Origin: Hymenobacter psychrotolerans DSM 18569
GTDB lineage: Bacteria; Bacteroidota; Bacteroidia; Cytophagales; Hymenobacteraceae
DNA: 64,000 nt
Assembly (NCBI RefSeq): GCF_900142395.1
Contig: NZ_FRAS01000010.1
Coordinates: 62,001-126,000, forward strand
Direction: 5' to 3'
Made by a program: the position numbers and the translations under genes. Shown piece by piece: positions 1 to 64,000 of the stretch. Each line of letters starts with the position of its first letter. The stretch's first letter is position 1. The notes beneath the pieces were generated by a model that saw nothing but the letters and a program-made list of their open reading frames with translations, was not told the DNA's origin and made no database searches.

Positions 1-1856
1 GCACGCTGACCGGCGCCGTAAGCGTGGCCGGCGCCCTGGTGGTGCAAGACGGTGGCTCGCTGAACACCAACTGCCAGCCGCTGACCGGCGCGGGCTCCTT
101 TACCCTGCAGGACGGGGCCACGCTCAGAATCTGCTCGGCGGCCGGCATTACCAGCTCGGGCGCTACCGGCGCGGTGCAGCTGGCGGGCACGCGTAGCTTT
201 TCGGCCGACGCCAACTACGTGTACAACGGCACGGCGGTGCAGGTGACTGGCAACGGCCTGCCCGCGCAGGTGCGCAACCTGACCTCGACCAACAACAACA
301 ACCTGACTCTCTCGCAGGCGGTGGCCATCCGGCAGGTACTGACGCTGAATGCGGGCAACCTGGTTCTCAGTAGCCGCACTCTGACGCTGCTTTCCGATGC
401 TTCGGGCACGGCCCTGATTGCCAACCTGGGCGCTGGCTTCGTCTCGGGCACGACGGTGACGGTGCAGCGCTACATCGACCCCACGCTGAACCCCGGCCTG
501 GGCTACCGCCACCTCTCGTCTCCGGTGGCCAATACCACGGCGGCCAGCTTCGGCTCGGGCGGCACCACGCTGGTGGTCAACCCCGCCTACAACACCTCGG
601 CCACGCCCAACCAGGTGACGCCGTTTCCCACCATCTTTGCCTACGACCAGGCGCGGCTGGCCTCCTCGCCGGCCACTACGCTGTCGGCTTTCGATAAGGG
701 CTGGGTTTCGCCCGGCTCCCTGTCCGAAGCGGCCCAACTGGCCACCCATGGCTTCACGGTGCAGCTGCCGGGCGCCCAGACGCTGAGCTTCACCGGTCAG
801 GTAGGCAACAGCAGCGGCTCCATTTCGCTGAGCCGGGCCAGCGGCGCCACGGCCGCCGACGCGGGCTGGAACCTCATCGGCAACCCCTATCCTTCGCCCC
901 TGGATTTTAGCACCATCACGGCCGGACAACGCGTCAATATGGACGCGGCTTTCTACACCTACGAAAGCACGGCGCAGTACGTGGGGCAGTACCGGAGCTA
1001 CATCAATGGGGTGGGCAACCCGCTTATCGGCACGGCGCAGGCCTTTTTCGTGCGGGTGAGCAGCGGCCAGACCAGCGGCTCGCTCATGCTCAACAACCCG
1101 AACCGCGTGACCAGCTACAGCCAGCAGGCGCCCGTGCGCCGCGGCACCGACCTGCGCCCCCTGGTGCGCCTGACGGTGCAGGGCAGCGGCAGCTCGTTGC
1201 TCGATGAAACCTATGTGTATTTCCAGGCCGGCGCCACGGCCGGCATTGATGCCGAATACGATGCCCTGAAACTGCCCAACTCCCACGGGCTGAACCTGGC
1301 CACCGTGGCCGCCGGCACGGGCCTCGCCATCAACGGCCTGCCCCAGCTGACGGCTGCCTGCGTGGTGCCCCTCACGCTGTATGTGCCGCAGGCCGGCAGC
1401 TACACCCTCACCGCCGCTGACCTGCTGAACCTGACCGGCGCCCAAGTGTACCTCCACGACGCCCAGACCAACCAGACCATCGATCTGCAGCAGACGGGCC
1501 GCTACACGTTCAGCACCGGCACGGCCACCAGCCTGCCCGGCCGCTTCGAGCTGCGCTTTGGCCCCGCCGGCCCCCTGGCTACCCAGCCGGGCCTGACGGC
1601 CGCCGGTATCGGGCTCTACCCGAACCCGGCCCACGAGAACTTCACGGTGCAGCTGCCGGCCGTCAGTGGCGTGAGCCGGGTGCAACTGGGCCTCTACAAC
1701 AGCCTCGGCCAGCAGGTGCGCGAGCTGACGCAGCCGCTGGGCAGCACCGGCCTGCAGGCCCAGCTGTCGGTGGCCGACCTGGCGCCCGGCGTGTACGTGC
1801 TGCGCGTGCAGGCCGGCACGGCCACGCTCACCAAACGCGTGGTGGTGGCCCGCTAG
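1..1856 (+). CDS. T9SS type A sorting domain-containing secreted protein (5' partial)
   Basis: The reading frame is open from the left edge (first full codon at base 3) to a TAG at 1854-1856, so the start and signal peptide lie outside the window. The visible part is Ser/Thr/Gly/Asn-rich with repeated beta-strand-like segments, typical of a large Bacteroidota surface or secreted protein. The last ~80 residues form a type A sorting domain: a YPNPA motif, then LGLYNSLGQQVREL, LAPGVYVLRV and a basic KRVVVAR end. This domain directs outer-membrane export through the type IX secretion system and is normally cleaved or anchored. No catalytic domain is recognisable in the visible part, so its surface role is unknown. 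A strong terminator follows. Confidence 0.9.
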   Translation, partial: TLTGAVSVAGALVVQDGGSLNTNCQPLTGAGSFTLQDGATLRICSAAGITSSGATGAVQLAGTRSFSADANYVYNGTAVQVTGNGLPAQVRNLTSTNNNNLTLSQAVAIRQVLTLNAGNLVLSSRTLTLLSDASGTALIANLGAGFVSGTTVTVQRYIDPTLNPGLGYRHLSSPVANTTAASFGSGGTTLVVNPAYNTSATPNQVTPFPTIFAYDQARLASSPATTLSAFDKGWVSPGSLSEAAQLATHGFTVQLPGAQTLSFTGQVGNSSGSISLSRASGATAADAGWNLIGNPYPSPLDFSTITAGQRVNMDAAFYTYESTAQYVGQYRSYINGVGNPLIGTAQAFFVRVSSGQTSGSLMLNNPNRVTSYSQQAPVRRGTDLRPLVRLTVQGSGSSLLDETYVYFQAGATAGIDAEYDALKLPNSHGLNLATVAAGTGLAINGLPQLTAACVVPLTLYVPQAGSYTLTAADLLNLTGAQVYLHDAQTNQTIDLQQTGRYTFSTGTATSLPGRFELRFGPAGPLATQPGLTAAGIGLYPNPAHENFTVQLPAVSGVSRVQLGLYNSLGQQVRELTQPLGSTGLQAQLSVADLAPGVYVLRVQAGTATLTKRVVVAR

Positions 1857-1881
1857 CTCTGCGCTCCTTTGTTTTTGCACG

Positions 1882-1925
1882 CGTTGCCGCGTCGCCCGGG
1901 TGGGGTGGCGCGGCAACGTTTTTTT
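1882..1925 (+). terminator. Rho-independent terminator after the T9SS gene
   Basis: CGTTGCCGCG pairs with CGCGGCAACG across a GC-rich loop, followed by eight Ts at 1919-1925 and just before. It starts 26 bases after the stop codon. The segment after it (about 1975-2030) has three copies of a CGGTCGGAC-like word, not assigned a function. Confidence 0.85.
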
Positions 1926-2032
1926 CGGCCCGAAGCGGAGGGGCAGGGGGGAATGGCCCGCTGGGGCCCGTATGCCGACCGGTCGGACCGTCTGCGGCGG
2001 TCGGACCGGGGGTGGAGCGGTCGGACGGGGCG

Positions 2033-2536
2033 CTAGGCGCGCAGCCAGCGCTCCATGCGCGGGAAGCCGGCCGTGGTGGTCAGCCCCATCCAGACCAGCA
2101 GCGGCAGCCCGATGTACTGGCCACCCTCGAAGCTGCTGATCAGCCACTCGCTCTGGCCCTTGTAGCCGTCGGGGTGAAAGACCACGGCCGGCGGCAGCGC
2201 CAGCGCCCGTGCGGCGGCGTAGCTCCAGGCCAGCACCGCCAGCTCTTCGCCCTCCTTCTCGGGGTGGTTTTGCGTGATGTTGCCGCCCACGGTAGGCCGC
2301 TCGGCGGCGGGCGTCACGGCCAGGTGGCCGGCCTCGTGCAGAATGTCGCCGGGGTAGAGCAGGCGCGTGCGGTCCAGCACCAGCGCGCCGCGCTCCAGCA
2401 GCAGCCCCGGCAGAAACGTGGGTTGCCGGAGCGGAGCCTCGCGCACTTCCAGCCCGATTTCGCGCACGAACGCCAGCAGCGGATCAATCTGCGCGGCGGG
2501 CGCGGCATTGGGTTTTGAAGAAAACAGGCGGAACAT
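2033..2536 (-). CDS. hypothetical protein with HExxH zinc-binding-like motif
   Basis: A 167-residue soluble protein without signal peptide. It carries H67-E-A-G-H71 in the context DILHEAGHLAV, which matches the HExxH zinc-binding helix of zincin metallopeptidases. A conserved-looking acidic/aromatic segment follows (EKEGEELAVLAWSYAAA), where a third metal ligand could lie. Length is short for a peptidase and no family is recognised with certainty, so it may be a minimal metalloprotein or an IrrE/ImmA-like fold. It is transcribed convergently with the T9SS gene upstream and divergently from the catalase. The ATG at 2536 is the only good start. Confidence 0.7.
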   Translation of the reverse strand: MFRLFSSKPNAAPAAQIDPLLAFVREIGLEVREAPLRQPTFLPGLLLERGALVLDRTRLLYPGDILHEAGHLAVTPAAERPTVGGNITQNHPEKEGEELAVLAWSYAAARALALPPAVVFHPDGYKGQSEWLISSFEGGQYIGLPLLVWMGLTTTAGFPRMERWLRA

Positions 2537-2988
2537 GGGCAGGAAGGGGCAGAGCCAAGGCGTAAACGAAGCTCTAAAATACTGGCCGTTGAGCTAATCC
2601 GTTGAGAAACCACTCTTTCTAAGCGCAGAAAGCCCCACCGTGGGCCTGTTTTTGGGCAGGCTGGCGGCAGGGCCCGCCTGAGATACGCCCGTTACTCACC
2701 CTAGCCTGTTTTGCTGGTCTTCGGCTGACGTTTGCTGCTAAGTGTGCGGGCCTGACACTACCAGCGGAACTCCGAAAACCAATTCGCCTTGTATCTCGTC
2801 GTCTCTGTAACGAGCTAGTAATAAGCATATTAACTACGTACATCGATTACTGTCTGATAGAGGCTGCACAGCTAGAAAGACGGAAAATCAGCTGCCGGCG
2901 CCCGGCTTGCGTACCAACTGCCGTGCAGTTGCCGGTTCAGGTTATACCAGCTCGGCGGTGCGCTATACCATCCTTTCCTCTCTTTCCC
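2537..2988. other. intergenic region between divergent genes (catalase / HExxH protein)
   Basis: This 452-base stretch is visibly less GC-rich than its neighbours, mainly at 2690-2880, and holds the two divergent promoters. No gene and no clear TAnnTTTG element with a matched -33 partner was identified. A short in-frame extension of the catalase frame to 2923 exists but is not catalase-like. Confidence 0.5.
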
Positions 2989-5133
2989 ATGAGTAAATCA
3001 ACCCACGAATCCTCCGACGCCAAGTCGCGGGACCTGGAGCAAAACCGTGAATACGGCGCGGGCGAGTTCCTGACCTCCAACCAGGGGGTGCGCATCAACG
3101 ACGACCAGAACTCCGAAAAAGCCGGCGAGCGTGGCCCGACCCTGCTGGAAGACTTTCTGCTGCGCGAAAAAATCACCCACTTCGACCACGAACGGATTCC
3201 CGAGCGGGTGGTGCACGCCCGCGGCGTGGCGGCCCACGGCTACTTCGAGGCCTACGACAATGCCAGCCAGTACTCAAAAGCTCACTTCCTGCAGCCGGGC
3301 GTGCGCACGCCCATTTTTACCCGCTTCAGCACCGTGGCCGGCTCGCGCGGCTCCACGGATCTGGCCCGCGACGTGCGCGGCTTTGCCGTGAAGTTTTATA
3401 CTCAGGAGGGCGTCTACGATTTTGTGGGCAACAACATCCCGGTGTTCTTCATCCAGGATGCCATCAAGTTTCCGGATCTGGTTCACGCCGTGAAACCCGA
3501 GCCCCACAACGAAATTCCGCAGGCGGCCTCGGCCCACAATACCTTCTGGGACTTTATTTCCGTGAATCCCGAGGCCATGCACATGGTGCTCTGGACGATG
3601 TCGGACCGGGCCATTCCGCGCAGTCTGCGCACCATGGAAGGCTTCAACATTCACACCTGGCGCCTGATTGACGCCGCGGGCACCTCCCGGTTCGTCAAGT
3701 TTCACTGGAAGCCCAAGCAGGGCATCCAGTCCGTGATGTGGGACGAGGCCCTGCAGATTTCGGGCAAGGACCCCGACTTCCACCGCCGGGACCTGTGGGA
3801 CAACATCGAGCAGGGCAACTTCCCCGAGTGGGAGCTGGGCGTGCAGGTGGTAGAGGAAGCCGACGAGCACAAGTTCGACTTCGACCTGCTGGACCCCACC
3901 AAAATCATTCCCGAGGAGCTGGTGCCCGTGACCATCATTGGCAAGATGGTGCTGGACCGCAACCCCGATAACTACTTCGCCGAAACCGAGCAGGTGGCCT
4001 TCCACCCCGGCCACGTGGTGCCCGGCATCGACTTCACCAACGACCCGCTGCTGCAGGGCCGCCTGTTCTCGTACACCGACACCCAGCTCACGCGCCTGGG
4101 CGGGCCGAATTTCCACGAAATTCCGATTAACCGCTCGGTAGCCCCCATCCACAACAACCAGCGCGACGGCCACATGCGCCAGCAGGTGAACGTGGGCAAA
4201 ACCAGCTACTCGCCCAACCTGCTCAACGACAACACGCCCAAGCAGGCCAAGGTGAGCGAGGGCGGCTTTGTGAGCCACCAGGAGCGGGTAGAAGGCCGCA
4301 AAGTACGGGCCCGCAGCAAGAGCTTCATCGACCACTACTCGCAGGCCCGCCTGTTCTGGAACAGCCAGGCCGACTGGGAAAAGGCTCACATCGTGAAGGC
4401 CCTGCGCTTTGAGCTGGGCAAAGTGGAGGAGGAATCGGTGCGCCAGCGGATGCTGATTCACCTGAGCCTCGTGGCCGACGAGCTGGCCCAGCGCGTAGCC
4501 AAAGGCCTGGGCCTGGAAGTTCCATCAGCCGAAGGTGTGCAGCTCAACTACATTGTGGGCGCTGATGCCGACGTGGCCGCCCACCAGTCCAAGCCCGCCA
4601 CCGGCAAGGAAGGAAAGTCGGCCGCGCTCAGCATTGAGTTCAGCCCGGTGAATAAGCAGAAGGATATCAAAACCAAGCAGGTAGCCATTCTGGCCGCCGA
4701 TGGCGCCGACGCCGCCAGCATTGCGGCCCTGAAAAAAGCCCTCGAAGCCGGCGGCGCTACGGCCAAGCTGGTCGCCCCGCACCTGGGCATGCTGAAAGTG
4801 AGCGGCGGCGAGGCCCTGCGCATTGATTTCAGCCTGCAAACCACCGCGTCGGTGCTCTTTGACGGGGTATATGTGGCCGGCGGCGAGCAGAGCGTGCAAA
4901 CCCTGCGGCAGCAGCCCGATGCCGTACACTTTATCAACGAAGCCTACCGCCACTGCAAGCCCGTGGGCGCCGCGGCCCCGGGCGAAACGCTGCTGAAAGC
5001 AGCCGCCTACGCGGGGGCTGAGGCGCTGCCCGGCGGCCCCGGGGTGAGCGTCGGAAAGCCGAAGCAGTTCATCCAGGACCTGACCACCGGCCGCTTCTGG
5101 GAGCGGGAGCTCACATCGGAGCCGAAGGTGTAG
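2989..5133 (+). CDS. katE: large-subunit monofunctional catalase (HPII type)
   Basis: A 714-residue haem catalase that disproportionates hydrogen peroxide to water and oxygen in the cytoplasm. The core holds the distal His76 (in RVVHARG), the [15 protein letters not shown] segment, the distal Asn region [12 protein letters not shown], and the proximal haem tyrosine motif [14 protein letters not shown] near residue 363. The extra C-terminal ~150 residues form the flavodoxin/DJ-1-like domain ([12 protein letters not shown] onward) that separates large (HPII) from small catalases. I chose ATG 2989 because [15 protein letters not shown] matches the usual hydrophilic N-terminus; an earlier in-frame ATG at 2923 adds non-homologous residues. 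Monocistronic, with a terminator 15 bases after the stop. Confidence 0.95.
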
Positions 5134-5147
5134 CCGCCTCCAGACCC

Positions 5148-5189
5148 ACAGAAAAGCCCCGCGCACTGCCGTGCGCGGGGCTTTTCTGT
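5148..5189. terminator. bidirectional terminator between katE and the histidine kinase gene
   Basis: A perfect 19-bp stem (ACAGAAAAGCCCCGCGCAC with its complement) around a 4-base loop TGCC. A/T tracts flank both sides, so it can end transcription of katE (+) and the convergent kinase gene (-). Confidence 0.9.
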
Positions 5190-5210
5190 ATCCGGCAGCC
5201 CGGGTCCCGT

Positions 5211-6587
5211 CTACGCGGGAAACAGGAGCGTGAACGTGGTGCCCTGGCCCAAGGTACTCGCTACCGTCAGCTCAATATCCAGCAGGGTGCAGGCCTTGGC
5301 GACGATGCTCAGGCCCAGTCCGGTGCCGCCGATGTGCTTGTGCTGCAGGGCATCCGAGCGGTACAGCGGATCGAAGATGTGGGCCTGCTCCTCCGGCCGG
5401 ATGCCGATGCCCTGATCGGTCACGGTGCAGCGCAGCCGGCCAGCCACGGAAGTCAGGGCCACGGTGACCGTGGAGCCGGCGGGCGAATACTTGACGGCGT
5501 TGGAGAGCAGGTTATCCAGAATCAGATCCACCAGGTGAGGGTCGGCCACCACTGCGTGCGCTTCCCCATCTTCCACGTCCACGCGGATGCGCTTGGCCTC
5601 CAGGTCGGCCCGGTGGCGGTAGAGCACGTCGTGCACCGAGCTGAGCACTGACAATTCCTGCCGGTTCAGGCCCTTGGCGTGGTTCTCGAAGCGGGCCATG
5701 AGCAGCAGCTGGTCCACCAGGTGAGTGAGGCGGTCAATCTCACGGATGCCGAGCTGAATGCTGGCCACGTACTCCTCGGGGGTGCGGGGCTTGCGCACCA
5801 GCACTTCCAGCGTACCCTTGAGCACGGCCAGCGGGGTGCGCAGCTCGTGCGAGGCATCGGCCGTGAATTGCTTTTCGCGCTCCACGGCCTGCTCTACGCG
5901 GCCCAGCAGGCCGTTGATGGCCGTGGCCAGCGTGTGCAGCTCGTCGGGGCGGGGGGGCAGGGCAATGCGCTCGGTCAGGTTGTCGCGGGTGATACGGTCA
6001 GTGGTGCCCGTGATGTGCACGATGGGCGCGATGCTGCGCCCGGCCAGCCACTGGGCCGTGCCGTAGAGGGCCAGCAGCACCACCGGAAACGAGAGCAGCA
6101 GCACCGAGCCGAGGCTGTCGAGCACGTGCCTAGCCGATTCGGTGGGCACGGCCACCAGCAGGTAGCCCCGCCCGCGGCCCTGCTGCACAATGGGCTCCTG
6201 CAGCTGCCGGATGGCGCGGCCGCGCAGCGAAGCGTCCACCATGCGGCGGCCATCGGCCAGGTGGAAGAGCAGCTGGTTCGCCTTCAGGTTGGGCGAGCGG
6301 TCCATGAGCCGGCCCCGCGCATCGTTGATCTGCACGAACACCGGCGCCACATCCACCTGCTGGTGCTCCTGCTCTTCCCATTCCCCCTTGTGGGCAAAGC
6401 GCAGCGAGTCGCCGTCGAAGAACAGCTCGTTGAGGTGCTTGGCCGCCTGCAGGCGCAGGCCCCCGTCCAGGTCGGCGTATACCTGCTGGCGCACTACCCC
6501 GAATACGACCAGGTAAGCGGCGGCTACCAGGGCGGCCGTGGCCAGCACATAGTGCAGGGCGATGCGGTTTTTAAAGGTCAGGGCCAT
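5211..6587 (-). CDS. HAMP-domain sensor histidine kinase
   Basis: A 458-residue membrane kinase. Membrane segments lie near residues 8-33 and 161-183 around a ~125-residue periplasmic sensor region; a HAMP domain follows (to ~235). The HisKA helix has His247 in SHELRTPLAVLKG. The ATPase domain shows NLLSNAVKYSP (N box, Asn363), DQGIGI and GGTGLGLSIV (G boxes), so it looks catalytically complete. Its ATG begins one base after the stop of the response regulator gene, so the two are co-transcribed and probably translationally coupled. The short periplasmic loop resembles metal or envelope-stress sensors of the CusS/QseC group, but the signal cannot be read from sequence. Confidence 0.93.
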   Translation of the reverse strand: MALTFKNRIALHYVLATAALVAAAYLVVFGVVRQQVYADLDGGLRLQAAKHLNELFFDGDSLRFAHKGEWEEQEHQQVDVAPVFVQINDARGRLMDRSPNLKANQLLFHLADGRRMVDASLRGRAIRQLQEPIVQQGRGRGYLLVAVPTESARHVLDSLGSVLLLSFPVVLLALYGTAQWLAGRSIAPIVHITGTTDRITRDNLTERIALPPRPDELHTLATAINGLLGRVEQAVEREKQFTADASHELRTPLAVLKGTLEVLVRKPRTPEEYVASIQLGIREIDRLTHLVDQLLLMARFENHAKGLNRQELSVLSSVHDVLYRHRADLEAKRIRVDVEDGEAHAVVADPHLVDLILDNLLSNAVKYSPAGSTVTVALTSVAGRLRCTVTDQGIGIRPEEQAHIFDPLYRSDALQHKHIGGTGLGLSIVAKACTLLDIELTVASTLGQGTTFTLLFPA

Positions 6588-6588
6588 A

Positions 6589-7254
6589 TCAGTCGCGGGC
6601 CACGTAGCCGACGCCGCGGATGGTGTGCAGGCATTCGTCCTCCTTGCTCAGACGCAGCTTTTTGCGCAGCGCGTTCATATACACATCAATAACGCCGGTG
6701 TTGTACTCGAAGTGAATGTCCCAGACCTGCTCAATGATGCTCTGGCGGCGGCAGACCGTGCCCTTGTGGCGCAGCAGGTACTCCAGCAGGGCAAATTCCT
6801 TCTGGGTCAGACTCACTTCCTCCTCTCCCCGGAACACCTGGTGCGTGGCTACATCCAGCCGGATGGGCCCTACCGTGAACTGCTCCGTCGACGCGGGCCG
6901 GGGCCGCAGCTGCACCCGGATGCGCTCCAGCAGCTCCTCGAAGTGGAAAGGCTTCTTGATGTAGTCGTTGGCCCCGGCCTGCAGCCCGGCAATGGTATCC
7001 TGCACCGTGTCCTTGGCCGTGAGGAAAATGAGAGGCGTGGCGTGGCCGCCCGCCCGCAGCTGCCGGCACACCTCCAGGCCCGTCAGGCCGGGCAGCATCC
7101 AGTCCACCAGCAGCAGGTCGTAAGAGCGGGCCAGCGCCTTCGCCAGGCCCGTCGGGCCCGTGTCGGCCACGTCCACGGCATAGCCCTCCTCCTCCAGGCC
7201 CTGGGTGAGGAAGCGGGCAATGCCTGGCTCGTCTTCGATCAGTAAAATACGCAT
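6589..7254 (-). CDS. OmpR/PhoB-family response regulator
   Basis: A 221-residue two-domain regulator. The receiver domain (1-120) has the acidic pocket E7/D8, phospho-acceptor Asp51 in LLLVDWMLPGLTGLE and the conserved Lys in FLTAKD. The C-terminal winged helix (125-220) has EVSLTQKEFALLEYLLRHKG and RGVGYVARD, typical of OmpR-type DNA binding. It is the promoter-proximal gene of a two-gene operon with the histidine kinase. The divergent intergenic region holds two CTTAAG-type direct repeats with an 11-bp period, the architecture bound by OmpR-family dimers, suggesting autoregulation and control of the divergent thioredoxin/ApbE operon. Confidence 0.95.
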   Translation of the reverse strand: MRILLIEDEPGIARFLTQGLEEEGYAVDVADTGPTGLAKALARSYDLLLVDWMLPGLTGLEVCRQLRAGGHATPLIFLTAKDTVQDTIAGLQAGANDYIKKPFHFEELLERIRVQLRPRPASTEQFTVGPIRLDVATHQVFRGEEEVSLTQKEFALLEYLLRHKGTVCRRQSIIEQVWDIHFEYNTGVIDVYMNALRKKLRLSKEDECLHTIRGVGYVARD

Positions 7255-7377
7255 ACCGGGGTCAGGCTAAAGAATGGACCACCGCAGGCGCAGGCCTCGC
7301 CCCCGGCGGAGTACCGCGTCCCAACCTAACGCTATTCCCTGGCCGAAGATGCTGCCCCGCGCTGCGTCCGCCGCATT

Positions 7378-7393
7378 TTAAGCAAATCTTAAG
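7378..7393 (-). promoter_or_regulatory. candidate response regulator box 1
   Basis: TTAAG at 7378-7382 and again at 7389-7393, exactly 11 bp apart. Read on the minus strand it is CTTAAG-N5-CTTAAA. This is the classic tandem half-site layout of OmpR-family regulators; PmrA boxes have almost the same sequence. It lies 124 bases upstream of the regulator's own start. Confidence 0.6.
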
Positions 7394-7583
7394 CGTGAAT
7401 CCGCCTTTTGCTTTGCTCCAGCCTCGTTATTCGCAGCGTTCAATTTTCTGACCGGCCCGGTGCTGCGCAGCCTGCTCCTGGTGGCTCAGCCGCCTGACAC
7501 GGCTCGTCCTTTGTACGGCTGGCCCACTACTCACCAGCACCCGGTCGGGGCTCATCGGCCAGCCATCGAGAAGGGCGCCAATT

Positions 7584-7600
7584 CTTAAGAGTTGCTTAAG
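7584..7600 (+). promoter_or_regulatory. candidate response regulator box 2
   Basis: CTTAAG at 7584-7589 and 7595-7600 with a 5-base spacer, a perfect 11-bp-period direct repeat. It sits 86 bases upstream of the thioredoxin start and repeats the same half-site as box 1, so both divergent operons probably answer to the adjacent two-component system. Confidence 0.65.
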
Positions 7601-7685
7601 AAGCCCCCGTCGCGGAACTGGTTGCGTAGGGTAGCACGGTTTATGGCTTTAACCGAATTTTAATTTCTCTCTTACCTCTCCTGCC

Positions 7686-8141
7686 ATGCGCTTCCTCTCG
7701 TTTTGCCTGCTGTTGCTCTTCTCGGCCATTGGCGTGCAGGCCCAGCCTTCACCCGTAACCTGGAACACGGACCTCACCCAAGCGCTGCAACAGGCCAAAG
7801 CCACGAACAAGCCGGTGCTGGCCGTGTTTTCGGGCTCCGACTGGTGCAAGCCCTGCATCATGCTCTCAAAGGAAGTGTTCGACCAGCCCGAGTTTCAGCA
7901 GTACGCCAAAGACAAGCTGGTGCTGGCCCGCTTTGATTTCCCGCGCAGCAAGAAAAATAAGCTGCCCGCTGCCCAGACCAAGCTAAACGAGCAAGCCGCC
8001 GCGCAGCTCAACAAGGAAGGCGCGTTTCCGCTGGTCGTGCTGCTTTCGCCCGAAGGCAGGGTGCTGGCCAAAACCGGCTACCGTCCTGGCGGCCCCGCCG
8101 CCTACGACGCGTATCTGACGCAGCTCTTAGCTAAGCACTAG
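7686..8141 (+). CDS. exported thioredoxin-fold protein
   Basis: A 151-residue protein with a cleavable signal peptide (residues 1-20, ending GVQAQ) and a thioredoxin fold. The redox motif is W53-C54-K-P-C57 in SGSDWCKPCIMLSKEVF, followed by the cis-Pro region EGAFPLVVLLSPEGRVL. It should act in the periplasm as a thiol-disulfide reductase or oxidase; the SDWCxxC context resembles DUF255/thioredoxin_7-like proteins. It is the first gene of a four-gene operon and its stop is 4 bases before the ApbE start. The neighbours suggest it keeps cysteines reduced in the flavinylation module. Its substrate is unknown. Confidence 0.88.
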   Translation: MRFLSFCLLLLFSAIGVQAQPSPVTWNTDLTQALQQAKATNKPVLAVFSGSDWCKPCIMLSKEVFDQPEFQQYAKDKLVLARFDFPRSKKNKLPAAQTKLNEQAAAQLNKEGAFPLVVLLSPEGRVLAKTGYRPGGPAAYDAYLTQLLAKH

Positions 8142-8145
8142 TCCC

Positions 8146-9240
8146 ATGCCTCGCCTTTTTCGTGCTGCCGTTGCTCTTGGTTGGGTGGCAGCCGGGGTGC
8201 TGAGTTTGGGGCTTTTTGCCCCGCTCACCGCGCAGGCTGGCCCTGGCCCAGGGGCGGTGCCCAAGCCGCGCAACTTCACCCGCTCGGCCCATTTGATGGG
8301 CTCCCACTTCACGTTCACGGCCGTGTCCAGTGATGATTCGCTGGCGTGGCGGGCCATTCGGGCGGGTATCCGGGAGGCGCAGCGCATCGACCGGCTGTGC
8401 TCGTACTGGGATTCCACCTCGCAGATCACGCAGGTAAACCGCGCCGCCGGGATACGGCCCGTGGTGGTCGACCAGGAAGTGTACGACCTGATTGCGCGTA
8501 CGCTCAAGCTCTCCAAACTCAGCAACGGGGCTTTCGACATCACCTTCGCCGGCGGCGAGAAGATTTATACGTTCGACCGTAAAGAGCACGCCGCCTTGCC
8601 CGCGCCGGAAGTGGTGAAGGCTTCCGTGGCGCGCATCAACTACCAGAAAGTGCTGCTCGACCCGGCCACGCATTCGGTGATGCTTCAGGACAAGGGCATG
8701 CGCATGAATCTGGCCGGTATTCTGCAAGGCTACGGCGTGCGGCGCGCCCAGGCCCTGATGCGGCAGATGGGCATTGCGGGCGGGCTCATCAACGGCTCCG
8801 GCGACGTCTCGTGCTGGGGCAGGCAGGCGGATGGCTCCGGCTGGCGCATTGCCATCGGCGACCCGGCCTATCCGCAGTCCGTGTCCTCGTGGCTGACGGT
8901 ATCGGACATGGCCGTGGTGACGGCCGGCAACTACGAGCAGTATTTCACGGTGCAGGGCCAGTACTACGGCCACATCATCAACCCGCACACAGGCTACCCG
9001 GCCACCGGGCTGCGCTCCGTCACCATTATCTGCCCCGACGTGGAGCTGGCCGACGGGCTGGATGAGGTGGTGTTCGTGCTGGGCCCCGAGGAAGGGCTGG
9101 CCTTCATCAACAAGCTGAAGGGCGTCGACTGCACGCTCATCACCAACGACGGCCGCACGCTCACCTCAAAAAACATGCAAATCAACTATTACTCCACGCC
9201 CGGCCAGCCGGCGGCGGCCACTTCTTCCCCGAAACCATGA
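8146..9240 (+). CDS. apbE: FAD:protein FMN transferase (ApbE family)
   Basis: A 364-residue exported enzyme that transfers FMN from FAD to a Thr/Ser of target proteins outside the cytoplasm. An N-terminal hydrophobic signal (about residues 1-31, ending TAQA) precedes the ApbE fold. Family motifs include MGSHFTFTAVS, DRLCSYWDSTSQITQVN, FDITFAGG, MNLAGILQGYGVRRAQALM, AGGLINGSGDVSCWG (NxGGD-like motif, here NGSGD), YFTVQGQYYGHIINPHTGYPA and the metal-binding end region DGLDEVVFVLGPEEG. Its stop overlaps the next start by 4 bases (ATGA). No protein in the operon shows the usual S/T-G-A-T-x-S/T flavinylation motif, so its target is not obvious. Confidence 0.93.
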   Translation: MPRLFRAAVALGWVAAGVLSLGLFAPLTAQAGPGPGAVPKPRNFTRSAHLMGSHFTFTAVSSDDSLAWRAIRAGIREAQRIDRLCSYWDSTSQITQVNRAAGIRPVVVDQEVYDLIARTLKLSKLSNGAFDITFAGGEKIYTFDRKEHAALPAPEVVKASVARINYQKVLLDPATHSVMLQDKGMRMNLAGILQGYGVRRAQALMRQMGIAGGLINGSGDVSCWGRQADGSGWRIAIGDPAYPQSVSSWLTVSDMAVVTAGNYEQYFTVQGQYYGHIINPHTGYPATGLRSVTIICPDVELADGLDEVVFVLGPEEGLAFINKLKGVDCTLITNDGRTLTSKNMQINYYSTPGQPAAATSSPKP

Positions 9241-9473
9241 CATCATTCAGCATACTCCGCCTGGCCCTGGGCAGCAGCCTGCTGCTGCTGGCCGGCAACG
9301 CCCTGAGCGGCTGCGTGTCGGTGGCGGCCTACCAGAAAGTGTACCTCAACGACGAGGACATGAAGCTCGCTAACAAGCGCATTGAGGTGTACGAAACCAA
9401 CTTCCAGAGCTACCGCGAAGGCGCCGGCGGGGCCAATGGCGGCAAAGTAGGCGGCGGCTGCGGCTGCAATTGA
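9237..9473 (+). CDS. DUF4266 small lipoprotein
   Basis: A 78-residue protein with a lipoprotein signal: hydrophobic residues 8-22 and a lipobox LSGC, so the mature protein begins at the Cys and is membrane-anchored. The mature part has YQKVYLNDEDMKLAN and ends in a glycine-rich tail with GGGCGCN, the hallmark of DUF4266. It overlaps the apbE stop (ATGA), pointing to translational coupling. The conserved terminal Cys-Gly-Cys could be the redox partner of the thioredoxin or an anchoring site for metal or flavin; this is inference. Confidence 0.88.
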   Translation: MTSFSILRLALGSSLLLLAGNALSGCVSVAAYQKVYLNDEDMKLANKRIEVYETNFQSYREGAGGANGGKVGGGCGCN

Positions 9474-9551
9474 GTATTCAGTAGTGAGTATTAAGTATTT
9501 AGATTCTTGACCTGATTGCTAAATACTCACTACTGAATACTAACTACTCAA
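9470..9551. repeat. 82-bp imperfect inverted repeat with AGTATTCAGTAGTGAGTATT core
   Basis: Two 33-base arms (9470-9502 and 9519-9551) around a 16-base loop. Both arms hold TTCAGTAGTGAGTATT and its complement, shifted by a few bases. The left arm contains the DUF4266 stop codon. AT-rich against a GC-rich genome. It may be a mobile palindromic repeat or attenuate transcription between DUF4266 and DUF3570 genes. Confidence 0.75.
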
Positions 9552-9566
9552 TACAATTCTTCACTC

Positions 9567-10826
9567 ATGCGCCCCTTTTCGCCCGCCGTTCTTACTGCTG
9601 CCCTGCTTGTGCTACCCGCTCTGGTGTGGGCGCAGGCCACACCCACGCCCAACCGGGTGGATGGCTACGGCGCCCCGGCTACCACGGTGCCCCGCCCCGC
9701 CAACCCTAACAACCGCGGTGAAACCGAGGTCAATATTCTGACCAGCTATTACGAGCAGGATGGCAACCACAGCGCCGTGGAAGGCGGCCAGGGCACCCAG
9801 CACCTCACCGACCTCACGCCCACCATCCTGCTGAACGTGCCGCTCGACTCGGTGACGCGTCTGGCGGCCAACTTCGGAGTGGACTACTACGCCTCCGCGT
9901 CCACCGACCGTATCGACCAGGTGCTGTCCTCGCCTTCCTCCAGCGACACCCGGTACCATCTGGACCTGGGCCTTTCGCGCCAGCTGGCCGACAAGCGAAC
10001 CATTGTGGGCGTGGGCGGCGGCTTCTCGTCCGAGTACGACTATCTGTCGTTTAACGTGTCGGGCTCCTGGGCGCGCGCCTCCGCCGACGGCAACCGGGAG
10101 CTGAGCGTGGCGGGTCAGGTCTTTTTCGATAAGGTCACCGTGATCCGGCCCATCGAGCTGCGCAACACGCCGGAGTTGCCCGGCGGCCCGACCCGCCAGA
10201 GCTACAACCTGAACATTGTGTACTCCCAGGTGCTCAGCCAGCGCCTGCAGGCGGCCGTCAGCACCGAGCTGGTGGCCCAGCGAGGGCTGCTGAGCACGCC
10301 GTTTCAGCGGGTGTATTTCCGGGAAACCGGCGGCGCCTTCGGCACGGCCAAAGCGGAGGTGCTGCCCCGGCAGCGCTACAAGTTTCCCGTGGGTTTGCGC
10401 CTGACCTACTATGCCACCGACCTGGTGCAGGTGCGCGGCTACTACCGGTTCTACCACGACAACTTCGGCATTTCGGCCCACACGTTTGAGCTGGAAACGC
10501 CGGTGAAAGTGACGCCGTTTTTTGTGCTTTATCCCTTCTACCGCTACCACAGCCAGACGGCGGCCGACTACTTCGCGCCCTACCTGCAGCATTCCATTAC
10601 GGATACCTACTTCACCTCCGACTACGACCTGGCGGCCTTCGCGGCACACAAGGCGGGGCTGGGGCTGCGCTACTCGCCGGTGTACGGCATCGGGCGCTTC
10701 AAGACGCCGTTCAAGGGGCGCGTGGCGCAATTCAAGGCCCTGGACATACGCTACGCCTACTACCGCCAGACCACCGGCCTGAGCGCCAACCTGATCAGCG
10801 CCGACCTGTCGTTTATCCTGCCCTAG
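9567..10826 (+). CDS. DUF3570 outer-membrane-like protein
   Basis: A 419-residue exported protein with a signal peptide (residues 1-22, ending VWAQ). The rest alternates amphipathic, aromatic-rich strands such as VNILTSYYEQDGNHSAVEGG, VQVRGYYRFYHDNFGISAHTFE and LDIRYAYYRQTTGLSANLISADLSFILP, ending in an aromatic/hydrophobic strand as outer-membrane beta-barrels do. The sequence and length fit DUF3570. It follows the thioredoxin, ApbE and DUF4266 genes, a recurring neighbourhood, so it is probably the outer-membrane component of that exported redox module. Function is not known. Confidence 0.88.
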   Translation: MRPFSPAVLTAALLVLPALVWAQATPTPNRVDGYGAPATTVPRPANPNNRGETEVNILTSYYEQDGNHSAVEGGQGTQHLTDLTPTILLNVPLDSVTRLAANFGVDYYASASTDRIDQVLSSPSSSDTRYHLDLGLSRQLADKRTIVGVGGGFSSEYDYLSFNVSGSWARASADGNRELSVAGQVFFDKVTVIRPIELRNTPELPGGPTRQSYNLNIVYSQVLSQRLQAAVSTELVAQRGLLSTPFQRVYFRETGGAFGTAKAEVLPRQRYKFPVGLRLTYYATDLVQVRGYYRFYHDNFGISAHTFELETPVKVTPFFVLYPFYRYHSQTAADYFAPYLQHSITDTYFTSDYDLAAFAAHKAGLGLRYSPVYGIGRFKTPFKGRVAQFKALDIRYAYYRQTTGLSANLISADLSFILP

Positions 10827-10953
10827 CCCGGCGCTTTCCCCCGCATAATGCGTACTACCGTAGGGCGCCGGCTGCGACTACCGTAGCTGGTTCGTATACT
10901 GCTAATGCGCAGCAATGAGCCGGTAATACTTCACCTCCAGCACCCCATATCCG

Positions 10954-11646
10954 ATGCGACACGACGAAAACCACCGTACCCACCGCATCGGCTGGCTCCG
11001 CGCCGCCGTTCTCGGCGCCAACGACGGCATTATCTCCACGGCCAGCCTGGTCGTGGGCGTGGCGGCCGCCAGTGCCTCGCGCGAGAGTGTGCTGGTGGCC
11101 GGCGTGGCCGGGCTGGTGGCGGGGGCCATGTCCATGGCCACGGGCGAGTACGTGTCCGTCAGCTCCCAGGCCGACACCGAGCAGGCCGACCTGGCCCGGG
11201 AGCGAGCCGAGCTGGCGGCCGACCCCGAAGCCGAGCGCCGCGAGCTGGCCGCCATCTATGTGGAGCGGGGCCTGTCCCAGCCCCTGGCCGACGAAGTAGC
11301 CACCCAGCTCATGGCCCACGATGCCATTGGGGCCCACGCCCGCGACGAGCTGGGTATCACCGAAACGGCCGCCGCCAACCCCATTCAGGCGGCGTTGGCC
11401 TCGGCCGGTACGTTCACGGTGGGCGCGGCCCTGCCGCTGCTGGTCATTCTGGTGTCGCCCGCATCCCTGTTGACCTGGACGGTGTCGCTCACGTCGCTGG
11501 TGTTTCTGGCCGCGCTGGGGGGGCTGGCCGCCTATGTGGGTGGCTCCGGCGTGCTGAAAGCGGCGGCCCGCGTCACGTTCTGGGGGGTGCTGGCTATGGG
11601 CCTCACCGCCCTGATTGGCTATCTGTTCAACGTCACTGCCGCGTAG
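10954..11646 (+). CDS. VIT1/CCC1-family iron/manganese transporter
   Basis: A 230-residue integral membrane protein of the vacuolar iron transporter family, which moves Fe2+ or Mn2+ out of the cytoplasm. The N-terminal signature RAAVLGANDGIISTASLVVGVAAA and the second helix GLVAGAMSMATGEYVSVSSQ are diagnostic. A cytoplasmic metal-binding stretch rich in Glu/Asp (EQADLARERAELAADPEAER) joins helices 2 and 3. The C-terminal half holds three more hydrophobic segments. It probably protects against metal overload. Upstream, the word ACTACCGTAG occurs twice near 10853-10885. It is not clearly co-transcribed with the DUF3570 gene, 127 bases away. Confidence 0.92.
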   Translation: MRHDENHRTHRIGWLRAAVLGANDGIISTASLVVGVAAASASRESVLVAGVAGLVAGAMSMATGEYVSVSSQADTEQADLARERAELAADPEAERRELAAIYVERGLSQPLADEVATQLMAHDAIGAHARDELGITETAAANPIQAALASAGTFTVGAALPLLVILVSPASLLTWTVSLTSLVFLAALGGLAAYVGGSGVLKAAARVTFWGVLAMGLTALIGYLFNVTAA

Positions 11647-11703
11647 CTGCCTGCCTTAAGCCGAACTGTTTTTCTTCTCACTTTCCCCGCTAACCTGTTG
11701 TAT

Positions 11704-12186
11704 ATGAACGGCGCCCATCTTCACCTGCTGCTCAATCACACGCCCATTTTGGGCAGCTTATTCGGCTTGCTGTTGCTCCTGGTTGCGGTGGTGCGACGCC
11801 AGGAAGTGCTCATCAACGCGGGCCTGATAACGCTGATTGTGGCCGCCCTGCTGACTATTCCGACCCAGCTGACGGGGGAAGGCGCAGAAGAGGTGGTGGA
11901 AGACCGTCCCGGCGTGACCCACGCCCTGATTCACGAGCACGAAGCCGCCGCCGAGCTGAGCCTGTGGGCCATGGAAGCCACCGGCGCGCTGGCCCTGGTG
12001 AGTTTGCTGGCCCGCCGCCGCTCGGCCGCCCGCGCCCCGCTGTTTACGTACCTCACGCTGGCCGGGGCCGTCGTCAGCTTCGGCCTGCTGGCCCGCACCG
12101 GCAATCTGGGCGCGCAGATTATGCACCCCGAAGTCCGGCCCGACTTTCGGGCTCCGACGAAAAGCCGCGCAGGCGACGCCGAGTAG
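11704..12186 (+). CDS. predicted four-helix membrane protein
   Basis: A 160-residue membrane protein. It begins MNGAHLHLLLNHTPILGSLFGLLLLL, with histidines at the start of the first helix, and has further hydrophobic stretches around residues 40-58, 88-104 and 115-135. This HLHLLLNHTP start is seen in uncharacterised Bacteroidota proteins, some near cytochromes or DUF2231 proteins. The ATG at 11704 is preferred over an in-frame TTG two codons upstream. It starts 57 bases after the VIT gene and may be co-transcribed with it. Function unknown. Confidence 0.7.
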   Translation: MNGAHLHLLLNHTPILGSLFGLLLLLVAVVRRQEVLINAGLITLIVAALLTIPTQLTGEGAEEVVEDRPGVTHALIHEHEAAAELSLWAMEATGALALVSLLARRRSAARAPLFTYLTLAGAVVSFGLLARTGNLGAQIMHPEVRPDFRAPTKSRAGDAE

Positions 12187-12204
12187 CAGTGCTGGTAATA
12201 TTTT

Positions 12205-12238
12205 CAAATCGGCTGTAAACGAGCTTTCAGCCGGTTTG
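12205..12238 (+). terminator. weak hairpin after the membrane protein gene
   Basis: CAAATCGGCTG pairs with CAGCCGGTTTG with one mismatch; there is no clear T tract after it, so termination is uncertain. Confidence 0.4.
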
Positions 12239-12370
12239 AGCGGCGGCGGCATGTGAGTGACCAGCAAAATATCAGTGCCTGCCGCATCAACTGAATCGGG
12301 CCACTTGCTCCACATGAGGTACCCAGCAGGCTGTATGCTCGACGCAGCAGTGGCTGCCGCCAACGAAAAC

Positions 12371-12399
12371 AACCGCTTCAGCAAGTGGCTGAAGCGGTT
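12371..12399 (-). terminator. terminator of the tlpA-like gene
   Basis: AACCGCTTCAGC pairs perfectly with GCTGAAGCGGTT around a 5-base loop. On the minus strand the hairpin is followed by GTTTTCGTT, and it begins 28 bases after the tlpA stop. Confidence 0.75.
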
Positions 12400-12427
12400 G
12401 CAGTGTTCAACGACGGGACGGCCTCGG

Positions 12428-13036
12428 TTAGTGGGCCGAGGCCGCCAGCTTCTCCAGGGCCGTCTTGAATTCCGGGGTATCGTAGTCGGCCATGCCGTCG
12501 TGGCGGGCGGCTACTTGCCCATCCGGCGCCAGAATGACCGTGGAGGGAATGGAGTTGGAGTCGAACGGGGAAGGCAGCGGGCCGGCGGGGAAGTACACCG
12601 GAAACGTGTAGCCCTGGCGCTTGAGCAGGCCCTGGGCTTTGGCCGGGTTTTCGTCGAGCGAAATCATCACGAAGGCCACCTTCTTCGGGTTCAACTTCTT
12701 GTATAGGGCGTGAATGCCGGGCATCTCGGCCACGCAGGGCGGGCACCAGCTGGCCCACAAATTCACGAACACCACTTTGCCTTTCAGCTCGCTCAGGTTC
12801 GTGCGCTTGCCATCGAGCGTGGTCAGGGGCAGGTTGTGCGGGTAGGCCGCGCCGCCCGTGGGCACGACGGGCGCGGCACCCGGGGGCGCCGCAGCTACCG
12901 GCACGTCGGCCTTCCACAGGCCCGTGGCCAGCAGGCCGCGCTGCAGAAAACCCAGTACCGGCGTACGCAGCGGGGTGAACAGGATCAGGGCAAACAAAGC
13001 CAGCGGCAGCCACTGGGAAAGCGTTTTACGATTCAT
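12428..13036 (-). CDS. TlpA-type membrane-anchored thiol-disulfide oxidoreductase
   Basis: A 202-residue protein with an N-terminal membrane anchor (residues 8-30), a Pro/Ala-rich linker and a periplasmic AhpC/TSA-type thioredoxin domain. The redox site is C98-P-P-C101 in VNLWASWCPPCVAEMPGIHALY; the cis-Pro region is NSIPSTVILAPDGQV. It should reduce disulfides in the envelope, for example during cytochrome c maturation or thiol repair. I start at ATG 13036 (MNRKTLSQW) rather than an in-frame start 11 codons upstream. The inverted repeat at 13070-13089 matches those at the arsR and tauE promoters, so this gene may be regulated with sulfur metabolism. Confidence 0.9.
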   Translation of the reverse strand: MNRKTLSQWLPLALFALILFTPLRTPVLGFLQRGLLATGLWKADVPVAAAPPGAAPVVPTGGAAYPHNLPLTTLDGKRTNLSELKGKVVFVNLWASWCPPCVAEMPGIHALYKKLNPKKVAFVMISLDENPAKAQGLLKRQGYTFPVYFPAGPLPSPFDSNSIPSTVILAPDGQVAARHDGMADYDTPEFKTALEKLAASAH

Positions 13037-13069
13037 GGTCGGGGAATTTGGCAAGGCAACAGTACACAA

Positions 13070-13089
13070 ATGAAAAAACGTTCATGTAT
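13070..13089 (-). promoter_or_regulatory. candidate ArsR operator upstream of tlpA
   Basis: ATGAA at 13070-13074 and TTCAT at 13081-13085 are separated by 6 bases; read on the minus strand it is ATACATGAA-N6-TTCAT. The same word is at 14660-14679 and 15038-15057. It lies 34 bases upstream of the tlpA start, a usual place for a repressor site. Confidence 0.6.
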
Positions 13090-13257
13090 CATGCCTTGCC
13101 CGACGGCCCGGGCTCGACTCTGACGGAGAGGCCATCGGGCATCTGCTCGCTAGCATCTACCGGGCAGGAGGTTACAGAAGGGAAAACACGGGTTTCAAGA
13201 AATCAGGGCAGGCATCCGGGCACGCCGGGGTGCTGCTCAGCTGAGCAGCAGGGTGGT

Positions 13258-14451
13258 TTACAGCATACCCGCCTGTTGTAACCCATAGCCCACCAGAGCC
13301 CCGCCCAGCACCAGCCAGGCCGAGTTGACCTTGTAGCGCAGCAGCAGGCCGGCGCTGACGAGGGCCAGCGCCACCGTCGGCAGGTCGAGTAGGGCTGTGC
13401 GGGCCAGCGTGAGGGATACAGCAGCCATCAGGGCCCAGGAGGCGGCGTTGAGCCCGTCGAGAAACGCGCCGGCCAGCGGCGACTGCCGCAGCTGGGCAAC
13501 GAGCTTGATGCTCAGTCCTACGAAGACGAAGGCGGGCAGGAAAATGCCCGCCGTGGCCACCAGCGCCCCCCGCCAGCCCTGCAGCACGTAGCCCACAAAG
13601 GTGGCCGTCGTGAAGACCGGTCCCGGCGTCACCTGCCCCACCACCACCGCATCCAGCAGCTGCGCCTGCGTCAGCCAGTGGAAACGCTGCACCAGGTCGG
13701 CATCCAGAAATGCCAGCAGCACGTAGCCACTGCCGTACAATACCGAGCCAATTTTGGCGAAGGCCAGCCCCAGCGGCAGCAGCCCCAGCGGCGCGGCGGC
13801 CCCGGCCGTAGCGGGCTGGCCCGGCCCCAGGCCCAGCACCAGCGGCAACAGCGCCAGAACCGCCACCGCGCCCACCAGCTTGAGCAGGGCTGGCGGCACG
13901 GATTTGTGAGCCAGCGTGGGCCAGCGCACGGCCCCCATGACCAAGCCCGCAGCAAAGAGCAGCATCAACTCGTTCATGCCCAGCAGGCCCAGCACCAACG
14001 CCCCTCCCGCCACGATCCTCAGGGGCCAGGTAGTCAGCGCCGAGCGGCCCAGGCTCCAGAGCGCCTGCGCCACCACTGCCACGATGACGGGCTTCACGCC
14101 GTAGAGGACGCCGGTGATAGCCGGCAGCGTACCGAAGCGCACGTAGGCCCACGCAAAGGCCATAACGATGAGCATGGCCGGCAGAATAAAGCAGATACCA
14201 GCCACCAGCAGGCCGGCCCAGCCGCGCCGCGCATACCCGATGTGAATGGCCAGCTCGGTGGAGTTGGGGCCGGGAACCAGGTTGGCGGCGCTAAGCAAGT
14301 CCAGAAACTGCTGCTGCGTGAGCCAGCCCCGGCGGCGTACCACTTCCTCTTCCATGAGGGCCACGTGGGCAGCGGGGCCGCCAAAGGCAGTAGTGCCCAG
14401 GCGCAGAAACAGCAGCGCCAGCTCTGGCAGCGACGTAGATGATACCGACAT
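13258..14451 (-). CDS. chrA: chromate transporter, ChrA (CHR) family
   Basis: A 397-residue inner-membrane protein made of two homologous halves, as in long-chain CHR-family exporters of chromate. The first half has LFLRLGTTAFGGPAAHVALM and LLSAANLVPGPNSTELAIHIGY; the second half repeats these as LAFAKIGSVLYGSGYVLLAFL and DAVVVGQVTPGPVFTTATFVGY. Many hydrophobic segments cover the rest. The start at 14451 (MSVSSTSLPE) is preferred to one 11 codons upstream. It is divergent from arsR and 221 bases upstream of tlpA on the same strand. A perfect palindrome TGCTGCTCAGCTGAGCAGCA follows the stop at 13231-13250. Chromate uses sulfate routes, which fits the sulfur-related neighbours. Confidence 0.93.
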   Translation of the reverse strand: MSVSSTSLPELALLFLRLGTTAFGGPAAHVALMEEEVVRRRGWLTQQQFLDLLSAANLVPGPNSTELAIHIGYARRGWAGLLVAGICFILPAMLIVMAFAWAYVRFGTLPAITGVLYGVKPVIVAVVAQALWSLGRSALTTWPLRIVAGGALVLGLLGMNELMLLFAAGLVMGAVRWPTLAHKSVPPALLKLVGAVAVLALLPLVLGLGPGQPATAGAAAPLGLLPLGLAFAKIGSVLYGSGYVLLAFLDADLVQRFHWLTQAQLLDAVVVGQVTPGPVFTTATFVGYVLQGWRGALVATAGIFLPAFVFVGLSIKLVAQLRQSPLAGAFLDGLNAASWALMAAVSLTLARTALLDLPTVALALVSAGLLLRYKVNSAWLVLGGALVGYGLQQAGML

Positions 14452-14655
14452 GGGATGTTCAGGAAATGCAGGGGTGTACCGCAAGGGGCAGTATGCCGGG
14501 CCGCGGCATACTGCCTCCCGGCAGGTCTGTCACGCGTCCCCACAGGATAAGGCCTGGCGAATGGCTGTAAAATGACTTAAAAGCGGCAATATCTGCCTAT
14601 TCGGACCCTTCTTACCGGAAAATGATACGTGCCGGAACCAAAATCAGGGACAAGC

Positions 14656-14686
14656 TTGTATACATGAACAAATGATCATACATTTG
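14656..14686 (+). promoter_or_regulatory. Bacteroidota-type promoter of arsR overlapped by an ArsR-like operator
   Basis: TTG at 14656-14658, a 20-base spacer, and TACATTTG at 14679-14686 match the Bacteroidota promoter (TTG-N19-21-TAnnTTTG). The operator-like word ATACATGAA-N6-ATCAT fills the spacer (14660-14679), so a bound repressor would block polymerase. The expected transcription start near 14690 leaves only about six bases before the ATG at 14696. Confidence 0.7.
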
Positions 14687-14695
14687 CAACGCCTT

Positions 14696-15013
14696 ATGAC
14701 ACCAACCACCACCTCCGCCGATCTGAACCTGACCACCGAGAAGATGGAGAAGGTGGCCTTTATCCTCAAGACCACGGCCCACCCGACGCGCATTGCCATC
14801 GTGCAGCTGCTCTCCACCCACGAGAGCCAGTCGGTGACGGACATCAGCGAGAAGCTGGGCGTGGAGCAAAGCCTGCTGTCTCACCACCTGACGGGCATGA
14901 AGCTGAAGGGCATCCTGAGCTCCTCGCGTGAAGGCAAAAACATCTTCTACTCGCTGAAGATGCGCGAAGTGGTCGATGTGATTCAGTGCCTGGCCGGCTG
15001 CACGTTCCTGTAA
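14696..15013 (+). CDS. ArsR/SmtB-family transcriptional regulator
   Basis: A 105-residue winged-helix repressor. The core is EKVAFILKTTAHPTRIAIVQLL, the recognition helices SVTDISEKLGVEQSLLSHHLTGMKLKGILSSSREGKNIFYSL, and a C-terminal dimerisation helix. The ELCVC metal site of ArsR/SmtB sensors is absent; the only cysteines are Cys98 and Cys102 in the last helix, so a thiol or persulfide signal is possible. I choose ATG 14696 because the upstream ATG at 14672 lies inside the promoter and operator. It stands directly before the tauE / persulfide dioxygenase operon, whose promoter has the same inverted repeat, and is divergent from chrA. Confidence 0.92.
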   Translation: MTPTTTSADLNLTTEKMEKVAFILKTTAHPTRIAIVQLLSTHESQSVTDISEKLGVEQSLLSHHLTGMKLKGILSSSREGKNIFYSLKMREVVDVIQCLAGCTFL

Positions 15014-15037
15014 CGGGAGCCGGCTTTTTTTACCAAA

Positions 15038-15057
15038 ATACATGAACAATCATTCAT
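15038..15057 (+). promoter_or_regulatory. candidate ArsR operator upstream of the sulfur operon
   Basis: ATACATGAA-N6-TTCAT: ATGAA at 15042-15046 and TTCAT at 15053-15057. It is 27 bases before the tauE start. A further pair of GTTCA half-sites follows at about 15068-15081. TACGTTCA at 15065-15072 is a weak -7 candidate. Confidence 0.65.
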
Positions 15058-15083
15058 AACTACATACGTTCACCCGTTCATCC

Positions 15084-15902
15084 ATGTACCATATTATCGG
15101 CTACTTCGCGGCAATCTTCATCGGCCTCTCCCTGGGTATCATGGGGGGCGGGGGCTCCATCCTCACCGTGCCCGTGCTGGTGTATCTGATGGGCGTCAGC
15201 CCGGTGCTGAGCACGGCCTACTCGCTGTTCGTGGTGGGTTCCACCTCCGTGGTGGGCGCCTCGGGCTACTTCCGCAAAGGGCTGGTGTCGCTGAAAACGG
15301 CTGTGGTGTTTCTGATTCCCTCGCTGCTGGCCGTGTTTGCGGTGCGCAAGCTGCTCATGCCGGCCATCCCGCACGAGCTGTTTACCCTGGGCAGCCTGGT
15401 CTTTACCAAGGATTTGCTGGTGCTGGTGGCCTTTGCCGTGCTGATGGTGGTAGCCGCGGCCGCCATGATTCGCAGCAAGCAGGCGGAAGATGCGCTGGAC
15501 GAGGAGCTGCACCAGCAGCATTCCTTCAATTACCCGCTGATACTGGGCATTGGGCTGGTAGTGGGCACGCTCACGGGCTTCGTGGGGGCCGGCGGGGGCT
15601 TTCTGATTATTCCGGCTTTAGTGCTGGGCGCGCGCCTGCCCATGAAGCTGGCCGTGGGCACCTCCCTGGCCATCATTGCCCTGAACTCGCTGATCGGCTT
15701 CACCGGCGACCTGAGCGCGGGCACGCCCATTGCCTGGCCGTTTCTGCTCGGCTTTCTGGCCTTTGCCCTCGCGGGCATCGTGCTGGGCACCTACCTGGCA
15801 AGGTTCATTCCGGGCGCCAGGCTCAAGCCGGCCTTCGGGTGGTTTACGCTGGCCATGGGCACGTTTATTCTGCTGCGCGAGCTGGTCTTCAAGCACGCCT
15901 GA
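15084..15902 (+). CDS. TauE/SafE (TSUP) family sulfur-compound exporter
   Basis: A 272-residue inner-membrane permease. The two half-repeats have the family glycine motifs: [22 protein letters not shown] near the N-terminus and [26 protein letters not shown] in the middle. About eight hydrophobic segments are visible. Family members export sulfite, sulfoacetate or other organosulfur anions. As the first gene of the operon with a persulfide dioxygenase, which makes sulfite, and rhodaneses, sulfite export is the likely role. The operator-like site at 15038-15057 suggests control by the adjacent ArsR protein. Confidence 0.93.
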
Positions 15903-15981
15903 ACGCGCCGCCCCAGCTGTTACGACACGCCCGCATTTCGTTCGCTTACTCCATCATCGCCTTTTTTTAACCGCTTCCGTT

Positions 15982-17337
15982 ATGAAAATCCAGCAGTTCG
16001 AAGACAAGGGCCTGGCCCATTTTTCCTACGCCATCCTGAGCGAGTGCGCCCGCGAAATCGTGCTCATCGACCCCGCCCGCGACCCGCAGCCCTACTACGA
16101 CTACGCCCGGCAGCACGACGCCCGGATTGTGAGCGTCATCGAAACCCACCCCCACGCCGACTTTGTGAGCAGCCACCTGGAAATTGCCCAGGCCACCGGG
16201 GCCATTATCCGCGTGAGCAAGCTGCTAGGCGCGGATTATGCCCACGAAGCCTTCGACGAGGGCCAGCCGTTCACCGTGGGCAAGCTCAGGTTCCGGGCCC
16301 TGAATACGCCCGGCCACTCGCCCGACTCCATCAGCATCGTGGTGAGCCGCGAGGGCCGGGACGAGGCCGTGTTTACCGGTGATACCCTGTTTATCGGCGA
16401 CGTGGGCCGGCCCGACCTGCGCGAGAAGGCCGGCAACCTGACGGCCAAGCGCGAGGAGCTGGCCCGGCAGCTGTACCACTCGCTGCGCGATAAGCTGATG
16501 CCGCTGGCCGGCTCGGTGCTGGTGTATCCGGCCCACGGCGCGGGCTCGCTCTGCGGCAAGGCCCTGAGCGGGGCCAACAGCAGCACCATCGCCGACGAGA
16601 AGTTCGGTAACCCCATGCTGCGCGAAATGAGCGAGGAGGAATTCGTGCGCGAACTGCTACAGGATCAGCCCTTCATTCCCAAATACTTCGGCTACGACGT
16701 GGCCCTGAACAAAGCCGGGGCCCCTGCCTACGCCCCGAGCGTGCAGCAGGTGCCGCGCCTGCAGGCCGACACCGAGTTGGAAGCCGGCATGGTCATGGTC
16801 GATACCCGCCCCGAGGCCGAATTCAAGCAGGGCCATGCGGCAGGGGCCATCAACATCCAGCAGGGCGGCAAGTTTGAAACCTGGCTGGGCTCCATCGTGG
16901 GCCCTGAGGAGCGGTTTTACCTGCTGGCCGCCGACGAGGCCACGCTCGAGGACCTGATTCAGAAAACCGCCAAAATCGGCTACGAAGCCCTGATTCAGGG
17001 CGCGCTGGTGGGTACGCCCGCTACCGAGGCCACGATTCCTCCGCTGGACGTGGACGCTTTCCGCCAGCACCCCGAGAACTACACCATCGTGGACATCCGC
17101 AACGCCACCGAGCACCGCGACGAGCCCATTTTTGCCGGCGCACTAAGCATTCCGCTGCCCGAGCTCCGGGAGCGGGCCCAGGAGATTCCCGCCGGTAAGC
17201 CCGTGGTGGTGCATTGCGCCGGCGGCTACCGCTCGGCGGCCGGCTCCAGCATCGTGGCCGATGCCCTGCCCGAGGATACCGTGTACGACCTAGGCGAGGC
17301 CGTGAAGTCGTTTCAGATGGCGGCCGCCGCGCACTAG
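15982..17337 (+). CDS. persulfide dioxygenase-rhodanese fusion (CstB-like)
   Basis: A 451-residue three-domain enzyme. Residues 1-235 form an ETHE1-like metallo-beta-lactamase domain with H56-P-H58-A-D60 in ETHPHADFVSSH, NTPGHSPDSISI, FTGDTLFIGDVGRPDL and VYPAHGAGSLCG; it oxidises persulfides to sulfite. Residues ~265-345 are a rhodanese fold without a catalytic Cys. Residues ~355-451 are an active-looking rhodanese with C412-A-G-G-Y-R. This order is that of Staphylococcus CstB (dioxygenase, pseudo-rhodanese, rhodanese), so it may turn persulfides into thiosulfate. ATG 15982 begins the domain; the longer frame upstream overlaps tauE and is not real. Second gene of the sulfur operon. Confidence 0.93.
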   Translation: MKIQQFEDKGLAHFSYAILSECAREIVLIDPARDPQPYYDYARQHDARIVSVIETHPHADFVSSHLEIAQATGAIIRVSKLLGADYAHEAFDEGQPFTVGKLRFRALNTPGHSPDSISIVVSREGRDEAVFTGDTLFIGDVGRPDLREKAGNLTAKREELARQLYHSLRDKLMPLAGSVLVYPAHGAGSLCGKALSGANSSTIADEKFGNPMLREMSEEEFVRELLQDQPFIPKYFGYDVALNKAGAPAYAPSVQQVPRLQADTELEAGMVMVDTRPEAEFKQGHAAGAINIQQGGKFETWLGSIVGPEERFYLLAADEATLEDLIQKTAKIGYEALIQGALVGTPATEATIPPLDVDAFRQHPENYTIVDIRNATEHRDEPIFAGALSIPLPELRERAQEIPAGKPVVVHCAGGYRSAAGSSIVADALPEDTVYDLGEAVKSFQMAAAAH

Positions 17338-17417
17338 GGCACGCCTGGTTTCGCGCCTGAGGGGAGCGGTGGCCCCGGTTGTCCGCCGCCTTACTGATTT
17401 GCCTTTTCTCATTTGCC

Positions 17418-17756
17418 ATGTTTGACTTCCTGAAACCCGCCGCCCCCGCCTACCAGAACCTGACGCCCGCTCAATTTGCCGAAGGGCTGCGTCAGAAAAA
17501 GGCCGTATTGCTGGACGTGCGCCGCCCCGACGAGTTTGCCGGCGGCCACCTGCCCGGGGCGGTGAACATCGACGTGACCAGCCCCGACTTTGCCCGCCGC
17601 GTGGCCGACCTCGACAAAACCAAGTCCACCTACGTGTACTGCCGCAGCGGGGCCCGCTCGGCCACGGCCGCCAGCCAGCTCACCAAAGCCGGCTTTGCCG
17701 ATGTGGCCAACCTGCTGGGCGGCGTGCTCGACTGGCCCCACCCGCTGGTGCGCTAG
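17418..17756 (+). CDS. single-domain rhodanese (sulfurtransferase)
   Basis: A 112-residue cytoplasmic rhodanese. It has LLDVRRPDEFAGGHLPGAVNID and the active loop C75-R-S-G-A-R, with Cys75 as the persulfide-carrying residue. Such proteins shuttle sulfane sulfur between small thiols, thiosulfate and enzymes. The ATG at 17418 (MFDFLKPAAP) is used; an in-frame start 13 codons upstream is less likely. It lies 80 bases after the persulfide dioxygenase fusion and upstream of the YeeE/YedE pair, in one apparent operon for sulfane sulfur handling. Confidence 0.93.
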   Translation: MFDFLKPAAPAYQNLTPAQFAEGLRQKKAVLLDVRRPDEFAGGHLPGAVNIDVTSPDFARRVADLDKTKSTYVYCRSGARSATAASQLTKAGFADVANLLGGVLDWPHPLVR

Positions 17757-17854
17757 GCTACTAGCCCAGCCTATTTACCTACTGACCCACCCGGCCGGCG
17801 GCCCTGCTGCCGACCGGGCTTTCGTTTCCCCACTTTTCTTCTGATCCGCTTTCT

Positions 17855-18415
17855 ATGCTGGAATTACTTCGTCAGCCCTGGCCCTGGTACGTGGCCGGCC
17901 CGCTGATTGGGCTTACGGTGCCCGCCCTGCTGCTGGCGGGCAACAAGGCCCTGGGCATCAGTTCCTCGCTGCGCCACATATGTGCCGCCTGCCTGCCCGC
18001 GGGCATCCCGTTTCTGCAGTACAACTGGCGCAAGGAGGTCTGGAACCTGTGGTTTGTGCTGGGCATCGGCCTGGGCGGCTTTATCGGCTACCGGGTGCTG
18101 GGCCACCCTGATACCATTGCCATTTCCACGGAAACCGTGCGCGACCTGAAAGCGCAGATGGGCCTGACTGACTTTTCGGGGCTGCTGCCCAAGGAGCTGT
18201 TTGCCCTCGAAAACCTCACGAACTGGAAAGGCTGGGTGTTCCTGGTGCTGGGCGGCTTTCTGGTCGGCTTCGGCACGCGCTACGCCGGGGGCTGCACTTC
18301 GGGCCACGCCATTTCGGGCCTGTCCAATCTGCAGTGGGTGTCGCTGGTGGCCGTCATCGGCTTCTTCGTGGGCGGCCTGCTGATGACCTGGGTGTTCTAT
18401 CCGCTGCTGTTCTAA
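17855..18415 (+). CDS. YeeE/YedE-family transporter half (N-terminal partner)
   Basis: A 186-residue membrane protein of the YeeE/YedE group, whose studied member TsuA imports thiosulfate. It has the substrate-channel cysteines of this group in LRHICAACLPAGIPFL and in FGTRYAGGCTSGHAISGLSNL. Five or so hydrophobic stretches are visible. Bacteroidota often split the transporter into two genes; the next gene, 12 bases downstream, provides the other half. Following the dioxygenase and rhodanese genes, it is expected to bring in thiosulfate or another sulfane-sulfur compound. Confidence 0.9.
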   Translation: MLELLRQPWPWYVAGPLIGLTVPALLLAGNKALGISSSLRHICAACLPAGIPFLQYNWRKEVWNLWFVLGIGLGGFIGYRVLGHPDTIAISTETVRDLKAQMGLTDFSGLLPKELFALENLTNWKGWVFLVLGGFLVGFGTRYAGGCTSGHAISGLSNLQWVSLVAVIGFFVGGLLMTWVFYPLLF

Positions 18416-18427
18416 CCTGTTGGCCCC

Positions 18428-18838
18428 ATGAAAAACCTGAAATACCTGGTGCTGGGCGTACTGTTCGGCCTCATCCTCACGAAAAGCGAAGTGGTGAGCT
18501 GGTGGCGCATCCAGGAGATGTTCCGCTTCCAAAGCTTCCACATGTACGGCGTTATCGGCTCGGCCATTCTGGTGGGTCTGATTTCCATTCAGCTTATCAA
18601 GCGCAACCGCCTGAAAACCATCAACGGCGAGGAGATTAAGATTGCCGACAAGCAGTACACCCACGGCACCTGGATTGGCGGTATCCTGTTCGGGCTGGGC
18701 TGGGCCATCACAGGGGCCTGCCCGGGCCCGATGTTCGCCCAGCTGGGCAGCGGCGTGGCCGGCGCAGCCGTAATGCTGCTGGCCGCCCTGGCCGGCACCT
18801 GGACCTACAGCGCCCTGCGCGAAAAGCTCCCGCACTAA
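18428..18838 (+). CDS. DUF6691 / YeeE-YedE transporter half (C-terminal partner)
   Basis: A 136-residue membrane protein with four hydrophobic segments. The signature GTWIGGILFGLGWAITGACPGPMFAQLGSG contains the GxCPGP motif that mirrors the GGCTSGH motif of the partner; together they should form the pore. It begins 12 bases after the preceding gene and is the last gene of the sulfur operon. The family (DUF6691) nearly always accompanies a YeeE/YedE half. Confidence 0.9.
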   Translation: MKNLKYLVLGVLFGLILTKSEVVSWWRIQEMFRFQSFHMYGVIGSAILVGLISIQLIKRNRLKTINGEEIKIADKQYTHGTWIGGILFGLGWAITGACPGPMFAQLGSGVAGAAVMLLAALAGTWTYSALREKLPH

Positions 18839-18998
18839 ATCGGGCTGTTGCCCGGCTTCCGGCTCCCTCTTTCCTGGCTGTATGAACTGCTGGCTTCTGC
18901 TGGGAGCCGCGCTACTGGCCGGCGCCCGGCTACTACGGCCACGGCGTGGGCGGCGGCCAGCAGCGGCAGCTGGGGCGGCCTGGGATTTAGGGGCTTCG

Positions 18999-19136
18999 CA
19001 CTCGCTCGGCTGCGCCGAGTGAGGCCTACGCTCCAGCAGCTATGCTGCGCGCGTCTGCGGGCACAGGGCAAGCGGCGCAGGCGGATTCGGGATATAGCCC
19101 ATCAGGCGTAGAACTCACTCGGCGCAGCCGAGCGAG
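18999..19136. repeat. paired palindromes in the gap after the sulfur operon
   Basis: CACTCGCTCGGC-TGC-GCCGAGTGAG (18999-19023) is itself a hairpin and recurs inverted at 19114-19136 (CTCACTCGGC-GCA-GCCGAGCGAG), so the 138-base unit can also fold as one large stem. It may terminate the sulfur operon or be a mobile palindrome. The rest of the 322-base gap (18839-19160) shows no gene. Confidence 0.7.
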
Positions 19137-19160
19137 GGCGCAGTAGGATATATTGAGCGC

Positions 19161-19535
19161 ATGGAGAAGCGAAAAGAATTTTTGAAAGTCTACCTGGGCG
19201 CGTTAGGCGCTGTAAATATTGTGTGGGGAGAGAGTTGCTCTGATAGAATATTCGGTACAGTGCTGTATGATAGGGAGGATAAAGAGGAACAGCAGGATTT
19301 CGTGTGGTATATGACAGAGGCAGAAGTTCCTTCGCAGGAGGTGGTTAGGCTTATTCAGTATATAATCCAGCATCAGCTGCTGGATGTTGATAAATTATGC
19401 AGGCCGCTCACCGAAATAGCAGCAGAAGCTCTTGAACCGGGAAAGCGCGAAAAAGCAATTCAGGCCCTGCTGGATGTTGAAGTAAGGATGATGGATGACG
19501 GGCAGGAAACGGATAGTTATTTCATCCATGAGTAG
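19161..19535 (+). CDS. hypothetical protein of low-GC composition
   Basis: A 124-residue acidic soluble protein that I do not recognise. It has no signal peptide or membrane segment; it reads MEKRKEFLKVYLGALGAVNIVWGE and ends MMDDGQETDSYFIHE. Codon use is clearly unlike the neighbours, with many A/T-ending codons (ATA, TTA, GTA, AGA), which suggests recent transfer. It stands alone between a palindrome pair and the TonB-receptor promoter. Size, acidity and solitary position resemble immunity-type proteins of polymorphic toxin systems, but no toxin partner is nearby; this is only a guess. Confidence 0.7.
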   Translation: MEKRKEFLKVYLGALGAVNIVWGESCSDRIFGTVLYDREDKEEQQDFVWYMTEAEVPSQEVVRLIQYIIQHQLLDVDKLCRPLTEIAAEALEPGKREKAIQALLDVEVRMMDDGQETDSYFIHE

Positions 19536-19588
19536 GCTCGTTCTCACCCAACTCAGCGGACCAGGAGCACCCACCAACCCGCCCATCT

Positions 19589-19659
19589 ACACTTCATCCG
19601 CCTGATCTGACGCTTCGGTAACAGCAAGTTTCTACGGCCCCGGCAGCCGCCCACTTTTG
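19589..19659 (+). promoter_or_regulatory. promoter with 21-bp-spaced direct repeats, upstream of the TonB receptor gene
   Basis: ACACTTC at 19589 and ACGCTTC at 19610 are exactly 21 bp apart; AAGTTTC follows at 19626-19632 and CACTTTTG, a -7-like element, at 19652-19659. The same words with the same spacings occur at 21895-21965 upstream of the next gene. Direct repeats two helical turns apart are typical of LytTR-type regulators. Confidence 0.65.
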
Positions 19660-19682
19660 GGCATCACTTCGCTGCTACCGCC

Positions 19683-21881
19683 ATGAACCGTCTGCTACTC
19701 GCGCTGCTGTTGCTGCTGGCCCCCGTGCTGGGTCTGCGGGCCCAACCTACTACTACCACCCTCAGCGGCACCGTCCGCGACGCCCAGGGGCAGGCGCTGC
19801 CGGGCGTGAACGTGTTTCTGCGCGGCACCTTCGAGGGCACCAGCACCGATACGCTGGGCGCGTTCCACTTCGCTACGCCGCAAACCGGCGCGGCCGTGCT
19901 CGTGCTGAGCTTGCTGGGCTACCAGCCCCAGGAGCTGCCGGTGGCGCTGGCCGGGCAGCCCCTACAGCTGGCGCTGAAGATGAAAGGCACGCCGCACGCG
20001 CTGGGCTCGGTGGTGGTAACGGCTGGCGCGTTTGAGGCCAGCGACGAGAAGCGTAGCGCCGCCCTCAACACCCGCGACATCCAGACCACGGCCGGTGCAC
20101 TGGCCGATGTGGCGGGGGCGCTGAACACGCTGCCCGGCACCACCAAAGTAGGGGAGGAGGGCATGCTGTTCGTGCGCGGCGGGGCCGCCACCGAAACCAA
20201 AGTGTACCTGGATGGCCTGCCGGTGCAGAATTTCTACGCCGGGTCGGTGCCCGCCGTGCCGGCCCGGGGCCGGTTTGCGCCCACCCTGTTTCGGGGCACG
20301 GTGTTCAGCACGGGCGGCTACTCGGCCTTGTATGGGCAGGCGCTGTCGGGGGTGGTGCAGCTGAACTCGACGGACCTGGCGCCCGAAACGCAGACGGGGC
20401 TTTCGGTGTCGTCGGTGTTTGTGGGGGCCTCGCGCACCAAACGCTGGGAACGGACGTCGCTTGATGTATCCGGCGACTACACCAACCTGACGCCCTACAC
20501 CGGCCTGCTGCCCCAGAACGTGAGCTGGGAACGGGCCCCGCGCGGCGGCAGCGGCTCGCTCAAGCTCAGCCACCGCACCGGGCCGGCCGGTATGCTGAAA
20601 GTGTACGGCACCTGGAGCCAGCAGCAGCTCACCATCGGGCAGCCCAGCCCCGAGCCCGCCGGCCGCCAAACGGTGGCGTTGCGCACCGCCAACGGCTACC
20701 TCAACACCAGCTTTCGGAGCCCGCTGCGCGGCGGCTGGAGCCTGCAAACCGGCGTGGCCCTGAGCCGCGACCTGAACAACCTGCAGCCCGACACGCTGCG
20801 CCTACGCACCCTGGAAGAGGCCGTAGTCGGCCGGGTGCTGCTCACCAACGACTCCGTGGGCACCCGCTGGAACCTGAAGCTGGGCGCCGAAGCCGTGGGC
20901 CAGCGCGTAACGCAAACCTACCAGCCCCACCTGGCCGACGGGCTTCAGTACACCTCCAGTTTCCTGGAAAAACGCACCGCGGGCTTCGTGGAGGTGGATT
21001 TCCAGCTGAACGACCGGCTGGCCGGCCGGGCCGGGGCGCGGGCTGAATACTCGGCGCTGCTGGGCCGCGCCAACGCCGCGCCCCGCCTGGCCCTGGCCTA
21101 CCAGACCACCGAAAACAGCTCCGTATCGGCCGCCTACGGCCGCTTCTACCAGACCCCCGACAACCGCCTGCTGCTGGTGCAGCCCGCTCTGCGCTTCGAG
21201 GAGGCCAGCCACGCCGTGCTCACCTACCAGCACACCCACAATGGCCGCCTGCTGCAGGCCGAAGCCTACCACAAAACCTACGACCACCTCACCCGCTTCG
21301 ACGGCCACGACCCCCGCAACCCCGCCGGCTACGACAACGGCGGCACCGGCTACGCCCGCGGCCTCGACGTGCTGTGGCGCGACCGGAAAACGGTGAAGAA
21401 CCTGGAATACTGGCTCAGCTACGGCCTGCTGGACACCCGCCGCCAGTACCGCCAGGACCCCGTTTCGGCGGTGCCCACGTTTGCGGCGCGCCACAACGTG
21501 TCGGTGGTGGGCAAGTACTGGGTGCCGAAGCTGAACACGCTGTTCGGCGCCACTTATTCCTACGGCAGCCCCCGCCGCTACCACAACCCCAACCAGCACG
21601 ACGGCTACAACCAGGGCGTGCTGCCCACCTACCAGGACCTGAGCCTGAACGCCAGCTACCTCACGCGTTTGTTCGGGCAGTTCACCATCGTGCACGTGTC
21701 GGCCTCCAACGTGCTGGGCCGCCAGAACATCTACGGTTACCGCTACGCCGCTTCGCCCGACGCCACCGGACAGCTCAACCGCGTGGCCATTACGCCCACC
21801 GCGCCGCGCATGCTGTTCGTGGGCGTGTTCCTCTCCATCAACAAGAAAAGCCCCGGCGACGTGAACGAGCGGCCCGAATAA
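19683..21881 (+). CDS. TonB-dependent receptor with carboxypeptidase-like N-terminal domain
   Basis: A 732-residue outer-membrane receptor. A signal peptide (1-20, ending GLRAQ) is followed by a CarboxypepD_reg-like domain (about 25-105: LSGTVRDAQGQALPGVNVFLRGT), a plug domain (~115-225, with MLFVRGGAATETKVYLDGLPV and YSALYGQALSGVVQLNS) and a beta-barrel with many aromatic strands. Such receptors take up siderophores, cobalamin, oligopeptides or glycans with TonB energy. No SusD-like partner is adjacent, so it is not a classical glycan locus; the ligand is unknown. Its promoter is nearly a copy of that of the following TPR-like gene, so the two should be co-regulated. Confidence 0.93.
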   Translation: MNRLLLALLLLLAPVLGLRAQPTTTTLSGTVRDAQGQALPGVNVFLRGTFEGTSTDTLGAFHFATPQTGAAVLVLSLLGYQPQELPVALAGQPLQLALKMKGTPHALGSVVVTAGAFEASDEKRSAALNTRDIQTTAGALADVAGALNTLPGTTKVGEEGMLFVRGGAATETKVYLDGLPVQNFYAGSVPAVPARGRFAPTLFRGTVFSTGGYSALYGQALSGVVQLNSTDLAPETQTGLSVSSVFVGASRTKRWERTSLDVSGDYTNLTPYTGLLPQNVSWERAPRGGSGSLKLSHRTGPAGMLKVYGTWSQQQLTIGQPSPEPAGRQTVALRTANGYLNTSFRSPLRGGWSLQTGVALSRDLNNLQPDTLRLRTLEEAVVGRVLLTNDSVGTRWNLKLGAEAVGQRVTQTYQPHLADGLQYTSSFLEKRTAGFVEVDFQLNDRLAGRAGARAEYSALLGRANAAPRLALAYQTTENSSVSAAYGRFYQTPDNRLLLVQPALRFEEASHAVLTYQHTHNGRLLQAEAYHKTYDHLTRFDGHDPRNPAGYDNGGTGYARGLDVLWRDRKTVKNLEYWLSYGLLDTRRQYRQDPVSAVPTFAARHNVSVVGKYWVPKLNTLFGATYSYGSPRRYHNPNQHDGYNQGVLPTYQDLSLNASYLTRLFGQFTIVHVSASNVLGRQNIYGYRYAASPDATGQLNRVAITPTAPRMLFVGVFLSINKKSPGDVNERPE

Positions 21882-21894
21882 GGCGGCGGCAGCT

Positions 21895-21965
21895 ACGCTT
21901 CATCCGGCTTATCCGACGCTTCAGTAACGGCAAGTTTCCGGGCCGCCCGGCGCCGTGCACCTTTG
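21895..21965 (+). promoter_or_regulatory. second copy of the 21-bp-repeat promoter
   Basis: ACGCTTC at 21895 and 21916, AAGTTTC at 21932-21938 and CACCTTTG at 21958-21965. All distances match the promoter at 19589-19659, including 42 bases from the second repeat to the -7 element. It begins 14 bases after the receptor stop codon. Confidence 0.65.
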
Positions 21966-21998
21966 ATTCATTCCAACGCCACTAACCACTTCTCCATC

Positions 21999-22694
21999 AT
22001 GAAAAAGTCGCTTTTCGTCCTCGCTCTGCTCGCCGCCAGCTTCACCACGCAGGCCCAGGCCCAGGCCCCCAAACCTGCCGCGGCTGCTTCTGCGGCTTCC
22101 GATTCTTACACCACCATGCTGGCGGCCACCGTGCAGGAGCTGATGAGCACCGGCGACCCGGCCCAGCTCAAGCAGGCCGATGCCAGGCTGGAGCGCGCCG
22201 CCGCCGTGAACGGCAAAGACTGGCTGCCCCGCTACTACCAGGCCTATGCCCGCGTCATCACCTGCTTTGTGAGCAAGGAAGACGGCGAAATCAAGGACAA
22301 GTACCTCGACCAGGCCGAGGCCGCCCTAGCACAGGCCCGCCAGCTGGGCGGCGACGAATCGGAGCTGCTGGTGCTGCAGGCCTACATCTACCAGGCCCGC
22401 CTGGGCGTGTCGCCGATGCTGCGCTCCATGAAGTACTCGGGCATGGTGAATGAAACCCTGGCGCAGGCCAAAAAGCTGAACGCTGCCAACCCGCGCATCT
22501 ATCTGGTGCAGGCCAATAACGTGTACTACACGCCCGCCATGTTCGGGGGGGGCGCCGACGTGGCCCGGCCGCTGTTCGAGGAAGCCAAAAAGCGTTTCGC
22601 CGCCTTCACGCCCGCCTCGGCCGCCGCGCCCAACTGGGGCGAGCGGCAGGTGCTGGGCCGCCTGAAAGCCTACGAAACCGCCTCCGCGAAGTAG
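21999..22694 (+). CDS. exported helical-repeat (TPR-like) protein
   Basis: A 231-residue protein with a signal peptide (KKSLFVLALLAASFTTQAQA). The mature part is alpha-helical and Ala/Leu/Tyr-rich, with TPR-like pairs such as LLVLQAYIYQARLG and RIYLVQANNVYYTPAMFGGG. It is probably periplasmic or surface-exposed and mediates protein contacts. The ATG at 21999 (MKKSLFVLA) is chosen over an in-frame ATG 12 codons upstream, which overlaps the -7 element. Promoter similarity with the TonB receptor gene suggests that the two work together; the LytS/LytTR genes follow directly. Confidence 0.82.
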   Translation: MKKSLFVLALLAASFTTQAQAQAPKPAAAASAASDSYTTMLAATVQELMSTGDPAQLKQADARLERAAAVNGKDWLPRYYQAYARVITCFVSKEDGEIKDKYLDQAEAALAQARQLGGDESELLVLQAYIYQARLGVSPMLRSMKYSGMVNETLAQAKKLNAANPRIYLVQANNVYYTPAMFGGGADVARPLFEEAKKRFAAFTPASAAAPNWGERQVLGRLKAYETASAK

Positions 22695-22713
22695 CCCCAA
22701 CCCTTATCACACC

Positions 22714-22815
22714 TGTCATCCTGAGCGGAGCGAAGGACCTTATCACGCCAGAAACGAGTCGCTGTTCCCTCTATCGTTCAACGTGGTAAGGTCCTTCGCT
22801 CCGCTCAGGATGACA
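22714..22815. repeat. dispersed palindromic repeat, GTCATCCTGAGC type
   Basis: TGTCATCCTGAGCGGAGCGA with AGGACCT at the left pairs with its exact complement at the right (22789-22815), enclosing a ~48-base variable centre. Related copies are at 24052, 26511, 31456, 41000, 47585 and 56559, always between genes. Confidence 0.9.
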
Positions 22816-22920
22816 GAAAAAAACGATAACTCAGGGTGACTGCCCGAACGGCCGTCACATCTGCAGCTGATCTGCTATCTTTTCGCACCTGTTCCGGCCC
22901 TTTCGCGCCGTTCCTACTGT

Positions 22921-24036
22921 ATGGCTGATTCCCTGTTGCTGACCAAGCCCGCGCCTGCCGCAAAGCCCGCCGCCCCGGCCGAAAAAAGGGCCAGCCTCGG
23001 GCAGTACTACCCGCACCGCCGGTGGGTCCTGATGCTGAGCTTGATGGTAGCGTTGTCGCTGGGGCTGTCGGTGCTGTTTTGCGGCGGCTGCGCGTTCTGG
23101 AGCGAAGATTTTCTGGTGACGTTCGGCTACAACTTTTTCTACACAACAGGGCTGTGGCTGGCCAATGGCTTTCCCAGCGAGTGGCTCAACCGCCGCGTGG
23201 ACTGGACGGCCCAGCCCATCCGGCGCTTTCTCATCACGCTGGGGCTGTCGTTGGTGATGTCGCTGCTCGTCATTCTGCTCGTGACGGGGAGTTTCCTGGT
23301 GTTCTACCACCACCGGCCGCTTAGCTCACTCACCTGGCGGCCCTTCGTCATGCCGCTGCTGATTACGGTGGTCATCTCCTTGTTCATGCACAGCCGCTCG
23401 TTTTTGCTGGGCTGGCGCGATGCCGCCATTCAGGCCGAGCGGCTGCAGAAGGAAAACGCCCAGGCCCAGGCCGACTCGCTGCGCCGCCAGCTCGACCCGC
23501 ATTTCCTGTTCAACTCGCTGAACGCGCTGACTTCACTGGTGGAGGAACACGACCCCGCCCGTGCCACGCGCTTCATCCGGCAGCTCAGCCAGGTTTACCG
23601 CTACGTGCTCGACAGCCAGGCGCAGGAAGTGGTATCGGTGGCCGAGGAAATGCGCTTCGTGGAATCGTACGTGTTTCTGCAGCGGACCCGCCTGGGCGAA
23701 GGGCTGCACGTGGAGATGCAGCTGCCGCCCGCCGCCGCGCTGGAAACGCTGTGGGTGCCGCCGCTGGCCGTGCAGCTGCTGCTCGAAAACGCCCTCAAGC
23801 ACAACGCCACCAGCCAGCGCGACCCGCTGCGCATTGCCATTGAGCTGGACCCGGCCGCCCGGCAGCTCACGGTGCGCAACGCCCTGCGCCCGCGCCGACT
23901 CGCCGAGGGCGAATCGACGGGCCTGGGCCTGGAAAACCTGCGCGCCCGCTACGCCTTCCTCACCAAAGAGCCGGTTGCCGTAACCAAAACCGAAACCGAA
24001 TTCATCGTGACGCTGCCGCTGCTGAAACTCGAATAA
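22921..24036 (+). CDS. LytS/YehU-type sensor histidine kinase
   Basis: A 371-residue kinase of the His_kinase (PF06580) family. It has about four membrane segments in residues 36-155, a short coiled coil, then the phospho-acceptor H194 in LRRQLDPHFLFNSLNALTS and an ATPase domain with VPPLAVQLLLENALKHNA and ESTGLGLENLRARY. No extra sensor domain is visible, so the signal is likely sensed in or at the membrane. It pairs with the LytTR regulator 175 bases downstream, the gap being filled by a palindromic repeat. The ATG at 22921 starts MADSLLLTK; a hydrophilic N-terminus of ~30 residues precedes the first helix. Confidence 0.93.
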   Translation: MADSLLLTKPAPAAKPAAPAEKRASLGQYYPHRRWVLMLSLMVALSLGLSVLFCGGCAFWSEDFLVTFGYNFFYTTGLWLANGFPSEWLNRRVDWTAQPIRRFLITLGLSLVMSLLVILLVTGSFLVFYHHRPLSSLTWRPFVMPLLITVVISLFMHSRSFLLGWRDAAIQAERLQKENAQAQADSLRRQLDPHFLFNSLNALTSLVEEHDPARATRFIRQLSQVYRYVLDSQAQEVVSVAEEMRFVESYVFLQRTRLGEGLHVEMQLPPAAALETLWVPPLAVQLLLENALKHNATSQRDPLRIAIELDPAARQLTVRNALRPRRLAEGESTGLGLENLRARYAFLTKEPVAVTKTETEFIVTLPLLKLE

Positions 24037-24051
24037 GTGCAGGAAAAAGAA

Positions 24052-24148
24052 CGTCATGCTGAGCGGAGCCGAAGCATCTCTACCGCTTCGGTGCAATGCT
24101 GATTGATTAGCTAAGCACGCGAGATGCTTCGGCAAGCTCAGCATGACG
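24052..24148. repeat. dispersed palindromic repeat, GTCATGCTGAGC type
   Basis: CGTCATGCTGAGC and GAAGCATCTC on the left pair with GAGATGCTTC and GCTCAGCATGACG on the right. It belongs to the CATGCTGAGC subfamily, as does the copy at 56559. Its right end overlaps a spurious upstream ATG of the following gene. Confidence 0.88.
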
Positions 24149-24211
24149 GCCTGCTTATTTTTAATGAGCTTCACACGCTCTACCTGCCCCAACCAGCCTC
24201 TACCTTTCCTC

Positions 24212-25009
24212 ATGGCCCTTCCGCTTACCGCACCGCTTCGCGCCCTCATTGTAGAAGACGAACCGCTGGCTGCCAGCCGCCTGGCTGGGCTGCTGCAGAA
24301 GCAGCCGCAGCCGGTGCAGGTAGTGGGCACGGCCGAATCGGTGGCGGAGGCGGAGGCGCTGCTGCGGACCGTGCAGCCCGCGCCCGACGTGCTGTTTCTG
24401 GATATTCATCTGGCCGACGGGCTGAGCTTCGAGCTGTTTGAGCGGCTGGAAATCCGCAGCCCCGTCATCTTCACCACCGCCTACGACAAGTACGCCCTGC
24501 GCGCCTTCAAAGTAAACAGCGTAGACTACCTGCTCAAGCCCATTGCGCCCGAGGAGCTGACGGCCGCGCTAACCAAGCTGCAGCGCCAGCGCGAAGCCGC
24601 CGCGCCCCAGTTTGATGCGGCCTTGCTGGCGCGGGTGCTGCAGCAGGCCCAGCCGGCCAAGGAGTACAAGTCGCGGTTTGTGGTGCGGGTGGGCGAGCAT
24701 CTGAAGGCCATTCCCGTGGAGCAGATTGCCTACTTCGCCAGCCTCGAAAAAGTGACGCTGCTGCACACCCGCGAGGGCCGGCGCTTCGTGGTGGACTACA
24801 CGCTGGAACAACTGGAGCAGCTGCTTGACCCCACCGAGTTCTTCCGCCTCAACCGCGCCTACCTGGCCCACGCCGAAGCCATCCACGACATCATCCACTA
24901 CACCAACTCCCGCCTCCAAACCATCCTCAAGCCCGCCGCCCCCGACAACGACACTGTGCTGGTCAGCCGCGAAAAGGTAGCCACTTTCAAGGCCTGGCTG
25001 GACCGCTAA
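24212..25009 (+). CDS. LytTR-family response regulator
   Basis: A 265-residue regulator. The receiver has acidic residues in IVEDEPLAASRL, phospho-acceptor Asp64 in LFLDIHLADGLSF and the Lys in YLLKPI. The C-terminal LytTR domain (about 155-265) has FVVRVGEHLKAIPVEQIAYF, FVVDYTLEQLEQLL and FFRLNRAYLAHAEAI. LytTR domains bind direct repeats about 21-22 bp apart, as found in front of the receptor and TPR genes upstream. The start at 24212 (MALPLTAPLRAL) is chosen because the longer frame begins within the palindromic repeat. Its partner is the kinase just upstream. Confidence 0.93.
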   Translation: MALPLTAPLRALIVEDEPLAASRLAGLLQKQPQPVQVVGTAESVAEAEALLRTVQPAPDVLFLDIHLADGLSFELFERLEIRSPVIFTTAYDKYALRAFKVNSVDYLLKPIAPEELTAALTKLQRQREAAAPQFDAALLARVLQQAQPAKEYKSRFVVRVGEHLKAIPVEQIAYFASLEKVTLLHTREGRRFVVDYTLEQLEQLLDPTEFFRLNRAYLAHAEAIHDIIHYTNSRLQTILKPAAPDNDTVLVSREKVATFKAWLDR

Positions 25010-25013
25010 CCCT

Positions 25014-25610
25014 ATGCTCGACTCGTTGCTGGTGCGCCGGGTGGCGGCGGTAGTATCCGGGCTGGGCCACCCGCTGGTGCTGGTGCCGGCGCTGGTGGCC
25101 TTCGTGGCCGGGCGGCCGGGGCAGGGCGCGGTTTCCGGGTGGGCTATGGGCAGCGTGCTGCTGGTAGTGGCGGCCATCGGCCTGTGGAACCTGCGCCAGA
25201 CGCGGCGCGGCGCCTACACCAACTTCGACGTGTCGGAGCGGAAGCAGCGCAACTCCTTTTATCCGGTGCTGCTGGTGGTGCTGGGGCTGGCCACGCTCGT
25301 GCTGTTCTGGCAGCCGCACGCCGATGGCGGGTTCCGGTACGGCCTGGCGGCGGCCTGGGGGCTGCTGCTGATGTGCTACCTGCTTAATTTCTGGCTGAAA
25401 GTGTCGTTGCACGCGGCTATATCGTTTTTCCTGGCCTGCGTACTGCTGCACCTGGAGCCCACCTGGGGCATCACCGCGCTAGTGCTGGCCGCCCTGATTG
25501 CTGCTTCGCGGCTTGTGCTGCGCCGGCACACGCTGGCCGAGCTGCTGGTGGGCAGTGCAGTTGGTGGGGCGGCAGGCGGCGGACTGATGTGGCTGCTATC
25601 CGGGAGCTGA
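25014..25610 (+). CDS. PAP2-like membrane protein
   Basis: A 198-residue membrane protein with five to six hydrophobic segments. Motifs resemble those of PAP2 phosphatases: KQRNSFYPVLLVVLG for motif 1, KVSLHAAISFF for the SGH motif, and SRLVLRRHTLAELLVG for SRx5Hx3D, with Glu replacing the last Asp. It may dephosphorylate a lipid such as undecaprenyl pyrophosphate, but the motifs are degenerate. It begins 4 bases after the LytTR gene stop, so it is co-transcribed with the two-component system. Confidence 0.75.
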   Translation: MLDSLLVRRVAAVVSGLGHPLVLVPALVAFVAGRPGQGAVSGWAMGSVLLVVAAIGLWNLRQTRRGAYTNFDVSERKQRNSFYPVLLVVLGLATLVLFWQPHADGGFRYGLAAAWGLLLMCYLLNFWLKVSLHAAISFFLACVLLHLEPTWGITALVLAALIAASRLVLRRHTLAELLVGSAVGGAAGGGLMWLLSGS

Positions 25611-25630
25611 AGCGGGCAATCCTCGTTACC

Positions 25631-26422
25631 TTATCCTTCCAGCCAGCTTTTCACGGCGCCGGCCTTCTCGCGGCTCACCAGCACTTCCTCGCTGGGAGCG
25701 GGCTGTAGGTCCAGCAGCAGCTTGCCGTTGAAGTGCGGGTGCAGGCGCTGCACGGCGGGCAGCTGCGCAATAAACTGGCGGTTGAGACGGAAAAACTGGC
25801 GCGGGTCGAGCAGGGTTTCCAACTGTTCCAGCGTGTAGTCCACCACGAAGCGCCGGCCGTCGGTGGTGGCGAGGGTGGTGGTTTCGTGGCGGCTCTGAAA
25901 CCAGGCCACCTGCGCAGCCTGCACCGGTAGCAGCTGCTCGCCGCTGCGCACCAGAAACCGGGCTTTGTAATGCTGCTCGGCGCGGGGTAGCGCATCGAGC
26001 AGACGCTCCAGACGGTGCGCGGTAGTGTCCGGGGCTGATGGCAGCGCGGCGCTGGCGGGAGCTGGCGCGCGCCATTCGTGCAGCTTGGTGAGGGCCGCCT
26101 GCAGCTCGGTCAGCTTCACGGGTTTCAGCAGGTAGTCTATACTATTGGCCTTGAACGCCCGGATGGCGTAGGCGTCGTAGGCAGTCGTGAAAATGACCGG
26201 GCTACGCACTACAGTCTGCTCAAACACTTCCAGACTGAGGCCGTCGGCCAGCTGAATGTCGCTCATAATCAGGTTGGGGGCGGAGTTGGAGTCCAGCCAG
26301 GCCAGCGCCCCGGCTACGCTGTCGAGCACGGCCAGCACCTGGGCATCGGGGGCGGCCTGGCGCAGCAGGCGCTGCAGCCGCTCGGCGGCCGGGTACTCGT
26401 CTTCGAGCAGCAATACGGTCAT
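25631..26422 (-). CDS. LytTR-family response regulator (second system)
   Basis: A 263-residue regulator, paralogous to the one at 24212. The receiver has LLLEDEYPAAERL, Asp55 in LIMSDIQLADGLSLEVFEQ and the Lys in YLLKPVKL. The C-terminal LytTR domain has FLVRSGEQLLPVQAAQVAWF, RRFVVDYTLEQLETLLD and FFRLNRQFIAQLPAV. ATG 26422 (MTVLLLEDE) is preferred to a GTG two codons upstream. It converges with the PAP2-like gene, stops only 20 bases apart, and follows the second LytS-type kinase after a 224-base gap that contains a palindromic repeat. Confidence 0.92.
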   Translation of the reverse strand: MTVLLLEDEYPAAERLQRLLRQAAPDAQVLAVLDSVAGALAWLDSNSAPNLIMSDIQLADGLSLEVFEQTVVRSPVIFTTAYDAYAIRAFKANSIDYLLKPVKLTELQAALTKLHEWRAPAPASAALPSAPDTTAHRLERLLDALPRAEQHYKARFLVRSGEQLLPVQAAQVAWFQSRHETTTLATTDGRRFVVDYTLEQLETLLDPRQFFRLNRQFIAQLPAVQRLHPHFNGKLLLDLQPAPSEEVLVSREKAGAVKSWLEG

Positions 26423-26510
26423 GAACACGGAGAATAGTAGGATGGGAAGATACTATGTCTAAAGTAGCCCCTGAAAGTCCATCGGTAGCTGGGCAAGCGT
26501 TTCTTTAGAA

Positions 26511-26602
26511 CGTCCTGCTGAGCTGGTCGTGGAATCTCGCTGGTATGATAATTACCATCGCAACCTCAGCACGCGAGATTCCTCGGTAAGCTCGGAATGA
26601 CG
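26511..26602. repeat. dispersed palindromic repeat, diverged copy
   Basis: Left half CGTCCTGCTGAGCTGGTCGT with GAATCTCGC; right half GCGAGATTCCTCGGTAAGCTCGGAATGACG. The inner stem is intact but the outer ends have drifted (CGTCCT against AATGACG). It lies between the second kinase and its regulator. Confidence 0.75.
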
Positions 26603-26646
26603 GGGGATTGATGGCATTCTGATTAAGATGTTCGCATATCCCTGAC

Positions 26647-27702
26647 TTACCACGCCGGAAGTAGCGGCAGCCGCACCCGGAACCAGCCGTTTTCTGTGCG
26701 CACTTCCACCGGCTGTGGTGCCCGGAGCAGCTCGTAGCGGTGGCGCACGTTGCGCAGGCCGGTGCCGGTACCGGGCGCCAAACCTGCCGTGCGCGGGCGC
26801 AGGGTGTTTTCTACGGTGAAATAGCCGGTTTTCGGGTCGGCAGAGAGGCGCAGCTCCAGCGGAAACTCCCGCGACGCAACGTTGTGCTTGAGGGCATTTT
26901 CCACGAGCAGCTGCACGCTGAGCGGGGCCACGCGGGCTGCCAGCGCAGCCGGCGAAACGGTGGTCGTCACGCGCAGGTTGTCGCGGAAGCGTACTTTGTG
27001 CAGGGCCAGGTAGGTATCCACGAACTCCAGTTCCTCGCTCAGCGGCACCGTGGCCGCAGTGCGGGCCAGCAGCACGTAGCGGTACACGTCGGCCAGCTGC
27101 TCCACATACTGCTGGGCCGGCTCGTTTTCGGGCTCGATGAGGGCCGACAGCGTGTTGAGCGAGTTGAACAGAAAGTGCGGGTCGAGCTGGCTTTGCAGGG
27201 CTTCGAGCTGGCTGCGGGTGCCGGCGATTTGCAGCTGGTCGGCGCGGCGCATGTCCCGGACCCATTGCTGAAACAGGTGCTGGCTTTCGTAGATGAGCTG
27301 AATAATCACCGTGGGCACCATGTTCAGCCCGAACTCAGGCAGGAAGCGGCCGATAGACACGGGAAAAGTGCCCCCCTGCGACCAGGCCGACAGCACCCCG
27401 ATGCCGAGCGTGACGAGGGCCGTGATGAGGATATTCAGCAACGCCAGCCACCACAGCCGCCGCGTGGTTTGCTCTACGTGCGGAAAGCGCCGCAGCAGCG
27501 CCCGCCACAGCGCCCGGCCCGCCAGCCAGAACGTAGCCGTAATCACCATCGACAGCGCCCAGCCCACCAGCGCCTCCGTGGTGGAGCGCACCTGCAGCAA
27601 GCCCCGGGGCAGCAGCGCCAGCAACGCCAGCACCGGAATGCCGATCAGCAGAAACCACCGGTCGTTGATGAAGGTGATGGGGCGTTCGGCGGGCAGGGGC
27701 AT
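26647..27702 (-). CDS. LytS-type sensor histidine kinase (second system)
   Basis: A 351-residue kinase with four hydrophobic segments in residues 16-140, then phospho-acceptor H176 in LQSQLDPHFLFNSLNTLSALIE and an ATPase domain with VAPLSVQLLVENALKHNV and GTGTGLRNVRHRYELL. Architecture matches the kinase at 22921, so the two systems probably arose by duplication. The hydrolase gene lies 11 bases upstream on the same strand, which places kinase, hydrolase, membrane protein and ABA4-like gene in one operon that ends with the LytTR gene. Confidence 0.92.
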   Translation of the reverse strand: MPLPAERPITFINDRWFLLIGIPVLALLALLPRGLLQVRSTTEALVGWALSMVITATFWLAGRALWRALLRRFPHVEQTTRRLWWLALLNILITALVTLGIGVLSAWSQGGTFPVSIGRFLPEFGLNMVPTVIIQLIYESQHLFQQWVRDMRRADQLQIAGTRSQLEALQSQLDPHFLFNSLNTLSALIEPENEPAQQYVEQLADVYRYVLLARTAATVPLSEELEFVDTYLALHKVRFRDNLRVTTTVSPAALAARVAPLSVQLLVENALKHNVASREFPLELRLSADPKTGYFTVENTLRPRTAGLAPGTGTGLRNVRHRYELLRAPQPVEVRTENGWFRVRLPLLPAW

Positions 27703-27713
27703 GCAGCGGGCAG

Positions 27714-28661
27714 TTAGCGCGGAAGTTTCTGCACGAAGCTAACCACCGCCTGCCGGAACGCCGCCGGCTGCTCCAGAAACGGGTTGTGCTTGCCAGGCAG
27801 CGTCACGGTCTGCAGCTTCTGAAACCGGAACGTAGTAGGCGTGGCGCCCGTGGTGCGGTCGTCCTGGCCCACGATGTTCAGCACGGGCATGGTGAGCCTG
27901 GCGGTGGCGGGCACGTAATCCTGGCCATAGTCAGGAAGCCGGCCGCTGAACACCTGCGTGGCAAAGTCCTGATTGGCTGCTACCGCCCGGCTAACGCGGC
28001 TGGCGCGGGCGGCCAGGGAGTCGTGGGAAAACTGCAGCTGCCAGGAGAGTTTCTGTTGTTGCAGGGCGCCCATCATCATGCCTACGCGCTGCATGGTGGG
28101 CAACGTGGGGCTGGGCTGCGCGGCGGCGGGCAGCAGCGAGTTACCGTATTGCAGCATGCTTTCCAGCGAAGCGGGCGGGTTCAGCACGGCATTCACCAGC
28201 ACCAGCGCCTGCACCCGTTCGGGGTGCTGCGTGGCGTAGGCCGTGGCAATAGTGCCCCCGAACGAATGCGCCAGCACCACCCATTTTTCCAGCCCGAGGT
28301 GCTGCCGCAGCTCTTCCAGATCCTGCACCATGCGCGTCATGGAGTAGTTGCGGCTTTTAGAGCTGGCCGAGCGGCCGCTGCCGCGCTGGTCGAAGTATAC
28401 CATGCGCAGCTTGTCTTCGAGGCGGTTGCCGCCCAGCTTTTCAAACGAGTAGCTGCCCGCGCCCGGTCCGCCGTGCACATACACGCACGGCGTGCCCTGG
28501 CCCGCTACCTGCACAAACAGCTGCACCGAATCGGAAGTGAGCAGGGTAGTGGGGCCGTTGGTGAGCTTGCCGGGCCGAAGCTGGGCGGAAGCAGAAACCG
28601 CCGTCAGCAGCAGGCCGAAGCCCAGCAGCAGGAGGCGAAAAGCAGAGTACAGACGAAACAT
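27714..28661 (-). CDS. exported alpha/beta hydrolase (proline iminopeptidase-like)
   Basis: A 315-residue enzyme with a signal peptide (about 1-26, ending SASAQ). It shows the oxyanion region YVHGGPGAGSYSFEKLGGN, the YFDQRGSGRSA motif of prolyl iminopeptidase relatives, the nucleophile elbow AHSFGGTIATAYA with the catalytic Ser, an Asp in NIVGQDDRTT and the His in PGKHNPFLE. It likely hydrolyses a peptide or ester in the periplasm. Its stop is 11 bases before the start of the LytS-type kinase, an unusual coupling that may link the enzyme's substrate to the signal sensed. Confidence 0.9.
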   Translation of the reverse strand: MFRLYSAFRLLLLGFGLLLTAVSASAQLRPGKLTNGPTTLLTSDSVQLFVQVAGQGTPCVYVHGGPGAGSYSFEKLGGNRLEDKLRMVYFDQRGSGRSASSKSRNYSMTRMVQDLEELRQHLGLEKWVVLAHSFGGTIATAYATQHPERVQALVLVNAVLNPPASLESMLQYGNSLLPAAAQPSPTLPTMQRVGMMMGALQQQKLSWQLQFSHDSLAARASRVSRAVAANQDFATQVFSGRLPDYGQDYVPATARLTMPVLNIVGQDDRTTGATPTTFRFQKLQTVTLPGKHNPFLEQPAAFRQAVVSFVQKLPR

Positions 28662-28697
28662 GGTGTAGGAGAGAGAGGTGGAGAGGGAAGATAAAGA

Positions 28698-29564
28698 CTA
28701 GTGGCCGGCCAGCAGCGGCACGCCGCGCAGAGCCTGCTGAAACAGCAGCGCTACCAAACCGGCGTAGGCGGCGGCGCCCAGCCACGTGAGCAGCACGGCG
28801 CGGCGCGGCAGCCGGCGGCTCAGCCACCAGCCCAGCAGCGGCACCACCTGCAGGCTGTGCAACCCCAGAAAATGGGCAATGCGCAGGTCGCCGGCGCGGG
28901 TGCTCCAGCCCAGGCCGGGCAGACCGGCACCGCCGTCGGGGGAGCCTACCGTGTGCTGGTTGAGGTGAATCATCATGCCGCCCAGCAGGCTGCCCGCCAG
29001 AAACAGCAGCAGCCCCAGGCGCACGCCCCACACGTAGCCGGCCGGGCCCTGTGGCCGGTGCCGCCACACCAGATACACCGCCCACGCCGTCAGGGCCGTG
29101 TTCAGCATAATCATCAGGCCCATCAGCTGAAACACACCGGCATCGAAGGCGCTGGCAATGTTGAAGTGCGAGGTGGTGCCGCGGGCTGCCTGCACGAACA
29201 CGCACGCCTGCTCAGCCACCATGCTCAGGGCCACGCCGCCGCTCAGCCAGCGCACTGCGCGCTGCACCTGCGCCGGCAGCGCCCCCAGCAGCCAGCCCAG
29301 CGTCCAGACGAAGGCAATAACCGACAAGCTGAACTTGATGGGCTTGATCCAGACGGGCAGGCCCGTTACCTGGCGGGCATCAAACGGCAGCAGCGCCAGC
29401 GCCAGCAGCAGCAGCGCCACGTTCAGCCAGCCCGTAGCCGACAGCGCGGGATTCAGGCGGTGCAGCTGCCGCAGCCATTGCGCGGCCTGCCCCAGCCAGG
29501 AGCCGGCCGCAGCAGGCGCGGCCGCGTGCCCCGGATTCGTTTTCAGAAGCGGAAAAGTAGTCAT
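28698..29564 (-). CDS. hypothetical multi-pass membrane protein
   Basis: A 288-residue protein with seven or so hydrophobic segments beginning at GWLNVALLLLALALLPF. Segments such as PVWIKPIKFSLSVIAFVWTLGWLLG, MIHLNQHTVGSPDGGAGLPGLGWS and LRIAHFLGLHSLQVVPLLGWWLS contain polar and His residues between helices. I do not recognise a named family. The ATG at 29564 (MTTFPLLKTN) is preferred over starts further upstream, which would run into the preceding gene. It lies 23 bases after the ABA4-like gene and 36 before the hydrolase start, inside the same operon. Confidence 0.8.
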   Translation of the reverse strand: MTTFPLLKTNPGHAAAPAAAGSWLGQAAQWLRQLHRLNPALSATGWLNVALLLLALALLPFDARQVTGLPVWIKPIKFSLSVIAFVWTLGWLLGALPAQVQRAVRWLSGGVALSMVAEQACVFVQAARGTTSHFNIASAFDAGVFQLMGLMIMLNTALTAWAVYLVWRHRPQGPAGYVWGVRLGLLLFLAGSLLGGMMIHLNQHTVGSPDGGAGLPGLGWSTRAGDLRIAHFLGLHSLQVVPLLGWWLSRRLPRRAVLLTWLGAAAYAGLVALLFQQALRGVPLLAGH

Positions 29565-29587
29565 GGCAGCAGCGGGTGTAAGGTGAG

Positions 29588-30040
29588 TTACTGAACCGAA
29601 GACGAGGAATCGGTGGGGCGGTAGAAGCGCCGCACCAGCGCGTAGAGCAACAGCCCCACCGGCCCCAGCAGAAACGTGAGCAGCAAACACGGCACCAGCA
29701 GCAGGTGCGGCACCCCGCGCCGCCGCGCATCCAGGCTTTCCCAGATACCGATGCCCATATCAAAGCACAGGTAGTGCACCCAGCCGGCCAGCAGCGCCCA
29801 CGGGTTGCGGAACAGCGCCGCCACGTCCTGCAGCGAGCTGAAACCGCCTTCCGAGGCGTGCGGCCCCAGGTAGTGGCTGCCAATCAGCAGAGCGTAGGTG
29901 GCGGCCAGCACCAGCGGCAGCGCCCCGCTCAGCACCACGCGGCGCGTGACGCTCCAGCGCGGCGCCAGTAGCAGCAGCGCCCAGCCCAACAGAGCCAGCG
30001 GGTTGGCCAGGGTAAACAGGAAGTCGGGGGTGAGAGGCAT
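29588..30040 (-). CDS. ABA4-like (DUF4281) membrane protein
   Basis: A 150-residue membrane protein with four hydrophobic segments. It starts MPLTPDFLFTLANPLALLGWALLLLAP and has FSSLQDVAALFRNPWALLAGWVHYLCFDMGIGIWE, the signature of ABA4-like proteins (named after a plant neoxanthin-synthesis factor); bacterial members are uncharacterised. The HYLCFDMGIG stretch with a His and an Asp in the membrane is the conserved core. ATG 30040 is the start consistent with the family; it is the first gene of the operon that ends in the second LytTR system. TAGTTTCG about 30 bases upstream is a weak -7 element. Confidence 0.85.
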   Translation of the reverse strand: MPLTPDFLFTLANPLALLGWALLLLAPRWSVTRRVVLSGALPLVLAATYALLIGSHYLGPHASEGGFSSLQDVAALFRNPWALLAGWVHYLCFDMGIGIWESLDARRRGVPHLLLVPCLLLTFLLGPVGLLLYALVRRFYRPTDSSSSVQ

Positions 30041-30214
30041 GAAACAGGCGCTGATTGATGTTCCGAAACTACGCATTGCCTGCACGCCGCGCCCTCCTAA
30101 AAACGGTGAACCGTAGCGGCGCAGCGGCCAGCCGGCGGCAGCGGCCGGTGAGGCATACGGCCCGGCGGGCTGCGGGCTGAACAACTTACCCGGCATCTGC
30201 GCGTACCTTGCGCC

Positions 30215-30943
30215 GTGGTACTGCTGTTTCGATACGGGTGGCGGCCGGCGCTGCTGGCTCTGGGGCTGGGGCTGAACCTGCCCGGCCTGGCGCGGCCCGC
30301 CCAGCAACCCCCATTCCAAACCACCGCCGACGACAGCGTGACCGTGCCCGTGCGCCAGCCGCACCGCCGCCCGGTGTTTCAGCTGGACATTCGCAACTCC
30401 ATTATCAACCATCAGCTCGTGACCGTGCCGGGCCTGAAGCTGGGCATAGAATGGCGGGGCCGGCTGCGTACGGGGCTGGGCGTGTACCTGCTCAGCAACG
30501 GCATTCCCTCGCGCCAGCCCGTGCCGTCGGAGCTGCCGGCTGCTACCGTTTCGGAGCTGCGGCTGCGCTACGTGGCCGGCTACGGCGAGTACGTAGTGCT
30601 GGGCAACCCGCGCTGGGAGCTGGCCACGCAGCTGCAGATCGGGGTCGGGAAAACCTACGCCCGCTACGCCCTGCCCGACGGCAACCTGCTTCGCTCTCCC
30701 AAAAAAGTCATCTGGCTGGTTGAGCCCTCGCTCATGGCCCAGATGCGGGTGTACCGCTGGCTGGCCCTCGGTACGGGCGTGGGCTGGCGCCAGCCCGTGT
30801 TCATCAACCGCTTTACGCAGCGCGAGCTGAACGGCCCGGTGTTCTACGGCCGCGTCAAACTGTCCCTCGGCGACGTGTATAAGGTGATGCGGGGCCGCCA
30901 GCGCCTGTTCACGCAGCAGGGCCTGCGCCGCGCCGACTGGTAG
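30215..30943 (+). CDS. hypothetical exported protein, beta-strand rich
   Basis: A 242-residue protein starting with GTG at 30215 (VLLFRYGWRPALLALGLGLNL), which looks like a signal peptide ending near PGLARPAQ. The rest alternates short hydrophobic strands with turns (KLGIEWRGRLRTGLGVYLLS, LRLRYVAGYGEYVVLGN, VYRWLALGTGVGWRQPVFIN), so a small outer-membrane barrel or periplasmic beta-protein is likely. No family is recognised. It is divergent from the ABA4-like gene and ends in a strong terminator. Confidence 0.72.
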   Translation: MVLLFRYGWRPALLALGLGLNLPGLARPAQQPPFQTTADDSVTVPVRQPHRRPVFQLDIRNSIINHQLVTVPGLKLGIEWRGRLRTGLGVYLLSNGIPSRQPVPSELPAATVSELRLRYVAGYGEYVVLGNPRWELATQLQIGVGKTYARYALPDGNLLRSPKKVIWLVEPSLMAQMRVYRWLALGTGVGWRQPVFINRFTQRELNGPVFYGRVKLSLGDVYKVMRGRQRLFTQQGLRRADW

Positions 30944-30979
30944 CGCCCTCCTCTGTCAAGATGATTGCCTGGAGCTATT

Positions 30980-31028
30980 AAAGCAGCAAGCCCCCATCCC
31001 GCTGAACGGAATGGGGGCTTGCTGCTTT
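30980..31028. terminator. bidirectional terminator
   Basis: A perfect 18-bp stem (AAAGCAGCAAGCCCCCAT with its complement) around a 13-base loop, placed between convergent genes ending at 30943 and 31052. Confidence 0.9.
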
Positions 31029-31051
31029 CAGGATCAGGGCGGGGAGTACGG

Positions 31052-31420
31052 CTAGGGCTTGCTCACGTTCACGCCCTGCGAGGAGCGAAGGCGGCGCAGC
31101 ATGAAAAACTGCTCCTTGTTGCGCAGGTTGCCCTGGGCCACGTCGCCGTACACCTGCACCACGTCCCAGCCCAAAGAGCCCATGTAGTTGAGGGCGCTGA
31201 TGTGGGTGGCAAACACCTGCAGCTTGCCGGCTTCCAGCTTGGAGAGCGAGCCGCCGCCCAGCTTCTCGGGCCCAAATCCGAAATCCACGAACACGTCACC
31301 GCTTTTCAGGTGCAGCTCACAGTATTCATAGCGGGCAGCGGGGCTGCTGGTTTGGGCGTGCAGCGCCGGAGAAGCCAGCAGCAACGCCAGCAGAAGCAGG
31401 CAGGCGGAAAGGTATTTCAT
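31052..31420 (-). CDS. hypothetical small exported protein (DUF4177-like)
   Basis: A 122-residue protein with a signal peptide (1-23, ending LHAQ). The mature part reads YEYCELHLKSGDVFVDFGFG and, after a variable region, NYMGSLGWDVVQVYGD then EQFFMLRRLRSS. This pattern, a tyrosine/glutamate strand followed by an N-x-x-G-x-x-GW-x-(V/L) turn and a final strand, is like the DUF4177 fold, but the match is by eye only. It ends at a bidirectional terminator. Function unknown. Confidence 0.72.
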   Translation of the reverse strand: MKYLSACLLLLALLLASPALHAQTSSPAARYEYCELHLKSGDVFVDFGFGPEKLGGGSLSKLEAGKLQVFATHISALNYMGSLGWDVVQVYGDVAQGNLRNKEQFFMLRRLRSSQGVNVSKP

Positions 31421-31455
31421 GCAGAGGTTGGTTGTGATGGGAGAAGAAAAGGTAG

Positions 31456-31532
31456 GTCATCCTGGGCTTGCGAAGGACCTTGTTACGTGCACGGCTCTGC
31501 CGTGGCAGGGTCTTTCGCAGACTCAGAATGAC
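31456..31532. repeat. dispersed palindromic repeat, short copy
   Basis: GTCATCCTGGGCTTGCGAAG with GACCTTG on the left; TCTTTCGCAGACTCAGAATGAC on the right. It is 77 bases long, with some drift from perfect pairing. Confidence 0.8.
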
Positions 31533-31547
31533 ACGCTGAATTATCGG

Positions 31548-33704
31548 CTAGTTGTAGTTCGGCAGCAGGCGGTATTTGCGGCCGTACTCCAGCATCTGCT
31601 GGGCGAAGCTGGTGGGATATTCCACCTTCACGTCCACGATTCTGCCGTCCTGCTCCACCGGCACCAGCCGCGGCTGAATGAAGCCGGCGTAGGGCGCAAT
31701 GTTAAGCGTAGCGTAGCGGGCCAGCACTTCCTTGTGCAGCACGGGGTCCACTTTCACGCCGTAGGTTTCGATGAGGGATTTGCCGGCCGCGTAGTCGCCT
31801 TCGCTCGTGATGCGCTGCAGCTCGCGCAGCAGCTGCCCAAACAGGCCGCGCAGCTTGGTGTAGTCGTTGACGCGGAAGTAGGTTTTGCCGTCGCGGGTCA
31901 GCTTTTCCACTACGTTTTCGGCCTTGCCTTTCTCGAACACCCACTTGGCCACCAGCTGGCGGTTGCGCATGTGGGCTTCCTCCACGGTTTCGCCCAGCTG
32001 CAGGCGCACGAGCTGGGTCATCAGGCCGTTGCGCATGTAGTTGTCGTACTCAGCTTTGGCCACGTCGGGCGAGGGCACCACACCCAACTGCTGGAGCTTG
32101 GCATCGGGCAGGTAGTAGAGGGCCACCAGGTCGGCGCGGGCTTCTTCCAGGGCCGAGGCGTAGCTTTTCAGCGTTTCCTTGGGCGTGCCCACGCCCTTGT
32201 TGATCTGGCCCGAAGCGTGCCCGATTACCTCGTGCATGTCGGTGTGGAGCTTGCCGGCCAGGCCCGCGTACTGGCGGGCGCGCTGCATTTCGGCTTCATC
32301 GTAGGCAAACTCCTCCAGCATCCCGCCCGCGTCGGCGGCGCCGTAGGCATCCACAATGTTGCCCAGGTTCACCGATTTCGAGCCGTGCTCTTTCCGAATC
32401 CAGTTGGCGTTGGGCAGGTTGATGCCGATGGGCGTGCTGGGCGCGGCGTCGCCGGCTTCCACCACCGTCGTAATCACCTTGGCCGTGATGCCCACCACGT
32501 TTTTCTTTTTGTGCTCGGGCTTGATAGGCGAGTTGTCCTCGAACCACTGCGCCTCGTCGCCGATGGCCTTGATGCGCTTGGTGGCTTCCAGATCCTTGAA
32601 CGACACCACCGACTCGTAGGAGGCGCGGTAGCCCAGCGGGTCGCCGTACACCTCAATAAAGCCGTTCACCACGTCGGTCAATGACTTGGTGTCGTGCACC
32701 CAGGCAATATTGTACTCGTCCCACTTCTTCAGGTCGCCGGACTGGTAGTATTCCACCAGCTTCTGCAAGGCCAGCTTCTGCTCGGGCGTTTCGGCCACTT
32801 CCACGGCCTTGTTCAGCCAGAGCACCACCTGCTTGAGGGCGCGGCCATACATGCCTTCGGTGCGCCACACCCGCTCCTGCACCACACCCTGCTTGTCCTT
32901 CACCAGCTTCGAGTTGAGGCCGTAGGAAATGGGCTGCGGGTCTTTGGGGTTGATTTTCTTCTTGTAGTACGCCTCGGCTTCGGCCTGGCTCACGCCTTCG
33001 TAGAAGTTCATGGCCGACGTCTTGAGCAGGTCCTTGCCGGCTTCCTGGTTTACGCGCTTGGCCGCCACGTTCGGGTCGAACAGAATGGGGGTCATCGTGG
33101 CCACAAACTGGTTTACCGATTCGCCTTTTTCCAGCGGCAGCAGCTTGGAGTCGGTAGCGAAAATCAGCTCCTTAAAGTAAGCCGGCGTGCACTCGGGCAC
33201 AAACTTGCGGGTGCTGTAGTGGTGATGGATGCCGTTGCTGAACCACACGCGCTTGGCGTAGGTGGCAAAGCCGTTGGCGTGCCCGATCTGCTGCTGGTTG
33301 GTGCTGGCCGTGCGGCGCTCCTCGTTGGCGGCCCACACGGCTTCCAGCGTGCGCAGCACGCGCAGGTTGTGCTTGTAGTTCTGGTCGTAGATGATGTCGC
33401 GCCCGCTCAATGCTGCCTCGTACAGGTAGTAGAGCAGCTCTTTCTGCTGCGCGCTCAGGGCCTCGAAGCCGGGCACCTGGTAGCGCAGAATGCGCACATC
33501 GGCAAATTGCTCGCTTACTACTCTGAACGGCGGCGCGGTGGGGGCAGCCGGGGCGGTAGCGGTGCTGAGCTGGCCCATGGCCTCAGTGGTAGCCGTGCCA
33601 ACGGCGGCGGTGGGAGAGGTAGTGGTGCTGGAAGTGCTGGCACAGCCGCCGCCAAGCTGGGAAGCCAGCAGCAGCGCCGCCACGGAAATACGGGTACGCT
33701 TCAT
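31548..33704 (-). CDS. M49-family dipeptidyl peptidase III-like lipoprotein
   Basis: A 718-residue zinc peptidase with a lipoprotein signal (lipobox GGGC near residue 20-23), so it is membrane-anchored outside the cytoplasm. The zinc motif is HEVIGH near residue 490 (in TDMHEVIGHASGQINKG), followed about 50 residues later by EEARADLVALYYL, the second M49 motif that supplies the third zinc ligand. The expected length is ~650-720. M49 enzymes cleave dipeptides from the N-terminus of oligopeptides. ATG 33704 (MKRTRISVA) is chosen; a start 12 codons upstream would spoil the signal peptide. Confidence 0.92.
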   Translation of the reverse strand: MKRTRISVAALLLASQLGGGCASTSSTTTSPTAAVGTATTEAMGQLSTATAPAAPTAPPFRVVSEQFADVRILRYQVPGFEALSAQQKELLYYLYEAALSGRDIIYDQNYKHNLRVLRTLEAVWAANEERRTASTNQQQIGHANGFATYAKRVWFSNGIHHHYSTRKFVPECTPAYFKELIFATDSKLLPLEKGESVNQFVATMTPILFDPNVAAKRVNQEAGKDLLKTSAMNFYEGVSQAEAEAYYKKKINPKDPQPISYGLNSKLVKDKQGVVQERVWRTEGMYGRALKQVVLWLNKAVEVAETPEQKLALQKLVEYYQSGDLKKWDEYNIAWVHDTKSLTDVVNGFIEVYGDPLGYRASYESVVSFKDLEATKRIKAIGDEAQWFEDNSPIKPEHKKKNVVGITAKVITTVVEAGDAAPSTPIGINLPNANWIRKEHGSKSVNLGNIVDAYGAADAGGMLEEFAYDEAEMQRARQYAGLAGKLHTDMHEVIGHASGQINKGVGTPKETLKSYASALEEARADLVALYYLPDAKLQQLGVVPSPDVAKAEYDNYMRNGLMTQLVRLQLGETVEEAHMRNRQLVAKWVFEKGKAENVVEKLTRDGKTYFRVNDYTKLRGLFGQLLRELQRITSEGDYAAGKSLIETYGVKVDPVLHKEVLARYATLNIAPYAGFIQPRLVPVEQDGRIVDVKVEYPTSFAQQMLEYGRKYRLLPNYN

Positions 33705-33766
33705 GAAACTACGTGCAGGAAAGGAACAGCCGCAAAGCAACGGATTATTTCCCGATGTCGGGACGA

Positions 33767-33801
33767 AAAAGCCGTTGCCCCGGTCCGGAACAACGGCTTT
33801 T
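33767..33801 (-). terminator. terminator of the PKD/T9SS gene
   Basis: AAAAGCCGTTG pairs with CAACGGCTTTT around 13 bases, ending 18 bases from the T9SS gene stop. Confidence 0.75.
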
Positions 33802-33819
33802 GTGCCGGGCCGCGCCGCG

Positions 33820-35658
33820 CTATTGTTTCAGCAGGCGGCGCAGGGCGGGGGGCTGGCCGGGCACCTCCAGCCGCAGCCAGTAGAGGCCGGCGGGCAGCGC
33901 CTGCAGCCGCAGCGGCACCTCGCGCACGCCCGCCGCGCCGGTGCCGCCCAGCGCCGGCATCTGCTGCAGCTGCCGGCCCAGCGCATCATACAGGCTCAGG
34001 CGGATGGCGGGGCCGGCGTAGCGGCCCGCCAGGCGCACGGTGGCCGCGCCGGCCGTGGGGTTGGGAAACACGTCGATGGCTTCGGTGAGGGGCGAACGGG
34101 TGGCCAGCGTGCCGAAGGGAAAGAACGACTCGGTGTGCGCGCAGCCCAGGTTGTTGGTGACCGTGAGCGTGACGCGCAGCCCCGGCCGGGCCACGCCGGG
34201 CGCGTAGCGGTGGCGGGCCGTGGCGGTGCTGGCGCCGGGGCTGCCGTCGCCGAAGTCCCAGTGCCAGGCCACGAGCTGGGCGTGGCGCGGGCCGGCGCCG
34301 GCTGCCGTGGCTTGGGCCACCAGCGAATCGGGGGCGGGCGTGGCGAAGGTGGCGCGGGCCACGGGCGGCGTGCGGCACAGGTCCGGCACGTAGGGCTGCC
34401 CCACGTTCGTGAAGCGGGTGAGCCCTATGTCGCGGCCACTGGCGCCGACGATGGGCGGGTTGTAGGAATGATACACCGTCAGGTCGCCGTTGGGGTCCAG
34501 AAGCGAGTTGGTGCCGGCGTTTGACGATAAAGGACCATACGAGGTTTCCCAAGCCAACACTGGCGGTGCCCCAGTAGTGGGCGGCTGCCAGGCGGCCACG
34601 TAGCCCCGCAGGCGAGTAACATTGACTACGGCCGGGTCGCGGGCACCGGATACCAGCACCTTACCGTCCTGCAACACCCAGTTGCGCAGAAACAAGCTGC
34701 TTTTGCCGGCGGCCGGGTTGGGCAGGTAGTGGCGCCACAGCTCGTTGCCCAGGCTGTCGAGGCGCAGCAGCCACCCCTGGGCGGGCTGCCCGGTGTTGGC
34801 CTGCGGCACATACTCGCCGCAGAGCTGTAAGCCCCCATCGGGCGTGGGCGTTACATCGTGCAGATACTCATCAGAAACCTGCTGGCCGAAGTAGCGGGAG
34901 CTGAGTGTATCGCCGGCCAGATTGATGCGCAGCAGCCAGCCGTTGCCGGTCAGCAGCTGCGTCTGGTTGGGCGAGGTCCGCTGGTAGCCGCACAGCGCAT
35001 AGGAGCCATCGGGCAAGGCCTGTATGACTTCTAAATTGCCATGAAAGCTGCCGTAGCGGCGCTGCCAGACCACAGCGCCGGCTGAATCTAACCGTACGAC
35101 GGTAGCAATGGGAACCGGTGTCAGTGAGCTAGGACTAGAAGGACCGTAACTATCAGCTACGGTCAATAGAGTTCCTCCGTCGGGCAAGGCTAGTAAAGCG
35201 CGCGACGTAAAGCCATAAGCCCAGCCATAACCAGGAAGATTGAGCGGACGCTGCCAGCGAATGTTGCCGATGGAGTCGGTACGAGTCAGATGAAGCAAGC
35301 TGGCATAGATGTTTTGTTCATAGTTAGACCCAACTAACAATATATCACCATTACTCAATGCTGTACCCGCAAAGTAGTTACGACTTTCCGTCTGAGGTGG
35401 CGGTGGGGGCATTACCGTACGCAGAGAGTCACCCGCGTTGTTGAAAAACATTAGCATTGGCTGCGTACCTCTGCCCGTGGCGGAAGGAAATTGCGAAAAA
35501 CCAATGCCAACCAGCCTGTTCGACTTCAACCGAATAAAATCCTGGAAAATCTCGTTCACTACGAAGGCACCATGCGTCTGCTGCCACGCCTGCGTGGGCT
35601 GGGCTTGTGCAGAGAGGATGGCAGCCCAGAGAAGGGCGGAAAGTAAAAGTGCTTTCAT
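33820..35658 (-). CDS. PKD-domain and T9SS type A sorting domain-containing secreted protein
   Basis: A 612-residue secreted protein. A signal peptide (1-19, ending LSAQAQ) is followed by ~400 residues of repeated blades with patterns such as GDILLVGSNYEQNIYASLLHL, LPDGGTLLTVADSYG and TPDGGLQLCGEYVPQ, which look like a beta-propeller of the delta-60 type. A PKD-like domain (WHWDFGDGSPG and AHTESFFPFG) precedes the C-terminal sorting domain (VFPNPTAGAATVRLAG, DALGRQLQQM, LPAGLYWLRLEVPG). The 5' part (about 35050-35650) is visibly less GC-rich than the 3' part. Substrate or ligand unknown. Confidence 0.9.
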   Translation of the reverse strand: MKALLLSALLWAAILSAQAQPTQAWQQTHGAFVVNEIFQDFIRLKSNRLVGIGFSQFPSATGRGTQPMLMFFNNAGDSLRTVMPPPPPQTESRNYFAGTALSNGDILLVGSNYEQNIYASLLHLTRTDSIGNIRWQRPLNLPGYGWAYGFTSRALLALPDGGTLLTVADSYGPSSPSSLTPVPIATVVRLDSAGAVVWQRRYGSFHGNLEVIQALPDGSYALCGYQRTSPNQTQLLTGNGWLLRINLAGDTLSSRYFGQQVSDEYLHDVTPTPDGGLQLCGEYVPQANTGQPAQGWLLRLDSLGNELWRHYLPNPAAGKSSLFLRNWVLQDGKVLVSGARDPAVVNVTRLRGYVAAWQPPTTGAPPVLAWETSYGPLSSNAGTNSLLDPNGDLTVYHSYNPPIVGASGRDIGLTRFTNVGQPYVPDLCRTPPVARATFATPAPDSLVAQATAAGAGPRHAQLVAWHWDFGDGSPGASTATARHRYAPGVARPGLRVTLTVTNNLGCAHTESFFPFGTLATRSPLTEAIDVFPNPTAGAATVRLAGRYAGPAIRLSLYDALGRQLQQMPALGGTGAAGVREVPLRLQALPAGLYWLRLEVPGQPPALRRLLKQ

Positions 35659-35989
35659 GCGCTAACCCTTTAGGAAAGCAGCAGCCCTGTGAGGCCATGA
35701 AAGCACCCTGGCACGGGTAAAAACGGGCATAGAGAGAGGAAAAAGGGGAGAGAAAAGCGGGGCTATGGCTGCCGGGTGGCGCCCCAACCGTGAAGTAACC
35801 GGTTTTCAGCGCGTAAGCCTAGCGGGGCAGCCCCGAAAAGATGCTCCGGGCGCTGGGTTTTTCGCGAAAAACTCAGTTATTTCCGTCCCTGCCGCTGCCG
35901 TGCGGCTATCCGGCCTGCCAGGGGCTGTTGCTGCATTCTTATTGCTGCATTTTTCTTTCGCTCATCCTTCTTACTTTTTTCCTTATCCC
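35659..35989. other. intergenic region between divergent genes
   Basis: This 331-base gap has an imperfect palindrome at 35853-35876 (CTGGGTTTTTCG against CGAAAAACTCAG, one mismatch), possibly an operator. An upstream extension of the next gene's frame to 35765 exists but is not protein-like. No promoter was called with confidence. Confidence 0.45.
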
Positions 35990-36700
35990 ATGACCAACAA
36001 GACGTATTTCACCAACTTCTTTTATGCGCTGGCGGCCTCGCTCTCCGACGACGAGTTTCTGGCCTTCGCCGAGACGGTGCTGGGCAACCTGCAGCAGCAG
36101 GCCCACGCCACCGCCGCCGCCGATGCCGCCACCCTGGCCCCGCAGGTGGCCGCCCTGCGCGCCGCCCACACCCAGCGCGGGCCCCAGGGGCGCTCGGCCG
36201 GCTCGGCTACGCTGGCCCAGACCGTGCGCACGTTTTTGCAGTGGGCCAGGCTCACCAACACCACCAAGATTTTTCCGGCCTTCCCCGACCCGCGCCAGCC
36301 CGAGCGGGTTGCTATTTTTCCGGGCGGCATGGATGCCCTCTACCGGGCCGACCAGGGCAACGTGCTCAGCCGCGCCCGCTACTACCTCGACAAAATCAGC
36401 AAAGACTACGGGGCCCAGACCGGCATCAAGCCCGCCGAAGCCGAGGCGCAGTACCAGCTGCTGGAGCAGGCCCTGAGCGGGCGGGCTACCGAGCGGGCCC
36501 AGCAGCGCGGGGGCTCCGCCGCCATCGACGAGGCCGAGCAGGCTGTGTGCCTGGGGCTCTACCAGGCCTATGCCGGCCTGCTCCATGCACACTACCAGGA
36601 CCCCGCCCAGGCCTATGCCCTGTTTCCGTTCCCGAAAACCACCGGCCAGCCCGAAGATGCCAACCTGGCCGCGGTGCCCAAGCCGCACCCGGCCGGCTGA
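35990..36700 (+). CDS. hypothetical protein, alpha-helical
   Basis: A 236-residue cytoplasmic protein, Ala/Gln-rich and helical, beginning MTNKTYFTNFFYALAASLSDDEFLAFAETVLGNL and ending FPFPKTTGQPEDANLAAVPKPHPAG. A central basic patch (ARYYLDKISKDYGAQTG) is visible. No signal, membrane helix or known motif. The ATG at 35990 follows a pyrimidine-rich leader. I do not recognise the family. Terminator hairpins lie 60 bases downstream. Confidence 0.75.
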   Translation: MTNKTYFTNFFYALAASLSDDEFLAFAETVLGNLQQQAHATAAADAATLAPQVAALRAAHTQRGPQGRSAGSATLAQTVRTFLQWARLTNTTKIFPAFPDPRQPERVAIFPGGMDALYRADQGNVLSRARYYLDKISKDYGAQTGIKPAEAEAQYQLLEQALSGRATERAQQRGGSAAIDEAEQAVCLGLYQAYAGLLHAHYQDPAQAYALFPFPKTTGQPEDANLAAVPKPHPAG

Positions 36701-36760
36701 TACCGGACAGTACCGGGGTAAACTATTCCTTTTTCAAGACCGGGCTGGTCCGGCCCGCTG

Positions 36761-36817
36761 AAAGGACCTCCCTCAGACGCTCCGGCTTGTGCCGGACGGC
36801 TCGGGGGAGGTCCTTTT
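36761..36817. terminator. bidirectional hairpin between convergent genes
   Basis: AAAGGACCTCCCT pairs with AGGGGGAGGTCCTTTTT (G-rich bulge) around an inner GC-rich stem (GCTCCGGC/GCCGGAC). The T tract on the plus side and A tract on the minus side fit termination of both the 35990 gene and menE. Confidence 0.75.
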
Positions 36818-36843
36818 TGCGTGAGGCCGAAGCCTGGCCGCTC

Positions 36844-36899
36844 GCGGGAGCTCCTTTCGGCCCTCAGGGCCCGGCCGGCCACCCGAAAGGAGCTCCCGC
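36844..36899. repeat. GGGAGCTCCTTTCGG palindrome with an extra half copy
   Basis: GCGGGAGCTCCTTTCGG (36844-36860) pairs with its exact complement at 36883-36899. A further unpaired half (GGGAGCTCCTTT) lies near 36930-36945. The 307-base gap between the two convergent genes has no coding sequence. Confidence 0.75.
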
Positions 36900-37007
36900 A
36901 GGGGCTCCGGACGCTACCGGGCTGCCGCAGGGAGCTCCTTTAAGGAACTGGCTGCCGGCCCCACTGCCTACTGCCTATGGTGTATGGCCTGCTGCCTGCC
37001 GGCCCCA

Positions 37008-38129
37008 TTAGCCGGCCACGTCCCGCAGGGTGGCGGGGCGGTCCAGCTTGCCGGAGGCGGTGGTGCGGAACTCAGGCACAAACACAAACTCGCGGGGTAC
37101 TTCGTACTTGCCTAGGCGCTGGCTGAGCAGCGTACGCAGGTGCTCCTGCTGAGCCGGCGGCAGGCCGGCGCCTTCCACAAACGCCGTGACCTGCTCGCCG
37201 AGGCGGGCATCGGGCCGGCCGGCCACAAAGGCGCGGCGGCTCTGGCCTAGCTCCATCAGGGCCACTTCCAGCACCTGCTCTACCTTCTCGGCCTGCACCT
37301 TCACGCCGCCGCTGTTTATCACGAAGTCGGCGCGGCCCAGCCACTCGAAGGTGTGGGCATCGAGCAGTTGCACCCGGTCGTTGGTGGTGATGAGCTGCTG
37401 GTCCGTGACGTCGGCGCGCACCGTGAGGCAGCCGCGCGCGTCCTGCGCCACCGCTATGCCGGGCAGCACGCGGTAGGCGGTCTGGGGCTCGGGGCCGTTG
37501 AGGCGGCGTAGGGCAATGTGCGAGGCGGTTTCGGTCATGCCGTAGGTGAGGTACACCGGCACGGTCAGCGCCCGGATTTCCTGCTCGAGGCTTTTTTCCA
37601 CGGCCGCGCCGCCCACCAGTATGCCTTTCATCTGGTTGAGGCGCGGGCCGTGCCCGGCGGCCAGCACCGTCCGCAGCTGCAGCGGCACAAACGACGTGAA
37701 GTCGAACTCCTCATCTTCGGGCAGCAGGGCCAGCGGGTCGGCGTGCGGCTCCACAATGGTCAGGTGCATGTTGCGCTCAAAGCCGCGCACCAGCATCATG
37801 ATACCACCCACGTACTCGCAGTTCAGGCATACCAGCATCCGGTCGCCGGGGCCCAGGTCGAAGTAGTCGCCGGTGCGGCGGGCGGAGGCGGCCAGCTGCT
37901 CGCGCTTCATGGTGCGCAGCTGGGGCTGGCCCGTAGAGCCGGACGTATGCAGCCCGAACTCCAGGGCCCCGTTCAGCCACTGCCGGCAGAAGTCGAGTAC
38001 GCGGGCCTCGTAGCCGTTGAGGTCCTGCGGGGCCTGGGCCGGGTACTGCCGGATGTCGTGGTAGTAGAACCGGCGGCCGTTGAGCAGCAGCGAATCGGGC
38101 AGCAGGGAAGCGGCGGAAGTAGCAGCCAT
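37008..38129 (-). CDS. menE: o-succinylbenzoate--CoA ligase (MenE)
   Basis: A 373-residue adenylate-forming ligase that activates o-succinylbenzoate with ATP and CoA in menaquinone synthesis. It shows the phosphate-binding loop HTSGSTGQPQLRTM (near residues 61-74), YLTYGMTETASHIAL (A5), NDRVQLLD, GRADFVINSGGVKVQAEKVE (A8) and the catalytic Lys in TTASGKLDRPATL. It is shorter than E. coli MenE (~450), as in other Bacteroidota. menB, menD and menF lie upstream on the same strand but three unrelated genes intervene, so it probably has its own promoter. Confidence 0.9.
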   Translation of the reverse strand: MAATSAASLLPDSLLLNGRRFYYHDIRQYPAQAPQDLNGYEARVLDFCRQWLNGALEFGLHTSGSTGQPQLRTMKREQLAASARRTGDYFDLGPGDRMLVCLNCEYVGGIMMLVRGFERNMHLTIVEPHADPLALLPEDEEFDFTSFVPLQLRTVLAAGHGPRLNQMKGILVGGAAVEKSLEQEIRALTVPVYLTYGMTETASHIALRRLNGPEPQTAYRVLPGIAVAQDARGCLTVRADVTDQQLITTNDRVQLLDAHTFEWLGRADFVINSGGVKVQAEKVEQVLEVALMELGQSRRAFVAGRPDARLGEQVTAFVEGAGLPPAQQEHLRTLLSQRLGKYEVPREFVFVPEFRTTASGKLDRPATLRDVAG

Positions 38130-38281
38130 AGCGGGGTAGTGAGAAGCGGAAGGATAAAGGTTTCCAGAAACAACGATACCTGCATACGAAGCGCCCGCCC
38201 AAACGGCAGAAAAACCGGCCGCTGCTTGACTTCGAGGCGCTTAAAATGCTACCTTAAACTACCCACCAACGCGCTACTGCC

Positions 38282-38500
38282 ATGACTGCTTCTGTCACCA
38301 GCCCGTTTGCCTCGGCCCGCACCTTCGTTTTCCGGCCCGGCCTTGTGCTGCGCCGCTTCCTGGCGGCTCCGGCCCCCGACCCGGCGGCTCAGGCAGCCCG
38401 CCAGGCCCGCAAGCGCCGCAAGAAAGAAGCCCGGCACGAGCGGCTGCGCAACTTCTTCGGGTGGTGCGAAGGCTGCGCCGCCTACGGCTCCATCTTCTAG
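38282..38500 (+). CDS. small basic hypothetical protein
   Basis: A 72-residue protein with an Ala/Arg/Lys-rich helical centre (QAARQARKRRKKEARHERLRN) and a C-terminal WCEGCAAYGSIF with a CxxC pair. It has its own upstream gap and is read opposite to both neighbours. There is no known family; coding status rests on the intact frame only, in GC-rich DNA where such frames arise by chance. Confidence 0.4.
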   Translation: MTASVTSPFASARTFVFRPGLVLRRFLAAPAPDPAAQAARQARKRRKKEARHERLRNFFGWCEGCAAYGSIF

Positions 38501-38570
38501 AACGCGCCGCCTGCACAACGTCAGCTTACGGCAACCAGTCGGACGCCGCAGGCGTCGGACCGGGGACATT

Positions 38571-39629
38571 CTAGCGGGTTTTCTCGAAATACAGCAATAC
38601 CGAAGAGTAGGGTTTCTGGGGCGTGTAGGTGTCGTTGAGAATGAAATAGCCGCCCCGGTACGCAGCAATTCCTTCCCAGTTGTAGGCCATGTACTGCGCC
38701 GGAAATTCTGCCAGCGGCTTCCAGCGGAAGCCGTTGCCGCTCAGCTTCACGTCCAGTAGCCGGCAGTAGCTGCGGTAGGTGCCATTGGTCTGGATCAGGC
38801 GGCTTTCGGCCTCCGTTTCGGGCAGGCGGTAGATGCTGTCGTCGGGGCCCCGGAAGAAGTAGTTGATGGCCGTAAAGCGTCGGCGCCCGGTAGCCGTAAC
38901 GTCGGTGATGCGGAACGGCAGCTTCTGCAGCGGCAGCAGCTTCGGGGCGGCGTTCGGCTGGCGCTTGTCTATCCGGTAGGCGGAGTTCTGGCCCGGAAAC
39001 GAGTTGTACTCGAAGAAGGCGTAGAGGTAGCAGCCGCGCTCCATAATGGCCTCAAACCCCGCATTGTAGATGTGCGCGCCGTCGGGCTGGGTGGGTTTGC
39101 GGATGGTTACCAGGAAGTCGGGGTCCATGACCACGACAGTATCCCGGAGCTGCCCGCGCAGCAGGTAGCCGTTCTGCGAGGCCGTGGTGGTTTCCACGGA
39201 GAAGTACGCTTCGCGGCCCGTAATCGACAGCGCCTCCAGCCCCTCGTACACCTCGCCGGCGGCATTGATGCGGCTCCGCAGGGCTTCCAGATTCTGCAGC
39301 GCATACCGGCGATACGGCAGGCTCTGCGTCGAATCCCGCAGCTGTTGGTCGAGGCTGGCCAGCGGAATGGTGTAGAGTTGGGCGGGCGCTTTTTCCTGCA
39401 GCCGCGACTCCGACAGCAGAAACAGCTGCGCGTCGTGCACAACCAGGCCCGAAAACTGGTTGCCGGGATTGGCCAGCTCCGGGGGCAGGCGCAGCACGCG
39501 CGGCGTAAAGGCCGGTGCCTGCCCGAATGCAGCGCCGGCAGTCAGCATCAGCAGGCCGGCCAGCCCGTATTTCAGGCTGACGCCGCGCAGCCGTGCGGTA
39601 AGGAAAGCAGGAAAAGAAACGTCCGGCAC
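38571..39629 (-). CDS. hypothetical exported protein, phytase-like beta-propeller
   Basis: A 352-residue protein with a signal peptide after a short basic N-terminus (YGLAGLLMLTAGAAFG). Repeated strands and the motif YNWEGIAAYRGGYFILND resemble the esterase-like phytase family, where an EGIA motif marks a propeller blade; EGLEALSI is a second such blade. It is likely periplasmic or secreted. The gene sits between menE and a DUF6370 gene on the same strand, without an obvious link to menaquinone. Confidence 0.75.
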   Translation of the reverse strand: MPDVSFPAFLTARLRGVSLKYGLAGLLMLTAGAAFGQAPAFTPRVLRLPPELANPGNQFSGLVVHDAQLFLLSESRLQEKAPAQLYTIPLASLDQQLRDSTQSLPYRRYALQNLEALRSRINAAGEVYEGLEALSITGREAYFSVETTTASQNGYLLRGQLRDTVVVMDPDFLVTIRKPTQPDGAHIYNAGFEAIMERGCYLYAFFEYNSFPGQNSAYRIDKRQPNAAPKLLPLQKLPFRITDVTATGRRRFTAINYFFRGPDDSIYRLPETEAESRLIQTNGTYRSYCRLLDVKLSGNGFRWKPLAEFPAQYMAYNWEGIAAYRGGYFILNDTYTPQKPYSSVLLYFEKTR

Positions 39630-39680
39630 GTCGCGGATTTAGCAAGTGGAAAAAGGGCTGCGGCCGGCTGGCAGCGTGGC

Positions 39681-40025
39681 TTAGGGCAGCAGCCGGAAAT
39701 ACGTGGCCCGAAACCGGTTGTCTACCACTTCGCCCTGCACCTCGGCCTTGCGAACGGCATTGCAGAAGCCGTCGGCGGCGTGGGCGTCGCCGTGCGAGTC
39801 GATGGTGGTGCCATCCACGAAGTAGGCCTTGCCCTCCAGCCGCACCGCCAGGTCGCAGCCTTTGCCGGGCAGCCCGAAGCGGCATTGGCCGCAAGCCGCC
39901 TCCGCCTGCTGCACTGGCTTGGCCGGCTGCGGCGTCGGCTCGCTGGAGGCAGGGACGGCGGACTGAGCCTGCACGGTGGCAACTGTCGAAAAACTCAGCA
40001 GAAGCAGCATCCACAAAGATTTCAT
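39681..40025 (-). CDS. DUF6370-family exported protein
   Basis: A 114-residue protein with a signal peptide (KSLWMLLLLSFSTVATVQAQ). The mature region is CGQCRFGLPGKGCDLAVRL, then GKAYFVDGTTIDSHGDAHAADGFCNAVRKAEVQGEVVDNRF, the conserved DUF6370 pattern with a CxxC pair, two further cysteines and an HGDAHA motif that suggest metal binding. ATG 40025 (MKSLWMLL) is used; longer upstream forms lack a signal peptide. Function unknown. Confidence 0.88.
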   Translation of the reverse strand: MKSLWMLLLLSFSTVATVQAQSAVPASSEPTPQPAKPVQQAEAACGQCRFGLPGKGCDLAVRLEGKAYFVDGTTIDSHGDAHAADGFCNAVRKAEVQGEVVDNRFRATYFRLLP

Positions 40026-40083
40026 AGCCGGAGAGGTTGAGCGTTGAGTGGGCGAAGATAATGATGGCCAGGCAAGCCGGTAA

Positions 40084-40111
40084 AGAAAACTGCCCGCCCG
40101 CAAGCGGGCAG
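40084..40111 (-). terminator. terminator of menB
   Basis: CTGCCCGC pairs with GCGGGCAG around 6 bases; on the minus strand the hairpin is followed by TTTTCTTTA. It begins 33 bases after the menB stop. Confidence 0.8.
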
Positions 40112-40143
40112 GCAGCAATCTGTGGGCGACTACCCGCCGTGGC

Positions 40144-40968
40144 TCACGGGAACTTGGGGTACTTCGAGAAGTCGGGCTTGCGCTTCTCGATGAAGGCGTT
40201 TTTGCCCTCTTTGGCTTCCTCCGAGAGGTAGTAGAGCAGCGTGGCGTTGCCGGCCAGCTCCTGAATGCCGGCCTGCCCGTCCAGCTCCGCGTTGAAGCTC
40301 GATTTTAGCATGCGCAACGCCAGAGGGCTCTTCTCCAGAATCTTGTGGCACCAGGCCACCGTGGTTTCCTCCAGCTTATCGAGGGGCACTACTTTGTTTA
40401 CGAGGCCCATGTCGAGGGCTTCCTGCGCGTCGTACTGGTCGCAGAGGAACCAGATTTCGCGGGCCTTCTTCTGGCCTACCACGCGGGCGAGGTAGGAGGC
40501 CCCGAAGCCACCGTCAAACGAGCCCACATTCGGGCCGGTCTGCCCGAAACGGGCATTATCGGCGGCAATGCTCAGGTCGCAGACCACGTGCAGCACGTGG
40601 CCGCCGCCGATAGCCCAGCCGGCCACCATGGCTACCACCGGCTTCGGAATGGAGCGAATCATTTTCTGCAGATCCAGCACGTTCAGGCGTGGCACGGTAT
40701 CCTCGCCGATGTAGCCGCCGTGGCCACGCACGCTCTGGTCGCCGCCCGAGCAGAAGGCTTTGCCGCCTTCGCCGGTGAGAATGATGACGCCGATATCCGT
40801 GCGGTTGCGGCAGATATCCATGGCTTCAATCATCTCCTGCACCGTGAGTGGCGTGAAGGCATTGTGCACCTGCGGACGATTGATGCTGATTTTGGCGATG
40901 CCGCCAGCCTGCGTGAAAAGGATTTCGCGGAACTCCTTAATGGGAGTCCAGGTAAGTTGTTCGGCCAT
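40144..40968 (-). CDS. menB: 1,4-dihydroxy-2-naphthoyl-CoA synthase (MenB)
   Basis: A 274-residue crotonase-family enzyme that closes the second ring of menaquinone from o-succinylbenzoyl-CoA. It has [38 protein letters not shown] (CSGGDQ is diagnostic for MenB), [23 protein letters not shown] (oxyanion hole), [28 protein letters not shown] and a C-terminal catalytic-region tail [17 protein letters not shown] 40968 (MAEQLTWTP) is used. It lies downstream of menD; a palindromic repeat fills the gap between them. Confidence 0.96.
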
Positions 40969-40999
40969 AGGAAATGAGGAAAAGAGAAACAAAAACACC

Positions 41000-41099
41000 T
41001 GTCATCCTGAGCCTGCGAAGGACCTGATTACGTCACTACGAATCGTTGTTACGATACTTGTTCGAAGTGTGCAAGGTCCTTCGCAGGCTCAGGATGACA
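41000..41099. repeat. dispersed palindromic repeat between menD and menB
   Basis: TGTCATCCTGAGCCTGCGAA with GGACCT on the left; the exact complement at 41073-41099. The 47-base centre is variable. Confidence 0.9.
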
Positions 41100-41109
41100 A
41101 CGGCATGTA

Positions 41110-43083
41110 TTACGCAAAAGATGACTTCACCGCGGCGCGGTACTGTTCGAAGAACTCGGCGTTGGTCTGGCTGTCGGTGGTGATTTCGAGCAGACTGGCG
41201 CCGGATTCGGGTGCAAAGAAAACGGGTAACGTTGATTCCAGCTCCGCGAAGCTTTGGGCCGTGAGGTAGCGCAGGTTGAAATCCCGGGCTGTATTGGCGG
41301 CGGTAAGCGGCTGGCGCGTCTCGAAAAACTCCTCCAGCTCCGGCTGCTGGCGCGGCCCGTCAATCAGGCGGAAGATGCCACCGGCGTGGTTGTTGAGCAG
41401 AATTACGCGCAGGTTAGGCGTGGCGTAGTTGTGCCAGAAGGCGTTCCGGTCATAGAAAAACGCCACGTCGCCGGTAAGCAGCACCACCGGACGGCCGGGT
41501 TGGGCCAGCGCCGCCCCCACGGCCGTGCTGGTGCAGCCATCAATGCCGCTGGTGCCCCGGTTGGCAAACACCTCCACGAACCGCCCGGCCGGCACGCCCA
41601 GAATATTGGCGTAGCGCACGGCCATGCTGTTGGCCAGGTGCAGCGCGGTATGGTCGGGGAGCTGCTGCAGGGCGTGGTAGATGGCCGTAAACTCGTTGAA
41701 GGGCTGTTTCGGCTGTTGCATGAAGTCCTGCAGAAAGCCGGTGGCCCAGTTCTCGGCCGCCAGCCAGGGCTTGAGGTAAGCCGCCTTAGCCGAAGCTTCA
41801 GTGTCGCTGAGCTGCCCGCCGCTGCCAGGCCACACCAGCCGCGGCGGGCCGGCTGGCACTGCAGGCCTGGCTACGCGCGTGGCGTCCAGGGCGGCCGTGT
41901 GGCCGGGTGTGGTAATGATTGGAATCGAACCCTGGGAGACAGTGGCTTTACCAGGTTCGAATCCCTGCAGCTCCACAGAATCTGTGGAGCCAACTGGAAT
42001 CGAACCAGCAGGGTCCTTATAGTGAGAGGTGATGAGCGGATTCGAGCTCAGCGCCGCAAAAAAGTCCATCGGCTCCATGCGTACCACTTTCGTGAGCGAC
42101 TGGAACGTATCGGCTACGGGGCCAGCCGGCTGGATGTGCCAGTGCTGAGCCGGGCGGGCGCTGCGCAGATACAGCTTGAGGGCCTTGGAAATGAGCGACT
42201 GGCCGAACGTAATAAGCAGCTCCGGTTTCAGGGCTTCTTTCAGGCCCGGCTCCGGCACCGCCATAAACACGTCCTGGCGGCCCAAGGGGCGCAGGCGCTG
42301 GTCGTAGTCGGGGGCGGCGGGCAGGTGCAGATTCGCAATCAGGTCGCCCACCACGGGCACCTGGAAGGCAGCTGCGAAGCGGTGCAAAGCCAGCAGCAGC
42401 TCCGTATCGGCCGGGTGCTGGCCGGCTACCAGCAGCACGCGGCTGGTACTCCGGATGGCGTCGCGCAACTCGGCCAGCGTGGTGGCCGGGAGTTGCGGCC
42501 GGCCGGGCAGCTCGCGCGTCACCTTCACGGCCTCAAACTGTAGTTCTTCGCCGGGGGTGGGGTAGAACGGCTCCCGCAGCGGCACATTAACCTGTACCGG
42601 CCCGGCCGGAAACTGCTCGGCCAGGCCAATAGCCTCCGACACGATGCGCGCCGCGTGCCACTGCGCATCCGGATGAGAAATGTCGGCCGGAAACTGAAAC
42701 GAGCCTTTGGCGTGCGCCCCGTACAAATCGGCCTGCCGGATGGTCTGCCCATCCAGCTGATCCACCCATTCCGGCGGCCGGTCGGCGGTGAATACTACCA
42801 GCGGAATCTGCTGAAAATAGGCTTCGGCCACGGCCGGCGCGTAGTTCAGGCCCGCTGTGCCGGAAGTGCACACCAGCGCCACGGCCCGCCGCTGCGCCTG
42901 CGCCAGTCCCAACCCAATAAAAGCGGCCGCCCGCTCATCGGGCACTGTGCGCACCTGTATGCCGGGGTGGCGCGCAAACGCAATAGTGAGAGGCGCGCAC
43001 CGGGAGCCGGGCGAAAGCACCACGTCCGTAATGCCCAGTTGGGCGCATATTTCGGGGATGTTGTGGATGGCTTGCAGCGACAT
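41110..43083 (-). CDS. menD: SEPHCHC synthase (MenD) with an in-frame insert
   Basis: A 657-residue thiamine-diphosphate enzyme that joins 2-oxoglutarate and isochorismate in menaquinone synthesis. N-terminal motifs LSPGSRCAPLTIAFARHPGI, PDERAAAFIGLGLAQ and VCTSGTAGLNYAPAVAEAYFQQIPLVVFTADRPPEW, and C-terminal NRGTSGIDGCTSTAVGAALAQPGRPVVLLTGDVAFFYDRNAFW with NNHAGGIFRLI, are canonical. It is about 100 residues longer than usual. The excess includes residues ~358-388, encoded by a tRNA 3'-end-like palindrome (41921-42010), between the middle and C-terminal domains. The frame stays open, so the gene is likely functional. ATG 43083 (MSLQAIHNI) is used. Confidence 0.94.
   Translation of the reverse strand: MSLQAIHNIPEICAQLGITDVVLSPGSRCAPLTIAFARHPGIQVRTVPDERAAAFIGLGLAQAQRRAVALVCTSGTAGLNYAPAVAEAYFQQIPLVVFTADRPPEWVDQLDGQTIRQADLYGAHAKGSFQFPADISHPDAQWHAARIVSEAIGLAEQFPAGPVQVNVPLREPFYPTPGEELQFEAVKVTRELPGRPQLPATTLAELRDAIRSTSRVLLVAGQHPADTELLLALHRFAAAFQVPVVGDLIANLHLPAAPDYDQRLRPLGRQDVFMAVPEPGLKEALKPELLITFGQSLISKALKLYLRSARPAQHWHIQPAGPVADTFQSLTKVVRMEPMDFFAALSSNPLITSHYKDPAGSIPVGSTDSVELQGFEPGKATVSQGSIPIITTPGHTAALDATRVARPAVPAGPPRLVWPGSGGQLSDTEASAKAAYLKPWLAAENWATGFLQDFMQQPKQPFNEFTAIYHALQQLPDHTALHLANSMAVRYANILGVPAGRFVEVFANRGTSGIDGCTSTAVGAALAQPGRPVVLLTGDVAFFYDRNAFWHNYATPNLRVILLNNHAGGIFRLIDGPRQQPELEEFFETRQPLTAANTARDFNLRYLTAQSFAELESTLPVFFAPESGASLLEITTDSQTNAEFFEQYRAAVKSSFA
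41921..42010. repeat. tRNA 3'-end-like palindrome inside menD
   Basis: On the plus strand CCAGGTTCGAATCCCTG then CAGCTCCACA resembles a tRNA T-arm and acceptor end. On the minus strand GCTGGTTCGATTCCAG then TTGGCTCCACA does the same. The two face each other around CACAGA-A-TCTGTG (centre ~41980). A third arm, GGAATCGAACCCTGG at 41921-41935, pairs with 41951-41964. No full cloverleaf was found, so it is not a tRNA gene. Confidence 0.7.
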
Positions 43084-43159
43084 AGAAACAGATAACCGGC
43101 GGGAGAGAAAAAAGTAACAGCCTGCCACCCTAAACGACAAGGCCAGGCGCCCGGCTGAC

Positions 43160-44401
43160 TTATTTCTGCAGAATGGCGCCGGCCGTGCGCAGCTTCAGCT
43201 CCGTTTCCTGCCACTCGCGGGTAGGGTCGGAGTCGATGGTGAGGCCGGTGCCGGCGTAAAGAATGGCCTCGGTGGGGCGCAGCTGGAAGCACCGCAGGTT
43301 CACGAACAGGTGGGATGCGCCGGGCTGTGGCAGGTTCACAGGGCCCAGAAAGCCGCTGTAGTAGGCCCGGTCGTAGCCTTCGTGCTTCTCAAGAAAGTCC
43401 AGGGCTGCCTGCCGGGGCATGCCGCCCACCGCCGAGGTCGGGTGCAGGAGCCGCAGCATGTCGGTGCCGAGGGTGGGGAAGGGCACTTTGCGCAGGTCCA
43501 CTATAAAATCGGTGCGCAGATGCAGTACCTCGCCGGCCGCCACCGTGCGCGGGCCGGTTTCCTGGTAGTCGCGCAGGCGCAGCTGCTTGAAGCAGCTCAC
43601 CACGTAGCGCGCCACCAGGGCCTGCTCCTCAATTTCCTTTTGCCGCCAAATGGCTTCGCTGGGCTTGTGGCCCGGCTCCAGCGGCTGGGTGCCGGCCAGC
43701 GCCATGGTGCAGAATTTGCCGTCCTGCGTTACCTGGGCCAGGATTTCGGGGGTAGCGCCCAGCCACGTGCCGGCGCCGGGCGCACTCACCAGCGAGCAGA
43801 AGGCGGTGGGGTAGCGGCGCGTCAGCTCCCCGAAGGCATTCAGCGCATCAAAATGAGGCGGCAGCGGCTGGCTGGCGGCCCGGCTGCTCACCACTTTCAG
43901 CACTTCGCCGTTCCCGATGGCTGCCACGCTGCGCTGCACCAGCGCCGCATACTCCTGCTGCGGCGCCATGTGCGGTACCGGCTGCGGACTAACGTGCCAG
44001 GCTAGCGCCGGACCGGCCTGCTGAGCCGAAGCAGGAGCGGAGTGGAGCCACTCGCGCAGCGCCGGAGCCAGCGTATCAGCGCCTTCCGCGTCCTCGTTTA
44101 CCTGCAGCAGCTCCGGGTGTTCGGTGTCAAACACCACGTCGGCCGGCAGGAAAAGGGGCGGGTTGTGGTCGGTGTCGCGGAAGGGGAAGAAGGCAAAACC
44201 GGCCGGCGCAGTAGGTTCCAGCGCCGGCGTGAGCCCAATCAGAGCCGCTTCCGCCGAGAAGCTCAGGCACAGCTGCACGGCGTCGGCATTCGGCAGGCGC
44301 CACAGTGCCACGGGCAGCCGGTGGTGCAGCGCAAACGCCACCAGCTGCCGCAGCCGCTCCGGCGCGGAACCCGGGCCGGGCCAAGTCAGCGGGCTGCTCA
44401 T
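43160..44401 (-). CDS. menF: isochorismate synthase (MenF)
   Basis: A 413-residue chorismate-binding enzyme that makes isochorismate from chorismate, the first committed menaquinone step. The catalytic half has EVLKVVSSRAASQPL, FCSLVSAPGAGTWLGATPEILAQV, FCTMALAGTQPLEP, LHLRTDFIVDLRK, HPTSAVGGMPRQAALDFLEKHEGYDRAYYSGFLGPV and EAILYAGTGLTIDSDPTREWQETELKL, all typical. Its ATG overlaps the stop of the thioesterase gene (4 bases), so the two are translationally coupled. menD begins 76 bases downstream. Confidence 0.94.
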   Translation of the reverse strand: MSSPLTWPGPGSAPERLRQLVAFALHHRLPVALWRLPNADAVQLCLSFSAEAALIGLTPALEPTAPAGFAFFPFRDTDHNPPLFLPADVVFDTEHPELLQVNEDAEGADTLAPALREWLHSAPASAQQAGPALAWHVSPQPVPHMAPQQEYAALVQRSVAAIGNGEVLKVVSSRAASQPLPPHFDALNAFGELTRRYPTAFCSLVSAPGAGTWLGATPEILAQVTQDGKFCTMALAGTQPLEPGHKPSEAIWRQKEIEEQALVARYVVSCFKQLRLRDYQETGPRTVAAGEVLHLRTDFIVDLRKVPFPTLGTDMLRLLHPTSAVGGMPRQAALDFLEKHEGYDRAYYSGFLGPVNLPQPGASHLFVNLRCFQLRPTEAILYAGTGLTIDSDPTREWQETELKLRTAGAILQK

Positions 44402-44847
44402 GCCTGAGGCTGGGCCGCGGCCGGCAGATCAATAACGGCCATGGTAATGCGGCTCACGCACACCAGCACGCCCGTTTCTTCGTGCGTTATCCGGATTTCC
44501 CAGACCTGCGTGCTGCGGCCCACGTGCAGCGCCGTAGCCTTGCCTACCACGTAGCCGGAGTGCACGCCTTTGAGGTGGTTGGCGTTGATTTCCAGCCCCA
44601 CGCAGGCCTTTTTTCGTATGTCTACCTGCAGCTGCGCGCCGATGCTGCCCAGGGTTTCGGCCAGGGCCACCGAAGCGCCGCCGTGCAGCAGGCCCATGGG
44701 CTGGTGGGTGCGGTGGTCTACGGGCATGCGGCCGGTCAGCGTCCGCTCACCTACCTCGGTCAGCTCTATACCCAGGTGCTCGCCCAGCGTATTGCGGCAC
44801 CAGGCGTTCAGCTGGGCCAGATCAGGAGAAAGGCGTTCCGTATCCAT
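44398..44847 (-). CDS. hotdog-fold thioesterase (possible DHNA-CoA thioesterase)
   Basis: A 149-residue PaaI/YdiI-type hotdog protein: LGIELTEVGERTLTGRMPVDHRTHQPMGLLHGGASVALAETLGSIGA carries the HGG-A-x8-E catalytic signature, with VGLEINANHLKGVHSGYVVGKATALHVGRSTQVWEIRITHE as the second strand set. As the first gene of the menF-menD operon it probably hydrolyses 1,4-dihydroxy-2-naphthoyl-CoA, the step after MenB. Such family members are called MenI, but the name is not certain from sequence alone. Overlaps the menF start. Confidence 0.9.
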   Translation of the reverse strand: MDTERLSPDLAQLNAWCRNTLGEHLGIELTEVGERTLTGRMPVDHRTHQPMGLLHGGASVALAETLGSIGAQLQVDIRKKACVGLEINANHLKGVHSGYVVGKATALHVGRSTQVWEIRITHEETGVLVCVSRITMAVIDLPAAAQPQA

Positions 44848-44888
44848 TAGCGGAGAAGTAAGATGTCGAATCAGAGTTTTCGGGGGCG

Positions 44889-44902
44889 GAAAACTACTTT
44901 TG
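44889..44902. promoter_or_regulatory. overlapping divergent -7 elements of men operon and phosphatase gene
   Basis: TACTTTTG at 44895-44902 matches TAnnTTTG on the plus strand. On the minus strand TAGTTTTC (44889-44896) is a one-mismatch form that shares the same TA. No clear -33 TTG at 20 bases was seen for the plus element. Confidence 0.45.
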
Positions 44903-44930
44903 CCCCCAAACCAGCAAAGCTAGCGGGAAA

Positions 44931-45551
44931 GTGAGCGTCAAAAAAATATACCTTATCCGGCACGGCCAGACCGATTTTAACGTGCGCGGTATCGTGCAGG
45001 GCAGCGGCGTCGACTCCAGCCTGAACGAGACGGGCCGCCGGCAGGCTGCGCGCTTTCACGCGGCCTACGCGCATCTGCCGTTCGATAAAGTGTACACCTC
45101 GGTGCTGCGCCGCACCCACGAGTCGGTGCAGGGCTTTCTGGACAGGGGCCTGCCCCACGAAGCCCACCCCGGCCTGAACGAAATCAGCTGGGGCGTGCGC
45201 GAAGGCCTGCGCATCACGCCCGAGGAAGATGCCGAATACCAGGGCGTGCTGGACCAATGGGCGGCCGGCCAGACCCACGCCCGCCTCCTCGGCGGCGAAA
45301 GTCCCGACGAAGTGGCTGCCCGCCAGCGCCCCTTCATTGAGCTGCTGAAGTCAAGGCCCGAGGAAGAAACCGTGCTGGTATGCATGCACGGGCGTGCCAT
45401 GCGGGTGCTACTGTGCCAGCTGCTCAACTACCCGCTGCAGCACATGGACTCGTTTGAGCACCGCAACCTGTGCCTCTACCGCCTGCATTATTCGGGCTCG
45501 ATGTTCACGGTGAGCAGTTTCCTGGACGTGGCACATCTGCAGGGAGAATAA
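44931..45551 (+). CDS. histidine phosphatase family protein
   Basis: A 206-residue phosphoglycerate-mutase-like phosphatase. The catalytic motif is IYLIRHGQTDFNVRGIVQG near the N-terminus, with the second half VYTSVLRRTHES, the acid/base region LNEISWGVREG and the second histidine in VLVCMHGRAMRVLLCQLL. The start codon is GTG at 44931 (GTG AGC GTC AAA AAA); no ATG gives a full RHG domain. It may act on a sugar phosphate, alpha-ribazole phosphate or another small phosphate. It is divergent from the men operon, with only 83 bases between. Confidence 0.92.
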   Translation: MSVKKIYLIRHGQTDFNVRGIVQGSGVDSSLNETGRRQAARFHAAYAHLPFDKVYTSVLRRTHESVQGFLDRGLPHEAHPGLNEISWGVREGLRITPEEDAEYQGVLDQWAAGQTHARLLGGESPDEVAARQRPFIELLKSRPEEETVLVCMHGRAMRVLLCQLLNYPLQHMDSFEHRNLCLYRLHYSGSMFTVSSFLDVAHLQGE

Positions 45552-45728
45552 GATGTGGGCGGGTAGCCTGGCAACTGATTGGCTTGCCGCCGTAACCACA
45601 TTGACAGCGGGGTGGATGCGCCTACTCCGGCCCATGCGCACTGGCCGGACTATAGCCCGAAAAGCAGTTTAAACCCGCCCAGGCGAAAATTCGCTTTGCC
45701 CGGGCTGTTCCCGGAACACAGAGTTTCG

Positions 45729-45759
45729 TTTGCACCCCCGGATTTTCGGGCTAATTTTG
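45729..45759 (+). promoter_or_regulatory. Bacteroidota-type promoter of the pyruvate dehydrogenase E2 gene
   Basis: TTTG at 45729-45732, a 19-base spacer and TAATTTTG at 45752-45759 match the TTG-N19-21-TAnnTTTG consensus. It lies 28 bases before the ATG at 45788. Confidence 0.75.
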
Positions 45760-45787
45760 ACCCCATTCAATTCAACCGCAGACGCAG

Positions 45788-47563
45788 ATGGCCGAAATCA
45801 TAAAAATGCCCAAAATGAGCGACACGATGACCGAAGGGGTCATTGCCTCGTGGCTCAAAAAAGTAGGCGACAAAGTGAAATCCGGGGATATTCTGGCCGA
45901 AGTCGAAACCGACAAAGCCACGATGGAGCTCGAAAACTATGAGGACGGCACCTTGCTTCATATCGGCCCGAAAGAAGGGGATGCCGTGCCCGTGGATGGC
46001 GTACTGGCCATTGTAGGGCAGGAAGGCGAAGACATTTCCGCGCTCCTCAACGGCGGCGGTGCCGCTCCGGCGGCTCCGGCGGCCGAGGCTCCGGCTGCTG
46101 CTCCCGCTGCGGAAGCTGCTCCGGCAGAAGCCCCGGCGCCCGCTGCTCCTGCTCCGGCCGCTGCTCCGGCTGCGCCAGCCCCCGCGGCTGCTCCGGCCGC
46201 CGGCAACGGCAAGAAAGCCACCGTCATCCGGATGCCCAAAATGAGCGACACGATGACGGAAGGCACGATTGCCTCTTGGCTCAAAAAGGTAGGCGACAAA
46301 GTGAAGTCCGGCGACGTGCTGGCTGAAGTCGAGACCGACAAAGCCACGATGGAGCTCGAAAACTACGAAGACGGCACGCTGCTGTACATAGGCCCGAAAG
46401 ATGGCGAGTCGGTGGAAGTAGATGGCGTACTGGCTATTATCGGCGAAGAAGGAGCCGACGTACAGGCTCTGCTCGGCGGCCAGACGGGCGGCAGTGCTGC
46501 CCCGGCACCTGAGGCAGCGCCCCAGCCGCAAGCTTCTGCCCCGGCTGCAGCCGCACCTGCCCCGGCGCCCGCCGCTCCGGCTGCTGCTCCCGCCGCTTCG
46601 GCCACGGTCGTGGCTCCGGCTCCCGCTGGCACCCGCATCCTCGCCTCGCCGCTGGCTAAAAGCATTGCCAAAGACAAAGGCATCGACCTGAGCAACGTAA
46701 AAGGCTCCGGCGAAAACGGCCGCATTATTTCCCGCGACCTGGAAACGGCACAACCCGCTGCCGCTCCGGCCGCTCAGCCGGCTCCTGCAGCGGCTCCGGC
46801 CGAAGCTCCCAAGGCGGAAGCCCCGAAAGCAGAAGCGGCGCCGGCAGCTACTCCGGCTGCTCCCGCGCCGGCCGCAGCCGAAGGCACCTACACCGACACG
46901 CCCGTGTCGCAGATGCGCAAGGTTATTGCCCGCCGCCTCTCGGAAAGCCTCTTCACGGCGCCGCATTTCTACCTGACCATGGAAATCTTCATGGACCGGG
47001 CTATGGAAGTGCGCACGCAGCTCAATACCCTGTCGCCGGTGAAGCTCAGCTTCAACGACCTGGTTATCAAGGCTGCTGCCGTGGCGCTGAAGCAGCACCC
47101 GGCGGTAAACTCCTCGTGGCTCGGTGACAAAATCCGCCAGAACAAGGTGGTAAACATCGGGGTAGCTGTGGCCGTGGACGAAGGCCTGCTGGTGCCCGTG
47201 GTGCGCAACGCCGACGGCAAAGGCCTCTCGACTATTGCCACTGAGGTGAAAGAGCTGGCCGGCAAAGCCAAGAGCAAAAAGCTGCAGCCCGCCGAATGGG
47301 AGGGCAGCACCTTCACTATCTCCAACCTGGGCATGTTCGGCATTGAGGAATTCACGGCCATCATCAACCCGCCGGATGCCTGCATTCTGGCCGTGGGTGG
47401 CATCAAGCAAACCGCCGTTGTAAAGGATGGAGAGCTGGCTATCGGCAACGTGATGAAAGTGACCCTGAGCTGTGACCACCGGGTGGTGGATGGTGCCACC
47501 GGCGCCGCCTTCCTGCAGACCCTGAAGAGCCTGCTCGAAGACCCGATGCGCATGCTCATCTGA
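45788..47563 (+). CDS. pyruvate dehydrogenase complex dihydrolipoamide acetyltransferase (E2)
   Basis: A 591-residue core subunit that passes the acetyl group from E1 via lipoyl arms to CoA. Two lipoyl domains (about residues 1-80 and 140-225) each have VETDKATMELENY with the lipoylated Lys. Ala/Pro-rich linkers separate them. The peripheral subunit-binding domain is ILASPLAKSIAKDKGIDLSNVKGSGENGRIISRDL (about 278-316). The catalytic domain ends with SCDHRVVDGATGAAFLQTLKSLLEDP, the DHRxxDG motif. The two lipoyl-coding segments are nearly identical at DNA level. No E1 or E3 genes are adjacent. Confidence 0.95.
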   Translation: MAEIIKMPKMSDTMTEGVIASWLKKVGDKVKSGDILAEVETDKATMELENYEDGTLLHIGPKEGDAVPVDGVLAIVGQEGEDISALLNGGGAAPAAPAAEAPAAAPAAEAAPAEAPAPAAPAPAAAPAAPAPAAAPAAGNGKKATVIRMPKMSDTMTEGTIASWLKKVGDKVKSGDVLAEVETDKATMELENYEDGTLLYIGPKDGESVEVDGVLAIIGEEGADVQALLGGQTGGSAAPAPEAAPQPQASAPAAAAPAPAPAAPAAAPAASATVVAPAPAGTRILASPLAKSIAKDKGIDLSNVKGSGENGRIISRDLETAQPAAAPAAQPAPAAAPAEAPKAEAPKAEAAPAATPAAPAPAAAEGTYTDTPVSQMRKVIARRLSESLFTAPHFYLTMEIFMDRAMEVRTQLNTLSPVKLSFNDLVIKAAAVALKQHPAVNSSWLGDKIRQNKVVNIGVAVAVDEGLLVPVVRNADGKGLSTIATEVKELAGKAKSKKLQPAEWEGSTFTISNLGMFGIEEFTAIINPPDACILAVGGIKQTAVVKDGELAIGNVMKVTLSCDHRVVDGATGAAFLQTLKSLLEDPMRMLI

Positions 47564-47584
47564 GTATAACCGTAACAAAAGCCC

Positions 47585-47680
47585 GTCATCCTGAGCGGAG
47601 CGAAAGACCTTACCACGCCAGAGCGGTTTGCCGTTTGGCCCGCTGCCTGCGGTACGGTCCTTTGCTCCGCTCAGGATGAC
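47585..47680. repeat. dispersed palindromic repeat between E2 and hslV genes
   Basis: GTCATCCTGAGCGGAGCGAA with AGACCTTACC on the left; GGTCCTTTGCTCCGCTCAGGATGAC on the right, one or two mismatches. It begins 21 bases after the E2 stop. Confidence 0.9.
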
Positions 47681-47701
47681 AACTTTTTAATCCTGCCCCA
47701 C

Positions 47702-48238
47702 ATGAGAATCCGTTCGACTACAGTGCTTGGCGTGCGCCACAACGGCGAAATTGCCCTCGGCGCCGATGGCCAGGCCACCATGGACAAGCACGTGGCTAAA
47801 AGCAACGTGCGCAAGGTGCGTAAGCTGCAGGATGGCAAGGTAGTAACCGGCTTTGCCGGCTCCACTGCCGATGCCTTCATGCTGCTCGATAAGTTTGAGG
47901 AGAAGCTCAACGGCTACGGCGGGCAGCTGCGCCGCGCGGCCATCGAGCTGGCCAAGGAGTGGCGCAAAGACCAGTACCTGCGCAAGCTGGAAGCCATGAT
48001 GGTGGTCTGCGACAAAGACGAGCTGCTCATCATTGCGGGCACCGGCGACGTGCTGGAGCCCGACTTCGATGTGGCCGCTATTGGCTCGGGCGCTATGTAC
48101 GCTCAGTCGGCGGCCCTGGCCCTGAAAAAGCATGCGCCTCACCTCACGGCCCGCCAGATGGTGGAAGAGGCGCTGCATATTGCCGCCGACATCTGCATAT
48201 ACACCAACCACAACCTCATGATTGAGGAGCCGGTATAG
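47702..48238 (+). CDS. hslV: HslV (ClpQ) peptidase subunit
   Basis: A 178-residue N-terminal-nucleophile peptidase of the HslUV (ClpYQ) protease. The mature N-terminus is TTVLGVRHNGEIALGADGQAT (catalytic Thr after removal of MRIRS), with VRKVRKLQDGKVVTGFAGSTADAFMLLDKFEEKL and GTGDVLEPDFDVAAIGSGAMYAQSAALALKKHA as conserved cores. It degrades unfolded proteins when the ATPase HslU feeds it. hslU is not adjacent, unlike in E. coli. The hydrophilic tail ends MIEEPV. Confidence 0.95.
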   Translation: MRIRSTTVLGVRHNGEIALGADGQATMDKHVAKSNVRKVRKLQDGKVVTGFAGSTADAFMLLDKFEEKLNGYGGQLRRAAIELAKEWRKDQYLRKLEAMMVVCDKDELLIIAGTGDVLEPDFDVAAIGSGAMYAQSAALALKKHAPHLTARQMVEEALHIAADICIYTNHNLMIEEPV

Positions 48239-48299
48239 GGGAGTAGCTTGCCCAAACAGGTACATAGTCAAGCAAATTCAGCTTACTCAACTGGTCCGT

Positions 48300-48797
48300 A
48301 TGAAGAAGAAAGCATTTGACTTCGAAGCTCTGGGCGAATCGTTGCGGGCAGACACGCAGGAGTTCATTGATTCGTACGCCGCGAAGTACCCCGAGGATGG
48401 GCCTATTCTAGGGTTCAGCCTGTACTTTGATTCGCAGGGCTCCGTGCATGGTCTCATACTTCCTCAGAGGGCACTGTCCCAGCAGATCAGCGTGGATGAT
48501 ACGGCAACGTGGTTTCAATATGCCGACCACGTAGATGCACCTTTGTCGGAGCGTACCGAAGAATTGCTGAGCGAGTACGAGGAGGTGTTCTTGGACGATG
48601 AGGCCGATGAGGAAGAAAACGAAGCAGTAATCCAGCAGTTTCACCAGATGATAACTGCTACTATGCAGCGTCTGACTTTCGAGAAGTTGCCCAAAACCGA
48701 TGACTTTGTTTTCTATGCCGATGCCATGGATGAGGACTACGAAGCGTGGAGCGCTACCATTCCTCCGGCTTTATTAAAAAAGCATTTCGACCAGTAA
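48300..48797 (+). CDS. DUF4303-like protein
   Basis: A 165-residue acidic soluble protein. It reads FDFEALGESLRADTQEFIDS, then GPILGFSLYFDSQGSVHGLILPQRAL and DDFVFYADAMDEDYEAWSATIPPALLKKHF, which fits the DUF4303 pattern (an N-terminal helix, a GFSLY-like strand, a long acidic helix and a final acidic/aromatic segment). Some such proteins are near polymorphic toxins as immunity proteins, but no toxin is here. ATG 48300 (MKKKAFDFE) is used; the frame upstream overlaps the hslV end. Composition is less GC-rich than the flanks. Confidence 0.65.
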   Translation: MKKKAFDFEALGESLRADTQEFIDSYAAKYPEDGPILGFSLYFDSQGSVHGLILPQRALSQQISVDDTATWFQYADHVDAPLSERTEELLSEYEEVFLDDEADEEENEAVIQQFHQMITATMQRLTFEKLPKTDDFVFYADAMDEDYEAWSATIPPALLKKHFDQ

Positions 48798-48938
48798 GAC
48801 GTAGTGCCCCGACTTTTGTGAGCAACCCAGCCGCAATAGCACACTATGCAGAATCTCCGATGTACGCTTTCCGTATTGAACGATTCCGGGGCTTTTTTTG
48901 ATAGAACACCGACACCCATTTACTGAACCTACGATCTG

Positions 48939-49910
48939 ATGAACGTAACGAACTTCCTCAAGCACCACTACCGCCACTTCAACGCCGCCGCGCTGATTGA
49001 CGCCGCCGAGGGCTACAACAAGCACCTGGCCGAGGGCGGTAAGATGATGATTACCCTGGCCGGGGCCATGAGCACCGCCGAAATGGGCATCCAGCTGGCC
49101 GAACTCATCCGCCAGGACAAGGTGCAGATCATCAGCTGCACGGGTGCCAACCTGGAGGAGGACATCTTCAACCTGGTGGCCCACGACTTCTACGAGCGGG
49201 TGCCCAACTACCGCGACCTGACGCCCGCCGACGAGCAGGCCCTGCTGGAGCGCCACATGAACCGCGTAACCGACACCTGCATTCCCGAAGAAGAGGCCAT
49301 GCGCCGCCTGGAGCACTCGGTGCTCAAGTTCTGGGAAAAGGCCGATAAGGCCGGCGAGCGGTACTTCCCCCACGAGTTCTTCTACCAGATCCTGAAGTCG
49401 GGCGAGCTGGAGCAGTACTACCAGATTGACCCCAAGGACTCCTGGATGCTGGCCGCCGCCGAGAAAAACCTGCCCATCATCTGCCCCGGTTGGGAAGACT
49501 CCACGCTGGGCAACATCTTCGCCGGCCACGTTATTTCGGGCGACATCAAGAACGTACACACCGTACGTACCGGCATCGAGTACATGATTTACCTGGCCGA
49601 CTGGTATACCCAGCAGGCTACTGAGGAAAGCAAAGTAGGCTTCTTCCAGATTGGTGGCGGCATTGCCGGCGACTTCCCCATCTGCGTAGTGCCGATGCTG
49701 CACCAGGACCTGGGCCGCACCAGCGTGCCGCTGTGGGGCTACTTCTGCCAGATTTCGGACTCTACTACTTCGTACGGCTCGTACTCCGGTGCTGTGCCGA
49801 ACGAGAAAATCACCTGGGGCAAGCTAGGCCAGGACACGCCCAAGTTCATCATCGAGTCGGACGCTACCATCGTGGCGCCGCTGGTGTTTGCCATGGTGCT
49901 GGGGCAATAG
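48939..49910 (+). CDS. deoxyhypusine synthase family protein
   Basis: A 323-residue enzyme of the NAD-dependent deoxyhypusine/homospermidine synthase fold. Visible motifs are MMITLAGAMSTAEMGIQLAELIRQDKVQIISCTGANLEEDIFN (NAD site), LPIICPGWEDSTLGNIFAGHVISGD and KVGFFQIGGGIAGDFPICVVPMLHQDL, and DSTTSYGSYSGAVPNEKITWGKL. Bacteria have no eIF5A, so these proteins are expected to make a polyamine such as homospermidine or act on a guanidine-bearing relative. The usual active-site Lys could not be placed with certainty. Single gene with terminator. Confidence 0.88.
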   Translation: MNVTNFLKHHYRHFNAAALIDAAEGYNKHLAEGGKMMITLAGAMSTAEMGIQLAELIRQDKVQIISCTGANLEEDIFNLVAHDFYERVPNYRDLTPADEQALLERHMNRVTDTCIPEEEAMRRLEHSVLKFWEKADKAGERYFPHEFFYQILKSGELEQYYQIDPKDSWMLAAAEKNLPIICPGWEDSTLGNIFAGHVISGDIKNVHTVRTGIEYMIYLADWYTQQATEESKVGFFQIGGGIAGDFPICVVPMLHQDLGRTSVPLWGYFCQISDSTTSYGSYSGAVPNEKITWGKLGQDTPKFIIESDATIVAPLVFAMVLGQ

Positions 49911-49931
49911 TTTCTGCCTGACGCAATAAGT

Positions 49932-49968
49932 AAAAAGCCCGCCGCTGAGCTTCAGCGGCGGGCTTTTT
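49932..49968. terminator. bidirectional terminator with GCCCGCCGC stem
   Basis: AAAAAGCCCGCCGCTGA pairs with TCAGCGGCGGGCTTTTT around a 3-base loop. It lies between the convergent deoxyhypusine synthase-like and XRE genes. Similar stems end other genes here (50705, 53283). Confidence 0.9.
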
Positions 49969-50001
49969 TGTGGCAGCAGCCTTCTGTTGGGTTTTTGCCG
50001 G

Positions 50002-50559
50002 TTATGAAGCGGCGGGCGGCTCAACGTCTAACCCCTCGGCCAGTATATCCGCTTCGCAGCGCAGGCCGGCCAGGCGGGCTTCCAGCAGCCGTATGGCCGT
50101 GGCCCCGCAGGTAGTGCGAAGCTGGCGGCGGGCCTCCTGCTCAAAAATGGTGAGCCAGTTTTGCTCCTGCTCCGGGCTTACAATGGGGCCGGGGTAAGCC
50201 CGCAGGGCCGGGGCGGCCACCAACCGTGCCCGGAGCGGGGCGGCCCGGCGGTACAGCGTTTCCAACTGCACTTCCAGGCCCTGAATTTTGAGCCGGCATT
50301 GGCGCAGCCGAAAACCAAGCTCCTCTGCGTCAGGCTCAGGCTCGGGCAGCGGGAGTGGCGCCGGGAACGTGCCGCCCGCCCCATTATACACGAGGCCCTG
50401 GGCCGCCAGCTCCAGGCGCAGCTGCTGCACCCCCGTGGTGGCAGTAGTAGATTGGTAGCCCCGCTCGGTGAGGGCCAGACTCGACCGGGCCACGCCCAGC
50501 CATTCGGCCAACATGTCCTGGCTAAGTCCAAATAAAGTGCGGAGCGCGCGCGTATTCAT
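50002..50559 (-). CDS. XRE-type helix-turn-helix regulator
   Basis: A 185-residue protein with an N-terminal HTH: MNTRALRTLFGLSQDMLAEWLGVARSSLALTERGYQSTT, where SQDMLAEWLGVARSSLALTERG is the Cro/C1-type helix pair. The rest is a long helical, Leu/Ala/Arg-rich region with several Glu-Arg heptads (for example LEVQLETLYRRAAPLRARLV), probably for dimerisation. ATG 50559 is used; the upstream frame crosses the palindrome at 50587-50641. That palindrome is likely its own operator. No partner gene is in the same operon; function is unknown. Confidence 0.82.
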   Translation of the reverse strand: MNTRALRTLFGLSQDMLAEWLGVARSSLALTERGYQSTTATTGVQQLRLELAAQGLVYNGAGGTFPAPLPLPEPEPDAEELGFRLRQCRLKIQGLEVQLETLYRRAAPLRARLVAAPALRAYPGPIVSPEQEQNWLTIFEQEARRQLRTTCGATAIRLLEARLAGLRCEADILAEGLDVEPPAAS

Positions 50560-50586
50560 GGCTGTTGAATGAATCAGTTTCACCAA

Positions 50587-50641
50587 GTTAAACAATTTGT
50601 GGCTAAACAAAATGCAATTGTTTAGCCACAAATTGTTTAAC
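50587..50641. promoter_or_regulatory. perfect 24-bp palindrome, candidate XRE operator
   Basis: Two perfect 24-base arms (50587-50610 and 50618-50641) with a 7-base loop. Each arm contains two TAAACAA words 15 bp apart, giving four half-sites. AT-rich in a GC-rich region and 28 bases upstream of the XRE start, so a self-regulating operator is likely. Confidence 0.65.
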
Positions 50642-50704
50642 ACCTGCGGCTGATGTGAAGCATGCCGAGGCAACATCCCAGAGGTCCGCATAAGTATACC
50701 CACC

Positions 50705-50740
50705 AAAAAGCCCGTCACTGGATTTCAGCGGCGGGCTTTC
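50705..50740 (-). terminator. terminator of the DUF3667 gene
   Basis: AAAAGCCCGTCACTG pairs imperfectly with CAGCGGCGGGCTTT (two mismatches). On the minus strand it ends in TTTTTGG. It begins 43 bases after the DUF3667 stop. Confidence 0.65.
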
Positions 50741-50783
50741 TGTGAGCAGTCTTAACGCCGCCCGTCGGAGGGCAGAAAGCTGT

Positions 50784-51608
50784 CTATTGCCTGGTCATCG
50801 CCATAATCTGCTCCCAGTTGATGCTCACCAGCAGCGCAAGTGCCGACAGCAGAATGAGTGCGTAGGAGCCGACGGTGGTAGCAAGCCCCCGCCACACACG
50901 CCCCGCCACCGATAAGCTGGTACCCTGGAGCAGGCTGGCGTAGGCCCACGTTTGGTAGGCAAACGAAACCAGCAGCAGCCCACCCATCACCTGCTGCCCT
51001 TGCTGGGTACCATTGAGCAGATATAAGACGGGCAGCACCAGTAATGTAAGAAAGTGGTAGGTGCCCGTAACGTAGGTAGTAATAGTCAGGGCCTCGGCGT
51101 AGTTGAAGCCGCCCCGCCGCAGGCACAGCCGCGCCACCAGGGCCGTGAGCGGCAGCAAAGCCACCGTAAACCAGTTGATGTACCGGGAAAAGAACTGCAG
51201 AAACCGCTCCTGCATTGCCTGCACGGCCGGCGGAATACTGGGGTCGTGGGTGTTGTAGGGCCGCAGATGCAGCACCACGTAGCAGAACGTAATAAGCCCG
51301 GTGATGAGCAGCACGTAGGTAAGCGGCCGAAAAAACGGTACCCGCTGGCCCGCCAGATAGCGCCGCAGGGCCGGGCCAGGTCGGCGCAGCATCTGCCCCA
51401 GTGTGTAGGGCAGCCCCTTATCGACGTGCCAGATAGAGTGCGGAATGTCGTGCAGCCAATGCGCCATGGTCAGGCGGTGCGTATTGGCAGGCTGGCCGCA
51501 GTGGGCGCAAAACCGGTCATGTAGGGCAGTGCCGCAGTTCAGGCAGGCCTGTTGGGTGGCCGTGGGGTGCGTAGTAGCCGGGCTGGCGGCTTGGGCTAGG
51601 GCTTCCAT
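50784..51608 (-). CDS. DUF3667 domain-containing membrane protein
   Basis: A 274-residue protein with an N-terminal zinc ribbon CLNCGTALHDRFCAHCGQPA (two CxxC pairs) followed by LTMAHWLHDIPHSIWHVDKGLPYTLGQMLRRPGPALRRYLAGQRVPFFRPLTYVLLITG, the DUF3667 signature. Five hydrophobic segments follow. The ribbon and membrane helices suggest a membrane-associated role, not known in detail. The nearest upstream gene is the OmpA/DUF937 gene on the same strand, separated by a terminator. Confidence 0.9.
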   Translation of the reverse strand: MEALAQAASPATTHPTATQQACLNCGTALHDRFCAHCGQPANTHRLTMAHWLHDIPHSIWHVDKGLPYTLGQMLRRPGPALRRYLAGQRVPFFRPLTYVLLITGLITFCYVVLHLRPYNTHDPSIPPAVQAMQERFLQFFSRYINWFTVALLPLTALVARLCLRRGGFNYAEALTITTYVTGTYHFLTLLVLPVLYLLNGTQQGQQVMGGLLLVSFAYQTWAYASLLQGTSLSVAGRVWRGLATTVGSYALILLSALALLVSINWEQIMAMTRQ

Positions 51609-51714
51609 AGCGTATAACTCTGGAGGAGAACAGAATGGGAATATACCTGAAAAGCAGTATAGAATGGCGTAGATGCACCACTCAGCCCGCCGGATGCTGA
51701 GAGAACTGGCAAAA

Positions 51715-51751
51715 AAGAAAGCCCCCGCTGCACATCAGCGGGGGCTTTCTT
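51715..51751 (-). terminator. terminator of the OmpA/DUF937 gene
   Basis: AAGAAAGCCCCCGCTG pairs perfectly with CAGCGGGGGCTTTCTT around 5 bases. On the minus strand it follows the 51770 stop by 18 bases. Confidence 0.85.
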
Positions 51752-51769
51752 GAGTGGGGATGGTCGGCG

Positions 51770-53158
51770 CTACTTTTTAGTCACGCGCACATCCACGCGG
51801 CGGTTTTGGGCGCGGCCTTCGGGCGTATCGTTGGTGGCAATGGGGTGCTCCTGGCCGTAGCCCTCGGCCGTTACGCGGCTGGCATCAATGCCACTGTCCA
51901 TCACGGCCTTGCGGGCGGCGTTAGCCCGGTCGGCGCTGAGGGTCAGGTTCATGTCGGCGGCGCCTTTGTTATCGGTGTAGCCGCCCAGCTTCACGGTGGC
52001 GTTCGGGAAAGCCTTCAGAATGGCCGCCAGATTCTTCAGCTGCGCCTGCGACTCGGCGGTGAGCGTCGATTTGGCGGTGTTGAAGTATACCCGGTCGAGG
52101 CTCATCCAGCCCTGCGTTTTGTCGTCGCTGACCGTCTGGTTGGCATCGTTGAGGAAGTTGAACAGCCGCGACTCAAACGAGTTGCTGCCCACGTTCAGTA
52201 CCGTGCCGTCGGGCAGCGTGATGTCGGCATTCGACCCCGTATCGTAGATGTAGTTGCCGCTGGCCTCGTCGTAGCGGCCGGTAGCGGCCGCTGCGGCCGG
52301 CGCAGGAGCCGCGGCCATAGTCGTGTCTGCCATCGGGGTTTCGGTGGTGGCAGCAGCCGTATTTTCCGGCTCCTTGTTGCAGTTGCGCATAAAGTAGAAG
52401 AGCGCCGCCAGCCCCGCCAGCAACAGCAGCAGCCACGGCCAGCGGCTCGGGGTAGCAGCTGTGGTTTCCACGTCGCGGGCAGTGTTGCGCACGGCGTCGC
52501 CGGTACGGTTGGCCGCCGCCGAAACGGTATTGCCCACGTTGTGCGCGGTAGCGCTGGCGGCGTTTCCCAGCCCCGTAGCCGCGGCTCCCAGCCCCAGGCC
52601 GGAAAGCACCGTTCCCAAGCCGCCCGGCAGACTGCCCAGCGCCCCCATGATGCTGCCCTTCTGGCTGCTCAGGTAACTGCTGAAGCCGTTGGCATCGAGG
52701 TGGTTGTCGGCGGCATGCTTGCCCAAGAGGCCCAGCACCACTGGCACGGCCATATTCATCAGGCTGCTGGTAGTGGAGGTGCGCACGCCCGCCTGCTGGC
52801 TCACGCCTTCCACAGCGGTAGTGTAGTGCGAGCCAAACACAGAACGCAGCATTTCAGCCCCTCTGTTCAGCAAGCCGCCATCGGTGGCCGGCGCCGAACT
52901 GTTCACGCTCATGCCGCCCAGCAGGCTGCTCAGGTTGCCCAGAATACCGCTGCTGTGGGCCTGGTTGGCCATACCGAACAACTCTGAGGAGCCACCGGGC
53001 TGCTGCGACCGGGCAAACAGGCCACCCAGAACTAACGGGATGATGCTGCGCAGCGCCGTGCCAATGCCGCTTTCATTTTCGCCCAGCGCCGTGCTGGTCT
53101 GGCGTACCGTGTCGCCGCCGAAGTAATTCTGAACAAGCTCTAATAGGGTCTGGCTCAT
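51770..53158 (-). CDS. DUF937 and OmpA domain fusion protein
   Basis: A 462-residue protein. The N-terminus (about 1-180) is a DUF937 domain, with LVQNYFGGDTVRQTSTALGENESGIGTALRSIIPLVLGGLFARSQ and LMNMAVPVVLGLLGKHAADN. A membrane helix lies near residues 240-258 (WPWLLLLLAGLAALFYFMRN). The C-terminal OmpA domain (about 340-462) shows YFNTAKSTLTAESQAQLKNLAAILKAFPNATVKLGGYTDNKG and SADRANAARKAVMDSGIDASRVTAEGYGQEHPIATNDTPEGRAQNRRVDV, which binds peptidoglycan. It should tie a membrane-anchored domain to the cell wall. Confidence 0.92.
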   Translation of the reverse strand: MSQTLLELVQNYFGGDTVRQTSTALGENESGIGTALRSIIPLVLGGLFARSQQPGGSSELFGMANQAHSSGILGNLSSLLGGMSVNSSAPATDGGLLNRGAEMLRSVFGSHYTTAVEGVSQQAGVRTSTTSSLMNMAVPVVLGLLGKHAADNHLDANGFSSYLSSQKGSIMGALGSLPGGLGTVLSGLGLGAAATGLGNAASATAHNVGNTVSAAANRTGDAVRNTARDVETTAATPSRWPWLLLLLAGLAALFYFMRNCNKEPENTAAATTETPMADTTMAAAPAPAAAAATGRYDEASGNYIYDTGSNADITLPDGTVLNVGSNSFESRLFNFLNDANQTVSDDKTQGWMSLDRVYFNTAKSTLTAESQAQLKNLAAILKAFPNATVKLGGYTDNKGAADMNLTLSADRANAARKAVMDSGIDASRVTAEGYGQEHPIATNDTPEGRAQNRRVDVRVTKK

Positions 53159-53282
53159 GGGCTTTGGGAGTAAAGGATGAGAAATATAGCCGCATACGCA
53201 GAAGAATTGTTGAGGTATGCATTATAGAGATATTTATATGCCTGAAGGGGGTACTAAGGCATCTGCTTGCCTGATTCTGCAC

Positions 53283-53317
53283 AAAAGCCCGCCGCGGAAT
53301 GTTCGCGGCGGGCTTTT
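53283..53317 (-). terminator. terminator of the cystathionine gamma-synthase-family gene
   Basis: AAAAGCCCGCCGCG pairs with CGCGGCGGGCTTTT around 7 bases; it is 23 bases past the stop on the minus strand. Confidence 0.85.
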
Positions 53318-53340
53318 CTGTAACGCTGGAGGCAACTGTT

Positions 53341-54651
53341 TTACGCCATTTCCGCCACGCGCACCTCCTGCGGCACTCCTACGGCCTCGAACGCCTGGCT
53401 TAGGTCCAGCATCAGGTCCTGCGGGTCTTCCACGCCGATGCTCAGGCGGATCATCTGGGAGGTGATACCCATTTCCAGTTGGTCGTCGGGCGTGATGTCG
53501 GAGTGGGTCATGGTGGCGGGGTGCTCCGCGAGGCTTTCGGTGCCGCCCAGGCTCACAGCCAGCTTGATGAGGCGCAGCGCGTTGAGGAAGCGGAAGGCTT
53601 CGGCTTCGCCGCCCCGGATGTCGAAGGAAATCATGGAGCCGGGCGAGAGGCAGTGGCGGCGGTAGATGTCCTGCTGCACAGGGCTATGCTCCAGGTGGGT
53701 GAGGTAGTAGGTGCGTGCTACCAGTGGGTGCTGCCGGAGCCAGTCGGCAATAACCTGGGCCGAAGAAGCGGCGCGCTCCATGCGCAGCTTCAGGGTTTCG
53801 AGGCTGCGCATGAGCATCCAGCCGGTGTTGGGGTCGCACATGGTGCCCATAAAGGTGCGCATGCCTTTGATTTCCTTCATCAGGGCCTTGCTGCTCAGCG
53901 CGGCGCCGGCAATCAGGTCGGAATGGCCGCCCAGAAACTTGGTGGCCGAGTACAGCACCACATCGGCACCGTGCTTGAGCGGGTGCTGGAACACGGGTCC
54001 CAGGAACGTGTTGTCGACCACGAAGCGCACGGGCTTTTCGGGGGTGCTGTACTGGCGGGCCAGGGCGGCGCAGGCTTCCAGGTCCACGAGGTGGTTGGTG
54101 GGGTTGGCGGGCGTTTCCACGAAAATCATGGCCAGGCGGCCGGGCGCAATGGCCGCGGCCTGGGCGGCCAGCTCCTCGGGCGTAGCGGTGGGCAGGAAGC
54201 CCTGCGCCTCAATACCGAACTTGCGCAGCACGTTTTTCAGGAAAAAGTCGGAGCCGCCGTACACGGGCTCGGAGTGCAGTACCACGTCGCCGGGCTGCAG
54301 CAGGGCCAGCAGGGTAGTGCTGATGGCGGCCATGCCACTGGCGAAAGAGGCGGCTTCCTCGGCTCCGTCCCAGAGGCACAGGCGGTTCTCCAGAATCTCC
54401 AGGCTGGGGTTGTTGAGGCGCGAATAGATCAGGCCCATTTCCTCTTCCGGCCCCTGCTGGCGCAGCCCGTAGGCCAGCTCGAAAAAGGCTTTGCCTTCTT
54501 CGGCATTCTTGAACACGAACGTGGACGTCTGGAAAATGGGCGGCTTGATGGCGCCTTCGCTCCAGGCGGGCGTGTAGCCGTAGCTCATCATCAGGCTTTC
54601 GGGGTGGAGGCGCTGCCCGCTGATACAGGCGTGGTCGTAAGGGGTGGTCAT
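53341..54651 (-). CDS. cystathionine gamma-synthase family PLP enzyme
   Basis: A 436-residue Cys/Met-metabolism PLP enzyme, which makes or breaks bonds at the gamma carbon of sulfur amino acids. It shows YSRLNNPSLEILENRLCLWDGAEEAASFASGMAAIST near the N-terminus, VETPANPTNHLVDL, FVVDNTFLGPVFQHPLKHGADVVLYSATKFLGGHSDLIAG with the Schiff-base Lys in SATKFLGGH, and SLGGTESLAEHPATMTHSD. Substrate preference (cystathionine synthase, gamma-lyase or methionine gamma-lyase) cannot be decided from sequence. Monocistronic. Confidence 0.92.
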   Translation of the reverse strand: MTTPYDHACISGQRLHPESLMMSYGYTPAWSEGAIKPPIFQTSTFVFKNAEEGKAFFELAYGLRQQGPEEEMGLIYSRLNNPSLEILENRLCLWDGAEEAASFASGMAAISTTLLALLQPGDVVLHSEPVYGGSDFFLKNVLRKFGIEAQGFLPTATPEELAAQAAAIAPGRLAMIFVETPANPTNHLVDLEACAALARQYSTPEKPVRFVVDNTFLGPVFQHPLKHGADVVLYSATKFLGGHSDLIAGAALSSKALMKEIKGMRTFMGTMCDPNTGWMLMRSLETLKLRMERAASSAQVIADWLRQHPLVARTYYLTHLEHSPVQQDIYRRHCLSPGSMISFDIRGGEAEAFRFLNALRLIKLAVSLGGTESLAEHPATMTHSDITPDDQLEMGITSQMIRLSIGVEDPQDLMLDLSQAFEAVGVPQEVRVAEMA

Positions 54652-54767
54652 GACGGAGGGGGTAGGTGGGAGGAAAAGGTCAATGGCTGCGAAGGTAGCT
54701 TTTCTCCCGAACCCTGTGCCCGATTACTGGCGTCCCGTACCTTCGCCAGCTCAACAGCCCCGCCCGC

Positions 54768-55100
54768 ATGCCCCTCGACCTTGCCAGCTTCCTGCAGCAC
54801 ACGCCCGATGCAGAGAAAACCACCCTGCAGCTCTATACCCCCGACGGCCGCGCTACCTACCCCTGCCAGGCCCTGCTGATAGCCCAGACCCGCCTGCAGA
54901 AGCTCTACATCACGCTCGAAACGCCCCGGCGCTACCTGGCCCACACCCGGGACGCCGACACGGGCGAAGTGGAAATTGACTTTCTGCGCGACTACACCGA
55001 GGTAGAAGCCCTGCTGGAAGATGCCGGCCTCGACGGTATCCACGACGGCGAGCAGGGCATCCTGTACCACAACCTGCTCTTCCTGCTGATGAACCCGTAG
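54768..55100 (+). CDS. hypothetical protein (small)
   Basis: A 110-residue soluble protein, acidic in its C-terminal half, with LYTPDGRATYPCQALLIAQTRLQKLYITLE and EIDFLRDYTEVEALLEDAGLDGIHDGEQGILYHNLLFLLM. No family recognised. It is divergent from the PLP gene and 102 bases upstream of the photolyase on the same strand. Start ATG 54768. Confidence 0.7.
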   Translation: MPLDLASFLQHTPDAEKTTLQLYTPDGRATYPCQALLIAQTRLQKLYITLETPRRYLAHTRDADTGEVEIDFLRDYTEVEALLEDAGLDGIHDGEQGILYHNLLFLLMNP

Positions 55101-55202
55101 GAGGACAGGAGGAAATAGCCGCTGTAGCCAACCCTGCCGCAACCTCAGTTGTTAGCAGTATCCAGCGGCCCGCTACCCGGCCGTTTTACTGCTAGCGTAT
55201 TT

Positions 55203-56513
55203 ATGAAAATCAGTCTTTTCTGGCACCGCCGCGACCTGCGTTTCGAGGACAACGCGGGCCTGGCGGCGGCTCTGCAGGCCGAGGAGCCCGTGCTGCCCCT
55301 GTTCATCTACGATAAAACCATCCTCGATAAGCTGGAGCCCGAGGATGCCCGCCTCACTTTCATCTTCGACCAGGTAGAGCGCCTGGCTGACGAGGCCCAC
55401 GCGGCCGGCGGCGGTTTCGTGGCCCGCTACGGCAAGGTGTCGGACGTGTTTCGGCAGCTGCTGAAGGACTACGAGGTGGCCGCCGTGTACACCAACGAGG
55501 ACTACGAGCCCTACGCCACGGAGCGCGACGCCGCCGTGGCCGAGCTGCTGCAGAAGCACGGCGCGGAGCTGCGCAGCTTCAAAGACCAGGTGATTTTCGC
55601 CAAGGACGAGGTGCTGACCAAGAACGGCAAGCCGCACAAGGTATTCGGGGCCTACTCCAAAACCTGGCAGGCCCAGATGAAGCCTGAGGACTTCAAGCCC
55701 CACCCGTCGGCCCGGCTTCTGACAAAGGAAAACCTGGCCCAGCCCGTTGTCGCCGATAAAGCCCGGCCCACGCTGCAGAAAATGGGTTTCAAGCGCCACG
55801 AGCAGTACACGGTGCCGGCTAAGCTGCCACCGCCCGCCGTGGTGAAGGACTACGACAAAACCCGCGACACGCCCGCCCTGGAACGGGGCACCACCCGCAT
55901 GTCGGTGCACTTGCGGTTCGGCACGGTCAGCATCCGCAGCCTCATGCAGCAGGCCGATAAGCTCAACGAGAAGCTGCTCAACGAAATGATCTGGCGGGAC
56001 TTCTTCATGATGCTGCTCTGGCACTTCCCCAACACCGCCACCGAGGCCTACGACCCTAAAATGCGCCACTTGCCCTACCGCGACGCGCCCAGGGAATACA
56101 AAGCCTGGTGCGAGGGCCGCACCGGCCAGCCCTTCGTGGATGCGGGTATGCGCCAGCTCAACCAGACCGGCTACATCCACAACCGGGCGCGCATTGTGGC
56201 GGCCGGCTACCTGGTCAAGCACCTGTTCATCGACTGGACGCTGGGCGAGCATTATTTCTCCGAGAAGCTGCTCGACTACGACATGAGCAACAACGTGGGC
56301 AACTGGCAGTGGATGGCTGGCACCGGCGCCGTGGCCGCGCCCTGGTTCCGCGTCTACAACCCCGAAGCCCAGCAAAAGCAGTACGACCCCGACCTGGCCT
56401 ACATCAAAAAGTGGGTGCCCGAGTACGGCACCGACAAGTACCCCAAGCCGCTGGTCGACCTGAAAGAAGGCCGGGACCGGGCCATCGAAGCCATCCGGAA
56501 GGGCAGGAAGTAG
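55203..56513 (+). CDS. cryptochrome/DNA photolyase family protein
   Basis: A 436-residue class I photolyase-like flavoprotein. The N-terminal domain (about 1-130) starts MKISLFWHRRDLRFEDNAGL. The FAD-binding half has TRMSVHLRFGTVSIRSL, LLNEMIWRDFFMMLLWHFPN, CEGRTGQPFVDAGMRQLNQTGYIHNRARIVAAGYLVKHLFIDWTLGEHYF and DYDMSNNVGNWQWMAGTGAVAAPWFRVYNPEAQ, so the FAD and damaged-DNA sites look complete. It repairs UV pyrimidine dimers with blue light. ATG 55203 is chosen; the extra 18 codons upstream lack conserved residues. A palindromic repeat follows at once. Confidence 0.94.
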   Translation: MKISLFWHRRDLRFEDNAGLAAALQAEEPVLPLFIYDKTILDKLEPEDARLTFIFDQVERLADEAHAAGGGFVARYGKVSDVFRQLLKDYEVAAVYTNEDYEPYATERDAAVAELLQKHGAELRSFKDQVIFAKDEVLTKNGKPHKVFGAYSKTWQAQMKPEDFKPHPSARLLTKENLAQPVVADKARPTLQKMGFKRHEQYTVPAKLPPPAVVKDYDKTRDTPALERGTTRMSVHLRFGTVSIRSLMQQADKLNEKLLNEMIWRDFFMMLLWHFPNTATEAYDPKMRHLPYRDAPREYKAWCEGRTGQPFVDAGMRQLNQTGYIHNRARIVAAGYLVKHLFIDWTLGEHYFSEKLLDYDMSNNVGNWQWMAGTGAVAAPWFRVYNPEAQQKQYDPDLAYIKKWVPEYGTDKYPKPLVDLKEGRDRAIEAIRKGRK

Positions 56514-56710
56514 ATTGTTAGTTGCTGGTTGCTGGTTGTCAGTGGTCAGGAAATAGAACGTCATGCTGAGCTTGCCGAAGCATCTCTGCCGCTTCGTTGT
56601 ACTAGTATTAGTTACCCGGCAGTAGAGATGCTTCGACTACGGCTGCGCCTTCGCTCAGCATGACGTTCTTTTTCTGACCACTAACAACTAACAACTGACA
56701 ACTAACAATC
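56513..56710. repeat. nested inverted repeat with a dispersed palindromic repeat at its centre
   Basis: Outer arms: AGATTGTTAGTTGCTGGTTG with GTCAGTGGTCAGG on the left, CTGACCACTAACAACTAACA with ACTGACAACTAACAATC on the right. The inner part (56559-56664) is a GTCATGCTGAGC-type repeat. The whole unit fills the gap between convergent photolyase and amidase genes, so it may also terminate both. Confidence 0.85.
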
Positions 56711-57770
56711 ACCGTTTGGTATAATCAGCCAGCAGGCCTTCGTAAATCCAGTTAGCCAGGGCCTGGCGGTTGTCGGGCACCAGGAAGCGGCGCTGGTCCT
56801 TGCTGTTGCGGATGTTGCCCAGCTCCATAAACACGGCCGGGGCGCGGCTGTTGCGCACCTCGTACAAAGTGCCGCGCTCCGACACATTGCCGGAATACGG
56901 GCGGTTGGGCTGGGCCCGTTTGTAGCGGGCCGTGAACACCTTATGAATGTTTTTTGCCAGCCGCAGCCCCAGGGCGTTGCCGGGGTGGTGGTAGAAGAAC
57001 ACGTCGATGTTTTGGCCGGCGCTGCGGCTGTCTACGTGCAGCGCAATGAGGCGCTGATAGGCACCCTTGTGGCGGGTGTGCAGGCGGTTGACCTCGGCAA
57101 TGCGCTTGCGCAGCCGATATACCTGGCTGAGCGGAATAACCTGGTTGGGGTAGCCGATTTCGTCGTGGTCGGTTTCCAGCACGGCTTCGTCGCGGATACC
57201 GTCGTTGGGGTCCTGCACCATCATATACACCGTGGCGCCGTGCTCCATCAGTACCCGGGCCAGCCGAATGGTCACGTCGTAGGCGTACTCGTCCTCGGCC
57301 AGATTATGGGTGCCGTACTGGCCGATAGCGCCTGGGTCGGGGCCGCCGTGGCCGGGCGAGAGGTAGTACACCGCCCCGCGCAACGCCCGGTCGCGCACCG
57401 GCACGGGGCTGTACCGGGGCCCGAAGAGCTTGGCCGGCAGCAGTGGCTGGGTACTGATGCCGCGCGAAGTAGGGTTGCGGGCCTGCCGGCTGCCGGCTTT
57501 TGACTTCGCCGCCGTGGTTGCTGCCTTAGGCGCGGCAGCCGGCAGCACGTAGCTGCGGCCCACCACCAGGCCACCCGCTTTTGTAAGCCGGCCCTGGTTC
57601 AGCCGCCGAAACTGCTGCTGTTGCTGGCGGGTATTGAGGCCGTAGCGCTGGAGCAGCACCTGCACCCCGTCGCCGCGGCGGGCTACTGCTTTGCGGGCCT
57701 TGGACTGGCTGAAAGCACCACCGGAAATCAGAAAAAGCAGGACAAGAAGGACAGCGGTGCGCAATGGCAA
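56709..57770 (-). CDS. N-acetylmuramoyl-L-alanine amidase (AmiC type)
   Basis: A 353-residue exported cell-wall hydrolase. A signal peptide (1-21, ending GGAFSQ) leads to a LysM-like region (DGVQVLLQRYGLNTRQQQQQFRRLNQGRLTKAGGLVVGRSYVLP). The Amidase_3 domain has YYLSPGHGGPDPGAIG, LAEDEYAYDVTIRLARVLMEHGATVYMM, LIALHVDSRSAGQNIDVFFYHHPGN and the catalytic Glu in VFMELGNIRN. It splits stem peptides from N-acetylmuramic acid in peptidoglycan. Its 3' end meets the nested repeat. Confidence 0.9.
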   Translation of the reverse strand: MPLRTAVLLVLLFLISGGAFSQSKARKAVARRGDGVQVLLQRYGLNTRQQQQQFRRLNQGRLTKAGGLVVGRSYVLPAAAPKAATTAAKSKAGSRQARNPTSRGISTQPLLPAKLFGPRYSPVPVRDRALRGAVYYLSPGHGGPDPGAIGQYGTHNLAEDEYAYDVTIRLARVLMEHGATVYMMVQDPNDGIRDEAVLETDHDEIGYPNQVIPLSQVYRLRKRIAEVNRLHTRHKGAYQRLIALHVDSRSAGQNIDVFFYHHPGNALGLRLAKNIHKVFTARYKRAQPNRPYSGNVSERGTLYEVRNSRAPAVFMELGNIRNSKDQRRFLVPDNRQALANWIYEGLLADYTKR

Positions 57771-57906
57771 AGGGCGTAAAAAGGTGAGCGAAGCAGCGGT
57801 CCGGGCCGGGCTGCCCCTGCAACATACGGCTCCGAATCAGGCTGGAAGCTCAGGCAACGGGGGCTACCAGCCTGCAAAAAAGGCAGTAAATCTTCGGATT
57901 ACGAAC

Positions 57907-57941
57907 AAAAAAGGCCCGCAGCTACGCCGCGGGCCTTTTTT
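57907..57941 (-). terminator. terminator hairpin
   Basis: AAAAAAGGCCCGC pairs with GCGGGCCTTTTTT around 9 bases, 136 bases upstream of the amidase start. Its place suggests that it ends a small transcript read on the minus strand (see 57940-58261). Confidence 0.75.
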
Positions 57942-58261
57942 AATATACTGTAAATACGATGTTATCGGGCGTGCTGATGGTAGTTTCGATGGTCTCCCGC
58001 GCGCTGTCCTTTTTGCCGAGTGCCATACGCAAAGGCAGGAATCGGTCCTTGTCAGGCGGCACGGCTGGTGGCAGCTTCTGCAGGGGCCGGGAGGCGGCTG
58101 CTGCTGTGCAGCCGAGAGGCAGCAGCTGAGGTACTACGGTCGGGCTCAAGCTCCGCGGGGCGCTGGTTGCAAGCCAAATACTGTTGCTTGTTATGGGGTT
58201 GCTTGGCTTCCTGATAAGTCAGCGAATCGCTCAGGGCGAGGCTTGCGAATTGATACAGCAT
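57940..58261 (-). pseudogene. possible small gene with a frameshift
   Basis: Two overlapping minus-strand frames: one starts ATG 58261 (MLYQFASLALSDSLTYQEAK) and ends near 58052; the other ends at 57940 with DKDRFLPLRMALGKKDSARE and ISTPDNIVFTVY, directly before a terminator. Joined by a single-base shift near 58055-58080 they would make one ~106-residue protein. The terminator placement supports a real 3' end. No family recognised; the join is speculative. Confidence 0.3.
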
Positions 58262-58511
58262 AGGAAAATCGGTTAGAAGGTGAGGCAGCTACAAAAGCAG
58301 ACGCGCAAGAGCCCGTTTTATTGCAGCTGAAAACGAAATCGTAACATAGCAGCCTCATCCGCCGCTACTTTCGGCCGCCGTTTACCGGGCTATAGTGCAG
58401 CAGCTGGCAGGTTTGAGAAGTACGTAGAGCTGCGTGTTTTGGTACACTCATCCAACATATGGCATGCTTGTGCGTCAGCTTAGTAGTGCCACTCACTTCG
58501 CCTCTAGTACA

Positions 58512-58928
58512 ATGCCTACTCCCATCCCCAGGAAAATCCTGGCGCGCCAGCACCAGATTACCGCCGACTTCACCCGCCTCGTGCACGCCCATATAGACGA
58601 TATAGTGGCCGGGCGGGCTACCGAGGCGCTGGAAATCCGGGATTTTGCCGGGCAGCTCTGCATTCATCCTACGCACCTGAGCAACATGCTCAAACTTACC
58701 ACCGGCGAGGCCCCCTGCGCTATCTACGAGCGGAAGCTGGTGGCCGTATCCAGGGAGTTGCTGAGCGACCCGCGCCAGTCGGTGGCGGCAGTAGCGGCCC
58801 GCCTCACCTACGACCCGTCCAACTTCACCAAGTTTTTCAAGCGTTTCGTGGGCGTCACGCCCCGGCAGTACCGGGAGGAGCTGTGGGCCGGGCAGCGGGC
58901 CGAAAAAACGGAAACTGTCACCAGTTAA
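58512..58928 (+). CDS. AraC-family DNA-binding protein
   Basis: A 138-residue protein with an AraC-type double HTH in the C-terminal part: FAGQLCIHPTHLSNMLKLTTGEAPCAIYERKLVAVSRELLSDPRQSVAAVAARLTYDPSNFTKFFKRFVGVTPRQYREEL. There is no separate ligand-binding domain, so it may be a short regulator. ATG 58512 (MPTPIPRKI) is preferred to a longer form that has no recognisable content. The SDR gene starts 75 bases downstream, so the two are probably co-transcribed and this protein likely regulates that oxidoreductase. Confidence 0.88.
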   Translation: MPTPIPRKILARQHQITADFTRLVHAHIDDIVAGRATEALEIRDFAGQLCIHPTHLSNMLKLTTGEAPCAIYERKLVAVSRELLSDPRQSVAAVAARLTYDPSNFTKFFKRFVGVTPRQYREELWAGQRAEKTETVTS

Positions 58929-59003
58929 TCTGAACTACTCACCAGAGCGGTGCGGCTTCAGGGCCGGACCTTTGCCTGCATCATTCAACCGCACCGGATC
59001 AGT

Positions 59004-59765
59004 ATGAGCACCACCAAAATAGCCCTGGTAACGGGCGGCAGCCGGGGCCTCGGCAAAAATATGGCCCAGCACCTGGCCCAGAAAGGCCTGGACGTTATCC
59101 TGACTTACCACAGCAAAAAGGACGAAGCGGAGGCCGTGGTGGCCGAATTGCAGGCCCTCGGCCGCAAAGCCGCCGCCCTGCAGCTGGATGCGTCCAACGT
59201 AGGCAGCTTCACGGGGTTCTTCGAGCAGGTGAAGGCCACGCTACGCGAAACCTTCGGCACCGACCGGTTCGATTTCCTCATCAACAACGCCGGCACGGGC
59301 CTCTACCAACCCTACGGCCAGGTGACGGAGCAGCAGTTCGATGACATGCTGAACATCCATTTCAAAGGCCCGTTTTTCCTGACCCAGCAGGCGCTGCCCC
59401 TGATGAATGATGGCGGCGGTATCGTCAATATCTCCTCGGGCCTGACGCGCATCATCTACCCCAATTCCGCCACCTACGCCAGCATGAAGGCCGCCATGGA
59501 GACGCTCACCAAGTACCAGGCGAAGGAACTGGCCGGGCGCCGCATCCGCGTAAACATTGTGGCTCCCGGCGCCATCGAAACCGACTTCGGTGGCGGCCGC
59601 ACCCGCGACAACAAGGACGTAAACGCCCATATTGCCAGCCTCACGGCCATGGGCCGCGTGGGCCTGCCCACCGACGTCGGGCCCGTGGTAGCTTTCCTCT
59701 GCACCGAAGAAGCTGGCTGGATTGATGCCCAGCGCATCGAAGTATCAGGCGGGCAGGGCATCTGA
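59004..59765 (+). CDS. short-chain dehydrogenase/reductase
   Basis: A 253-residue SDR. The Rossmann motif is VTGGSRGLGKNMAQHLAQKG (TGxxxGxG); INNAGTG (NNAG), IVNISSGL with the catalytic Ser, Y-A-S-M-K (YxxxK) and NIVAPGAIETDFGGG complete the classical set. An N-terminal cofactor Arg/His region (LTYHSKKDEAEAVV) suggests NADPH use. Substrate unknown. The C-terminus WIDAQRIEVSGGQGI is the usual SDR end. ATG 59004 is used. It sits directly after an AraC-type gene. Confidence 0.93.
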   Translation: MSTTKIALVTGGSRGLGKNMAQHLAQKGLDVILTYHSKKDEAEAVVAELQALGRKAAALQLDASNVGSFTGFFEQVKATLRETFGTDRFDFLINNAGTGLYQPYGQVTEQQFDDMLNIHFKGPFFLTQQALPLMNDGGGIVNISSGLTRIIYPNSATYASMKAAMETLTKYQAKELAGRRIRVNIVAPGAIETDFGGGRTRDNKDVNAHIASLTAMGRVGLPTDVGPVVAFLCTEEAGWIDAQRIEVSGGQGI

Positions 59766-59782
59766 TTCTGCCGCCCCGCCCA

Positions 59783-59830
59783 CAACGACAACGGCCGCCT
59801 TCCTGGGTAGGAAGGCGGCCGTTGTCGTTG
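59783..59830. terminator. bidirectional terminator after the SDR gene
   Basis: CAACGACAACGGCCGCCTTCC pairs perfectly with its complement (21 bp) around a 6-base loop. It sits between convergent SDR and membrane protein genes. Confidence 0.9.
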
Positions 59831-59844
59831 CGGGCAGGGCGTAC

Positions 59845-60309
59845 TTACACGCGAAACAGCGGACGTTCCGGATTCCAGATGCCCCACGGAATCATTACGA
59901 GCACCAGCAGCAGCGCAATCAGGAACCAGGTGAAGGCTTTCTTGTGCTTGAGCACCGGGTCAATGGCCTTTTTGGAAAGGCTGCGGCCTACCTGCGCCGC
60001 CACCACGGCCAGCAGCATGCCCACCAGGTGCTCAACGCCCCAGAAGCGGCCCATTGGGTCTTTCATGACAGCGCCACCGGCGGTTTCGAAAGCCTTCATC
60101 CCGAACGGACTCAGTCCGAAATACAGAATCAACCCCAGCAGCAGCTGCAGGTGCATAGATCCCACGAAGGCAGCGCCCATGCCGTTGTCGGCGCCCAGGT
60201 AGGGCTTGCGGCCCTGCCAGCCCGCAAAGGCCCGGAACAGAGCAATCAGGCCAAAAACGAGGACGAGCCAGCGCGTCCAGGAGTGTAGCAGCAGTACGGT
60301 TGAGTACAT
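59845..60309 (-). CDS. hypothetical four-helix membrane protein (cytochrome b-like length)
   Basis: A 154-residue membrane protein that begins MYSTVLLLHSWTRWLVLVFGLIALFRAFAG and has SMHLQLLLGLILYFGLSPFG and RFWGVEHLVGMLLAVVAAQVG, with single His residues in helices 1, 2 and 3. Similar Bacteroidota proteins are often labelled cytochrome B-like, but haem ligation is not certain. The last helix ends MIPWGIWNPERPLFRV. Transcribed convergently with the SDR gene. Confidence 0.8.
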   Translation of the reverse strand: MYSTVLLLHSWTRWLVLVFGLIALFRAFAGWQGRKPYLGADNGMGAAFVGSMHLQLLLGLILYFGLSPFGMKAFETAGGAVMKDPMGRFWGVEHLVGMLLAVVAAQVGRSLSKKAIDPVLKHKKAFTWFLIALLLVLVMIPWGIWNPERPLFRV

Positions 60310-60418
60310 AAGCAGAAATCAGTAGGTGAGGAGTTGAGCGGTAAAGGTCGGGGGCGCGGGCGAAAATGCCGCGCGGCTGCCGGGAAATTTGCGGTTGCGG
60401 CCGTTTGGGCCGGCCGGG

Positions 60419-61030
60419 TCAGGCCTCGCAGGAGAGCCCCGGGTTCTGTGGTTGCGCAGAGTCTCCGAACAGGCTGGGGGCCAGGTCGTGCTTGTGGCCC
60501 TCGAACGCAAAACGCTTTTCCTGCACAAATAACTCGCCTTCCTGCCGCAGAATAGCGAGGTTGTTGATGTTGAGCTTCAGGTTGAAGGTGTGCCGGTTGA
60601 GGTACTGCATCACGGGGCCCAGCAGCTCGGGCGTGGTGTCATGCAGAGCCAGCGAGATATGCGGCAGCCAGCAGTCGGGGCCACTGAACTTGTCGGTGCG
60701 CAGGCACAGAGGGGCCGTTACCTGCAGAATGCGCTGGTGCAGCAGGTTTAGGTCGTTGGAGCGCAGCACCGGAATGTAGATAACCGGATTGGGTCCCGGA
60801 AAAACGCCCAGCCCGGTGGTATGCGCCACAAACGGCCGCGTAGAGCGGGCCACATCGCGCAGCACCTGCTTCAGCGCCGACAGCTTGCGGACTCCCGCCA
60901 GCTGGTAGGTAATGTGCGGGTCCGGGGTAGCCTGCACATCATCAAGGCCGAACTCGGTTTCGAGACTTTTGATGAGGCGGTTGATACGCTCCGCGTTCTG
61001 CTGGTTCAAAAGGGAGGTGATGGCAAGCAT
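60419..61030 (-). CDS. 2'-5' RNA ligase family (2H phosphoesterase) protein
   Basis: A 203-residue two-histidine phosphoesterase. Motif 1 is PDPHITYQLAG and motif 2 is WLPHISLALHD, each with the H-x-T/S pattern; these define the fold of ligases and cyclic phosphodiesterases acting on RNA 2',3'-phosphates. It ends with a long C-terminal extension ending LSCEA. ATG 61030 (MLAITSLLN) is chosen; the seven codons upstream are not conserved. Biological substrate is unknown. Confidence 0.85.
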   Translation of the reverse strand: MLAITSLLNQQNAERINRLIKSLETEFGLDDVQATPDPHITYQLAGVRKLSALKQVLRDVARSTRPFVAHTTGLGVFPGPNPVIYIPVLRSNDLNLLHQRILQVTAPLCLRTDKFSGPDCWLPHISLALHDTTPELLGPVMQYLNRHTFNLKLNINNLAILRQEGELFVQEKRFAFEGHKHDLAPSLFGDSAQPQNPGLSCEA

Positions 61031-61437
61031 AGGTTCTCTAACTGCTAACACAGGTGGTTGGTTGGCCTTCGGGCCGGCCGCCGGCTTAAAAATAGTGACT
61101 GAAGCCCACTATGCTGAGGTAAGACAAGCCGCCGGCCGGCCGGCCAGGGCCGGCACTATGCCTCGGAAGGGTTGTGCGGAAGTGGTACGCTGCAGGCCGG
61201 CGGGCGTAAGCGGGCCCCAAGGTAGACCGTTCGGTTCGGATTCGGGCTTCTGCTCAGCCAGGGCGTGTGGACAGCAAAGAAAAAACGGTCATTCCGAGCT
61301 TGTCGAGGAATGCCGGCCTGTTGTGGAGCTGGTTGCTCTACCTGGCTATACAGCCTAGGCCGGCTCAAAACAATAACTAGCTGGCTGGCTTAACCATCAG
61401 TCTGTTTCCTTCCGTAAGGGGAGGGCTATTACCTGGT
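61031..61437. other. intergenic region with a solo half-repeat
   Basis: This 407-base gap separates divergent genes. It holds a single half of the dispersed palindrome (GGTCATTCCGAGCTTGTCGA at 61288 onward) without its partner, and two GCCGCCGGC-rich runs near 61068-61085 and 61128-61148. No gene was found. The region near 61420 leads into the frameshifted gene. Confidence 0.55.
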
Positions 61438-61439
61438 TT

Positions 61440-63042
61440 GTGTCTGAGCCTGCTGTTATTTCTTCGCTGCGTCTACTGCCACCGCGCCGCGCCGCCGGTG
61501 GGGCAGGAACATTCTGCTGCTACTGCTGTCCCTGGTTGGGCTGGGAGTAGTGGCCGTCGTGTTTTTTCTGGACCCCTGGCCGCACCGCACCCTCGAAGAC
61601 CAGGTAGCCACCGCCAGCCGGGGCCGCTACCAGCTGCGTATCGGGGAGCTGAAAACCAGCCTCTGGCAAGGCGCCGCCACCGTGCGCCACGTGCAACTCT
61701 TCACCGCCGCCACCAGCCCCGCCGCCGACACTACCACGCTACCGGATATCCGCCTCGACCTGGGCGAACTGCGCGTGACGGGCACGTTACGCTGCCGGCT
61801 CAGGCGCCGCCGCCGCCGCACCAGCTGCTGGCGCCGTATCTGCCGCGCATCAGGGTGGCGGGCGTGCGCCTGACGGGAGGGCGCCTGCGCGTGGCGGGCA
61901 CAGAGTGGGCCCCGGCCGTGCAGAATATAAACCTCCGTGCTGCCGGCCTGCACATAGGGCCCAATGCCTACAACGCGCCCGGCTTCCTCTATTACGCCCG
62001 CTCCTGGCAGGTGCAGACGGGCCGCGCCCGGGTCGCTTTCAACGCGCCGTACTACCGCCTGGCTGTCGGCTCGATGCGCCTGGACACGCGGCAGCAGACC
62101 CTGGTGCTGGGGCTGGTGCAAATGGCGCCCACCATGACCGTAGCAGAGCAGGCCCGTCGCAAAGGGCATCAGGCTGCGCACGTTACGCTTCGGCTACCTG
62201 AGCTGGCGCTGCAGGGCCTCGATTTTCCGGCACTGCTGCGCCGGGGCAGCCTGCGCGCCCGGCAGCTGGACCTGCGGAACGGCCGTATCGTCACCAGCAG
62301 CGACGGGCGCTTTCCCGTCAATCCCCGGCAGTCGGTGGCTACGCCTGAGGCCATTGGTCGGCTGCCATTTCGGGTAGATGTGCGACAGGCGCGCATTACC
62401 AACGCCGGAATCCGCATGATTTACCGCTCCCCACGCAGTGCGCAAATCGGCGTTATGGCTATTCAGGAGCTCACGGCTACTCTGCGCAACATCAGCAACG
62501 ACCCGCGCCACATGAGCGCCGCTACGCCCATGACCGGCGAGGCGACGGGCGTGCTGCAAAAGAAAAGCCATGCCCGCCTCCGGCTGCAGGCCAACCTGCT
62601 CGACCCCGCCGGCCGCCACACGCTGCAGGGGGGCTTTTCGGCGGCTCCTCTGGCCATGCTCAACCCCATGGTGGTGCCCACGCGCGGTATTCGGCTCCGC
62701 AGCGGCCAGATCGAGCAGATCCGGTTTGAAATGCAGCTGGACCGGCAGCAGGCCCGGGGCACCATGTGGGCGCAGTACTATGGCCTCAAGCTCGACCTGC
62801 TCAACAAAAAGAACAAACGCGGCGTGCTGCACCGGGTGGGCACTACCCTGGCCAACGGCGTGTTCCTGCGCGACAACAACCCCCGCCAACCCGGCCAGGA
62901 GCTGCAAACCGGGCAGATGAACTCGGACCGGCAGCTGCGCTTCTCGGTGTTCTCGCTGTGGCGGCAGGGGCTGGTCAGTGGGCTGCTCAACAGCGCCGGC
63001 GTGCCGAAGCCCTTGGCCAAAAAGCTCAGCGAAGCCGAATAA
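61440..63042 (+). pseudogene. AsmA-like membrane protein, interrupted by two frameshifts
   Basis: Three consecutive frames make one protein. Frame A starts with GTG 61440 (SEPAVISSLRLLPPRRAA); frame B gives RWGRNILLLLLSLVGLGVVAVVFFLDPWPHRTLEDQV and GELRVTGTL; frame C, from about 61793, gives LPAQAPPPPHQLLAPYLPRIRVAGVRL through LAKKLSEAE to the stop. Both shifts are equivalent to one missing base and fall in GC-rich runs (61485-61500 and about 61793). The protein has one N-terminal membrane anchor and a large envelope domain with AsmA/DUF748-like repeats. A sequencing slip is as likely as true decay. Confidence 0.75.
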
Positions 63043-63165
63043 GAACCTTGCGCAGCAACCAGCTACATACAAGCGGGCCGGCTGCCGCCGAAAAAATAAA
63101 GGCTTGAGCTATGAGCTGAACCGTAAAGGCGGAAGCGGATGAAGTCCGGGAGTTGAACTCTTCCC

Positions 63166-63173
63166 TATTTTTG
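63166..63173 (+). promoter_or_regulatory. -7 promoter element (TATTTTTG)
   Basis: An exact TAnnTTTG, 72 bases upstream of the ATG at 63246. No -33 TTG at the right distance, so a single-element match only. Confidence 0.4.
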
Positions 63174-63245
63174 TGCATTGGCTGAATTACGCGTCCTGCT
63201 GTTGAATCGTGCTGAGACTTACCCCACGCTACCCACGCTTCTTTT

Positions 63246-63608
63246 ATGTCTGAAACCTTATTCGATGTCAACCTGCAGCAGCTGCCCGAGGAGTACCTCA
63301 CCGGCGACTGGTGCGTGGCCGACCGGGTGCTGAATCGGAACAATCCGGATACGCCGCTGGCACGGGCCACACGGGTTTCGTTGCAGCCCGGCACGCTGCA
63401 AGTGCAGTCCTCCGAGCTGGACGACTCAGGGCACTGGAGTATGGAGCGCGACTCACTGCTGAGCCGGCCGTATCTGGAGCTGAGCCTGCTCCGGGAAGAA
63501 ACCCGCGCCCTCATCACCCGCCTGCGCCGCTCCACCGACGGCCAGCACAGCCAACTCAACCTGTATTTTCAGTCGGGCATGGAAATCCAGCTCGCCCGTC
63601 CTTGCTAA
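63246..63608 (+). CDS. hypothetical protein
   Basis: A 120-residue soluble protein, with ALITRLRRSTDGQHSQLNLYF near its C-terminus; it begins MSETLFDVNLQQLPEEYLTGDWCVADRVLNRN. I do not recognise it. It lies 13 bases before a PAS-domain sensor gene on the same strand, so it probably belongs to that transcript and may be an accessory factor. Confidence 0.72.
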   Translation: MSETLFDVNLQQLPEEYLTGDWCVADRVLNRNNPDTPLARATRVSLQPGTLQVQSSELDDSGHWSMERDSLLSRPYLELSLLREETRALITRLRRSTDGQHSQLNLYFQSGMEIQLARPC

Positions 63609-63621
63609 GCTTTTTGTGTTT

Positions 63622-64000
63622 ATGAACGCCGCATCTATCTCCAACGAAGAAAAACTGCGCCTTCAGGCCGAAGACCGATTCCGCTTCCTGGTCGACTTTA
63701 TTCCGCAGCTGGTTTGGTTCACCGACGCCACCGGGTTCCACACCTATTTCAACCAGCGCTGGACCGATTTTACGGGCTATACCCTGGCCGACAGCGTCGG
63801 GCCTGACATGTGGAACAACCTGCTGCACCCCGACGACCGGCAGCGCGCCCGCGACGTATGGGGCCATTCCCTGGCTACCGGCGAGTTCTACGAAATCGAG
63901 TACCGCTTCAAAGACAAGAATGGCGGCTACCGCTGGTTTCTGGGCCAGGCCCAGCCCCAGTTCGACGAAAACGGCCAGATAGCGCAGTGGTACGGCACCT
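63622..64000 (+). CDS. PAS domain-containing sensor protein (3' partial)
   Basis: The frame is open from ATG 63622 (MNAASISNEEKLRLQAEDRF) to the right edge. The visible 126 residues are a PAS domain followed by a PAC motif: LVDFIPQLVWFTDATGFHTYFNQRWTDFTGY, LLHPDDRQRARDVWGHSLATGEFYEIEYRFKDKNGGYRWFLGQAQPQFDENGQIAQWYGT. This is the start of a typical multi-PAS histidine kinase in Bacteroidota, but its output domain lies outside the window. Confidence 0.85.
   Translation, partial: MNAASISNEEKLRLQAEDRFRFLVDFIPQLVWFTDATGFHTYFNQRWTDFTGYTLADSVGPDMWNNLLHPDDRQRARDVWGHSLATGEFYEIEYRFKDKNGGYRWFLGQAQPQFDENGQIAQWYGT

Follow-up and report, generated by a model that had tools for sequence, protein, structure and literature searches.

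The arrangement of an arsR gene, a set of sulfur genes downstream of it and a nearby gene for an envelope thioredoxin, tlpA, raises the question of whether a single repressor ties all three together through copies of one operator. The original prediction, which was confined to the window (the whole 64-kb stretch of DNA that was analysed), proposed just this, and placed a 20-base site at each of the three promoters, 17-34 bases upstream of the start codons. All three 20-mers are present at the positions and on the strands it gave (13070-13089 minus, 14660-14679 plus and 15038-15057 plus), with measured gaps of 33, 16 and 26 bases that agree with that range. At a probability of about 0.72, we consider that an ArsR dimer binds the operator at the promoters of arsR, the sulfur operon and tlpA and represses them until sulfane sulfur releases it. 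The sequences directly show the sites and how well they are conserved, together with the gene content, the geometry of the promoters and the terminator-like hairpin; from this DNA anatomy we infer binding, repression, an inducer and what the proteins do. The features are listed in Table 1.

Table 1. Operators, promoter and terminator-like elements and genes of the locus, with its second copy in the source genome (window positions unless a contig locus is named).
Feature	Position	Strand	Description
tlpA	12428..13036	minus	TlpA/ResA-like thioredoxin; N-terminal hydrophobic segment; WASWCPPC
tlpA operator	13066..13089, core 13070-13085 = ATGAACGTTTTTTCAT	minus	33 bases from core to ATG
Putative arsR promoter	14655..14686	plus	-33-like CTTG (14655-14658) and -7 element TACATTTG (14679-14686)
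arsR operator	14660..14679, core 14664-14679 = ATGAACAAATGATCAT	plus	16 bases from core to ATG
arsR	14696..15013	plus	105-residue ArsR/SmtB-family repressor with C98 and C102
Terminator-like hairpin and seven T	14992..15031	plus	overlaps the end of arsR; -20.7 kcal/mol
Sulfur-operon operator	15038..15057, core 15042-15057 = ATGAACAATCATTCAT	plus	26 bases before tauE
tauE	15084..15902	plus	TauE/SafE-family exporter, PF01925
CstB-like protein gene	15982..17337	plus	451 residues; metallo-beta-lactamase and two rhodanese domains
Single-domain rhodanese gene	17418..17756	plus	PF00581
YeeE-like half transporter gene	17855..18415	plus	PF04143
Second YeeE-like half (DUF6691) gene	18428..18838	plus	PF20398 and PF04143
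Second copy (contig C15) of the VIT1-DUF2231-tlpA...arsR-sulfur operon block	L017:9055-16769 and L018:847-5704		RND efflux operon replaces chrA

All three operator cores are 16-base inverted repeats, those of tlpA and tauE reading as perfect ATGAA-N6-TTCAT and that of arsR with ATCAT instead. A scan of the window that allowed two mismatches recovered the three sites and an overlapping reverse reading of one of them, whereas shuffled windows gave a mean of 0.09 matches and none of 100 shuffles reached four. With at most one mismatch, the 64-kb window holds no further match to ATGAA-N6-TTCAT beyond the three sites. The extended operator, ACATGAA-N6-TTCATgT, fits the 12-2-12 inverted repeat of the SmtB/ArsR type, of which AATACCTGAACA-GA-TGTTCAAGTATT is an example (PMC8790569). 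A repeat of the type that marks the ArsR/SmtB family is thus found at the regulator's own promoter.

In the 4.76-Mb draft source genome the exact motif ATGAAC-N5-WTCAT has six matches, which are the three window sites and the three matching positions (tlpA, arsR and tauE) in a paralogous locus on contig C15. The original prediction had staked itself against hits spread randomly through the genome; the motif scan displays no such scatter, all six exact matches lying in the two locus copies. The C15 copy has about 81-89% DNA identity to that of the window and runs VIT1, DUF2231, tlpA, an RND efflux operon, then arsR, tauE and the sulfur genes. Two of its three cores are identical to the window cores, and in its tauE core the arms are unchanged and just the spacer differs. 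The bare short core is not enriched genome-wide (5 matches versus 7 for the reversed control), and the signal therefore resides in position and conservation, not in the count. Allowing one mismatch yields 56 matches against 57 in the control, and of ten such matches with loci nearly all fall inside long open frames; as these matches are at control level and mostly inside genes, no further regulon members are claimed. Both chrA and the RND operon were rejected as operator targets, there being no operator at either start. The original prediction was correct that chrA has no site of its own; the arsR site is 212 bases upstream of the divergent chrA start, but it is located at the arsR promoter.

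The arsR site and the site between arsR and tauE are phylogenetically conserved. Both are present in 13/13 orthologous loci of related genomes. A wider scan of named genomes covered 80 relatives of the regulator, among them 56 Hymenobacter loci, with sites scored over the ten arm bases. The arsR site matches at least 9 of these bases in 49/56 Hymenobacter loci and at least 8 in 55/56 (score 10 in 26 loci, 9 in 23, 8 in six and 7 in one), and the arsR-tauE site matches at least 9 in 55/55 (10 in 42 and 9 in 13), although many of the loci come from close relatives and the counts overstate the number of independent events. Random 90-bp stretches of these loci, with the true sites masked, reach a score of 9 in 0.086% of cases and 10 in 0.011%, a background taken over whole loci that are mostly GC-rich coding DNA, such that AT-rich promoters would give somewhat more chance matches. 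Between loci, identity is 0.90-0.96 in the arms, 0.58-0.59 in the spacer and 0.29-0.38 in the sequence 31-60 bases further upstream. A site bound by a dimer should have just this pattern, with constant arms and a spacer that is free to vary. Every orthologous locus has the operator together with arsR, whether on separate contigs or on a plasmid (L121). Relatives from Pontibacter, with about 44% identity, also retain the site before arsR, with rhodanese genes after it and, in some, CstB-like genes as well. A Saprospiraceae metagenome-assembled genome (MAG; L167) has perfect sites in front of arsR, tauE, a CstB-like gene and a gene resembling type III sulfide:quinone reductase (SQR), and two perfect sites adjoin TACATTTG. 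The source genome has no match to or close relative of the L167 SQR. An SQR gene in G020 was not counted as a target, its site being just 8/10 and at -82. Five Balneolales relatives (L177, L179, L184, L185 and L186), with Ile at the position of C98, have neither the operator nor the operon; this group possibly responds to a different inducer.

The main sigma factor of Bacteroidota recognizes TAnnTTTG at -7 and TTTG near -33 (PMC7366714). The arsR operator occupies the spacer between the CTTG and TACATTTG of the putative arsR promoter, and in most of the aligned loci the arsR site fills the gap between TTG and TAnnTTTG. At tauE, a conserved T(A/T)CATACG stretch directly follows the operator. 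In 52/55 loci the interval from arsR to this operator contains a hairpin and then a run of T. Since this element precedes the second site, arsR appears to be transcribed separately from the sulfur operon, and the two transcripts appear to be co-repressed, each through an operator of its own.

The third target, tlpA, is the most variable. It is found within about 6 kb of arsR in 18 of the 56 Hymenobacter loci. Six of these 18 nearby tlpA genes have their own perfect site at -49, and in three the site is 8/10 and at -42 or -46; another seven are oriented divergently from arsR and share a single operator with it, and two have no site. Six of the seven divergent pairs have a TAnnTTTG element with no more than one mismatch on the tlpA side, always 18 bases away from the operator. 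Beyond this set, the site at -49 is also present in the window, the C15 copy, G015 and G020. The window tlpA 16-mer is identical in the C15 copy and G015 and has one base changed in G020, where the tlpA gene that carries it is about 58 kb away from arsR. The site is absent at tlpA of L118, L125 and G011 (the G011 tlpA is 78% identical), at a second G020 tlpA copy (74%) and at more distant TlpA genes. Control of tlpA throughout Hymenobacter was rejected, given that distant TlpA genes (at most 64% identity) and the G011 orthologue are without the site. These comparisons of promoter sequences point to tlpA as a likely genuine but lineage-variable target, in part of the genus and not universal. 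The proposal of one regulator for arsR, the sulfur operon and tlpA is thus supported by the cross-genome comparison, but membership of tlpA has to be restricted to certain lineages.

The set of tauE, CstB-like and yeeE genes is present in nearly all 56 Hymenobacter loci. The CstB-like protein displays an HPHADF motif and an active-site loop, CAGGYRS, with C412. Its best solved relatives are 3tp9 and 3r2u, the latter being staphylococcal CstB. The protein has the domain composition of a CstB-type persulfide dioxygenase, i.e., a metallo-beta-lactamase domain, two rhodanese domains and a C-terminal active-site cysteine, and the corresponding dioxygenase and sulfurtransferase activities are predicted. 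Sulfur export, as originally proposed for the operon, is in keeping with TauE; for the YeeE-like halves, sulfur import of the kind carried out by SoxT (PMC11582611) is equally possible.

Membership of the regulator in the ArsR/SmtB family is indicated by matches to PF01022 (40.2 bits, cut-off 22) and NF033788 (71.6 bits, cut-off 55), and its structural model (pLDDT 89) matches the fold of SmtB, CadC, SqrR, CzrA and BigR. The cut-off of the BigR equivalog, NF040642, is not reached (57.6 bits versus 155). PADLOC matches to Csa3/CasR were rejected, as they represent merely the common winged-helix fold. The persulfide-sensing ArsR proteins of SSN cluster 4 (BigR, SqrR, HlyU and YgaV) have a cysteine pair formed from alpha-2 and alpha-5 (PMC10509353), which in BigR consists of Cys42 in alpha-2 and Cys108 in alpha-5 (PMC5823870). 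The Hymenobacter regulator does not have this pair: an alpha-2 cysteine occurs in 0/80 regulators and the residue is Q37 in 56/56 Hymenobacter proteins. The disulfide or polysulfide bridge of BigR and SqrR therefore cannot form in the same way. What is conserved is a CxxxC pair, C98 in 75/80 and C102 in 80/80 regulators, with the two cysteines one turn apart where alpha-5 ends (modelled as helix 91-100). Sequence alignments with SqrR end before C102, and an equivalence of C102 with SqrR Cys107 was dropped. The gene neighbourhood is that of SSN cluster 4, with sulfurtransferase, rhodanese and sulfur-transporter genes. We read the regulator as a Bacteroidota variant of the BigR/SqrR kind, with a putative sulfur signal; it is BigR-like by gene content and operator position and outside the BigR subgroup by its sensing residues. 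Somewhat short of an even chance is given to a more specific proposal, that it represents a hitherto undescribed Bacteroidota class of ArsR proteins that sense sulfane sulfur through a one-turn CxxxC dithiol at the end of alpha-5 and not through the alpha-2/alpha-5 bridge of BigR and SqrR, with a regulon joining cytoplasmic persulfide oxidation to an envelope thioredoxin.

A mechanism can be envisaged as follows. The 105-residue ArsR, as a dimer, would bind ACATGAA-N6-TTCATgT at its own promoter, that of tauE-cstB-like-rhodanese-yeeE-DUF6691 and that of tlpA. Bound and reduced, it would block promoter elements read by the main sigma factor. Modification of the C98/C102 thiols by persulfide or polysulfide would lead to release from the DNA and to activity of all three promoters. 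The rhodaneses and the persulfide-dioxygenase-like (CstB-like) enzyme would oxidize sulfur, TauE would export sulfite and the YeeE halves might move thiosulfate or sulfur. TlpA may keep envelope thiols reduced, or may pass sulfur to the transporter; SoxS and SoxT are thought to have such thiol and sulfur-delivery roles in the SoxR system (PMC10451225; PMC11582611). One sensor would thus probably turn on the repressor, the sulfur-detoxification genes and the envelope thioredoxin when toxic sulfur builds up.

The main rival to a sulfur signal is a metalloid one. The same ArsR and the same three operators might respond to a thiophilic metal or metalloid, e.g., As(III), bound to C98/C102 of one or both subunits, and the sulfur genes would then answer metal-caused thiol stress. 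Atypical As(III) sensors do use cysteines from alpha-5 alone (PMC10509353), so C98/C102 could bind a metalloid; CadC, SmtB and CzrA are among the structural neighbours, RND efflux genes and chrA are near some copies of the locus, and acr3 is on C15 of the source genome. However, the alpha-5 As(III) sensors have three alpha-5 cysteine ligands, and only two cysteines are conserved here, a third being found elsewhere (position 51) in 8/56 Hymenobacter proteins. The constant neighbours are sulfur genes and not metal pumps, with chrA in two examined loci (the window and G025/L128), and neither the RND operon nor chrA is preceded by an operator. The acr3 gene is about 40-50 kb from the C15 sites and has no exact operator near it. 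On this balance a metal inducer is unlikely. It is very improbable that the operators belong to another ArsR-family repressor, with the local arsR merely one of its targets. The source genome does contain 16 first-look ArsR-family candidates, 2 of them at E < 1e-20, but the constant pairing of operator and arsR in every orthologous locus, on separate contigs and the plasmid, argues for the local regulator, as does the persistence of the operator with the Pontibacter relatives and its absence from the five Balneolales copies, where the regulator has diverged.

The remaining alternatives concern the sites themselves. With arsR and tauE as true targets, the tlpA site might be a passenger of gene shuffling that has no effect on tlpA, which would be in keeping with the three tlpA genes without it (L118, L125 and G011) and with the weak sites in three loci. 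This is improbable given that the site is perfect and at a fixed distance in diverged copies, including the remote G020 gene, and that spacers vary between lineages around constant arms. Chance similarity or a plain promoter motif is hardly credible. The lack of genome-wide enrichment of the bare core and its AT-richness, a property of promoters, would be expected of such a motif, but all exact matches occupy corresponding positions of two loci, and the two-sided palindromic conservation is distinct from the TAnnTTTG element; for the arsR and tauE sites, the conservation data have already refuted this explanation.

The proposed repression by ArsR with sulfane sulfur as the signal can be compared with known systems. 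Among the closest is the BigR operon of Xylella fastidiosa and Agrobacterium, in which BigR controls Blh and a TauE-type transporter (PMC5823870). The two have in common an ArsR-family repressor at its own promoter, a persulfide-dioxygenase/sulfurtransferase and a TauE-type exporter. They differ in the sensing residues (Cys42/Cys108 in BigR; Q37 with C98/C102 in Hymenobacter) and in the enzyme, Blh being DUF442-ETHE1 whereas that of Hymenobacter is a metallo-beta-lactamase with two rhodanese domains. In addition, the Hymenobacter arsR is set apart from the operon by two operators and a terminator-like hairpin, and tlpA is a further member. SqrR, SoxR and sHdrR (PMC10451225, PMC12423496) are alike in fold, in operon logic, in a YeeE-like transporter (SoxT) and in an envelope thiol-disulfide protein, SoxS, which is included in the SoxR gene cluster (PMC10451225). 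Unlike these, the Hymenobacter regulator does not have both conserved bridging cysteines, and it belongs to another phylum and is found with another enzyme set; no Sox or sHdr genes were seen at the Hymenobacter locus. The cst operon of Staphylococcus aureus (CstR, CstB, TauE and SQR) has a similar three-domain enzyme, TauE and rhodanese genes. CstR is a CsoR-family regulator, whereas that of Hymenobacter is of the ArsR family, and SQR is absent from the Hymenobacter locus. Operators of SmtB, AztR and CzrA display a comparable inverted repeat of the TACMTGAACA-NN-TGTTCAKGTA type over the promoter (PMC8790569), but the Hymenobacter operator serves sulfur genes, and none of the metal-transport genes typical of the SmtB, AztR and CzrA regulons lies under it.

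ArsR-family control of sulfane-sulfur detoxification is known. New here are the Bacteroidota lineage, the cysteine arrangement, the split double-operator layout and the tlpA branch, and no description of a Hymenobacter or Bacteroidota ArsR sulfide regulator of this kind was found in the open-access literature. If the proposed regulation is correct, the operator, the regulon and the candidate sensor site of this locus are open to direct test, with a sensing chemistry predicted to differ from that of BigR and SqrR. For part of the genus, the locus suggests a sulfur-stress response that extends to the upkeep of envelope thiols by TlpA. The motif also leads to sensible genes elsewhere, as with the SQR-like and CstB-like genes of the distant Saprospiraceae genome. 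That genome has another perfect operator (L167:1846-1861) some 200 bases ahead of a gene for an AraC-family regulator (2066-2962).

Several additional features were noted in the copies of the locus. In the window, chrA, which encodes a chromate transporter, is situated between tlpA and arsR (13258-14451); among the loci examined, only one relative (G025/L128) has chrA before arsR at that place, and in the window locus the gene looks like a recent insertion. In the C15 copy, a TehB/TPMT-like SAM methyltransferase gene is inserted between the two YeeE halves (L018:4650-5273). The window copy does not have this gene, and several relatives show a gap of comparable size. Two or three copies of the arsR-sulfur locus are present in several Hymenobacter genomes (L108, L111 and L150; L112, L113 and L154; L116 and L121), and the plasmid-borne copy in H. 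qilianensis suggests mobility.
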